From contig JAHIWM010000200.1 of NCBI GenBank assembly GCA_018815765.1, positions 1-38,732 of the forward strand: a DNA stretch of 38,732 bases. The letters are read 5' to 3'. This DNA is from Gammaproteobacteria bacterium (GTDB lineage Bacteria > Pseudomonadota > Gammaproteobacteria > Enterobacterales > Alteromonadaceae). Below the pieces are notes generated by a model. That model did no database searches, was not told the origin of the DNA, and worked only from the letters and a program-made list of their open reading frames with translations. The position numbers and the translations under genes were made by a program. This document shows positions 1 through 38,732 of the stretch, piece after piece (positions within the stretch are counted from its first letter, which is position 1; every line of letters starts with the position of its first letter).

Positions 1-2157
1 AGGTAAAACAAAACCGAAGGGCTGCAGCTCTTGTTGCCACTGCTGTTCCAGTTGCTGCAAGTAGGCTTGGTTTTGCTGCAAAGCGTCGCCTAGCTGTTGC
101 TGTTGCTGTTGTTGCTGAGTCAGTTGCTGCTGCACCAATTGCTGCTGATGTGCCAGTTCATGCTGCTGTTGTTGCCAAAGCTGACGCTGCAACAGCTGCT
201 GTTCCAACTGTTGCTGTTGATCCAACTCCAATTGAGTCTGCTGCTGAAATTGCAGCAATAAAACTTTTTTTAAGCTGGCCTGTTGCAGCTGCTGTTGCTC
301 AGACACAGGCAGGTTTTGCAGTAACTCAGTCCATTGTTCGCTTTGCTGCTTTAAATCTGCCGCTAGCTGTTCTAACTGATAGTGCTGAGCTTTTTGTTGT
401 TCATCCAGTTGCAGCTGCTTTTCGCGTAAAGCCTTACCCTGCTCTTCAACCTGCTTCAATTCAGCCGTTAAAGCCGCCAGCTCTGTTTCAGTCTGTGTTA
501 AATCCAGCGCCTGATAACTAGTGATGGCAGGATGTGTGGTGCTGCCACAAAGCGGACACTCGTCACCCGGTTGCAGTTTGGCTCTGTGACTGCTGAGCTC
601 TGCGATCAGTCGTTCCTGCAACACCAGTTTTTGTTTATCCGATACTCTGTCGCTATACAACCTGAACTGCTCACGCAATCCCGAAACCTGTTGCTGCAGC
701 TGCTGGCTGTCGGCTTGTTTTTGTTGCAGTTCCTGTTGTTCTTTTTGCTGTTGTTGCTGTTTTTGTTGTAAAGCCGCGGCAACCCTCAGCAATAACGGAT
801 AAGTCTGCAACTGAGTTTTGTAATGCTGTACTTGCTGTTGTAATTGTGGCAGTTCAATGGAGAAAGCCGGAGTGCTCTGTTGCAATTGGCGATCCAACTG
901 CTGTAATTCGACGCTTACCTGCTGCAACTGCTGCTGTAAAGCTTGAGTCTGATTATTCGCAATTTGCGCCTGCAGATTTTTTTGCTGCTCTAAGCCCTGC
1001 TGACGTTGCAGCAATAAAGGTTTCCAACCTGCGACTGCTGCCGCGAGTTCTGCCCCCTGAGGCTGCTGTGCCAATTGCGCTGTTAAGGTCTGACCCTGTT
1101 GCTGCAGTTGCTGAACCTGCTGTTGCATCTGCTGCTGTAGTTGCAGCGCTAAAGCTTGACCTTGCTGCAATTGCAGCTGCTGCTGACTTTTTAACTCATG
1201 CAACTGACTGGACTGAAGCTGCTGCTGATCTTGTGTTTCTGTCACAGCAGAACGTTGCTGCTGCAGCTCTTTGTACAAAGGCAACACCACTGCGGCTTTT
1301 TGATAACTTTGCAATTTGACCAACGCACTTTGTTGCATGGCCTGTTCTTGCTCAAATTGCTGCTGCTTTTGCTCTGCCTGGTGCAGTTGCACCGCAGCCT
1401 GCTGTTGCTGCTGACGCCAGGCTAGCAAAGGTGCTTGCTGTTGTTGCCGTAGTTTGAGCTGTTGCTGCTGTTGCTCTACATCAGTTAACTGCTGCTGCAA
1501 CATCTGGCGTTGCTCTAAATCCAGCAATACCACACCTGATGCTTTGGCCTGCAATAATTCCAAAGCCGTTTTATGCTGGCGGTTTTGTTCAAACACCTGC
1601 ATCGAAATCTGACCGTAAATTTCAGTGCCGGTCAGCTCTTCCAATAGTTCAGCCCGTTCATTGGCAGGGGCATTTAAAAAGGCGGCAAAACCACCCTGAG
1701 CCAACAGCATCGACTTGGTAAAGCGGCCAAAATCCAGGCCAGTAATTTGTTCGGTCAGCTTCAGCTTTTCGTTACTTTTATCTGTCAGTATTTCGCCATC
1801 GGCTTTGGCCAGTTCTACTTTGGCGGCCTGCAAGTTGCCGTCCACTGCACCACGGGAACGACGCTGACTCCAAAAGGCGCGATAACGCTGGTCGCGCACC
1901 TGAAACTCTACCTCGGCCAGACATTCGCTGGTATGGCGGGTCATCAGCTCGTTGCTGCTTTGCGACAAGAGTTTTAAACGTGGCGTCTGGTGATACAAAG
2001 CCAGACAAATCGCATCGAGTATCGTGCTTTTGCCGGCGCCGGTTGGGCCTGTAATGGCAAACAAGTTACTTTGATCAAAAGGTGGCTGAGTGAAGTCAAT
2101 TTTCCACTCACCTTTTAATGAGTTTAAATTTTGCAGCCGTACCGATAAAATTTTCAT
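1..2157 (-). CDS. sbcC: SbcC, exonuclease subunit (partial, C-terminus beyond left edge)
   Basis: This is the ATPase subunit of the SbcCD (Mre11-Rad50-like) nuclease, which opens hairpins and processes DNA ends. It reads open in one frame from the ATG at 2157 to base 1, giving 719 visible codons. The N-terminus MKILSVRLQNLNSLKG is typical of the family, and a Walker A motif GPTGAGKST follows at about residue 38. The zinc-hook motif CPLC lies at residues 534-537, between long coiled-coil arms that are extremely Gln-rich (runs of CAG/CAA, for example around residue 460). The Walker B/signature half of the ATPase head is outside the window. The ATG overlaps the TGA of sbcD as ATGA, so the two genes are translationally coupled. 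Confidence 0.95.
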   Translation of the reverse strand, partial: MKILSVRLQNLNSLKGEWKIDFTQPPFDQSNLFAITGPTGAGKSTILDAICLALYHQTPRLKLLSQSSNELMTRHTSECLAEVEFQVRDQRYRAFWSQRRSRGAVDGNLQAAKVELAKADGEILTDKSNEKLKLTEQITGLDFGRFTKSMLLAQGGFAAFLNAPANERAELLEELTGTEIYGQISMQVFEQNRQHKTALELLQAKASGVVLLDLEQRQMLQQQLTDVEQQQQQLKLRQQQQAPLLAWRQQQQQAAVQLHQAEQKQQQFEQEQAMQQSALVKLQSYQKAAVVLPLYKELQQQRSAVTETQDQQQLQSSQLHELKSQQQLQLQQGQALALQLQQQMQQQVQQLQQQGQTLTAQLAQQPQGAELAAAVAGWKPLLLQRQQGLEQQKNLQAQIANNQTQALQQQLQQVSVELQQLDRQLQQSTPAFSIELPQLQQQVQHYKTQLQTYPLLLRVAAALQQKQQQQQKEQQELQQKQADSQQLQQQVSGLREQFRLYSDRVSDKQKLVLQERLIAELSSHRAKLQPGDECPLCGSTTHPAITSYQALDLTQTETELAALTAELKQVEEQGKALREKQLQLDEQQKAQHYQLEQLAADLKQQSEQWTELLQNLPVSEQQQLQQASLKKVLLLQFQQQTQLELDQQQQLEQQLLQRQLWQQQQHELAHQQQLVQQQLTQQQQQQQQLGDALQQNQAYLQQLEQQWQQELQPFGFVLP

Positions 2158-3398
2158 GGCTGTACCTGCAAATCTGACTGCGGTTCGGGTTGTTCTAATT
2201 GCGCCACCACCTGCTGCAGCATCAGCTGAAACTCTGCTTTTTCGCTGTCTGTTAAATCCTCTGTCGCGAGTCGTCGCTCCAGCACCAGATCCGGTGTCAT
2301 TTCATGCAAAGACTCTTGTTGTTCTGTACTTAAAATTCCAACAGCAGCTTGTCTGGCGCGGCGTAGTTTCAACAGCTCCACTGGTAATCCATCCAATTGC
2401 TGCTGTACCTGGCTTTGTAAATCACTCAGGTACCCATCACTGCCGGTCAACACCAGCTCCAGCCAGAGTTTTTGCTCTGGTTGAAGCTCTACCAGAGGTT
2501 GCTGCAATAAAGAATTCAGTTCAGGTAAGCTGCATTTCAGGCTGAGTAGCGGCTGAAAACAAGGGATGGGCAACAACTCAATCGTAAGGTCAGAACTGGA
2601 GAAATCCAGCAATACCATCGACTTTTGCTGCTTTGCTTCATCAAAACTTAATGGGATAGGCGAGCCGCTGTAACGAATATGTTTTTTGCCAGCCACTAGT
2701 TGCGGCTGATGAATATGCCCCAGGGCGATGTAATCAAATTCCGGAAAAGCGCTGGCAGGAAAGGCCTCTAAAGAACCAATATAAATCTCCCGCACCGACT
2801 CGCTGCTGCTGGCCCCCACTGTGGTTAAATGCCCTGTGGCTAACAACGGCAGTTCTAGTCCAAGTTCAGCTTTGAGCGCTTGAGCTTTAACAAAACACTG
2901 CTGATAACAGTCTGCTATGGCTTGCTGCAATTGCTGCTGTTTATCACTGGCCTGCTGACCACTCTGACTTTGTAATAGATCGCGGGAACGTAAAAAAGGC
3001 AGGGCAGCCAGAATAGCGCCGGGCTCACCTTGCTTATTCTTCAGCACGATAAGATGAGATTCTACAGCGCCCAACCAGCCTGGTACCACTTGGGTATGTA
3101 AACAGGCCAGTAACTTTTTGCCTTCCTGCAGCACAGCCACTGAATCGTGATTTCCCCCCAGCAGCACCAGCTGACAGCCTGTCGATTGTAAATCGACAAT
3201 GAGTTGATGATATAACTCGCGGGCGTAACTGGCAGGAGTGGCCGTATCAAAAATATCTCCGGCCACTATCAAGGCATCCACCTGATGCAATTCAATTTGC
3301 TGCTTCAGCCAGCCAAACAAGGCCTTGTGCTCGTCTGCCCTGCTTTTGCCAATAAAATGCTGGCCTAAATGCCAGTCTGAGCTATGAAGAATACGCAT
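2154..3398 (-). CDS. sbcD: SbcD, exonuclease subunit
   Basis: SbcD is the Mn-dependent metallophosphoesterase subunit of SbcCD, with 3'-5' exonuclease and hairpin endonuclease activity. The 414-residue product shows the phosphoesterase motifs in order: DWHLG at residues 8-12, GDIFD at 47-51, GGNHDS at 81-86, and a GHIHQ motif about halfway along. This is the full family length. The C-terminal third is Gln/Glu/Leu-rich and would hold the capping and SbcC-docking region. The start MRILHSSDWHLGQ is the family's canonical N-terminus. The gene comes first in the sbcDC operon and its stop overlaps the sbcC start. Confidence 0.95.
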   Translation of the reverse strand: MRILHSSDWHLGQHFIGKSRADEHKALFGWLKQQIELHQVDALIVAGDIFDTATPASYARELYHQLIVDLQSTGCQLVLLGGNHDSVAVLQEGKKLLACLHTQVVPGWLGAVESHLIVLKNKQGEPGAILAALPFLRSRDLLQSQSGQQASDKQQQLQQAIADCYQQCFVKAQALKAELGLELPLLATGHLTTVGASSSESVREIYIGSLEAFPASAFPEFDYIALGHIHQPQLVAGKKHIRYSGSPIPLSFDEAKQQKSMVLLDFSSSDLTIELLPIPCFQPLLSLKCSLPELNSLLQQPLVELQPEQKLWLELVLTGSDGYLSDLQSQVQQQLDGLPVELLKLRRARQAAVGILSTEQQESLHEMTPDLVLERRLATEDLTDSEKAEFQLMLQQVVAQLEQPEPQSDLQVQP

Positions 3399-3461
3399 AA
3401 AAACTATGAAACGCCGCGGTATGCCGGAATAAACTCAGCATACCACAGGCACTTATATTAC

Positions 3462-4463
3462 TCAGCCAGCATCAAATAACAGTACTGCATCCAGCACTGT
3501 TTCACTGACTTCGCGGTAAAACTCCTGATCGATATTTTCTACTGTATCCGTTGGCTGGTGATAATCGGCATGATCCGGCACGCCAAAATAGACAAAAGGC
3601 ACTGCTCTTTTGTGGAATTCTCTGTGGTCGGAACTGAAGGTCCAGTCCTGGTGAGTGCCCACCCGCCATGCTGGCCTGTCATAACCTAATAATAAACGCA
3701 CTGAACTTTGTTGCTGCAGTTGCTGTAATGGCTTTTCCAGCTCCGGATAATGATAAGAACCCACAGCAATTAACTGCTTATTGGTGTCGTGGCTCAGCAT
3801 ATCCATATTGATATTCAGCTTAACCCGTAGTGGGTTGAGCAGCTCTTGCTCAAACAACATACGGGCGCCCCACATGCCGGTTTCTTCGTTATCCAAGGCG
3901 GCAAACAACAGAGTATGGCGGGGTGGATGTTGCTTAAAATAACGCGCTATCGCTAGCAAAGCAGCAACACCTGAAGCATTATCGTCAGCACCAAAATAAA
4001 TTTTGCCCTGATGCAAACCCAAATGATCGTAATGCGCTGTCAGCACCAGCAGGGGTAAGCTGGGATCTGAGCCTTCAATCCTGCCCAACACATTCGCAGC
4101 CCCCTTCATCAGCTGAGCTTTACCTGTGGTCGGTTGATATGGCTGTAAATAACCTTCTGTGCCAGCCGCAATCAAACCTATTTGAGTGAACTCTGTAACC
4201 AGCCATTGCTGAGCTTTGGCACCACCAGGCTGGCCTGTGCCACGACCAGCCAATTCGTCAGATGCTAAATAGCTTAGATCAGCCATTTGTTGCACAAAGT
4301 CGAGCCGCTGCGGCATGTGGCTCACCACAGGCTGAGGCTGAGCCAACAAACGTTTTTGCTCCATCTGGTTCAACTGCTCTAACAGATAAGGATGAAACGC
4401 ATAACCAAGGCCTGCCACGACAAATAACAACCAAAGCCAGAGCGGAATACGGAGTAACTTCAT
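3462..4463 (-). CDS. M28-family zinc metallopeptidase, membrane-anchored
   Basis: This is a predicted zinc aminopeptidase of family M28 (333 aa). The metal-binding series is complete: TAHYDH (His144, Asp146), GADDNASG near 158-165, the catalytic pair in DNEETG (Glu193/194), Asp221 in NMDML, and a final His in DYHQPTDT. The N-terminus MKLLRIPLWLWLLFVV is a hydrophobic signal or anchor, so the enzyme should act in the periplasm. I chose the ATG at 4463, which has an AGGA eight bases upstream. An in-frame TTG at 4529 would add 22 residues but has no ribosome binding site. It is transcribed away from rhtA. The peptide substrate cannot be told from sequence. Confidence 0.88.
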   Translation of the reverse strand: MKLLRIPLWLWLLFVVAGLGYAFHPYLLEQLNQMEQKRLLAQPQPVVSHMPQRLDFVQQMADLSYLASDELAGRGTGQPGGAKAQQWLVTEFTQIGLIAAGTEGYLQPYQPTTGKAQLMKGAANVLGRIEGSDPSLPLLVLTAHYDHLGLHQGKIYFGADDNASGVAALLAIARYFKQHPPRHTLLFAALDNEETGMWGARMLFEQELLNPLRVKLNINMDMLSHDTNKQLIAVGSYHYPELEKPLQQLQQQSSVRLLLGYDRPAWRVGTHQDWTFSSDHREFHKRAVPFVYFGVPDHADYHQPTDTVENIDQEFYREVSETVLDAVLLFDAG

Positions 4464-4618
4464 AACAATCCTGAAAACAAAAAACAGAATGCAGCAGACT
4501 AGCGCAAACTGAATCAGCTCACCAGCCAAAGGCTTTGAAATAGCTAATTTTTCCTGTCGCTACCAACTGAGCTTGAGTGGTAAAATAGCGTTCTTTTTAT
4601 CCTTATTACGAGAATCTT

Positions 4619-5500
4619 ATGCCACAAAGCCGTAATGCGTCGTTTTGGTGGGCCATTGCCAGTGTATTGGTTGCTATGGTGGTGATCCAATCCGGTGCAT
4701 CTTTAGCCAAAACCTTGTTTCCTGTGATTGGGCCAGAAGGCACTACGGCCTTGCGGGTGGGTTTTGCGGCTTTGATCTTGTCTTTAGTCTTTCAGCCCTG
4801 GAAAAACTGGCCAGCGAAACAGGACCAAAAAGCGCTTTGGCTTTATGGCGTTAGTCTGGGTGGCATGAACCTGATGTTTTATCTGGCGATTGAACGTATT
4901 CCTTTGGGTATAGCGGTAGCGCTGGAATTCACAGGGCCTTTAGCTGTGGCATTGTTATCGTCCAAACGTAAACTGGATTTACTCTGGGTCGCTTTGGCGA
5001 TGGCGGGCATAGCCCTGTTATTGCCATGGCAAACCGAAGCCAGCGCTTTAGACCCGCTGGGTGTAGCTTTGGCGCTTGGTGCCGGGGCTTGTTGGGCCGG
5101 TTATATTATCTTTGGCCAGAAAACCGGTGGCGCTTTGCATGGAGGTACAGCTGTGGCTTTAGGTATGGCCGTGGCTGCTTTGTTTTTGTTTCCTATAGGT
5201 TTAGTCTCGGCTGGCACCACGCTTTTTAGCTGGAGTGTGTTGCCTTTTGCTTTTGCTGTGGCGCTGTTATCCAGTGCTATTCCTTACAGCCTGGAGATGG
5301 TGGCGTTAAAACGTTTACCAGCTCAGAGTTTCAGCATATTAATGAGCTTAGAACCTGCTATCGCTGCTTTAGCCGGACTGATTATTCTGGCCGAGCAATT
5401 AAGCCTGTTGCAGTGGCTGGCTATATTTTCTGTCATCGCAGCTTCGTTAGGAAGCAGTCTGACAGCGGGGAAAAAACCTGTAACAGAAGTGGTGTCATAA
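4619..5500 (+). CDS. rhtA: RhtA-type threonine/homoserine exporter (EamA/DMT family)
   Basis: This is an inner-membrane exporter of the drug/metabolite transporter superfamily (293 aa) with about ten hydrophobic helices and two EamA repeats. Several stretches match the RhtA subgroup closely: GASLAKTLFP near residue 26, YGVSLGGMN near 75, the PLGIAVALEFTGPLAVAL block near 95, LALGAGACWA near 150, and IPYSLEMVALKRLP near 220. RhtA exports threonine and homoserine in E. coli; the exact substrate here is inferred. The gene is divergent from the M28 peptidase gene, with a short shared upstream region, and stands alone or with a 69-bp gap before the next gene. Confidence 0.88.
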   Translation: MPQSRNASFWWAIASVLVAMVVIQSGASLAKTLFPVIGPEGTTALRVGFAALILSLVFQPWKNWPAKQDQKALWLYGVSLGGMNLMFYLAIERIPLGIAVALEFTGPLAVALLSSKRKLDLLWVALAMAGIALLLPWQTEASALDPLGVALALGAGACWAGYIIFGQKTGGALHGGTAVALGMAVAALFLFPIGLVSAGTTLFSWSVLPFAFAVALLSSAIPYSLEMVALKRLPAQSFSILMSLEPAIAALAGLIILAEQLSLLQWLAIFSVIAASLGSSLTAGKKPVTEVVS

Positions 5501-5569
5501 AATAGCATTGTGATTCTTACAGATCCTGTTCTATGCTGAATTTCAGAGGTAACGCAGGGTCTGTAGTAA

Positions 5570-6439
5570 ATGCAAAAATCGTTGATGATTCCATTGTTTG
5601 GATTAGTACTGGCTTTACCTTGTGCTGCAGTAAAGAAATTTATCTGGCTAACTGACAGCAACACTCATCAGAATCCCACACAATATCGCCAAGCTCTGGA
5701 TGTGAATGGTTTAACTTTAAAGTTATTAATGCAGTCTGTAACTGACGTTCAGCCAGACCCAGTGCAAGCCACAACAGAGCGGGCTATGGCCATATTGAAA
5801 ACAGAAGCGGCAGCCTGCGCTGGTAACAAAGTCAAAAACGCTGAACGTTTAACATTCAGCTATGCCACCTCCATTCCTCATACTGTATTTCCGGGATTAA
5901 GGCTGTATAGCAAAACATCCTCTAAAACTACAAAGTACCTGCAACAACAACTGAATGAGCAGCAAAAAATCAGTTTGCAACAGTTGCTTAAAGGCGACAA
6001 TCAACTGTACTTTGCAGTAGGCGGTGGTCGCTCTTATGGCGACAAACTGGATATATTGCTTAAACAACCACAATGGCAACACAAGTTCTGGCAACGCCGG
6101 TCTGTTGATATGTCAGCCGGACTGATTGATATGCTGGTACAAGACAGAGTTGATTTGTTGATTGAGTACCCTAATGTGATGCAGCATTATCTGACGCAAT
6201 ACAGTAAGGGAACAGAGCTGACAAGTTTTAGCATAGAAGAAGCAGAACCTTATATGCTGGGGTATATCCTTTGTGCGAGAACATCCGAAGGCCAGCAGCT
6301 CACTCAGTTTTTCCAACAACGCCTGAAACTGATCAGCCAACAAAAAAGCTATCTGGATGCGCATTTAGGCTGGGTAGATGCGGCGGACAGGCCTCAGTTG
6401 ACCCGGTTATATAATCAGGTGTTCGGCACTTCGTTTTAA
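5570..6439 (+). CDS. Periplasmic solute-binding-like protein (TIGR02285-like)
   Basis: The 289-aa protein begins with a signal peptide (MQKSLMIPLFGLVLALPCAA) and has the look of a type II periplasmic binding fold. It has alternating alpha/beta segments, a CAGNKVKNAERL stretch after an early lobe, and a second lobe with VDLLIEYPN. It resembles the family of orphan extracellular solute-binding-like proteins (TIGR02285) seen in gammaproteobacteria, which usually lack ABC permease partners; no permease is present here either. It is followed after 14 bp by the HExxH peptidase gene and probably shares its transcript. The ligand is unknown. Confidence 0.6.
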   Translation: MQKSLMIPLFGLVLALPCAAVKKFIWLTDSNTHQNPTQYRQALDVNGLTLKLLMQSVTDVQPDPVQATTERAMAILKTEAAACAGNKVKNAERLTFSYATSIPHTVFPGLRLYSKTSSKTTKYLQQQLNEQQKISLQQLLKGDNQLYFAVGGGRSYGDKLDILLKQPQWQHKFWQRRSVDMSAGLIDMLVQDRVDLLIEYPNVMQHYLTQYSKGTELTSFSIEEAEPYMLGYILCARTSEGQQLTQFFQQRLKLISQQKSYLDAHLGWVDAADRPQLTRLYNQVFGTSF

Positions 6440-6453
6440 TTTCCCGGAGTTTT

Positions 6454-7269
6454 ATGCGCTTATTAGTGTTGTTATTACTGCTGGCGGTCGAAGCTGTCTG
6501 GGCCCATGCCGGTATGCAGTTGCATGGTACTGATGATTTTTCCACCGCAGAGCAGCAAAAATTAAAGGTCTGGCTGGAGCAAAGCTTTAATGCCACAAAT
6601 CAAGTGTTGGGACCTTATCCATTTTTAACTGAAGTTTATCTATCACGCCGCACAGCATCCGAACCTGTGCCCTGGGCTTACACCCAACGTATGGACAAAC
6701 AGCAGGTGTTTTTTCAGGTGGATAGCAGTTTTGATCTGACTGAGTTTCAGCAAGACTGGACTGCAGCTCATGAGTTCAGTCACTTAGCCTTGCCATTACT
6801 GGACAGAGAAGATTTATGGTTTGCTGAAGGTTTTGCCAGTTTTATGCAGTACCAGGTACTAAAGCAACAGCAGCAATTAGCCGAAGCTCCTGCTTTTTGG
6901 TATCAGCAAAAACTGCAGCCGCTTGCGCCCTTACTCACGGCTTCAACGCTGCCTTTCATTACCCAGTTAAAGCTTTGGCTAAAACAACGAAACTATAAGG
7001 CTGCTTATTGGGGCAGCGCCCTGTTTTTTATCGAAGCCGACCAGGTGTTGATTCGACAGGGTTCCAGCCTGCCCCAACTGATACAGAAGTATCAACGCCA
7101 AAACCGACTGACCGATCAAAACCTAAACCAGCTGACAAACTCATTAGATGCATTGCTCGATACGCCAGTTTTCGCGCCCCTCTTGCTGAAATATCAGCAA
7201 CAGACCAGCCAGCAGTTATGGCGACAACATCCTGTTTATTTTGTTAGCATCGACAAAGCAGCGGAATAA
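6454..7269 (+). CDS. Secreted HExxH zinc metallopeptidase (peptidase MA-like)
   Basis: This 271-aa protein has a clear signal peptide (cleavage probably near AVWAHA, residue 18). Its zinc motif is HEFSH at residues 106-110, followed by WFAEGFASF with Glu125 as the likely third ligand. The HExxH...W.xEG.A arrangement is that of the peptidase MA/gluzincin group. The C-terminal half is helical and Gln-rich with no further recognised domain. The start has CGGAG just upstream. It sits 14 bp behind the solute-binding-like gene. Substrate and partner are unknown; a periplasmic proteolytic role is inferred. Confidence 0.65.
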   Translation: MRLLVLLLLLAVEAVWAHAGMQLHGTDDFSTAEQQKLKVWLEQSFNATNQVLGPYPFLTEVYLSRRTASEPVPWAYTQRMDKQQVFFQVDSSFDLTEFQQDWTAAHEFSHLALPLLDREDLWFAEGFASFMQYQVLKQQQQLAEAPAFWYQQKLQPLAPLLTASTLPFITQLKLWLKQRNYKAAYWGSALFFIEADQVLIRQGSSLPQLIQKYQRQNRLTDQNLNQLTNSLDALLDTPVFAPLLLKYQQQTSQQLWRQHPVYFVSIDKAAE

Positions 7270-7416
7270 ATACAGCCGGAGTATCCACTGGTTATTTTTT
7301 TCACTTTTTCGCGCTTTATTGTCTTTTTTCCCTTTTCAGGCATTGTGAAAGCCTGTGCTCCTCAGTTAATTTAGAGCCTTAGGGTTTGACAGCACTTTTA
7401 TGCAGGTTTTATCAAT

Positions 7417-8247
7417 ATGCCGCCAGTTGAGGGACATCAGCCTGAGTTAACTCTTGCATCGGATTTAACACCACAGCAAAAATTACAAGTGCGCCAACTG
7501 TGTTTTTATGGCTGTATATTTTGTGGCTCACCGGTTTTTCACTATTATTTACAGCCCAATAGCCCCTCTGCTGTGCTTATTTGCCCGCTGCACGCCAAAC
7601 AACTGCGCAGCACATTACTGAGTCCCAGCACTTTAGTCGAACGCACCAGCCAACCTTTTAACCAGCAACGCATTAATAAACCAGGTTTTAGTTTTGACCC
7701 CAACCGCAGAGTGCAGGTATCCGTTGGTATGAATACTGTGTACGCCGACTTTATACCCAGTGGTGGTGAACAATATTGTATTTGGGTGAATGGCCAGGAG
7801 CTTTTTACGCTACACGCCGAATCTGGCTGGTTATGTTTTTCTTTTATGGTGTCCGACAGTGCTGGACAGCCTTTGATTCGGGTCGAGAAAGGTGAACTGC
7901 AGCAAAGCCCACCACAGTGGGAATACAGTTATGAGGTCAATACCCTGAAAATCAGGGATCATTTGCGCAGGCTACAATTTACCGCTCAGCTTTGTAATGA
8001 CAGAGTGTTGCTGACCAAAGGGCATTTTATTGATAGTTATGGCGATGGTTTTGTGGTCGAAGGCAACAGAGTGATAGCCATGCTGGATGGTCAAAAAGGT
8101 GGCCAGTATATGCATAGAATTGAGCCAGGCCGTTACAAAGGGGGGTGGGCGTTATTTAATAAAATCCGCCATCCGGACTTAGTGATGCCGGGAAATTTTG
8201 CTTTTGTTTGTGCTGCAAAACGTAAATACCCGGGTTCGGAGCGCTGA
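7417..8247 (+). CDS. HNH-like zinc-domain protein with beta-rich C-terminal domain, probably catalytically dead
   Basis: The 276-aa protein has an N-terminal zinc module made of CIFC (Cys33, Cys36) and CPLH (Cys56, His59), spaced as in HNH-type proteins whose motif reads CxxCG...YEH...LCPxHH. Here the YEH position reads YYL, so the catalytic His is missing. The remaining 180 residues form a beta-rich domain with repeated hydrophobic strands (ISINGQEL-like turns) that is commonly attached to this HNH family. No signal peptide is present. The start has no good Shine-Dalgarno. A TTGACA at 7386-7391 lies close upstream and could give a nearly leaderless mRNA. Function unknown; nucleic-acid binding without cleavage is my inference. 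Confidence 0.5.
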   Translation: MPPVEGHQPELTLASDLTPQQKLQVRQLCFYGCIFCGSPVFHYYLQPNSPSAVLICPLHAKQLRSTLLSPSTLVERTSQPFNQQRINKPGFSFDPNRRVQVSVGMNTVYADFIPSGGEQYCIWVNGQELFTLHAESGWLCFSFMVSDSAGQPLIRVEKGELQQSPPQWEYSYEVNTLKIRDHLRRLQFTAQLCNDRVLLTKGHFIDSYGDGFVVEGNRVIAMLDGQKGGQYMHRIEPGRYKGGWALFNKIRHPDLVMPGNFAFVCAAKRKYPGSER

Positions 8248-8253
8248 AGTGCT

Positions 8254-8449
8254 TTGTCTTACATACAGTCTGTATGTAAAGATATCCGGATACAAATTGC
8301 TAAGACTTTTTGTCTTACATACAGTCTGACGTAAAGATATTCGGATACAAATTGCTAAGACTTTTTGTCGTACATACAGTCTGACGTAAAGATATTCGGA
8401 TACAAACTGCTAAGACTTTTTGTCATATATATAGTCTGACGTAAATATA
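8254..8449. repeat. Tandem repeat, 55-bp unit, about 3.5 copies
   Basis: The unit begins TTGTCTTACATACAGTCTG and recurs at 8254, 8310, 8365 and 8420 (spacings 56, 55, 55). Each unit also contains a GATAT(C/T)CGGATACAAA block. The first three copies are nearly identical. The fourth is truncated and more diverged and ends near 8449. The array lies entirely between the HNH-like gene and the S41 protease gene, beginning 7 bp after the former's stop codon. It could be a decaying regulatory array or a replication-slippage product; no ORF covers it. Confidence 0.85.
8259..8279. promoter_or_regulatory. Perfect 21-bp palindrome in first tandem-repeat copy
   Basis: TTACATACAG-T-CTGTATGTAA has perfect 10-bp arms. 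A second palindrome, TATCCGGATA, follows about ten bases later. In copies 2 and 3 both are broken (CTGACGTAA and TATTCGGATA). The TACATAC...GTATGTA form resembles operators of TetR-family repressors such as AcrR, but no TetR gene is in the window, so the operator reading is inference only. Confidence 0.4.
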
Positions 8450-8584
8450 GTGACACAAAAAGGTCCAGAACCCACTCTGTCTGAGCAAGCCAAAATGACA
8501 AACTTAGCATACACTGGCAAAAGATCCTCTGAGGAATAAGGCGTTTAGCGCCAGCCTTATAACGTAGTCAAATGGAGAGACGTG

Positions 8585-10249
8585 ATGCAGCAGAATGTTA
8601 AATTAACTCTGTCCCTTTTATGTACTCTGACCCTCCTGGTGTCATGCGGTGGTGGCGGCGGTGGCAGTACAGGGAATACTGGCGGCACAGGTGGAACAGG
8701 AGGCACAGGTGGCGGCACTGCGACAGCACCAGTCTGGACTGCAGGCCAATTCGGCGCTGAATCTCAATTTAAAGACTATTGTGTTGATCCCCGTTCAGGT
8801 ACGGATCCATTTAATGGCGGAGCTTACCCGGACAAAGCCGGTACAGCTATGCATGAAAAAATGTGGTTACGTTCATGGAGTAACAAAACCTATCTTTGGT
8901 ATAGAGAAATTCCGGATCGGGATCCAGCCAGCTACAGCATTTCCGCTTATTTTAATCTGTTAAAAACCACGGCTGTCACTGATTCAGGCGTGGCCAAAGA
9001 TCAGTTCCATTTCACCGAAAATACCGCTGAATACCAGCAACAGTCTCAATCAGGTGTCAGCTCAGGTTATGGTATAGAGTGGTCTGTAGTCTCGACCACA
9101 GCACCCCGTTCCTTTACCGTAGCCTATACCGAACCAAACTCACCTGCGGCCCTGGCTGGCATTAAAAGAGGCGATTTTTTACTGGAAGTGGACGGCATTG
9201 ATTTTGTGAATAACGGCACCAGTTCCGGCGTAAATGGCCTAAATGCCGGCTTATTTCCTGCGAACTCAGGCGAGCTGCATAGTTTCAAATTCCGCACTAC
9301 AGAAAATACTCAGGTCAGTTATCAAATCCGATCGGCGGATGTAGCTGCAAGCCCGGTGCAAAATACCAAAATCATTAACACAGACAGTGGTCCTGTAGGT
9401 TATTTCCAGTTTAATAGCTATATAGTGCCGGCACAGCAGCAACTGATTGATGCTGTTGAGCTGTTTCGCGATGCAGCAGTGACTGAGCTGGTAGTGGATT
9501 TACGTTATAACGGCGGCGGTTTATTGGCGTTAGCTGGTCAGCTGGGTTATATGGTGACAGGCCCGGACATTATTCAGGGCAGGTATTTTGAGCGCCTGCA
9601 GTTTAATGATAAGTACGCCAATACCAACCCAATCACAGGCGACAGTTTGAGCCCAACGCCTTTTTATAGCCGTGAAATAGACTATGAAAATGGGACTTTA
9701 ACTAACACTACTTTACCCAGTTTAAATTTAAGCCGTATTTATGTGTTAACTACAGAGAATACCTGTTCAGCCAGCGAAGCTTTTATGAATGGTCTGAGGG
9801 GCATAGATGTAGAGGTGATCCAGATAGGCGGTAAAACCTGTGGTAAACCTTATGGGTTTTATCCACAAGATAACTGCGGCACCACCTATTTCAGTATTCA
9901 GTTCAGTGGCATTAACTCCAAAGGTTTTGGTGACTACGCTGATGGTTTTAATCCAACCAATACACCTGTGTTTGCAGCAGATGTGAAAGGCTGCCCTGCT
10001 ACAGATGATTTCTCTAAACCACTGGGAGACTCGCAAGAAGATATGTTAGAGGTTGCATTGCATTACGTGGACAACAACAGTTGCCTGACTCTGCCAGGAT
10101 CAGGAGTGAATAAAGCACTGGGAGCACTGTCTGGCACAGCCGCAGCGTTGTCAGGTACCGCTATAACAGCTGGCCCTGCGGTGAAAGACCCATCTGAAAA
10201 GGCTTTAACCAACAGTATTCGTCAACCCATCAGGGACCAACAAGAGTGA
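8585..10249 (+). CDS. S41-family C-terminal processing peptidase, lipoprotein with PDZ domain
   Basis: This predicted outer-face or periplasmic serine protease has 554 residues from the ATG at 8585, which has GGAGAG six bases upstream; a GTG directly before it is too close. A lipobox LLVSC puts lipidation at Cys21, followed by a Gly/Thr-rich low-complexity linker. A PDZ-like region contains YTEPNSPAALAGIKRGD and DGIDF. The S41 catalytic core shows CSASEAF with nucleophile Ser395 and GGKTCGK with general base Lys421; the 26-residue spacing is close to that of Tsp/CtpA. Paired cysteines near both motifs suggest disulfides. Its TGA overlaps the next gene's GTG. Confidence 0.85.
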   Translation: MQQNVKLTLSLLCTLTLLVSCGGGGGGSTGNTGGTGGTGGTGGGTATAPVWTAGQFGAESQFKDYCVDPRSGTDPFNGGAYPDKAGTAMHEKMWLRSWSNKTYLWYREIPDRDPASYSISAYFNLLKTTAVTDSGVAKDQFHFTENTAEYQQQSQSGVSSGYGIEWSVVSTTAPRSFTVAYTEPNSPAALAGIKRGDFLLEVDGIDFVNNGTSSGVNGLNAGLFPANSGELHSFKFRTTENTQVSYQIRSADVAASPVQNTKIINTDSGPVGYFQFNSYIVPAQQQLIDAVELFRDAAVTELVVDLRYNGGGLLALAGQLGYMVTGPDIIQGRYFERLQFNDKYANTNPITGDSLSPTPFYSREIDYENGTLTNTTLPSLNLSRIYVLTTENTCSASEAFMNGLRGIDVEVIQIGGKTCGKPYGFYPQDNCGTTYFSIQFSGINSKGFGDYADGFNPTNTPVFAADVKGCPATDDFSKPLGDSQEDMLEVALHYVDNNSCLTLPGSGVNKALGALSGTAAALSGTAITAGPAVKDPSEKALTNSIRQPIRDQQE

Positions 10250-10650
10250 GTAAGAGCTTGTTTTTAAACTATGCCACTGTAGGCAGTATGCTGCTGATTG
10301 TCAGCGCTTGTCAGCAGGTTCAGGCCGTTGCCGAACCTGCTGTACTGACAGAAACATCGCCAGAAGTAAAACTGGAGCTACAACAACAAATCCAAAAAGC
10401 CGTAGGCGGTCCTTTGGTGAAGCTGGCAGACAATGCTTATTTGTTTGAAAGCCAGATCTGGGTGGAATCTGTGGTGCTAAAAGATGACAAAGGTCGTCCT
10501 TTAGATGGCCGTCATATGGATTTAGCCAACCTGTTTATGCTGCAAATTGAGCAAGGCAAATGTCAGTTAAAACACAATAAATCAGGACAAGTTTTTACGC
10601 TGACCAAAGCAAAATGTATGGAGGAAAAACAGCGTTTCCCAGAGAAATAG
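10246..10650 (+). CDS. Small hypothetical lipoprotein coupled to the S41 protease
   Basis: This 134-aa protein has a signal peptide ending in LIVSAC, so Cys22 is the predicted lipid attachment site. The mature part is about 110 residues, with a helical Gln-rich start, a beta-rich middle (NAYLFESQIWVESVVL) and two further cysteines near the end (GKCQL, KAKCM). I recognise no family. It starts at a GTG that overlaps the protease stop (GTGA), so it is almost certainly translated by coupling and may be a chaperone, inhibitor or adaptor of that protease. This role is inferred from position only. Confidence 0.65.
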   Translation: MSKSLFLNYATVGSMLLIVSACQQVQAVAEPAVLTETSPEVKLELQQQIQKAVGGPLVKLADNAYLFESQIWVESVVLKDDKGRPLDGRHMDLANLFMLQIEQGKCQLKHNKSGQVFTLTKAKCMEEKQRFPEK

Positions 10651-10655
10651 CTGTG

Positions 10656-10683
10656 AGACTCCGGTCAAACTAAACCGGAGTCT
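10656..10683. terminator. Hairpin between convergent genes, probably bidirectional
   Basis: AGACTCCGGT and ACCGGAGTCT form a perfect 10-bp stem with an 8-base loop. It lies six bases after the small lipoprotein stop and overlaps the end of the convergent regulator gene. There is no strong T tract on either strand, so termination strength is uncertain. Confidence 0.6.
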
Positions 10684-10910
10684 GTTGATTTCTGCATTAC
10701 CAAAGACAAAGCCGGCACTGCATAAAAAGCGGATAATTCCCTTACCGTGCGATAACTTACTTTTTTACCTGTTTCCGCTCTTTTAATGGTTGCCAGTGAT
10801 ACTCGTAACGAGCGCTGCTGGCAGGCATTAAACAACTCTTCCTGACTCAGAAAACGTTGCTGTCGCAGCGATTTTAGCAACTCAACTTTTAATACCAGAG
10901 CTTCTTGCAT
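10665..10910 (-). CDS. Short Xre/Cro-type helix-turn-helix protein
   Basis: The product is about 81 aa from the ATG at 10910, which has TGGAG upstream at a rather long spacing; a TTG at 10988 would give 107 aa but has no ribosome binding site. The segment LLKSLRQQRFLSQEELFNAC...SLATIKRAETGKKV matches the N-terminal DNA-binding module found at the head of some larger proteobacterial regulators. Here nothing follows the HTH but about 30 residues, so it is either a stand-alone small regulator or a remnant. It converges on the S41 protease operon. Confidence 0.55.
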   Translation of the reverse strand: MQEALVLKVELLKSLRQQRFLSQEELFNACQQRSLRVSLATIKRAETGKKVSYRTVRELSAFYAVPALSLVMQKSTDSGLV

Positions 10911-11134
10911 AAGGCGTTCACTCCACGAATTGGACAAGAGAATGGCGTCAGCAAAACCAGTCTTGAGTCTAGATGATTTTGTTTTCAAAAAAGAGACAAA
11001 ATTATGAACCTGACGCTAATTTTAGTCCAGAGAAAAATTTACAAATGATTAACCAGCGACCAAACTGATGCTAAATTGATACCAGCATGTCAGTACTGAA
11101 GTGGGCCGGATAGAGCAACTCATGTAGCAGAATG

Positions 11135-11159
11135 CTAAAAAGGCCTGAAGTTCAGGCCT
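11135..11159 (-). terminator. Rho-independent terminator of the AidA/PixA-like gene
   Basis: On the minus strand AGGCCTGAA/TTCAGGCCT folds into a compact GC-rich hairpin followed directly by TTTTTAGC. It lies just downstream of the stop at 11178, the right place and polarity for that gene. Confidence 0.8.
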
Positions 11160-11177
11160 GTGTCAGAAGGGTAAAAC

Positions 11178-11711
11178 TTAATTAGAGATGCTGATAAACG
11201 GATCCCAGGTAAAGTAACCAATAATGGCGCCGGTGCTGTTATTGACCAGTTTAAAACTCAGGGTGTACTGAATTTTTTGGCCAGGCTCAATCACAGTACC
11301 CTGAGTGGCGTAAGCATTGTTGTGGAACAGCTGCAAAGTGCCATTGACCGGATCTGAACCGCTCGGCAGATAGACGCTGGTATGCATATTAAAGTAACTC
11401 AAAGCGGTAATACTGGCAGATGGGGTAAAGCTGCCGCTGTACAAAAACGCTGTGTAATCTGTGTCACCATCAAAAGTGCTGACGGTCCAGCGCACTGTGT
11501 CACCCGAGTTGGCTTTAACATCCAGTTCAGATCCGCCCTGATTACTGGCTATATAGCTGTTTTGAGTAATCATTGAGACAAACACATCAGAACCGCCCCA
11601 TGCACCTAAATTGGTTGGGCTGCCGACAGAGCCAGGTTTCATAGAACCATCGCCTAAACGTTCAGCCAGTTCAGTAGCATTGACTGCAACAAGAATATTG
11701 ATAAGAGACAT
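11178..11711 (-). CDS. AidA/PixA-like inclusion body family protein
   Basis: The 177-aa protein starts MSLINILVAVNATEL, the characteristic opening strand of the AidA/PixA family (PF12306). This family includes the crystalline inclusion protein PixA of Xenorhabdus and the quorum-regulated AidA of Burkholderia and Ralstonia. It continues with beta-rich segments (GDTVRWTVSTFDGD, VIEPGQKIQYTLSFKLV) and a C-terminal GYFTWDPFISI typical of the fold. There is no signal peptide, so it is cytosolic. I chose the ATG at 11711, preceded by AAGGAATAATC, over an upstream in-frame start at 11804. It has its own terminator, so it is probably monocistronic. Biochemical function is unknown for the family. Confidence 0.75.
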   Translation of the reverse strand: MSLINILVAVNATELAERLGDGSMKPGSVGSPTNLGAWGGSDVFVSMITQNSYIASNQGGSELDVKANSGDTVRWTVSTFDGDTDYTAFLYSGSFTPSASITALSYFNMHTSVYLPSGSDPVNGTLQLFHNNAYATQGTVIEPGQKIQYTLSFKLVNNSTGAIIGYFTWDPFISISN

Positions 11712-11762
11712 GATTATTCCTTTTTCATAGTTAAACAGACAGTAAGGTGAGTTGCTGTTGAT

Positions 11763-11799
11763 CCCAAAAATATCCGCCTTAGTGGCTGATATTTTTGGG
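11763..11799. repeat. 12-bp perfect inverted repeat between GH5 and AidA-like genes
   Basis: CCCAAAAATATC and GATATTTTTGGG are separated by 13 bases, some of which can extend the stem. It lies 49-85 bp after the GH5 stop and about 50 bp before the AidA-like start on the same strand. It may be a GH5 operon terminator (no clear T tract outside the stem) or an operator or leader structure for the AidA-like gene. Confidence 0.5.
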
Positions 11800-11847
11800 T
11801 ACAAAGAGCTTACTCACTCCATCAAAAAGGTCAGTCTCAGTGCCGCA

Positions 11848-13332
11848 TCAGTTTGGTATCAGTGCCTCATGATTGCCCCAGCTACGGATGTCTGATGGCG
11901 CAGAATCTCCCGCTTCATTGACTGCAATCACCCGGTAATACAGTGTTCCATGCAGGGTCAAGGCTTCAGGGTCGGCAAATATTTTGTCTTTCGCCGGATC
12001 AAAAGGTAACTTTGCATTGGATACTTTATCCGCGATCCGCTGCCAGGGGCCGTTTTCAGAAGATGCCCGTTCTATTCTGTAATAATGGGCAACGGCAGCT
12101 CCCAACCACTGAATATTTAGAGGATCTGTGATTGCTCTTAAAGTGGGAGCCAGCGGCACAGGCAATGGATCGGGTTTAATTTTACCTGCCATTTGAGCCT
12201 GAGCCAGTCGTACTAAGTTCACCACTTGTTGCTCGTCATTAAACTCAGCTTCGGCAAATCCCGGCAAACGATAGCTGTAATGCCCAGTGTATTCTTTATG
12301 AAAATAAAACCCGCCGTTGTGACGCTGTCCACGCCAGCCCCAGACAAAAACACCAGCCGTTTTCGCACCTTTCACTTCGGTCTTTACCGCCGCATCCAAA
12401 ATAGCGGCAATATTTTTGCTGTCGGTTAAGCCAAACTCACCGATCAGATACACTTTTTTGCCGCCAATAGCCGTCAGATCTTTGCTGACTTGCTCTGGGT
12501 TATTATTGTTATTGGTGGTGTAGAAATGGTTGGAAATAATATCCACCGCCGGGTTGGTCAGAGATTCAGGGATAATTTTTAAATAGGTACCATCCACACT
12601 CAACTGCCTGGGCGCGTGGAGTTTAATTTGGGCCACGGTTTTTTGCACAAAATCTGCAGTGCTGTCTTTTAGCTCATTGCCGGTTTCCCAGGCCATGATG
12701 GCTTTTTCTTCAGAGTACAACCGGCCTGTGATGCTGTTTTTGCGCTGGATCACCTGACGGATAACATCCAGATAGGCGGCGTAAGTACGACTGTCTGTGC
12801 GGTAAAAATCATCGGCGGTTTCGCCATAAAAAGCGGCCAGTTGAGCGCGACCGCCCCACCAATCCCAATGATCAATAAAGGGCAAAATAAGCCGGATTTG
12901 ATATTTTTCTGCCAGCGCTATCATGCGGTCGTACACCAGCATGGCTTTTTCGTTCAGCACAGGCATGCCGCCCTCTGTAGCTGGAGCTAAAATATGAGTT
13001 TCACGGCCGCAGGCGGCGTCAGATGGGTGAGCCACCGACAATACATAAACCCGCATGGCTTTATGGCCAGTAAAACTTAAGGCCTGAAACCAGTTTTCCT
13101 GCTCTTCTGCAGTAGGCCAGTTAAAGTACTGGCCCCAGCCGCGTGGATCTGCAGCACAAACTCCGCGGGCGTCGTCTTCTAATCGATGCAACTCAGGTGC
13201 ATGCAAACCGGCAAATCTGAATTCGGTGTTGCCATCCATCAGTTGATGGCCCTGGCGGCTGATAAAGTGCTCAAAGGCCAACACCGGATAGCTACTGATC
13301 AACAGCAGCACAGTCAACACCCAACGATGCAT
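11848..13332 (-). CDS. GH5-family glycoside hydrolase, probably mannan-active, secreted
   Basis: This predicted endo-beta-mannanase or related GH5 enzyme has 494 aa from the ATG at 13332, which has a strong AAAGGAG upstream; a TTG at 13374 is unlikely. A signal peptide ends near PVLA. The (beta/alpha)8 domain carries acid/base Glu220 in WETGNEL and nucleophile Glu299 in IGEFG. The DHWDWWGG and NHFYTTN motifs near the active site fit beta-mannanase-like GH5 members. A C-terminal fibronectin-III-like domain (about residues 400-490) follows a Pro-rich linker. It is the third gene of the GH130-epimerase-GH5 operon, 42 bp behind the epimerase. The substrate is inferred from context; the subfamily is not certain. 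Confidence 0.75.
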   Translation of the reverse strand: MHRWVLTVLLLISSYPVLAFEHFISRQGHQLMDGNTEFRFAGLHAPELHRLEDDARGVCAADPRGWGQYFNWPTAEEQENWFQALSFTGHKAMRVYVLSVAHPSDAACGRETHILAPATEGGMPVLNEKAMLVYDRMIALAEKYQIRLILPFIDHWDWWGGRAQLAAFYGETADDFYRTDSRTYAAYLDVIRQVIQRKNSITGRLYSEEKAIMAWETGNELKDSTADFVQKTVAQIKLHAPRQLSVDGTYLKIIPESLTNPAVDIISNHFYTTNNNNNPEQVSKDLTAIGGKKVYLIGEFGLTDSKNIAAILDAAVKTEVKGAKTAGVFVWGWRGQRHNGGFYFHKEYTGHYSYRLPGFAEAEFNDEQQVVNLVRLAQAQMAGKIKPDPLPVPLAPTLRAITDPLNIQWLGAAVAHYYRIERASSENGPWQRIADKVSNAKLPFDPAKDKIFADPEALTLHGTLYYRVIAVNEAGDSAPSDIRSWGNHEALIPN

Positions 13333-13374
13333 CTTTACTCCTTTAGGGCTTTCAGCCCGATACCATAGGATCAA

Positions 13375-14571
13375 TTAGTGGGTTTGTTCCAACAACAAAG
13401 CAGCTTCCATCATAGCGCGGCCACTGTGATAAGGCCCTTTCCAGAACCCTACCTTGTAGTGAGTGGCGCGATCCGGATGCGACGCCGCCAGCCAATGCCA
13501 TTCACCGCCTATGGGGTCTATATGCTCACGCTGAATGTAAGCCCAGAGGCCTTCTGCCACGCTGAAGTAGCCCATGTCGCCTGTTAAACGCCAGGCGGTT
13601 AAAAAGCCCACTAAAGCTTCAGCCTGGATCCACCAGCAACTTTGCTGATGTTGATGCTGAGTCGCCAGATGCCACTCGTCGGCCAAATGACCGTCATCAC
13701 ATATGCCCTGTTGCAAGGCGACATCAGCCATCTGTAATACCAAAGGCCGGTATGTATTCAGCAAAATCTGGTTGTCTAAAGCACGCAGTGCTTCCCACAA
13801 TAACCAACTGGCTTCAATATCATGGCCATAGGAATAAAAAGGCGAGTGGTCAACCCAGTCCAGATCTAAAAACAAACGCAAATGGCCATTGGCTGCATTG
13901 ACGATACGCTCGGCAAACAACAACGTCAGCCGCTGCAGAGCCTGCTGCACATCAGTTGTTTTGTGCTGTAAATACAAAGCAGTATAAGCTTCCAGTACAT
14001 GCAGGTGAGTATTCATGGTTTTAGGGTAATTTAAGTCTTTTTCACTTAAACGCAAATCCTGCACCCCCTGCCAGTCTTGAGAAAAAGCTTCCAGATAGCC
14101 CTGCTTTTCTTTATCCCAGCTGTGCTGTTCGAGCAACTGGAAATAACTCAGCGCTTTAGCAAGAGCGGCCTGATCGCCTGTGGCTTTGTAATAAGCACAC
14201 AAGGCATAAATGGCAAAAGACTGGGCATAGGTTTGTTTTTTACCATTGACCAGTTGACCCTGAGTATCCAGTTCCCAAAACACACCACCAGCCGTTTTAT
14301 CGTCAAAATGCTCCAGCAGGTACTGATAAGCACGGCTGGCCAGAGTTTTACACTCTGCTGAGTCAAGAAAAACCGCCGCTTCACTGAAAAACCATAAAAT
14401 GCGGGTGTTCAGAATAATGCCTTTATTGGCATTGGCTTCGACACTGCCATCATCGTTAATTTGACCATAAAAACCTCCGGCCGGGTCGACTGCATGATCG
14501 GCCCACCAGCGCGCAATAGTTGCACAATGCGCCCGACAATGGGGCGCTGTCAGAGGCAAAGTCTGGATCAT
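13375..14571 (-). CDS. AGE-family epimerase, cellobiose/mannobiose 2-epimerase type
   Basis: This cytosolic (alpha/alpha)6-barrel enzyme (398 aa) of the N-acylglucosamine 2-epimerase superfamily has the signature blocks of cellobiose 2-epimerases: NTRILWFFS near residue 55, KQTYAQSFAIYAL, NTHLHVLEAYT, YGHDIEASWLL, WWIQAEALVGF, GEWHW and GFWKGPYHSGRAMME. Family members interconvert the reducing-end glucose and mannose of beta-1,4 disaccharides. In mannan degraders they turn mannobiose into mannosyl-glucose, the substrate of the GH130 enzyme encoded immediately upstream. The ATG overlaps the GH130 stop (ATGA). No signal peptide is present. Confidence 0.85.
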   Translation of the reverse strand: MIQTLPLTAPHCRAHCATIARWWADHAVDPAGGFYGQINDDGSVEANANKGIILNTRILWFFSEAAVFLDSAECKTLASRAYQYLLEHFDDKTAGGVFWELDTQGQLVNGKKQTYAQSFAIYALCAYYKATGDQAALAKALSYFQLLEQHSWDKEKQGYLEAFSQDWQGVQDLRLSEKDLNYPKTMNTHLHVLEAYTALYLQHKTTDVQQALQRLTLLFAERIVNAANGHLRLFLDLDWVDHSPFYSYGHDIEASWLLWEALRALDNQILLNTYRPLVLQMADVALQQGICDDGHLADEWHLATQHQHQQSCWWIQAEALVGFLTAWRLTGDMGYFSVAEGLWAYIQREHIDPIGGEWHWLAASHPDRATHYKVGFWKGPYHSGRAMMEAALLLEQTH

Positions 14572-15749
14572 AAAGCTAAATCCCTTAACGCCTGTTCATT
14601 GCCATCGACCAAAGCATTAATACGCTGCACTGTCAGGGCCGAACGGTAGCCGTCTTCCGGTGTATTGATAGCGTAATCCAGCAGTTGTGCAACTGTGCTG
14701 GTCGCGACATGCATACGAGTGTCAGATGAAGCGTAATAAATAAAAACGTCGTTGTTTTCGTTCACTATCCAGCCGTTACTGAAGGTCACGTTTGATACAT
14801 CACCCACCCGCTCTGCGCCTTCAGGTGCAATAAAATGACCTGCAGGTCTGTGTGTCACCAGCCAGGGTTTTTCTAAGTCGGTCATAAAGACATACAACAC
14901 ATAACGTAAACCTGCCGCCGTGTTACGTACCGCATGAGCTAAATGCAGCCAACCTTTGTCGGTTTTGATCGGAGCCGGGCCCTGGCCGTTTTTCACTTCA
15001 TTGATGCAGTGATACACCTTAGGGTCGACTATCACTTCCTGTTTTACTTCTGCGCCAACCATAGAGTCAGTTAAACCCCAACCGACGCCGCCACCAGCGC
15101 CAACACTGATAAAGCCATCTTGTGGTCTGGTGTACAAAGCGTATTTGCCTTCGACAAATTCAGGGTGCAACACCACGTTACGCTGCTGACCAGAGTAAGT
15201 GATTAAGTCCGGCAACCGTTCCCAGTTGACTAAATCTTTAGTACGGGCAATACCACACTGGGCTTCAGCAGCCGACGTGTCATCAGGGCGGTTTAGATCT
15301 TTGCGCTCAGTACAGAACAGACCATAAATATAACCATCGGCATGAGCCGTCAGACGCATATCGTAGACATTGGTGTCGGGTCTGTCGGTTTCCGGCATAG
15401 TGACAGGCTTAGGCCAGAACACAAAGTTATCCACACCATTGGCGCTTTCAGCCACGGCAAAAAAAGATTTGCGGTCATTGGCTTCCACCCGCACCACCAG
15501 AATGTATTTGCCCTGCCAATAGATAGCGCCCGAGTTAAAGGCTGCATTAATACCATTGCGTTCCAGCAGTAAAGGGTTGCGCTGTTCACTGAAGTCATAA
15601 CGCCAGGTTAAAGGCGCGTGAGCAGCGGTTAGTATCGGGTTCTGCCAGCGGCGATAAATACCATTACCGCCTGCAACAGGCTGGTTTGGTAACGAGAGTA
15701 ATTTTTGATGTTCTGCGAATAATTGCGCTACATTTTGCTTAAAAGTCAT
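14568..15749 (-). CDS. GH130 4-O-beta-D-mannosyl-D-glucose phosphorylase
   Basis: This is predicted to phosphorolyse mannosyl-beta-1,4-glucose to alpha-mannose-1-phosphate and glucose (EC 2.4.1.281) in the cytosol. The 393-aa protein has the GH130 five-bladed propeller motifs, including NGINAAFNSGA near residue 66, VVRVEANDRKSFFAVAES near 85, and PDTNVYDMRLTAH, whose Asp130 is the expected general acid. This YDMR form and the overall length match the GH130_1 mannosylglucose phosphorylases rather than mannooligosaccharide enzymes. It is the first gene of an operon with the epimerase and a GH5 enzyme. A palindromic operator lies 75-88 bp upstream of the start. Confidence 0.87.
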   Translation of the reverse strand: MTFKQNVAQLFAEHQKLLSLPNQPVAGGNGIYRRWQNPILTAAHAPLTWRYDFSEQRNPLLLERNGINAAFNSGAIYWQGKYILVVRVEANDRKSFFAVAESANGVDNFVFWPKPVTMPETDRPDTNVYDMRLTAHADGYIYGLFCTERKDLNRPDDTSAAEAQCGIARTKDLVNWERLPDLITYSGQQRNVVLHPEFVEGKYALYTRPQDGFISVGAGGGVGWGLTDSMVGAEVKQEVIVDPKVYHCINEVKNGQGPAPIKTDKGWLHLAHAVRNTAAGLRYVLYVFMTDLEKPWLVTHRPAGHFIAPEGAERVGDVSNVTFSNGWIVNENNDVFIYYASSDTRMHVATSTVAQLLDYAINTPEDGYRSALTVQRINALVDGNEQALRDLAL

Positions 15750-15823
15750 GGGAACTGTTCACCCTTTCCAAATTTATCACTGATGCTTTGTTGTTTCTGC
15801 AGTACCTGACCATCTCTTGCGGC

Positions 15824-15837
15824 AGGAACCGGTTACA
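15824..15837. promoter_or_regulatory. Predicted LacI-family operator, GH130 operon
   Basis: AGGAACCGGTTACA matches 12 of 14 positions of the palindrome TGTAACCGGTTACA that recurs in this locus. It lies in the 138-bp gap upstream of GH130 and downstream of the symporter, suggesting the GH130 operon has its own regulated promoter. Confidence 0.65.
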
Positions 15838-15844
15838 TATTTAC

Positions 15845-15875
15845 CTATGATTGAGCATAGAATACTCAACCATAG
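15845..15875. repeat. Inverted repeat between symporter and GH130 genes
   Basis: CTATGATTGAG and CTCAACCATAG pair over 10 of 11 positions with a 9-base loop. The repeat begins 13 bases after the symporter stop. The T7 run lies on the plus side, so on the coding (minus) strand it lacks a T tail. It may be a weak terminator or an RNA-stability hairpin. Confidence 0.4.
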
Positions 15876-15887
15876 ATGAAGGTTTTT

Positions 15888-17780
15888 TTACTTACTATGG
15901 ATGGCCTCGCCAGATAGTGCTGCAGCTGCAGGTCGATCTTCCGGTTCATCCCTTAATTGATCCCACCAGTAAAACTTCAGAAACAAACTGGTCAGAACCG
16001 CTACTACCATAGCCGCAGCAAAAGCACTCCACAGCTGGATCACCATAAAAATAGGAGCTGCGGTTAAACTGGTATGCCAGACGATACCAACACAGACATT
16101 GGCCATATCGCGGCCAAAATCACGGTTGGGCTGAATAGCCGGATTGTCTTTTTGCAGTTCAAGCAGTACCGGAGACCAGAAGCCCCAAGGCCGGGTTTTA
16201 CGATAGAACTCTTTTAATACAGCCATTTCATCCGGCGGAGTCAGTAAGCTTGCGACTATGCAGGTCAATAAACAAAACGCGAACAGCACAGGGAAAGCAT
16301 ACAAAGGTGATACCGAGGTAAACATCATAGGTATGGCGGTTAAAATACCGGCCAACATGCCAAAGAAATAGCCATAGCCGTTAAAGCGCCACCAGTACCA
16401 TTTCAATAAGTTTGCTGCTGTGTAGCCACCGTATAAGGCCGAAACCAGCCATAAAATCAATTCATTCAGCGATGGAATAAATAAACCTATAGCGGTGCCA
16501 ATCAACACAAATAATATCGACACCAGATAGCTGAGTTTCACATAGGTTTTTGGGGCTGCGTTGGCATTGACATACTTTTTATAGATGTCGTTCACCAGAT
16601 AAGCCGGGGCAGCATTGACAGTCGCGGCAAAGGTCGACATAAAGGTCGCCAGTAAACCTGCGACAATTAACCCTAATAAACCAGCCGGAATATAATTGGC
16701 CAAAGCAAAAGGCAGAATTTGTTCAAAATCAACGTTCGGGCCCATAGCATTCAGTTCATCACGGAAAAATACCAAAGCCAGTACAGCCAAACCGGTGATC
16801 ATCATATAACGTGGGAATAACAACACCACACTGACAATCCAGCTCATTTTAGCTGCTTCAACCGGAGTTTTTGCTGAGAGTACCCGTTGCATATCAAAGT
16901 TTGGCGCAGGTCCTGCCAGACTTTGTAAAAAGCCTTTAAACAACACCAGCATAAAAAACACTGAAAATAATGACCAACCGTCTTCAACTATCTTCTGATT
17001 GGCGGATGCCAGTAACTCCGACCAATCTAAATCCAAAGTCCAGCCAAAAGCCAGGCTATGCCAGCCTTCAGGCACTGCAGCTGCGAGCATGTCAGGGGAC
17101 ACCTGCAGCATGGCAATGACGCCAATAGCAATACAGGCAAAGGTCATAATAATAAACTGCACCACTTCAGTGATCACCACACTGAACATGCCTCCCTTCA
17201 CCACATAAGCTGTAGTGATCAACGTGACCAGCAACCCATAAAGCACTTCATTGGTATGAGCATCGGCCGCTAGTTGCCAGGGTAAAAAGGCCGCAGCAAA
17301 TTTACCTATGCCAATAAAACCATAAGCGAGGAATCCAATCACACTCAACAGCGCAAACAGCACCACAATCAAGTGGCTCCACTGAGCGCCGCGGCTATTG
17401 CCAAAACGGAAAGTGATCCATTCAGCACCCGTCATTACACCAGAGCGCCGCAGCCAGATCGACAAAAACACCATCAGGAAAATTTGATTAAAAGCAGGCC
17501 AGAGCCAGGGGATAAAAACGCTTTTTAAACCGTAAATAAACAACAGATACACCATCCACATGGTGCCACTGATATCAAACATACCGGAAGCATTCGATAA
17601 GCCCAGATAATACCAGGGCATTTTGTTGCCTCCGAGGAAGTAACTTTGCATATCCTTATTGGCTTTCTTGGCTATCCAAAAGCCTATCCATAGCGATAAG
17701 GCAATGTAAGCCAGCACTATGGCAATATCTATAGGAGCTAAATTCATTTGCTGTTCGTCTCTGTTGACTTGTCCGGCCAT
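15888..17780 (-). CDS. Sodium:solute symporter (SSS family), probable mannooligosaccharide/mannose transporter
   Basis: This inner-membrane Na+-coupled transporter has 630 aa and about 13-14 hydrophobic helices. It shows SSS-family features such as the early YFLGGNKMPWYYLGLSNASGMFD block near residue 47 and the ATFMSTFAATVNAAPAYLVND segment after the middle, which resembles the sodium-binding helix of the family. An in-frame ATG at 17747 (MNLAPIDIAIVL) is an equally plausible start; neither has a strong Shine-Dalgarno. It sits divergent to the LacI gene with an operator between, and upstream of the GH130 operon. Import of mannobiose or mannose is inferred from the neighbours. Confidence 0.82.
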   Translation of the reverse strand: MAGQVNRDEQQMNLAPIDIAIVLAYIALSLWIGFWIAKKANKDMQSYFLGGNKMPWYYLGLSNASGMFDISGTMWMVYLLFIYGLKSVFIPWLWPAFNQIFLMVFLSIWLRRSGVMTGAEWITFRFGNSRGAQWSHLIVVLFALLSVIGFLAYGFIGIGKFAAAFLPWQLAADAHTNEVLYGLLVTLITTAYVVKGGMFSVVITEVVQFIIMTFACIAIGVIAMLQVSPDMLAAAVPEGWHSLAFGWTLDLDWSELLASANQKIVEDGWSLFSVFFMLVLFKGFLQSLAGPAPNFDMQRVLSAKTPVEAAKMSWIVSVVLLFPRYMMITGLAVLALVFFRDELNAMGPNVDFEQILPFALANYIPAGLLGLIVAGLLATFMSTFAATVNAAPAYLVNDIYKKYVNANAAPKTYVKLSYLVSILFVLIGTAIGLFIPSLNELILWLVSALYGGYTAANLLKWYWWRFNGYGYFFGMLAGILTAIPMMFTSVSPLYAFPVLFAFCLLTCIVASLLTPPDEMAVLKEFYRKTRPWGFWSPVLLELQKDNPAIQPNRDFGRDMANVCVGIVWHTSLTAAPIFMVIQLWSAFAAAMVVAVLTSLFLKFYWWDQLRDEPEDRPAAAALSGEAIHSK

Positions 17781-17852
17781 GGCTGATGTTTATGGACCAG
17801 CGGGCCTGTTTTTCATTTTATTTTTTTACAGTCGCTAGTTACACACCACTGA

Positions 17853-17866
17853 TGTAACCGGTTACT
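17853..17866. promoter_or_regulatory. Predicted LacI-family operator in symporter/LacI divergent region
   Basis: TGTAACCGGTTACT matches 13 of 14 positions of the recurring palindrome. It lies about 73 bp from the symporter start and 145 bp from the lacI start, so it could serve both the symporter promoter and autoregulation. Confidence 0.75.
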
Positions 17867-18010
17867 GACTGGTTTTGAGTTTACCTTTTTATGTTCAGTT
17901 GGCAAGCTGTTATTTGCGTTTATTTCTGCACTGACTTATAACGCTTTGTGTAGAATACAAAATAACAATGCTGAAAAAAGCTCGTAAATCAGTCACAAAG
18001 GTCGATATTC

Positions 18011-19012
18011 ATGTCCACAATCCGCGATGTATCCAAACAGGCCGGTTTATCTATTGCCACAGTGTCACGCGCTTTGAGTACACCGGAAAAAGTGTCACCC
18101 GAAAGCCTGAAACGGGTTCAGCTTGCTATCGAAAAGCTGCAATACAGACCTAATATGTTGTCGCAAAAATTCCGCCATAACACGGCCAACAGCATAGTGG
18201 TACTGGTGCCAAACATTGCAAACCTGTTTTTCTCTACTGTGATCAGCGGTATTGAAAACGTCGCGCAAAAGCGCGGTTTTAATGTGTTGTTGGGCGATAC
18301 CCGTGACTCAATGAAGCGCGAGCAGGAATTTATACATCTGGTAGAAACACGCCAGGCGGATGGTTTAATTCAGCTAAGACCATACAGAGCCAACAACAGC
18401 CTGCTGCCTAAAGCCCACGTAACAGCAGTCAACGCCAGTGGTTGCGAAAATACACCTTACCCAGCGGTGCGGATTGACAATGTCGCAGCAGCAAAAGAGG
18501 TAGTGCAGTATCTGATCTCGTTAGGCCACAAGCGTATTGGCATGATTTCAGGCTTAAAAGATAACCCGCATGCGATAGACAGGATGCGGGGTTACAAAGC
18601 TGCATTAGCTGAAGCTGGTATTGAGTTTGACCCTGCGTTAGTCGCTGAAGGTGATTTTACTTTATGGTCAGGTTTAAATGCGTCTGGCCATTTCAGTCGT
18701 ATGCCTACACCACCAACAGCTCTGTTTTGCATGAATGATGAAATGGCCATCGGTGCAATTAAAGGATTGAAAAGTAAGGGCTTTAAAATTCCAGAAGATA
18801 TATCAGTGACGGGTTTTGACGATCTGGAATTTGCTAAATACAGTGACCCGGCACTGACCACCATAGCGCAACCCGCCGGAAAAATAGGCGAAAAAGCGGC
18901 AGAACTGTTGTTTCAATTGCTGGATGGCAGTCATGAAGGCAGCAGTGAATTTGTTTTGCCTTATGAGTTTGTCATCCGCCAAAGTACAGCCGCAGCGCCG
19001 AAAAGAGACTAA
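18011..19012 (+). CDS. LacI-family transcriptional regulator of the mannan locus
   Basis: This 333-aa repressor has an N-terminal HTH (TIRDVSKQAGLSIATVSRALS, residues 3-23) and a hinge-helix region after YRPN near residue 47. A periplasmic-binding-like effector domain with CytR/PurR-type features follows (IVVLVPNIANLFFS near 63, GHKRIGMISG near 175, FCMNDEMAIGA near 238, VTGFDDLEFAKY near 264). The start has AAAGG upstream; TTGCGT(16)TTATAA at 17914-17941 is a possible promoter. Four matching palindromes in front of the locus operons make it the likely local regulator, presumably released by a mannan-derived sugar. The effector is not visible from sequence. Confidence 0.88.
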   Translation: MSTIRDVSKQAGLSIATVSRALSTPEKVSPESLKRVQLAIEKLQYRPNMLSQKFRHNTANSIVVLVPNIANLFFSTVISGIENVAQKRGFNVLLGDTRDSMKREQEFIHLVETRQADGLIQLRPYRANNSLLPKAHVTAVNASGCENTPYPAVRIDNVAAAKEVVQYLISLGHKRIGMISGLKDNPHAIDRMRGYKAALAEAGIEFDPALVAEGDFTLWSGLNASGHFSRMPTPPTALFCMNDEMAIGAIKGLKSKGFKIPEDISVTGFDDLEFAKYSDPALTTIAQPAGKIGEKAAELLFQLLDGSHEGSSEFVLPYEFVIRQSTAAAPKRD

Positions 19013-19064
19013 TCCAGGCTGAAGTAAGCTTACAAATTACACAAAATCGATTTGCAAAGGCAAA

Positions 19065-19078
19065 TGTAACCAGTTACA
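19065..19078. promoter_or_regulatory. Predicted LacI-family operator, AGE2-phosphomannomutase operon
   Basis: TGTAACCAGTTACA matches 13 of 14 positions of the recurring palindrome; with flanks it reads AATGTAACCAGTTACATT, a near-perfect 18-bp palindrome. It lies about 98 bp upstream of the AGE-like gene at 19176. Confidence 0.75.
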
Positions 19079-19175
19079 TTCAGTGCAACTTTAGTTTTGT
19101 CAGCACACTATTGGCCGGACTTCCCCAAGCAGACCTAAAAATAGTGGGCTGGCATCCTGTTTCAGGTGTATTTGT

Positions 19176-20351
19176 ATGTTGTCGTTACCCGTTCAAAGCC
19201 AGAGATTCACGGCATGGCTGCAAAACTCAGCGCTGCCCTTCTGGAGTCAACAAGGCATAAACCCACAAACCGGCGCTGTATACGAAAAATTTAACGCCGA
19301 TCATCAACCAGACCTCGGTGCAGTATTTCGCAGCAGAGTGCAAGCCAGACAAATTTTTGTTTTTGCCGCCGCTTATCAGCAAGGTTGGTTACCTGACGCC
19401 TTGCCAGTTGTGGCAGGCATACAACACTTCTTAAACCGGCATGCAAAAAAAGACAGCTCTGACGCCGGCTATGTGCATAGCCTGACGGCAGCGGGAGAGC
19501 AGCTGGACCAAAAGCTGGATGCCTACGATTTTGCCTTTTTTCTGCTGTCCTGCGCTTATCGTTACCAAAGCTTTTCTGATCTGCAAGCGCTGGATCAGGC
19601 CAACAAATTATTGCAGCAAATAGAACACCAATTCCGTTCTGTGCCTGGTGGTTGGATGGAAGGTGATTACAGCAGTCCTTATCGTCGGCAAAACCCGCAC
19701 ATGCACTTATTTGAGGCCTTTTTAGCCTTGTATCAGGTAACAAAAGACGGGAAGTGGTTGGCGAAAGCAGGACAAATCTACACCTTATTCGAGACGGTAT
19801 TTTTTCGTGCCGATCAGGGGGTCTTGCTTGAATATTTTACCGATCAATGGCTGCCATTGCCTGGTCCGCAAGGGCAAATTGTTGAACCAGGCCATATGTT
19901 TGAATGGGTTTGGTTATTGCGTTGGTATCAACAACTGACAGGCACTCCGGTTGACTATTACTGTGAAACTTTATACCAGAATGGCCTGAAACTTGGACTG
20001 GAAGCCAGCACAGGGCTGATTTATGACGAAGTAGTACCAGGGCAGGAGCCGTTAAAAAAAACCAAAAGGCTCTGGCCTTTAACAGAATTAATTAAAGCCA
20101 GTCTGGCTCAGGCAAAAGCCAGTTCAGAGCCGGAGTACCAACTCAAGGCAGAGCAACAAGCGGCTTTCACTATAGATCTGTTGTTTCGTTTTTATCTGCC
20201 AGCCAATGTAACCGGTTTATATGTCGATCAACTGGATGCAAATAATCAGGTCTGTGTAGCTGACGCACCCGCCAGTACGCTTTATCATCTGATGGTCGCC
20301 GGCTTAGAAGCCCGGGCTTATTGTCAAACCCAGCAAAATGGAAAACTCTGA
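19176..20351 (+). CDS. AGE-family isomerase, probable D-mannose isomerase
   Basis: This 391-aa cytosolic (alpha/alpha)6-barrel protein has AGE-superfamily blocks: SRVQARQIFVFAAAY near residue 53, DAYDFAFFLLSCAYRY near 116, NPHMHLFEAFLALY near 173, PGHMFEWVWLLRWY near 233, and KTKRLWPLTELIKA near 290. These blocks, especially the RxRLWPxTE form, resemble mannose isomerase/YihS-like members more than cellobiose 2-epimerases, so mannose to fructose conversion is the best guess. It starts after CAGGTG and is coupled to the phosphomannomutase gene (TGATG). No fructokinase lies in the window. Sugar specificity is uncertain. Confidence 0.7.
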   Translation: MLSLPVQSQRFTAWLQNSALPFWSQQGINPQTGAVYEKFNADHQPDLGAVFRSRVQARQIFVFAAAYQQGWLPDALPVVAGIQHFLNRHAKKDSSDAGYVHSLTAAGEQLDQKLDAYDFAFFLLSCAYRYQSFSDLQALDQANKLLQQIEHQFRSVPGGWMEGDYSSPYRRQNPHMHLFEAFLALYQVTKDGKWLAKAGQIYTLFETVFFRADQGVLLEYFTDQWLPLPGPQGQIVEPGHMFEWVWLLRWYQQLTGTPVDYYCETLYQNGLKLGLEASTGLIYDEVVPGQEPLKKTKRLWPLTELIKASLAQAKASSEPEYQLKAEQQAAFTIDLLFRFYLPANVTGLYVDQLDANNQVCVADAPASTLYHLMVAGLEARAYCQTQQNGKL

Positions 20352-21709
20352 TGTGGTCAACCGACTGTTTTAAAACCTATGATATTCGCGGCATAGTGCC
20401 CACTCAACTCAATGAAGAGCTGGCTTACCGTATTGGTCGGGCTTTGTGCCAGCAGCTGTCGGCGAAAACAGTGGTGATAGGCCACGATATCCGTTTATCC
20501 AGCCCATCCTTAAGTGCAGCTCTAGCTCAGGGTTTGCAAGAGGGTGGTGCTGATGTGATCGACATAGGTTTATGTGGCACAGAGCAGGTATATTTTTCTG
20601 TATTTCATTTAGAGGCTGACGCCGGTGTTTGTGTCACAGCCAGCCATAACCCGGCTAATTACAACGGCATGAAGTTTGTGGGCAAAGGGTCCACCCCTAT
20701 CAGCGCCGACACAGGTTTAAATGCCATCAGGGATCTGGTGGCAAACGCAGAATTTACCGCCCCTGTTGATGTCGGTAGCTATCAGCAACAAAATACGCTG
20801 CCAGCTTATGTTGACCATCTGCTGACTTATCTGGATGTGCAAGCACTGAAACCGCTGAAGGTGGTGATGAACCCAGGCAATGGTGGTGCAGGTTTAGTGG
20901 TCCATGCACTGGCGCCCTTATTGCCAATACAGATTATTCCGCTGCAGTTTGAGCCGGACGGCACTTTCCCACACGGCGTACCTAACCCCTTGTTAGTCGA
21001 AAATCGCTTAAGCACCAGTGCAGCGATTCAAGCACATCAAGCCGATTTAGGCGTGGCATGGGATGGCGATTTTGATCGCTGTTTCTTCTTTGACGAACAA
21101 GGTCAGTTTGTTGATGGATATTATCTGGTCAGTTTATTAGCCCAAGCTTTATTGCTGAAAAATCCGGCTGAAAAAATCATTTATGACCCCAGGTTATACT
21201 GGGCGACTCAGCAAACAGTAAAAGCCGCAGGTGGAGTACCTGTGATCAGTAAAACCGGTCACGCGTATATTAAAGAGAAAATGCGCTCTGAAGATGCATT
21301 ATATGGCGGTGAAATCAGTGCTCACCATTATTTCCGTGACTTCGCGTATTGCGACAATGGCACTATTCCCTGGCTATTAATTCTGGCCTTGTTGTCGGCT
21401 ACAGGCCAACCTCTGTCGGCTTTGGTGCTGCAGTTGCAGCAGCAATTTCCTTGCAGCGACGAACTGAACTTTAAAGTCACAGACGCCAAAGCCGCCATAG
21501 CTGCTATTGCCGCTTTGTATCAGCCGGAAGCACTGGAAGTAGAGCTGCTGGATGGTTTAGGTCTGAACTTCGCTGACTGGCGCTTTAACCTGCGTATGTC
21601 CAATACAGAGCCTTTGCTACGGCTGAATGTAGAAACCCGGGCTGATGCAAAGCTGCTGGCAACAAAAATTGCGGAGCTGACCTCAGTCTTACAGCCCTTC
21701 TTAGTCTGA
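20351..21709 (+). CDS. manB: Phosphomannomutase/phosphoglucomutase
   Basis: This alpha-D-phosphohexomutase (452 aa) interconverts mannose-1-phosphate and mannose-6-phosphate. It has the phosphoserine loop TASHNP with catalytic Ser98, the metal loop DGDFDR at 238-243, the sugar-binding GGEISAHH, and the phosphate-binding RMSNTEP near the C-terminus. I took the ATG at 20351 (MWSTDCFKTYDIRG), which overlaps the preceding stop; a TTG at 20321 would run into the upstream gene. In this locus it would channel the mannose-1-phosphate made by GH130 into glycolysis through mannose-6-phosphate. The required mannose-6-phosphate isomerase is not in the window. Confidence 0.9.
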   Translation: MWSTDCFKTYDIRGIVPTQLNEELAYRIGRALCQQLSAKTVVIGHDIRLSSPSLSAALAQGLQEGGADVIDIGLCGTEQVYFSVFHLEADAGVCVTASHNPANYNGMKFVGKGSTPISADTGLNAIRDLVANAEFTAPVDVGSYQQQNTLPAYVDHLLTYLDVQALKPLKVVMNPGNGGAGLVVHALAPLLPIQIIPLQFEPDGTFPHGVPNPLLVENRLSTSAAIQAHQADLGVAWDGDFDRCFFFDEQGQFVDGYYLVSLLAQALLLKNPAEKIIYDPRLYWATQQTVKAAGGVPVISKTGHAYIKEKMRSEDALYGGEISAHHYFRDFAYCDNGTIPWLLILALLSATGQPLSALVLQLQQQFPCSDELNFKVTDAKAAIAAIAALYQPEALEVELLDGLGLNFADWRFNLRMSNTEPLLRLNVETRADAKLLATKIAELTSVLQPFLV

Positions 21710-21730
21710 TATTTCTTGCTGTCGAAAAAT

Positions 21731-21754
21731 GAAGGGCGCCGTTAAGCGCCCTTC
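21731..21754. terminator. Bidirectional rho-independent terminator
   Basis: GAAGGGCGC and GCGCCCTTC form a 9-bp GC-rich stem with a 6-base loop. GTTTTA follows on the plus strand and ATTTTTCG on the minus strand. It sits between the convergent phosphomannomutase and GH5 lipoprotein genes and should serve both. Confidence 0.88.
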
Positions 21755-21757
21755 GTT

Positions 21758-23101
21758 TTATAACGCATGCATCACTTTGGCATGCTCAGTCAGAATTTTA
21801 ATAGTGCTTTGGTCCTGATCAAACACTGAATTTAAACCCTGAGGTTCCTGCGGCGGATCGCCCAGATAATCATCCCCCACTTGCCAGATAAAATCAGCTC
21901 TTTGGGTGCGACCTGCACCACTCCAGGTCCAGAAGTTAGAGCCTGCGATGGCACGCCCAGCTTTGGCTTGTTGTTCTATCAGCTGAAAAAATTCTGTATA
22001 AAACTTGTCGCGCCAGACAGTTGTCGCTTCAGGACGATAATCTGCTCCATCCCTCTCTATACCAAATTCTTCCATCACCAGTGGCTTGTTCATTTGATCC
22101 GCCACAGCAATATGCTGTTCGATATAAGTTTTAGCTGTTGCCAAACCAGAGGCATAGGTCTGCTCCGCCTGAGTGATATCAAACCACTGCCAGTTTTTCG
22201 GCCACAGGTGGAAGGTCAGATAATCAACATAAGGTGACTGATGCGCTTTGATAAACAAATCCATATCATCCAATGCGCCTCTGCTGCCTTCACTGCCGGT
22301 CGACACCAGCTGTTGTGGCGCCAGCTGCTTAATAAACTGAGCTGTGTCATTGACCCACTGCACATAAACTTGCGCGTTTTCTGCACCGGCTTCACCACTG
22401 CCTGGCCGGGGTTCGTTCGCCAACTGCCAGCTCATAATGGTTGGATCTGCTTTGTAGGCAACACCTGTCACTGTGTTGGTGCGCTCAATCAGCTTTTGGA
22501 TCAGGCTTCGATACAACTGCTGCGACTCAGCCAGACGATAAAACCGTGCTGAATTTTGCATAAAGGCATTCCAGTCTTTGGTCAAATCCGGGTCAAGCAC
22601 AGGCTCGCCGGTTTGCCAGGCGACGTATTGCGACATACCGCCGGACCATTGCCAGAAATTGTTTAAAAACAACACAGCTTTCATCTCGCGTTTCGCCATT
22701 TCTGACAACAGAAAATCCAGCCCTTGCCATAACTCTTCATCAACCTGACCAGGAGCTGTCTGAATAGCTGGTTTTAGCGACATCACCAGTGCACTGGCCT
22801 CAGAAGCAACCAGTACTCTTAAATTGGTGACGCCGGCAGCTTTCAGTTGGTCCAGCTCTTTGATTAAGCGTGTTCTGTCGCCTTTATCCCCATCTGCACC
22901 TAAATAGGCGCCATACCAGAAATTAGTACCCACAAAATAATAGGGCTTGCCCGCCAGCTGAAACTGTTTGCCTTTCACCTGCACAAAAGCAGCAGACTCA
23001 ACCACAGAGTGTTGCTGCGGTTCGGTCACAGGCGCTTTATTGCAGGCCGTCATAGCTACCAGTATAAAAATCAAACCCATCAGGCTTTGCAACTGCTTCA
23101 T
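21758..23101 (-). CDS. GH5 (subfamily 7-like) endo-beta-1,4-mannanase lipoprotein
   Basis: This 447-aa enzyme is lipid-anchored by its lipobox AMTAC (Cys20), so it probably sits on the outer membrane and cuts mannan at the cell surface. The catalytic domain begins with a GKPYYFVGTNFWYG motif near residue 51 and has FLNNFWQWSGGM near 145, acid/base Glu230 in WQLANEPRPG, and nucleophile Glu345 in MEEFG; these forms match GH5_7 mannanases. The C-terminus (DPPQEPQGLNSVFD) is the family's usual closing segment. Its ATG overlaps the stop of the upstream esterase gene (ATGA). Endo-activity on glucomannan or galactomannan is inferred. Confidence 0.85.
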   Translation of the reverse strand: MKQLQSLMGLIFILVAMTACNKAPVTEPQQHSVVESAAFVQVKGKQFQLAGKPYYFVGTNFWYGAYLGADGDKGDRTRLIKELDQLKAAGVTNLRVLVASEASALVMSLKPAIQTAPGQVDEELWQGLDFLLSEMAKREMKAVLFLNNFWQWSGGMSQYVAWQTGEPVLDPDLTKDWNAFMQNSARFYRLAESQQLYRSLIQKLIERTNTVTGVAYKADPTIMSWQLANEPRPGSGEAGAENAQVYVQWVNDTAQFIKQLAPQQLVSTGSEGSRGALDDMDLFIKAHQSPYVDYLTFHLWPKNWQWFDITQAEQTYASGLATAKTYIEQHIAVADQMNKPLVMEEFGIERDGADYRPEATTVWRDKFYTEFFQLIEQQAKAGRAIAGSNFWTWSGAGRTQRADFIWQVGDDYLGDPPQEPQGLNSVFDQDQSTIKILTEHAKVMHAL

Positions 23102-25017
23102 TTCACGCCTCCTGTCGCGCCTTTTTCACCGGCACGAAATGGCACCGCAGGTAAACCAGCACTGTTGTATAAATTGGCATAGGTGTAGTCGGCCCAGCCA
23201 AAACGTACCGATACCGGTTGTTTCACTTTATCACTCCAGACCAGCACCTCTCGTCCGTCTAATCTGGCCTGCGCATTTTGGTATTTGCCATCAGCTCCAG
23301 CGACGGCAAAGCCTTTTAACTCATCACCTTGCACTGACAACCCGGTACCTGCCTGATCAAAACTCAAACGCAGTTGAGCGCCTTCGGCTTGCATTGACTT
23401 AAACACCGGGCCTGAATACAGCAAATCTTCTCCGTATACCACAGCACGGGCCGCCAGCCATAAACGTTCAGCCACAGGTTTTTTACGGCGCGGATGCACA
23501 TCTTCGATATCACCTAAATCTGTGATCACCGCCATAGCAGTCTGAGGCAAGGCCAAAGTCTGAGTTTGAGCTTCACGTAAAGCCGCCCAGCTACTTTCAG
23601 CTGGTTGAGCCTTAGGTTGCATATAACTCGCCAGCTGCACATATAAAAACGGCAGTGGTTGCTGCCAATGCTGGCGCCAGCTTTGAATTAACGTGCTGAA
23701 TAGCTTGTGATAATACTGTGGTTTATCACCATTGCTTTCGCCCTGGTACCAGATCACACCTTTTACGGCATAAGGCATTAAAGGTTTGATCATGGCGTTA
23801 AACAATACGCCTGGTTTCCAGTTCAGAAATTTTACGTCTGGTAGTTTCGGTTCAGCCGTGTTGTTATAACGCCAGTCCCCTTCCAGATTGAGCTGTGTCG
23901 TATCAGCTTTTAACCACAACTGACCGGCCCGGCCTACTGAAACTTTATTATCCCAGCTGTTGATCACCCGCAGCGCTATCAGGTTATCACCCGCTTTTAA
24001 TAGTCCGGCAGGCAACTTAATTTCAGTAGTGGAATCAGCCCAACTTTCTTCGGCCACTTGTTTGCCGTTGATAAAAATCCGGCCTATTTGATTAATGTCG
24101 CCAAAAAACAGTGAGGCTTGTGTCGGCGCTTTAGCCAGCTTTACAGTTTTGCGTAACCAGACAATATCACTTAGCGGTGTGGCGTTAGGTAAGCTCACCT
24201 GCTGCCATTGGCTGTCAGCTGTAGCTGGCTCAGCCAGTTTTAGTTGCTCAACACCAGCGTTACTGCCAATCAACTGCCATTTTTGCTGATCTTTTTGTTT
24301 ATTCTCTTCAATACGTTGCTGCCATACTTCTGGCTGAGCCTGCATATCAGCGGCATCTTTTTCATAACCTGGCACAGCCAACAAAGCCTGAGCCGGAGTC
24401 CAGGCTTCAGCAGCAGTGCCGCCCCAGGTGGCATCAATAATTCCGACTGCCACACCTTTTTGCAGATGATTTTGTTTGGCAAAAAACCAGCCTATTGCAG
24501 AGAAATCAGCCACAGTTTCAGGCGAAGCTTTAATCCAGCTTGCCTCAGGCACAGGCTGGTTGGATAAGGCAGATAAGGTTTTGGGCAAAGTGTAAAAACG
24601 GATTTTCGGCAACTGACTATCCTGCACTTCCTGCTGCCAGTTTTCAGTTTGCGCCCCCAGTTTCCATTCCATATTAGATTGGCCTGAGGCAAGCCAAACA
24701 TCCCCTAACCAGACATCGGTAAAGCTTATTTTTTGCTCTTTACTGCTGATAGTCAGCTGGTAAGGCCCGCCTGCGGCTTGTGGTTTGAGTGTCGCAAGCC
24801 ATTGGCCTTTTGCATCTGCGGTAACGTTGGTTTTGCTTTGCGCCAGCTCTACTTCAAGCTGTTGACCAGCTTTAGCCTGCCCCCACACCTTTAACGGCAG
24901 GTCACGTTGCAGCACCATATGATCAGCAAAAAGTGGCGGTAGCTTTAATTCGTCAGCCATCAGGCCTGGGGTGATTAGAGTCATAAGGATCAAACAACAA
25001 TGTAGTAATTTAGACAT
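23098..25017 (-). CDS. SGNH/sialate O-acetylesterase-like esterase with inserted jelly-roll domain
   Basis: This predicted secreted carbohydrate O-acetylesterase (639 aa) has a signal peptide ending near GLMA. The SGNH core is split. Block I is GQSNMEW with nucleophile Ser114, a WYQGESNGD block lies after the middle, and the Asp/His pair is in DIEDVHPRR near the end. Between them (about residues 260-390) lies a galactose-binding-like beta domain (FFGDINQIGRIFINGKQV, VSVGRAGQLWL), the usual insert of this SASA family. Coupling to a GH5 mannanase suggests removal of acetyl groups from glucomannan rather than sialate; that is inference. Confidence 0.8.
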   Translation of the reverse strand: MSKLLHCCLILMTLITPGLMADELKLPPLFADHMVLQRDLPLKVWGQAKAGQQLEVELAQSKTNVTADAKGQWLATLKPQAAGGPYQLTISSKEQKISFTDVWLGDVWLASGQSNMEWKLGAQTENWQQEVQDSQLPKIRFYTLPKTLSALSNQPVPEASWIKASPETVADFSAIGWFFAKQNHLQKGVAVGIIDATWGGTAAEAWTPAQALLAVPGYEKDAADMQAQPEVWQQRIEENKQKDQQKWQLIGSNAGVEQLKLAEPATADSQWQQVSLPNATPLSDIVWLRKTVKLAKAPTQASLFFGDINQIGRIFINGKQVAEESWADSTTEIKLPAGLLKAGDNLIALRVINSWDNKVSVGRAGQLWLKADTTQLNLEGDWRYNNTAEPKLPDVKFLNWKPGVLFNAMIKPLMPYAVKGVIWYQGESNGDKPQYYHKLFSTLIQSWRQHWQQPLPFLYVQLASYMQPKAQPAESSWAALREAQTQTLALPQTAMAVITDLGDIEDVHPRRKKPVAERLWLAARAVVYGEDLLYSGPVFKSMQAEGAQLRLSFDQAGTGLSVQGDELKGFAVAGADGKYQNAQARLDGREVLVWSDKVKQPVSVRFGWADYTYANLYNSAGLPAVPFRAGEKGATGGVK

Positions 25018-25084
25018 CAGTGTGCTCTTTCTCTGTATAGCGGCTCAAGCCATAAAGTTGCATTGAACCTAAAATCAGGACTGA

Positions 25085-25124
25085 AAAAGAAAAGCCGGAT
25101 CAAGCACAAGGCTAAAATCCGGCT
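25085..25124 (-). terminator. Rho-independent terminator after the TonB-dependent receptor
   Basis: On the minus strand AGCCGGAT and ATCCGGCT form an 8-bp stem with a 16-base loop, followed by TTTTCTTTTT. It begins 10 bases after the receptor stop and should separate it from the esterase-GH5 pair downstream, leaving the latter to partial readthrough or its own promoter. Confidence 0.82.
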
Positions 25125-25133
25125 CTGAGTACT

Positions 25134-28118
25134 TTAGAAACGAGCTCTTACACCTAAGGTATAACGACGCTCATAAATATTCTGGTTTATTTTCAGACTT
25201 TCCCATTGCAGGTAACTTTCTTCGTATTCTTCGGTCAGGTTAGTGCCCTGAGCAAATACGGTAAAGTTATCGGTAATGTCATAGCTGACCGAAGCATCTA
25301 CATAAGCTGTAGGTTGTTGCCAGAAGCCAAAGTCGGCCTGGCCCCAGACGTTGACCGGATATTGCAAACGTTTGCTACGGTAGTTATGGGCTATACGAGC
25401 CTGGAAACCATCTTTTTCATACCAGATAATGGAGTTGGCAGAATGCTCTGAGTTGTCCGAAATTGGCAAAGTTTCACCATAATAATCTTTGCTGGCACTT
25501 TCACTAGGGGCATAAGTGTAGTTAAAAGTCACACCAAAACCGCTCCAGAAATCAGGCAGGAAATCAAAGGCTTGCTGGTAACCAAACTCTATACCATCAA
25601 TAGTGCCACCCTGGCCATTTTGTTTTGTTAGTGTAGGAACTGCTGTATTACGCACCACACCATCTGAATCCGGAATGTCTGAACGTAAGACAGTGCCGGT
25701 TTCAATAAAGGATTCAATATCCATGCGGAAAGCGCCCAGGCTGACCAAACCACTTGGGCTGAAATACCATTCCAGACTGATATCAAAGTTGTCGGAGCGC
25801 CATGGGTCCATCATAGGATTACCGTTGGACTGAGCTTGTTGAGCCAAAAACAGGCTGGAGTTATTTGGATCTATAGTGCGGGTCACGGATAAGCCTAAAC
25901 CCAAATCATCGCTGTTTAGTGCGGTCATGGTTTTAGCGTAGGCCATACGCAGTTTCAGTTCGTCGGTTAAATCGAAGGAAATATTAAAAGAAGGTAGTAC
26001 ATCCGTGTAATCACGGTCAGTCACTACATCGCCACCATCAGACAAAGGCGTGCCTGAAATACCTTCGTAGTCAACACCATCGACAGTAACAACTGAAGTC
26101 GCAGCCAAAATATTCTGTACCACGTTCAGTTCAGTTTTAATCACCTGTACGCCGATATTACCGCGGAAAGGTAAATCCAGACTGCTGATATCGCCTTCGA
26201 AATTAGCTTGTGTATACACAGTGCTGGTTTTCTCTTCGACGTCATAAGAATCAGCCGGATCTTTTTGTCTGACATTACCGCCATACAATGCATTCTGGAA
26301 CCCTAAAGCATCATCCATTACTTTAGGATCAATAAAGTACAAACCTGCTGAAGGTAAACCTGTGACTGGACCAAAATCATTGATCTGCTTCACCCAGCCA
26401 GCAGGTAAACCTGAAAAGGGTTGCAAAGCAGCAATAGACAAGCCGGTATCAGGTAATGTCGAACCCGGATCTTTCCATTTGGCATACACAGTCTTACCTT
26501 CAGTGGAGGTAAAAGGTGACACCAAATCATAGGTAAACCTGACCACATCACGTTTAGCGTAACGCACACCAAAATCAACAGAGGTTAAATTTTCTAAATC
26601 AAAAGCATAACTACCGTCTGCTCTTAAAATATCCAGATTGGCTTCATCATCTGAGTTATGCTCAGAATAAGTAGACACCAGACCATAGTTGGCCATATTG
26701 CCGGTCTCTACGCCAATATTCCAATCCGGGTGCTCACCACGATAATCAATAGACACCGGAATGTAGTAATACAAAGGTTGGCCATTGTCACCTAACAAAG
26801 GTTGACCATCAGCCTGAGTAATAGGTAAACCCTGAATACCGCCAGGATTCACAGCACCAAACCCATCACCAAAATCAGCACCTACACCGACCTGAGATAA
26901 ACCATCGTTTAAGTAGGAATCCGCAAAGTTTTTGGTGCGCTCCGCCGTGGCTTTACCATGTAAATACCGCAGTGAGCCTTTAAATTTATCCCCATTATCA
27001 TAATCAAGCTGCAGGTTGGTATTCAGCGATTCGCGGTAATCCACTTCACTGCGCGAGTAGGCATTTAAACCACGGGCCTCTAAATCCACTGACTCCACTG
27101 CGTAAAAATCAGGAGCAACTTCTGTGGCTACGTCTGGTTTAAACCAGCCCCAGTTTCGCCAGGTATTATGAGCCACTATGCCGGACGCACGGTCGAACTG
27201 ATCCATATCAGTGTAAAACACATCAGCTGTTAGCTTTAAGCTGGATGAGATTTCATACTGAAAGGATGAAGTTAAACCCAAACGCTCACGCTCAACAAAA
27301 CGATTCATCGCGCTGTGGCTTTGAAAACTAAAAAAGGTGTCATCGGTGTCACCGTCTGCATTCACATCGGCGGCCCCCTGAGGCCAGGCGCCACTTTCTG
27401 CTGCCAAGCCCCACCAGCCATCATTTTGGGCACCATTACGGTAATTAGCGAGGTTTGAATTCGAGTAGGTTGCAGAAAAAGCTGCACCAAATTTTTCACC
27501 ATTGTAAGCAGCAAACATACTGGTTTTATCATCCACTTCTTCAGTGTATGAACCATAAGTCCCTTCTGTTGAGCCCACTAAAGTCCAGCCTTCTTCCAAA
27601 TCAAAAGGTCTGTGGCTTTTTAAATTGATGGTGCCTGAGATACCACCAGCCAAAGTGCTGGCAGTTGGTGATTTAAATACATCTACTCCAGAAATCAGTG
27701 AGGACGGAATATCAGTAAAGTCAGGTTGTACTGTGGTAATAGAACCTGCACTTAAAAACTGCTCACCGTTCAGGAGAGTGGCCACCTGCGGCATACCACG
27801 AACGTTTACAGTGGAGCCTTCGCCGGCAGAACGGCGAATTTGCACACCATTAATACGCTGTAAAGAGTCTGCAATAGTCGTATCTGGCAGCTTACCAATA
27901 TCTTCCGCCACTATGGCGTCGACCACCTGATCAGAATTACGTTTGGTGTTCATCGAGGCGACTTGCGAGCCTTTGACACCACGTACAAGAATTTTTTCGA
28001 TTTGAGCATCTTCGGTGTTTGCTTCCTGTGCCTGCGCATAACCGGCACTAAAAGCCAAAATAGAGCTGACACTAAGCGCCAGAGCAGAACGCTTAAACTG
28101 GTTTTGGGAATTGTTCAT
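25134..28118 (-). CDS. TonB-dependent receptor (TIGR01782-like), probable mannooligosaccharide uptake
   Basis: This 994-aa outer-membrane receptor has a signal peptide (cleavage near AGYAQA) and a plug domain of about 150 residues with typical strings EDIGKLPDTTIADSLQRI, GVQIRRSAGEGSTVNVRGM and ISGTINLKSHRPFD. A 22-strand beta-barrel region follows, ending in the aromatic terminus YTLGVRARF. The spacing and motifs match the TonB-dependent receptors of the Xanthomonas/Caulobacter/Alteromonas group that import oligosaccharides. No SusD homologue is present, as expected outside Bacteroidetes. A palindromic operator lies about 137 bp upstream, placing it in the LacI regulon. The substrate is inferred from the neighbouring mannan genes. 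Confidence 0.88.
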   Translation of the reverse strand: MNNSQNQFKRSALALSVSSILAFSAGYAQAQEANTEDAQIEKILVRGVKGSQVASMNTKRNSDQVVDAIVAEDIGKLPDTTIADSLQRINGVQIRRSAGEGSTVNVRGMPQVATLLNGEQFLSAGSITTVQPDFTDIPSSLISGVDVFKSPTASTLAGGISGTINLKSHRPFDLEEGWTLVGSTEGTYGSYTEEVDDKTSMFAAYNGEKFGAAFSATYSNSNLANYRNGAQNDGWWGLAAESGAWPQGAADVNADGDTDDTFFSFQSHSAMNRFVERERLGLTSSFQYEISSSLKLTADVFYTDMDQFDRASGIVAHNTWRNWGWFKPDVATEVAPDFYAVESVDLEARGLNAYSRSEVDYRESLNTNLQLDYDNGDKFKGSLRYLHGKATAERTKNFADSYLNDGLSQVGVGADFGDGFGAVNPGGIQGLPITQADGQPLLGDNGQPLYYYIPVSIDYRGEHPDWNIGVETGNMANYGLVSTYSEHNSDDEANLDILRADGSYAFDLENLTSVDFGVRYAKRDVVRFTYDLVSPFTSTEGKTVYAKWKDPGSTLPDTGLSIAALQPFSGLPAGWVKQINDFGPVTGLPSAGLYFIDPKVMDDALGFQNALYGGNVRQKDPADSYDVEEKTSTVYTQANFEGDISSLDLPFRGNIGVQVIKTELNVVQNILAATSVVTVDGVDYEGISGTPLSDGGDVVTDRDYTDVLPSFNISFDLTDELKLRMAYAKTMTALNSDDLGLGLSVTRTIDPNNSSLFLAQQAQSNGNPMMDPWRSDNFDISLEWYFSPSGLVSLGAFRMDIESFIETGTVLRSDIPDSDGVVRNTAVPTLTKQNGQGGTIDGIEFGYQQAFDFLPDFWSGFGVTFNYTYAPSESASKDYYGETLPISDNSEHSANSIIWYEKDGFQARIAHNYRSKRLQYPVNVWGQADFGFWQQPTAYVDASVSYDITDNFTVFAQGTNLTEEYEESYLQWESLKINQNIYERRYTLGVRARF

Positions 28119-28618
28119 GAATCCATTGTCCTGTTGTATTCGGGCTTTTTGCCAGAAGCAGCACCACAGGCAACCTGTCTATCACGACAAGATGTCAGAG
28201 CACCCAAAGCAAAACACCCGTTGTATTTCTAAGTTTGTAACAATGAAACCTATCGGTAACCGGTTACATTTTGTTTTACACCTTCCCCAAGGTTTTACGA
28301 ATGTAGTACATGCAAAAATTTTCTACAACTGTCTGATGAATTTTTTTTGATCGTTTAAATTTAAATCAGTTAGAGAATCCAGATTTATAGCTATTTATCA
28401 ATAATTTATTAGAAAACACTCAACAAAGACCGATAAAAGGTACTTCTTCATTTTGAGCATAAAAACAGCAGTCCCAGTTCGTTAACATCAGGCTGTGGAA
28501 GTGTAAATAAGGAAAAGCAGTGTAACCGGATATCATCATTTGATGTTCACGTAGGCAACCTGAGACATAGCCCGAATATGAATGCAAACAAAGAGCTACA
28601 CAAAAGGATATTTTACTG
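28119..28618. other. Intergenic region upstream of the receptor, 500 bp
   Basis: No ORF here looks real. The region holds the LacI-type operator at 28255-28268. The bases between 28320 and 28440 are AT-rich. A partial operator-like half (TGTAACCGGAT) occurs at 28521-28531. I could not place a convincing -35/-10 pair. Confidence 0.6.
28255..28268. promoter_or_regulatory. Predicted LacI-family operator, receptor gene
   Basis: GGTAACCGGTTACA matches 13 of 14 positions of the recurring palindrome TGTAACCGGTTACA. It lies about 137 bp upstream of the TonB-dependent receptor start, as expected for a locus-wide operator. Confidence 0.75.
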
Positions 28619-28644
28619 AAAGGCCAGACATTGCTGGCCTTTTT
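28619..28644. terminator. Rho-independent terminator
   Basis: AAAGGCCAG and CTGGCCTTT form a 9-bp stem with a 6-base loop just after the stop of the SRPBCC gene. The T tract is better on the plus strand (TTTTT) than on the minus strand (TTTCAG), but the position fits the end of the minus-strand transcript. Confidence 0.75.
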
Positions 28645-28652
28645 GCTTAGAT

Positions 28653-29201
28653 TCAGGCCGCAGGTTGTTCCAGCAGTACTTTAAGTTTATCCAGACCTTG
28701 TTGCAGATCTTTACCTATCAAGCCTTCCATATCCATCACCAGTAATAACAGGTTCATCGGATAAGGCATGTCGCCCTGAAAGCCCCATGTGACTTTGGTT
28801 TGCTCAGCTGTGTTTTGTTCAAGTAGCAGATAAGCCGGCGATACTGAGGCAAAAGGCTTTAAAAAACGCAGTTCGTAATCAATACGTTCACCGGGTTTAA
28901 TAGCTTTGATTTCCTGTTCGCCTGTACCCACATCATCTTTTTCGCTGTGCCATGCCGACACAAAACCTACAGTGCCATCTTCACCTTGGTAGGTTTTTTT
29001 CACATTCGGATCCAAAGCCATCCAGACGCTGAAGTTATCCTGATTTTTTAACAGCACCAGATAACTGAACACCTGATCTTTAGGTTTATTGATACTGACA
29101 CTGCGTTCCACCTGATAAGACGAAGGCAAAACCAAAGCAGCCAGTAACAACACAGCCACTGCAAGTAAAAAACCAATCAGTATTATTTTTATAAGTTTCA
29201 T
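28653..29201 (-). CDS. Membrane-anchored SRPBCC/polyketide cyclase-like protein
   Basis: This 182-aa protein has an N-terminal membrane helix (residues 5-27, IKIILIGFLLAVAVLLLAAL) and then a START/SRPBCC-type fold: VERSVSINKPKDQVFSYL near residue 33, a WMALDPNVKKTY segment, TVGFVSAWHSEKDDVGTGEQE, and VTWGFQGDMPYPMNL near the end, closing with a long C-terminal helix. Family members bind hydrophobic ligands; no ligand can be named. I chose the ATG at 29201 (MKLIKI) over a GTG at 29252, which would read through the small repeat. It lies 99 bp after fliJ with no clear terminator, so it may receive flagellar readthrough. Confidence 0.72.
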   Translation of the reverse strand: MKLIKIILIGFLLAVAVLLLAALVLPSSYQVERSVSINKPKDQVFSYLVLLKNQDNFSVWMALDPNVKKTYQGEDGTVGFVSAWHSEKDDVGTGEQEIKAIKPGERIDYELRFLKPFASVSPAYLLLEQNTAEQTKVTWGFQGDMPYPMNLLLLVMDMEGLIGKDLQQGLDKLKVLLEQPAA

Positions 29202-29238
29202 AAGGACTCTCTTCCGGTTAAAGACTCTCTTCTGGTTA
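29201..29238 (-). repeat. Direct repeat of a 19-20 bp segment at a start codon
   Basis: The segment GACTCTCTTCCGGTTA at 29205-29220 is repeated almost exactly as GACTCTCTTCTGGTTA at 29223-29238. On the coding strand this gives two successive AGAAGAGAGTC/GGAAGAGAGTC purine-rich blocks before the SRPBCC start, in effect a duplicated ribosome-binding region. Confidence 0.7.
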
Positions 29239-29300
29239 TAAAGGCTAAACACAGCCCTTCACCAGTGTAGTCCGAAACTTTTGATTTAGAAAAGAGTGAC

Positions 29301-29723
29301 TTATGCCGGCTTTCTTAGCTTTAACTGAAATAGCTGCATTGCAATTTCATCAGATTGTTGTTGCTCGGCTTTTTGCTGTTTTTGCAGCGCGTTAAATTCA
29401 CGGTTATGGATCACCGCCTCTATGCCTTTGCTGTATGCCACTTGTTTCTGACACACCTGTTGCTGCTGTTGCAGCTCAGACAAAGCCGCACCGACTTTTT
29501 CCTGCTGCTGCTGTTGCATGTCCTGCAGCACAGTTTTCATCGACGCCAGATTTTGTAAACCCAAAGCCGATTTCATCTGGTAACTGCGTTCCATACCAGA
29601 AATATGTTCCGTCAGCAGTTGCAAACGCCGTTCTTCATTGGCCGCTTGTTGATTCAGTTGCTGCTGGCGTTGTCCCATCTGCTTTAAATTGGCTTGCTGT
29701 TGTTCCAGGTATTTTTTCAACAT
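29301..29723 (-). CDS. fliJ: Flagellar export protein FliJ (lateral system)
   Basis: FliJ is the export-apparatus stalk and chaperone escort. The 140-aa protein is almost wholly alpha-helical coiled coil and very Gln-rich (MLKKYLEQQQANLKQMGQR at the start, LQDMQQQQQEKVGAAL midway), with an AVIHNREFNALQKQQK segment near the end and the right length for FliJ. FliJ sequences are poorly conserved, so the call leans on its position, 4 bp after fliI as last gene of fliEFGHIJ. Confidence 0.82.
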   Translation of the reverse strand: MLKKYLEQQQANLKQMGQRQQQLNQQAANEERRLQLLTEHISGMERSYQMKSALGLQNLASMKTVLQDMQQQQQEKVGAALSELQQQQQVCQKQVAYSKGIEAVIHNREFNALQKQQKAEQQQSDEIAMQLFQLKLRKPA

Positions 29724-29727
29724 AGGC

Positions 29728-31053
29728 TTAACTCAACAATTTAGTTAAATCGGCTTGGGATTGCTGAAAATCAGCGCTTTGTTGTAAGCCCTGACATAAA
29801 AAATGTTCGATGGCCGGATAGAGTTGCACAGCTCTATCGAGCTCCTGATCTTTGCCCATCTGGTACGCGCCTAAAGGGATCAGTTCCTGCACCTGTAAAT
29901 AACGTGAGTACAATCGTTTTAACGCATAAGCATGTTTAAGCTGCTGATCCGGCACTATTTGTGGCATCACCCTGCTGATGGAAGCCCCTATATCAATAGC
30001 CGGATAATGACCACGTTCGGCCAGAGTCCGGCTTAATACCACGTGACCATCCAAAATAGCGCGGGCTGCGTCTGCTATTGGATCCTGCTGATCATCGCCT
30101 TCAGCCAATACGGTATAAATGGCGGTCATACTGCCTTTGCTATCGGCACTATTGCCTGCTTTTTCAACCAATTGTGTCAGCTTGCTAAAGACCGAAGGTG
30201 GATAACCTTTGGTCGCAGGCGGTTCACCGACAGACAAAGCAATTTCGCGCTGCGCCTGGGCATAACGGGTTAGTGAATCCACCAGCAGCAAGACGTTAAA
30301 ACCTAAATCACGATAATAAGCCGCCAGTCGGTGACTCAACTCTGCTGCTTTTAACCGCAGCAAAGGCGACTGGTCAGCCGGAGCCGCAATCACAATGGCC
30401 TTTTTTAACCCTTCAGGCCCCAGACTATGTTCAATAAAATCTTTTACTTCCCAGCCTCGTTCGCCTATTAAACCCACGATCACCACATCGGCCTGGGTAT
30501 AACGGGTCATCATGCCCAGCAACTTACTTTTACCTACGCCTGAGCCGGCAAATAAGCCCATCCGTTGGCCCTGACCTACAGTAAATAGCGAGTTAATAGC
30601 GCGGATCCCCACATCCAGCGGAGCACTGACGCCTTTTTTCTGCAAAGGGTTAACAGCGGGCAAAGCCGCATTGATACGATCGCCGGTTTTAATGGCTGCT
30701 TTGCCATCCAGCGGACACATTAAACCGTCCAGCACCCGGCCTAATAGCTCAGTGGAAACCAATAATTGATTGGCGGTCGCGACGGTACGAACACGGGCGC
30801 CGGCTCTTAAACCATCCACTGCTGTTAATGGCATTAAAAAGGCCTGATCGGTGTCAAAACCTACCACTTCGGCGTCAAACCAATGACCATCTTCACTTTC
30901 AATCTGACAACGCTGACCTAAAGTAAAACTTTCACCGGCAGCAGATAAAATCATGCCGTTCACCCGCAGCAAACGGCCATAGCTGTGCACCCAATCCGGC
31001 GGCTGAATTTGTGCTCTGGCCAGACTCAGGCTTTCGCTGAATGACTTACGCAT
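29728..31053 (-). CDS. fliI: Flagellum-specific ATPase FliI (lateral system)
   Basis: FliI is the F1-beta-like ATPase of the flagellar type III export apparatus (441 aa). It has Walker A GSGVGKS at residues 170-176, a preceding VGQGQRMGLFAG segment, a VIVGLIGERGWEVKDF block, Walker B LLLVDSLTRYAQAQREI, the GEPPATKGYPPSVF loop and GHVVLSRTLAERGHYPAID. All are typical of FliI rather than the ATP synthase beta subunit. Its start overlaps the end of fliH by 8 bp, and fliJ follows after 4 bp. Confidence 0.95.
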   Translation of the reverse strand: MRKSFSESLSLARAQIQPPDWVHSYGRLLRVNGMILSAAGESFTLGQRCQIESEDGHWFDAEVVGFDTDQAFLMPLTAVDGLRAGARVRTVATANQLLVSTELLGRVLDGLMCPLDGKAAIKTGDRINAALPAVNPLQKKGVSAPLDVGIRAINSLFTVGQGQRMGLFAGSGVGKSKLLGMMTRYTQADVVIVGLIGERGWEVKDFIEHSLGPEGLKKAIVIAAPADQSPLLRLKAAELSHRLAAYYRDLGFNVLLLVDSLTRYAQAQREIALSVGEPPATKGYPPSVFSKLTQLVEKAGNSADSKGSMTAIYTVLAEGDDQQDPIADAARAILDGHVVLSRTLAERGHYPAIDIGASISRVMPQIVPDQQLKHAYALKRLYSRYLQVQELIPLGAYQMGKDQELDRAVQLYPAIEHFLCQGLQQSADFQQSQADLTKLLS

Positions 31054-31687
31054 CGTCGCCCAACAACTGACGACGTACAGGCAGCATGGCCTGAGCTAAA
31101 CGCTGCTGGAAATCAAGCTGATGCAATTGCTGACGACCGTTAAACTGCACCCGGCCTGAAGGTAAGGCTGCATCAAATTGCAGAGGAATTTGCTGAATAT
31201 GGCGGATACCATTAAAAAGCGGTGCATCGGCCTGGGATAACTGAATAGATTGCAGCGGATCTGTAGCGCCCAGTTGTGGTAGCAACTGATCAATAGCCAG
31301 TTGCAATAAAGACGGCTGCAACACCAGTTCAGTTTGCAACACTGTGCTGGCCAGTTGCTGCACCAGTAATAACAATTCCTGCCCCAGTTGCTGTTCTTTA
31401 TGCTGCAACTGCTGATTAAATTGTTCGGTTAAAAAATCCAAAGCACGTTGTTGTTTTTGTGCCAATTCGTTTTGCTGTTTTTCCAGCTCGTTTTGCCAGA
31501 ACTGCTGTAATTGTTGCTGACCTTCGGCAACACCACGCTGATAAGCCTCTTGTTCAGTCGCTTCAACTCCAGCCTGAAAGCCCTGCTGATAAAACCGCTC
31601 ACTCAACTGCTGCACTGTGGCGTTGCCATCTTTGCGTTGCAAAACGGGAAAGCGGAATTGTTGGTCCTGCTGCAACACGGCACTCAT
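31046..31687 (-). CDS. fliH: Flagellar assembly protein FliH (lateral system)
   Basis: FliH is the peripheral stator and negative regulator of FliI. The 213-aa protein has a Gln-rich N-terminal coiled coil with the GFQAGVEATEQEAYQRGVAEGQ repeat region (GxxxG-type spacing near residues 33-55), then a compact C-terminal domain (LLLVQQLASTVLQTEL, VQFNGRQQLHQLDFQQRL) that would dock on FliI. It starts one base after fliG ends and overlaps fliI by 8 bp. Confidence 0.85.
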   Translation of the reverse strand: MSAVLQQDQQFRFPVLQRKDGNATVQQLSERFYQQGFQAGVEATEQEAYQRGVAEGQQQLQQFWQNELEKQQNELAQKQQRALDFLTEQFNQQLQHKEQQLGQELLLLVQQLASTVLQTELVLQPSLLQLAIDQLLPQLGATDPLQSIQLSQADAPLFNGIRHIQQIPLQFDAALPSGRVQFNGRQQLHQLDFQQRLAQAMLPVRRQLLGDDA

Positions 31688-31688
31688 A

Positions 31689-32708
31689 TCAACCTACCGT
31701 CTCTTCAGGATAGAGGCGATATTCCAGTCGCCCTGCCGCCATCATTTGTTTCACTATGGCCATAATTTCAGCACGGGCTGCTTCGACTTTACGCACAGGC
31801 TGAGGTTTCATCGTCTCAATTTGCTGACGATAGACCTGAGCCAAACGTTTTGGCAATACAGCTAAAATGCTTTCGGTTAGAGCCACATCTGCACCTTTGA
31901 GTGCAGTGACCCAGAGTTCATCTGGTATATCAGTCAGCAACTGATTCAGTACATCTTCGCTCTGACGGCTTAAGCTGTAGAAGTCATACATCTTGTCTTC
32001 AATCGCATCAGCCATAGCAATGTCGTGCTTTTTCAACAGATCCATGATTTCGATTTTATTGCCGCTGTATCTGTTCATAATGTCAGCCACTTGCTGCACA
32101 CCATTAATACGGGCACCCACTTGCTCGCCGACATATTCAATACAACGTTCCAGCGTATAACGTAAGTCTTCAATGACGTGTTCGCTAACTTCCCGCATAT
32201 TGGCAATACGGAATAAAATATCGTCGTGTTTTTGCGCCGGAAATAAGGCCAGAATAGTGCTGGCTTGCTCTGCAGGTAAAAAGGCCAGAATCAGCGCCTG
32301 CATCTGAATATGTTCCTGCTCCATAAAACGCACCAGCAACTCAGCAGGTACCCACTCCAGACGACGTACATCGTCAGCCAGGGCTCCGCCGTAAATATCA
32401 TCCAGCATGCCGCGCGCTAATTTGCGGCCTACGGCTTTATCCAGAGCTCGCTCCAGATAAACACGTGAAGCACCGCTGACGCCACTCTCTGTGCGGTACT
32501 GATCAAAAAAGTCCGTCAGAATATTAGCCACGTCATCCTGGGTCACGTTGGCAATCTTGGCCATACGCTCAGATAAAGCACGAACCTCATTCCGACCTAA
32601 CTTCTTGATAATACAGGCCGCATTTTCTTCACCCATACTCAATAACAGTATGGCGGCTCTGTCCAGATCGGAGATCTGTTTGCTCTGTTCAGCTCTTAAC
32701 GGATTCAA
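31689..32708 (-). CDS. fliG: Flagellar motor switch protein FliG (lateral system)
   Basis: FliG is the rotor protein that links the MS ring to the stators (339 aa). It has an N-terminal FliF-binding domain with LDRAAILLLSMGEENA near residue 15, a middle domain with EHIQ (132-135), which corresponds to the EHPQ motif, and a C-terminal torque domain with DVLNQLLTDIPDELWVTALKGAD near residue 255. The start is a TTG preceded by GAGGAG at a six-base spacing, and it lies 20 bp inside fliF, so translation is coupled. The start choice rests on that strong ribosome binding site. Confidence 0.93.
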   Translation of the reverse strand: MNPLRAEQSKQISDLDRAAILLLSMGEENAACIIKKLGRNEVRALSERMAKIANVTQDDVANILTDFFDQYRTESGVSGASRVYLERALDKAVGRKLARGMLDDIYGGALADDVRRLEWVPAELLVRFMEQEHIQMQALILAFLPAEQASTILALFPAQKHDDILFRIANMREVSEHVIEDLRYTLERCIEYVGEQVGARINGVQQVADIMNRYSGNKIEIMDLLKKHDIAMADAIEDKMYDFYSLSRQSEDVLNQLLTDIPDELWVTALKGADVALTESILAVLPKRLAQVYRQQIETMKPQPVRKVEAARAEIMAIVKQMMAAGRLEYRLYPEETVG

Positions 32709-34428
32709 TGCTGACTCCTCGTTCTATCCAGTATTTGATTACCGCCGTCACCCGGTCGGATTCACGGTTGGCCAGTAATTGCAGGTGACTGATTTGCTGA
32801 GTAAATTCAGAACCCACTTCAGGCAAATGAATGTTATGTTGTGGCCCTGTTGAAGTCGCATTGGTTAAGGCGGGGTCTGCCTTCGCATCCAACACTGCAG
32901 GTCCTGAGGCGGCATCAGCGTTTTGCATTTGTGTCAGGTTGTGGCCACCGGCCATTCCCTGAAACCCGGCAGCGTGCTGGTCTTTGTTTTTGCGGCTGAC
33001 CAGATGATTCACTAAAGGCCTAACCCCAAATATCACCAGTGCTAAGCCAATGATGGCGCCGATCAGGTAACGCAAATACTCTTTCATTTCAGGCATTTGC
33101 CACCAGGCCATACCTTCCATCTGAGTCGCAGCATCACTAGGTACAAAACCAAAACTGGTAATATTAAACTGATCGCCACGTTCAGCCTGATGGCCTGTCG
33201 CAGTTTTAATCATTTCGCCTAATTGGGCTAAACGCTCCGGAGTCCAGGGCGTTTCACCTGCTGTCGCGTCATTCACCAACACAGACACACTTTGACTGCG
33301 TACCCGGCCTATTTCATAACGGGTGTGGGTAATGGCTTTGCCTGTATCAAACTCACGGCGCATTTCGTTACGCTGCGAGGTCCGTTCATTGTTCTCCGCT
33401 TCAGCTGCGGCACCTGGTTGAGCAGGCACAGGTGGCTGATTGGCTAAAGAACCCGGAATACCCATAGCCAGTTGATCCAGCATCGAATCAGTTTTGCTGT
33501 TTTCACTTTTCAGTACACCTTCTTTATCCAATGCTTCACGGGTTTCTTCCACCACGTTAAAGTCGACATCGGCTGACACCTGAATACGGTAGTTACCATC
33601 ACCTAAAATAGGCAACAACATAATAGAAGCCCGCTCTTCGACAGAACGTTCCACTTTTTCAATAAAGGCCAGTTTTTTGTCGGTTTCTTTACCCACAGGG
33701 GTTTCGTCAAACAGATCGCCGCTGACTAACTTACCGCGCTGATCCACCACTGAAATTTTGCGGCTATCCAAACCAGGAATACTGCCTGACACCAGGCTGA
33801 CAATAGCTTCGACCTGCTCAGGTTTCAGGTTGTAACCAGGCGCCAGGTCAACCATCACAGAAGCCGCAGATTTTTCTTCCTGACGGCCAACAAACAAATT
33901 ACGTTTAGGAATAGCCAAATGCACCCTGGCGTTGCGCACACCATCCATCGTAATAATGGTACGGGCTAATTCGCCTTCCAGTGCATGTTGGTATTGCATC
34001 GACTCCATAAACTGGCTGGTGCCCATAGTGACTTTGTCTTGCATCGCAGACAAACCTTCAGGCATAGCGGCTTTAATACCACGGGCAGCCAGCGTAATAC
34101 GCGCATCAGCTAAGCGTTCCTGCGGCACCATAATATTGCCGCTGTCGGTATCGATCCGGAATGGAAACTGCTCTTTATCCAGGATTTCCACTATACCGGC
34201 TTTGTCGTAATGCTCCTGATTGCCATACAAAGGCACAAAGTTTTTTGCCGATGTCCAGAGGATCACGACTATAGTGGCGGCCACTAAAGTCGCCAGCAGC
34301 GCAATGGATGCCAGGCTTTTATCACCAGCAGGTAACCAGTTTATTTTGCTGGATAAGTTAATGACTCTTTCCCGCAGTCTGTTGTCTGAAGCCGCCACAG
34401 GCAGGGCTTTTGCCAATTCAGTTTTCAT
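32689..34428 (-). CDS. fliF: Flagellar MS-ring protein FliF (lateral system)
   Basis: FliF builds the MS ring of the basal body in the inner membrane (579 aa). Transmembrane helix 1 lies near residues 40-60 (IALLATLVAATIVVILW). The YscJ/FliF ring domain contains FPFRIDTDSGNIMVP, AARGIKAAMPEG, GELARTIITMDGVRNARVHLAIP and QVEAIVSLVSGSIPGLD. Helix 2 is near 445-465 (YLIGAIIGLALVIFGV), followed by the cytosolic FliG-binding tail. It begins 12 bp after fliE and its stop lies inside fliG. Confidence 0.95.
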   Translation of the reverse strand: MKTELAKALPVAASDNRLRERVINLSSKINWLPAGDKSLASIALLATLVAATIVVILWTSAKNFVPLYGNQEHYDKAGIVEILDKEQFPFRIDTDSGNIMVPQERLADARITLAARGIKAAMPEGLSAMQDKVTMGTSQFMESMQYQHALEGELARTIITMDGVRNARVHLAIPKRNLFVGRQEEKSAASVMVDLAPGYNLKPEQVEAIVSLVSGSIPGLDSRKISVVDQRGKLVSGDLFDETPVGKETDKKLAFIEKVERSVEERASIMLLPILGDGNYRIQVSADVDFNVVEETREALDKEGVLKSENSKTDSMLDQLAMGIPGSLANQPPVPAQPGAAAEAENNERTSQRNEMRREFDTGKAITHTRYEIGRVRSQSVSVLVNDATAGETPWTPERLAQLGEMIKTATGHQAERGDQFNITSFGFVPSDAATQMEGMAWWQMPEMKEYLRYLIGAIIGLALVIFGVRPLVNHLVSRKNKDQHAAGFQGMAGGHNLTQMQNADAASGPAVLDAKADPALTNATSTGPQHNIHLPEVGSEFTQQISHLQLLANRESDRVTAVIKYWIERGVSIESVKS

Positions 34429-34440
34429 TGAAAGTCCGCC

Positions 34441-34758
34441 TTACAGAGACATACGCATGATGTCGTCGACACCATTCATCACTTTGTTGCGGATTTGCAG
34501 CAACATGGAAAAACTTAAATCAGCTTTTTGGCTGGCCACCATAGCGCCGACCATATCATCGCTGCGACCCGCATCTACCGCCGCCATCATGTCAGATGAC
34601 AAATTTTGCTGAGCATTGATAGAACGCAGGGCGGAGGCAAAATCTCCCGACATCGAACTGTCGTTGTTGGCAGGCATCACTTGCTCATTGCTGGCAATTT
34701 GTTGTAACTGGTTAAACTGGCTCAGTAACACGTCTTGGGTATTTAATGGAGAAATCAT
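34441..34758 (-). CDS. fliE: Flagellar hook-basal body protein FliE (lateral system)
   Basis: FliE is the MS ring-rod junction protein (105 aa). The C-terminal half KADLSFSMLLQIRNKVMNGVDDIMRMSL is the conserved FliE signature, with VASQKADLSF and a typical final helix. The N-terminal half is Ser/Asn/Gln-rich and variable as usual. It is 19 bp after lafK and 12 bp before fliF. Confidence 0.9.
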   Translation of the reverse strand: MISPLNTQDVLLSQFNQLQQIASNEQVMPANNDSSMSGDFASALRSINAQQNLSSDMMAAVDAGRSDDMVGAMVASQKADLSFSMLLQIRNKVMNGVDDIMRMSL

Positions 34759-34777
34759 AGCTAATCCTTCCTGCTGC

Positions 34778-36091
34778 TTAAGCTATTGCGTCAATATCAA
34801 CACCATGCTCACGCATAGCGGCCAGTTTGTAGCGTAGGGCTCTGGTGCTGACACCTAAAGCCTCGGCAGCCCGGGTTCTGTGACCATTACACTGGTTCAG
34901 TACTCCCAGAATGTAATCAAATTCGGCATTCTTTTTGTTGAGTTTCAAATGGTTAATGCTGGCAGATTCAGGCGCTACTGCAGCCGACACCGGCAAGTTC
35001 AGATCAATAGCCTGAACTTCAATACCCCTGGCCATCACTAATGCGCGCTGTACCACGTTCTCCAGTTCACGCACGTTGCCCGGCCAACTGTATTGGCATA
35101 ACGCTGCCTTAGCTTCTTTGCTCAGCACATATTTGCCATCGGCATACTTCTGCACAAAAAACTCAGCCAGTGGAATAATGTCTTCTTTGCGTTCACGTAA
35201 AGCCGGCCAGCTTAGTGGCAATACATCCAGGCGGTAGAATAAGTCCTGACGGAACAGGCCCTGATCCACTAACTGGCGTAAATCTTTGTTGCTGGCAGCT
35301 ATGACCCGTACATCCAGTTTGATTTTGCTGTTGCTGCCTAAACGCTCTAACTCACGCTCCTGCAATACCCGCAATAACTTGGCTTGTAGCGGCAACGGCA
35401 GCTCGGATATTTCATCCAGTAACAAAGTGCCGCCGTTAGCTGCTTCAAACTTACCAATTTGCTGACTGACAGCGCCGGTAAATGCCCCTTTGTTGTAACC
35501 AAACAACATAGCTTCGAGCATATTCTCCGGAATAGCAGCACAGTTAATCGCAACATAAGCCTCATCACGGCGGCCTGATACATTGTGAATATAACGGGCT
35601 AAACGTTCTTTACCTGTACCTGACTCACCATGCAATAACACTGTTGCATCGGTCTGAGCGGCCCTATTAGCCAGTTGCAACACCTGGCGACTGCCCAGCG
35701 ATACAGCCACCAGATCTTTTAAACCCCGGCTGATCGAAGAGGCATTACGGATGGTGTTTTGCAACTGCTGTTGGTTAAAAGGTTTCAGCAGATAATCAAT
35801 AGCGCCGTAGTTCAGACTTTCAGCAGCGACCGCATGTTGATCTTTTTCTACCAGTACTATGATTTGGCTGGACGGATGCTGTTTTTTCAGCAGCACCATT
35901 AAATCCAAAGTGCGCATTTCAGCCAGTTCAGCGGCCATGACGATAATGTCTGGTTGTTGCAAAGAGCAAGAGTTCAGCACAGCGCTCAGATCAGCGGCGT
36001 GGGTTAACTGAAAACCTTCAGCTTTGACACAAAGCATCAGGTCCTGTCCCGGCCGGCATTGTTCAATCCAAAGTAAATGTTTCATGTTCAT
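34778..36091 (-). CDS. lafK: Sigma-54-dependent lateral flagellar regulator LafK
   Basis: This is an enhancer-binding activator of RpoN promoters (437 aa) in the FlrA/LafK group. The N-terminal receiver-like domain (residues 1-115) has Ala53 where the phosphoacceptor Asp should be, so it is probably not phosphorylated. The AAA+ domain has Walker A GESGTGKE (155-162), the sigma54-contact GAFTGA (202-207) and Walker B GGTLLLDEI (220-228). The C-terminus has a Fis-type HTH (NGHRTRAAEALGVSTRALRYKL). Position next to motY and fliEFGHIJ matches the Vibrio parahaemolyticus and Aeromonas lateral clusters. It is preceded by motY with a 17-bp gap. Confidence 0.88.
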   Translation of the reverse strand: MNMKHLLWIEQCRPGQDLMLCVKAEGFQLTHAADLSAVLNSCSLQQPDIIVMAAELAEMRTLDLMVLLKKQHPSSQIIVLVEKDQHAVAAESLNYGAIDYLLKPFNQQQLQNTIRNASSISRGLKDLVAVSLGSRQVLQLANRAAQTDATVLLHGESGTGKERLARYIHNVSGRRDEAYVAINCAAIPENMLEAMLFGYNKGAFTGAVSQQIGKFEAANGGTLLLDEISELPLPLQAKLLRVLQERELERLGSNSKIKLDVRVIAASNKDLRQLVDQGLFRQDLFYRLDVLPLSWPALRERKEDIIPLAEFFVQKYADGKYVLSKEAKAALCQYSWPGNVRELENVVQRALVMARGIEVQAIDLNLPVSAAVAPESASINHLKLNKKNAEFDYILGVLNQCNGHRTRAAEALGVSTRALRYKLAAMREHGVDIDAIA

Positions 36092-36108
36092 CGGTTCACT
36101 CTTGTCTT

Positions 36109-36945
36109 TCAGCTTTGAGCACGGATCAAACGGACCAGTACTCTCCTGTTATGCGATTGGGTTTTATTGCCAGCACCAGCCGGGTATCTGTTGCCATGGG
36201 CACGGATTTCCAGTTTGTTTTTGCTGACACCAAATTCAATTAAACGTGACGCCACCTCATCGGCGCGTTCTTCGGACATCACTCTGTTGGCGATGCTGGT
36301 TCCCATATCGTCTGTGTATCCGTCTATCAGTACTTTTTTTACGGCTTTGTCCTGCTGAATATAAAGCGCCAGAGTTTTCAGATGAGTTGCGTCGTCGGCG
36401 GACGGCTGGCGTGCATTCAGGGGGAAAAACAGTTGGAATTCGCGGGCTTGATCCCAGGATAATGGCAATAAACCATCAATACAGTTTTGGAAGCTGGCCA
36501 GTGCCTGACCGGATTTAATATTGGGCACAGTAAGAGTGATTTCCTGACCAGGCATGTCTAGTACCAGTTGCAGCCAGTAGCCTTGTTGCAGCTGCTGCAT
36601 CACCAGCGGCACCTGCTCAATAAAGCGGGCAACTTTGGCATTGATAAAAGTCGGGGAAAATTGTACTGCAGGCGCCAGTTGTTCTGGCTGCCAACCGGCC
36701 GTGACAATATGACCCTGCACATCCTGCAACTCCAGATGAGCTGCATGCATAGTCAGTTGCATTTCAATAACACGGGCAGGTTCTTTGCTGAACGCTAAAG
36801 TACCCATAGCGCCCAGATCCTGTTCCATCCGGCACTGAAACTGATCACCGCTGACATGCCACTGTGATTGATCCATAGCTGGCGTGTACTGCGGAGCAGT
36901 AGCTACAGCAGATGCTAGCCAAACACTTAATAACGAAGTAATCAC
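36109..36945 (-). CDS. motY: MotY-like OmpA-family protein of the lateral motor
   Basis: MotY forms the periplasmic T ring that anchors PomAB-type stators. The 278-aa protein has a signal peptide and an N-terminal MotY-type beta domain (YTPAMDQSQWHVSGDQFQCRM near residue 19). A C-terminal OmpA/MotB peptidoglycan-binding domain follows (about 165-275: KKVLIDGYTDDMG, SEERADEVASRLIEFGV, EIRAHGNRYP, NRRVLVRLI). It starts at a GTG with AGGA eight bases upstream. It is the first gene after the c-di-GMP riboswitch leader and is followed at 17 bp by lafK. Other OmpA-family proteins are possible, but the N-terminal half and location favour MotY. Confidence 0.82.
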   Translation of the reverse strand: MITSLLSVWLASAVATAPQYTPAMDQSQWHVSGDQFQCRMEQDLGAMGTLAFSKEPARVIEMQLTMHAAHLELQDVQGHIVTAGWQPEQLAPAVQFSPTFINAKVARFIEQVPLVMQQLQQGYWLQLVLDMPGQEITLTVPNIKSGQALASFQNCIDGLLPLSWDQAREFQLFFPLNARQPSADDATHLKTLALYIQQDKAVKKVLIDGYTDDMGTSIANRVMSEERADEVASRLIEFGVSKNKLEIRAHGNRYPAGAGNKTQSHNRRVLVRLIRAQS

Positions 36946-37018
36946 ACGTTAATCCTTTTAACCCGTAAAACCGCAATCGACTAAAACGCCAACCACAAAC
37001 CAGACAGTATTAAAAGGC

Positions 37019-37076
37019 AAAAAAAGCAGACAGGCATACAGACAAATCCGGAACGGATCTGTGTTGTATCCACCTG
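37019..37076 (-). terminator. Leader terminator (expression platform) downstream of the riboswitch
   Basis: Read on the minus strand, CAGG(76-73) and ATACA(69-65) pair with TGTAT(40-36) and CCTG(34-31), enclosing ACAGATCCG-TTC-CGGATTTGT (37062-37042). This gives about 18 pairs with small bulges. TCTGC and then T7 (37025-37019) follow. It lies between the aptamer and motY, with about 73 bp to the GTG, so it is a plausible intrinsic terminator acting as expression platform. Confidence 0.6.
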
Positions 37077-37146
37077 AACAGGCGAAACCCAGGTTTGATC
37101 ATGAAGGACCAACCTACAGGTTCACCTTTTGGGTGACCGCTTGCTA

Positions 37147-37228
37147 ATGCAACCCCGCTATCGTAGATCCTTACGGATCCTTAGACCGGAGGCTTTGCGT
37201 CCTGACCTTTAAGCCAGTTTGCCTTTTA
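37147..37228 (-). ncRNA. Cyclic di-GMP-I (GEMM-I) riboswitch aptamer
   Basis: The minus strand carries the ordered GEMM-I core: AAAAGGCAAAC (37226-37216), a short hairpin CTGGC...GGTCAG, GGACGCAAAGCCTCCGG (37202-37186), then CTAAGGATCC-GTAA-GGATCTA with a GNRA-type loop, and GATAGCGGGGTTGC (37162-37149). These are the same blocks as in the Vibrio Vc2 aptamer (GGGCAAACC, GGGACGCAAAGCCUCCGG, GGUAGCGGGGUUACC). GGC (37222-37220) can pair with GCC (37193-37191) to close P1. It lies in the leader of the motY-lafK-fliEFGHIJ transcript. A hairpin AGGTTCA/TGAACCT sits just upstream at 37253-37275. Boundaries are approximate. Confidence 0.9.
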
Positions 37229-37433
37229 ATTTCTAAGCTTGTTAGAAAAGTGAGGTTCACAGCAAAAATGAACCTTTACTTAATATTACACAATAAACAA
37301 AAAAAAACTGGCTGCAAGCTTTATTTTTATGACCTTCAATCGGTTAGTCAAAAAATATACATAGGCTCGCAGCTGAGCTTATTGTAAAAGCATGTTTGAA
37401 AAACATTTACAGTTCAATAACATACAAATTGTA

Positions 37434-37461
37434 ATTATAGTACATGACCTTTTGGTGACAA
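37434..37461 (-). promoter_or_regulatory. Sigma70-like promoter for the riboswitch leader
   Basis: On the minus strand TTGTCA (37461-37456) and a perfect TATAAT (37439-37434) are separated by 16 bases. Transcription would start near 37427 and give a leader of about 480 nt before motY, with the c-di-GMP aptamer in its middle. The rest of the flhA-motY gap (36946-37564) is AT-rich and has no gene. Confidence 0.65.
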
Positions 37462-37564
37462 AGTCAGATCTAAATCTGAATTCAGCCTGAATTGCGACAG
37501 AATCATGCTTTTAAGCGACAAGCGGAGCAAGTTCAGATCCTTTTTTTTCGTAATTTAGTCGCAT

Positions 37565-38732
37565 TTAACCCAAAGTCCCTAATACATTGACCCTGACTTG
37601 CTCCGGAATTTCGTTATAAGACAACACAACCAGCGATCCTTGGGTAAAAGTACGGGCATATCTGGCTAATAGTGGCCTTAGTTGTGGTAAAACAACCAAT
37701 ACTGGCTGATAACCCTGACGTTGCATTTGCTCTTTTACCTGAGGCATAGCACGCTGGAACTGACTTAATAAGTTGGGTGCCACCGGGAAACTATCCAAAG
37801 CTACTTTGCCAGCCTGCATCGCCTGATTTAATGCACTTTGTAAGGTTTGCTCCAGCTTTTCATCCAGACTGTAAGCCGCTAACTCTTCACGCTCTCCCAG
37901 CACCTGTTTTACCAATACCCGTTGCAAAGCACAGCGTACATCGCTGGTCAGTAAAATCGGATCTTTAGTTACTTCAGCACTATCGACCAAAGCTGTGGCT
38001 ATAGTCACCACATCACCTAAACTGACCTGCTCTCTAAGTAGCAGGCGATACACTTTTAACTGCAGATTAGGCGTCAATACTTTTTCTAAGCTCTCAGCTA
38101 AAGTTGGGGCCACATGAGCCAGACGTTTATTAAATTGTTTAATATCTTCAAATAAAAACAAATCGGCCAGATTTTCTTTAATCACTTTGCCAACATGGGT
38201 TGCTATCACAGTGGCTGCATCCACTACTGAATACCCTAAGTTTAATGCTTTGGCTTTTTGTTCTGGTTCAATCCAAACCGCTTCTAAACCATAAGCCGGG
38301 TCGACCGTCAGCTCACCATCCATCTGACCATAAATATCGCCCGTATTCAGCGCCAGCAGCTTTTGCGGCTGCAGTTTGCCCGACACCAGGGGTACACCAG
38401 CCAGCTTAATACGGTATTCCTGCGGATTTTGTTTTAAGCTGTCACGCACCCGCACTTCCGGTAATAAAAATCCGGATTGTTCGGACAAGGTTTTACGCAC
38501 GCCCCGCAAAGTTTGCAGCAAGCTTTCACCCTGATCTTTATCCGCCAGATACACCAACCTAAAACCCAGTTCTACCGAAATACGGTCGATAAAAGGCAAA
38601 TCTTCCCAGACCAGAGCAGCAGGTTCCTGACTGATTTTCTCAGTCAGCGCTTCGACGTCAGTGTAGCTTCGGCCGTCCGCTTTTTGCTGTAAACGCCAGG
38701 CAGCAAAATACAAAGGCGCTGCAAAGATTAAA
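37565..38732 (-). CDS. flhA: Flagellar biosynthesis protein FlhA (partial, N-terminus beyond right edge)
   Basis: This is the C-terminal part of the export-gate protein FlhA of the lateral system; the frame stays open to the right edge (LIFAAPLYFAAWR before the first start-like codon at 38713, a TTG that I do not use). The visible 389 or so residues hold the end of the last membrane helix and the cytosolic domain: WEDLPFIDRISVELGFRL, LQTLRGVRKTLSEQSGFLLPEVRVRD, DPAYGLEAVWI, YSVVDAATVIATHVGKVIKEN, LLLREQVSLGDVVTI, and a final SYNEIPEQVRVNVLGTL. All are standard FlhA-C features. A 619-bp gap with promoter and riboswitch follows. Confidence 0.93.
   Translation of the reverse strand, partial: LIFAAPLYFAAWRLQQKADGRSYTDVEALTEKISQEPAALVWEDLPFIDRISVELGFRLVYLADKDQGESLLQTLRGVRKTLSEQSGFLLPEVRVRDSLKQNPQEYRIKLAGVPLVSGKLQPQKLLALNTGDIYGQMDGELTVDPAYGLEAVWIEPEQKAKALNLGYSVVDAATVIATHVGKVIKENLADLFLFEDIKQFNKRLAHVAPTLAESLEKVLTPNLQLKVYRLLLREQVSLGDVVTIATALVDSAEVTKDPILLTSDVRCALQRVLVKQVLGEREELAAYSLDEKLEQTLQSALNQAMQAGKVALDSFPVAPNLLSQFQRAMPQVKEQMQRQGYQPVLVVLPQLRPLLARYARTFTQGSLVVLSYNEIPEQVRVNVLGTLG

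Follow-up and report, generated by a model that had tools for sequence, protein, structure and literature searches.

The choice between swarming and settling in bacteria with dual flagellar systems follows the second messenger c-di-GMP. In the literature that we found, as represented by its accessible portions, the described links from c-di-GMP to lateral flagella are proteins. FlrA2, MotL and FilZ share with the locus examined here both the signal and the organelle or behaviour (accessible portions of PMC9061725 and PMC10304486), but they act as proteins on transcription, the motor or chemotaxis, whereas the element described below is an RNA leader.

RNA sensors of the same signal are known from other settings. 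Cd1, located upstream of the flgB operon of Clostridioides difficile, resembles the present element in that it belongs to class I, heads an early flagellar operon containing a regulator (sigD) and has an expected OFF logic (PMC6366702, in excerpt). It differs in serving a Gram-positive organism with a single peritrichous system, in acting by transcription termination and in controlling a sigma factor, whereas the regulator at our locus is a sigma-54 activator belonging to a secondary flagellum. Vc1 and Vc2 of Vibrio, found upstream of gbpA and a tfoX orthologue, are likewise of class I, gammaproteobacterial and free of termination according to the excerpted review (PMC6366702), but they control an adhesin and a tfoX-like gene rather than a flagellar operon. 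The c-di-GMP-I-GGC family (RF03167) belongs to the same Rfam clan, whereas our aptamer scores as RF01051 itself.

For Aeromonas hydrophila, the excerpts of the review name fimbrial and chitinase genes in connection with riboswitches (PMC6366702), and the word ‘riboswitch’ is absent from the accessible part of PMC10304486. Among the titles and abstract openings of the open-access literature, we found no riboswitch on lafK or a lateral flagellar operon, in agreement with the remark in the initial annotation of this DNA that direct RNA control of the lafK operon is not a standard description; subscription papers fall mostly outside this literature, and an earlier mention is possible. Within the literature covered, the riboswitch class is known and the new aspect is its conserved placement before lateral flagellar motY or lafK.

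A c-di-GMP-I aptamer at the head of a lateral flagellar operon

The window, by which we mean the whole 38.7 kb stretch of DNA that was analysed and which makes up one entire contig, carries the genes motY, lafK and fliEFGHIJ downstream of a truncated flhA (Table 1). Genes were called with Pfam and NCBIfam models, and gaps were taken from the coordinates of the open reading frames. In order from motY to fliJ the gaps are 17, 19, 12, -20, 1, -8 and 4 bases (negative values denote overlaps), and the tight packing first described for these genes, in which no gap was put above roughly 20 bp, is thus borne out by a maximum of 19 bases or small overlaps. The name LafK reflects synteny and homology, given that none of the 25 NCBIfam matches listed, of 73, reaches its curated cut-off.

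Table 1. Genes and predicted regulatory features of the operon and its leader
Feature	Coordinates	Strand	Evidence
flhA, C-terminal part; upstream gene truncated by contig end	37565..38713	-	PF00771
Sigma-70 promoter-like site, TTGTCA-16-TATAAT, upstream of aptamer	37434..37461	-	11/12 consensus matches
Terminator-like hairpin between promoter and aptamer	37253..37275	-	Terminator scan
c-di-GMP-I (GEMM-I) riboswitch aptamer, 89 bases	37145..37233	-	RF01051, full-length
5' strand of aptamer, AUUAAAAGGCAAA, similar to the motY Shine-Dalgarno; predicted to pair alternatively with the switching element	37218..37230	-	13-nt perfect complement to 37009-37021
Putative switching element UUUGCCUUUUAAU, anti-aptamer and anti-Shine-Dalgarno	37009..37021	-	Complementarity, folding
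motY Shine-Dalgarno region GUUAAAAGGA (36962-36954 = GUUAAAAGG)	36953..36962	-	Predicted sequestration by 37009-37017 when aptamer folded
motY, GTG start, first operon gene	36109..36945	-	PF18393 MotY_N 66.8 bits, PF00691 OmpA
lafK, sigma-54-dependent lateral flagellar master regulator; probable switch target	34778..36091	-	PF00158, PF00072, PF02954; tree of relatives
fliE	34441..34758	-	PF02049, TIGR00205
fliF (MS ring)	32689..34428	-	TIGR00206 above cut-off
fliG	31689..32708	-	PF14842, PF14841, PF01706
fliH	31046..31687	-	PF02108
fliI (export ATPase)	29728..31053	-	PF00006, TIGR01026
fliJ, weak match	29301..29723	-	PF02050 26.4 bits, below Pfam cut-off 28.4; position

Elsewhere the genome encodes a second, divergent FlhA, in pieces with 35% and 42% identity, as well as another MotY with 20% identity, and for this reason the motY-lafK operon looks like a secondary, lateral system. 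The gene order motY-lafK-fliEFGHIJ together with a second flagellar system are the features by which we recognise a lateral flagellar operon; the remaining lateral cluster lies off the contig. Another contig end (G000:C137:2-391) codes for a stretch that is 98% identical to residues 1-130 of the window FlhA frame, and the two are overlapping or duplicated contig ends. The genome has 55 matches to the GGDEF domain, which makes it very likely that this organism produces c-di-GMP.

The aptamer is the sole Rfam match at the gathering threshold within the window, and covers the RF01051 model completely (78.1 bits, E 7.1e-14, model positions 1-87 of 87, gathering cut-off 35). The initial annotation had placed a near-canonical GEMM-I aptamer in the flhA-motY gap on the coding strand of motY and had proposed a scan of the leader with this same model; the match, well over the cut-off, supports that placement. 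The span originally given, 36109-37461, does contain the aptamer, but it corresponds to motY plus the leader.

Several features suggest that the leader RNA is a genuine c-di-GMP-I riboswitch that would bind c-di-GMP. The motif patterns GCAAAC and GGACGCAAA, together with a 3' pattern whose last letter is C, are present in all 53 lateral aptamer loci assembled in this study, including the window, and we take these motifs to carry the ligand-contact nucleotides G20, A47 and C92 (Vc2 numbering). An alignment of 34 of the 53 lateral aptamers reveals at least one compensatory double change in 11 of 21 consensus pairs. A lateral-aptamer model (R1), built from 34 lateral aptamers with the window sequence among the input, scores the window aptamer at 98.6 bits. 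The GNRA tetraloop on P2 has a docking role and is usual, though the Rfam model does not require it; by eye, this loop is GAAA, GUGA or GCGA in 48 loci and UAAA in all five loci of the clade that includes the window, where the affinity for c-di-GMP may be lower. The window aptamer attains its Rfam score even so.

The genome holds one further c-di-GMP-I aptamer (G000:C184:18830-18913; L048 4831-4914), which precedes a gene for a small DUF3718 protein. At ten other aptamer loci in the genus, the following gene, taken as the first open frame of at least 90 codons, encodes a DUF3718 protein in six cases, a PAS-MCP chemoreceptor in three and a 522-residue frame without a Pfam match in one.

We judge it probable, taking the explanation as a whole, that the window carries a c-di-GMP-I riboswitch with a long history in the lateral master operon, and that this riboswitch, in the window clade, turns the operon off through translation. 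Ligand binding, the promoter, the direction of control, the mechanism and the passage of the effect from motY on to lafK are the parts of this explanation that we infer.

Distribution and inheritance of the aptamer

Lateral lafK loci were collected from samples of differing breadth. Among 22 genomes of the genus, seven encode a LafK with at least 80% identity, and the aptamer lies just upstream of motY in all seven; the best LafK matches in the other 15 are at most 49% identical. A LafK match was found in 29 of 395 genomes of the family sample (at E 1e-125 or better) and in 43 of 394 of the order sample (at E 1e-112 or better), while a class-wide sample of 369 genomes contained no comparably close LafK except that of the window itself. 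The upstream DNA of all the genus, family and order matches at these thresholds was included.

Some candidates were set aside. L095 (G203, 48%) is polar-type, with two activator genes and poorly matching FliE and FliF, like L104 and L110, and at L076 the contig stops at lafK. Eight more sigma-54 activators of the genus (42-45% identity) have no other matches to window proteins beside them. A scan of named genomes was dominated by generic sigma-54 activators, with 34-52% identity among the best 80 loci, and contained no usable lateral locus; an Aeromonas caviae aptamer with no match to window proteins within 4 kb was left uncounted. One search of E. coli genomes gave no match, and another found only atoC, in nine genomes.

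With L095 and L076 dropped, 66 lateral lafK loci remained, all with readable upstream DNA, and at 53 of them an aptamer above the Rfam cut-off (c-di-GMP-I or c-di-GMP-I-GGC) lies upstream of motY or lafK, a result that answers the suggestion made at the outset to look for it in the same gap of related genomes. RF03167 is the best family for four of the 53 (L061, L065, L214 and L227). The aptamer is present at all 29 loci of the window family f1 (L095 aside), at four of four in f15 and three of three in f2, and at 11 of 12 and five of five in genera g51 and g42 of f25; by comparison, it is found at one of eight loci in f6, which is at a guess Shewanella-like, and at none of five in f21.

Of the 13 remaining loci, one (L074, f25 g51) has a degraded aptamer at 4124-4227, with GGCAGAC in place of GGCAAAC, that misses the Rfam cut-off and scores 41.6 bits by R1, possibly reflecting a recent loss. 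The other 12 have none, and in these the lateral-aptamer model finds no match better than E 3.3. Because 11 of the 12 corresponding genomes hold c-di-GMP-I aptamers elsewhere, the absence at lafK is not a detection problem. The five negative loci of f21 are Vibrio by LafK likeness, given that the named Vibrio campbellii LafK is 82-94% identical to them, and the named V. campbellii locus (motY, lafK, fliE, fliF, fliG) yields no match to Rfam even when E values as high as 1 are admitted.

In a maximum-likelihood tree of LafK (68 rows, with L074, L076 and L095 assigned to neither the presence nor the absence group), a branch with support 97/93 separates the 53 aptamer loci from the 12 negatives. 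Aptamer presence thus requires one change on this tree, compared with a mean of 11.2 for shuffles (0 of 500 as low), although gain and loss are not told apart by a tree that is unrooted. The aptamer is co-inherited with lafK, and its placement is conserved. The lone aptamer-positive locus of f6 groups with the LafK proteins of f1, on a long branch, and one possible reading is that operon and aptamer were transferred together.

We favour, as a likely though not secure account, a history in which an RNA gate for c-di-GMP on LafK is old and has been vertically kept in the lateral systems of much of the order, with a single loss, or failure to gain it, on the branch leading to Vibrio and f6; it would then go unseen in the usual Vibrio models. 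In the window lineage, the aptamer would also mimic the Shine-Dalgarno sequence and compete with it for one switching strand. If this account is true, predictions follow for many genera at once. The Vibrio loci examined are without the aptamer, and conclusions drawn from Vibrio may not carry over.

LafK as the probable target

In the window, motY leads the operon, and the order aptamer-motY-lafK holds at all aptamer loci outside genus g51 of f25, with a 286-residue frame that has no match to the window MotY at 1e-3 occupying the place of motY in L080 and L083. At the 11 aptamer loci of g51, lafK follows the aptamer with no intervening MotY match, and its assigned start lies 114-142 bases past the aptamer (the start in L069 being set by likeness to L064). 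The constant neighbour of the lateral aptamers is therefore lafK, and its position directly after the aptamer in one genus points to LafK as the target. The leading position of motY and the degraded aptamer of L074 could instead be taken to mean that the RNA is a relic, or that it serves only motY, a stator-ring part. We regard this as very improbable in view of the g51 arrangement, the retention of the ligand-contact motifs at every one of the 53 loci and the compensatory pair changes.

A LafK homologue is required for most lateral genes in Pseudoalteromonas SM9913 (accessible part of PMC10304486), and lafK is reported in the available text of PMC4406679 to be under OpaR control. If LafK is the target, an RNA sensor before it would link the second messenger directly to the step at which the hierarchy begins.

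A predicted OFF switch in the window clade

The folding models favour, on balance, an OFF switch that acts through translation in the window leader; the initial annotation had suggested no direction of control. The switching element, 124-136 bases past the aptamer, is complementary at 13 of 13 positions to the aptamer 5' strand, a duplex that 2 of 200 shuffled platforms match in the window. This complementarity beats shuffles throughout the window clade (2-8 of 200) and elsewhere only in L075 (9 of 200). In the folded whole leader, the element lies on the aptamer strand with a mean pair probability of 0.94, and the Shine-Dalgarno core AAAGGA is 0.85 unpaired. When the platform is folded alone, as a stand-in for the ligand-locked aptamer, the element pairs with the Shine-Dalgarno sequence and the core is 0.14 unpaired. 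The opening of the Shine-Dalgarno region amounts to +0.30 (over an 11-base segment), a value reached by none of 60 dinucleotide shuffles of the platform, and in the four closest relatives 0, 2, 1 and 0 of 60 shuffles are as good. Compared with separate folding of aptamer and platform, the predicted free state is favoured by 7.6 kcal/mol, and this difference must be overcome by ligand and co-transcriptional folding. Against such a switch, a plain test of the Shine-Dalgarno-platform duplex in the window gives an unremarkable result, with 47 of 300 shuffles as good; the best window partner in that test is another stretch, at +32, and other stretches are also best in L100 and L101.

In the mechanism that we propose, transcription would start at a promoter approximately 200 bases upstream of the aptamer. 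At high c-di-GMP, the aptamer would fold and keep its own 5' strand, leaving UUUGCCUUUUAAU, approximately 125 bases downstream, free to pair with the look-alike motY Shine-Dalgarno, and translation of motY would stop. At low c-di-GMP, the element would prefer the aptamer 5' strand, with which it forms 13 pairs; the aptamer would then unfold, the Shine-Dalgarno would become accessible and the operon would be on, including LafK and the MS-ring and export genes. The effect presumably spreads from motY to lafK by coupling, as we assume, or by the loss of untranslated mRNA. A layout in which the aptamer acts as a Shine-Dalgarno mimic is compact and can be tested with reporters.

A small molecule thus probably helps to decide, via RNA folding, whether the swarming apparatus is made. 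The stronger statement of the initial annotation, that a single RNA switch decides this, goes beyond the evidence, since protein receptors act as well: FlrA2 and MotL are named as likely c-di-GMP mediators in Shewanella putrefaciens (accessible part of PMC9061725).

A working c-di-GMP-I riboswitch might also turn the operon off at the level of transcription, through a terminator or Rho access rather than the Shine-Dalgarno sequence. The known flagellar case, Cd1 of C. difficile, is OFF by termination (PMC6366702, in excerpt), and in the window a run of seven U residues (37025-37019) follows a long imperfect hairpin. However, this run overlaps the switching element, a terminator scan finds no terminator-like site on the same strand between aptamer and motY, and in genera g1 and g12 (17 loci) the stretch that best complements the Shine-Dalgarno sequence lies in the switching element. 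We accordingly hold control of transcription to be unlikely, and prefer control of translation.

Variation among the leaders

The 17 loci just mentioned bear on how far the translational mechanism extends. In each, the 12-base stretch most complementary to the Shine-Dalgarno sequence, identified with no shuffle comparison, falls within the switching element, its position being +118 to +129 for g1 and +77 to +79 for g12, with the best register off by one base in L096, L098 and L099. The paired letters of element and Shine-Dalgarno are UUAAAAGG with CCUUUUAA in the window, AAAUAAAAGG with CCUUUUAUUU in six of ten g12 loci and CAAUAAAAGG with CCUUUUAUUG in L215; L211 has a longer match with one wobble, and one pair is broken in L212 and L214. 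The letters of the two partners thus appear to tend to co-vary in g12.

Across all 53 leaders, 16 show an OFF-type opening of the Shine-Dalgarno region (at most 3 of 60 shuffles as good), comprising the five of the window clade and 11 others, while two (L217 and L071) behave in the opposite sense and 35 in neither. With so few OFF-type leaders and two opposite ones, the mechanism cannot be generalised, and since relatives are not independent the counts provide no probability. A general rule for the expression platform, sought over the lateral leaders, was not found. From the folding models, we would consider the platform settled no wider than the window clade, the four loci of g121 and individual loci from g12, f2, f15 and g51.

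Class I switches of both directions exist, according to the excerpted review (PMC6366702), and the folds of L217 and L071 lend some weight to an ON switch, in which c-di-GMP would open the operon, for example by promoting surface swarming at intermediate levels. This reading appears quite improbable for the window, because the 16 leaders that surpass their shuffles fold in the OFF sense, and because the phosphodiesterase PdeB stimulates the lateral system of S. putrefaciens (accessible part of PMC9061725), which indicates that low c-di-GMP favours the lateral system there. In L217, the Shine-Dalgarno is 0.78 open without the aptamer but 0.18 open in its presence, with 60 of 60 shuffles equalling or exceeding the leader, and the polarity of the switch may have changed in one lineage.

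Transcription of the leader

The good promoter-like site upstream of the aptamer implies that aptamer and motY would be co-transcribed. None of 100 shuffles reaches the 11 matches of the window site, and the whole region contains three promoter-like sites compared with 1.9 expected. A site with 9-11 matches lies at the same position in all five window-clade loci, with the 9 or 10 matches of the other four being reached by 11 to 51 of 100 shuffles. In ten of the 11 g51 loci, 107-124 bases separate the end of the best site from the aptamer, and 13-42 of 100 shuffles are as good. Transcription may also read through from flhA.

Upstream of the promoter-like site, the minus strand carries a perfect dyad, AATTCAG-G-CTGAATT (37479-37493), that is possibly a transcription-factor operator. 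A similar dyad with a differing centre is found upstream in L096, L098 and L099, and one with a further change in L097.
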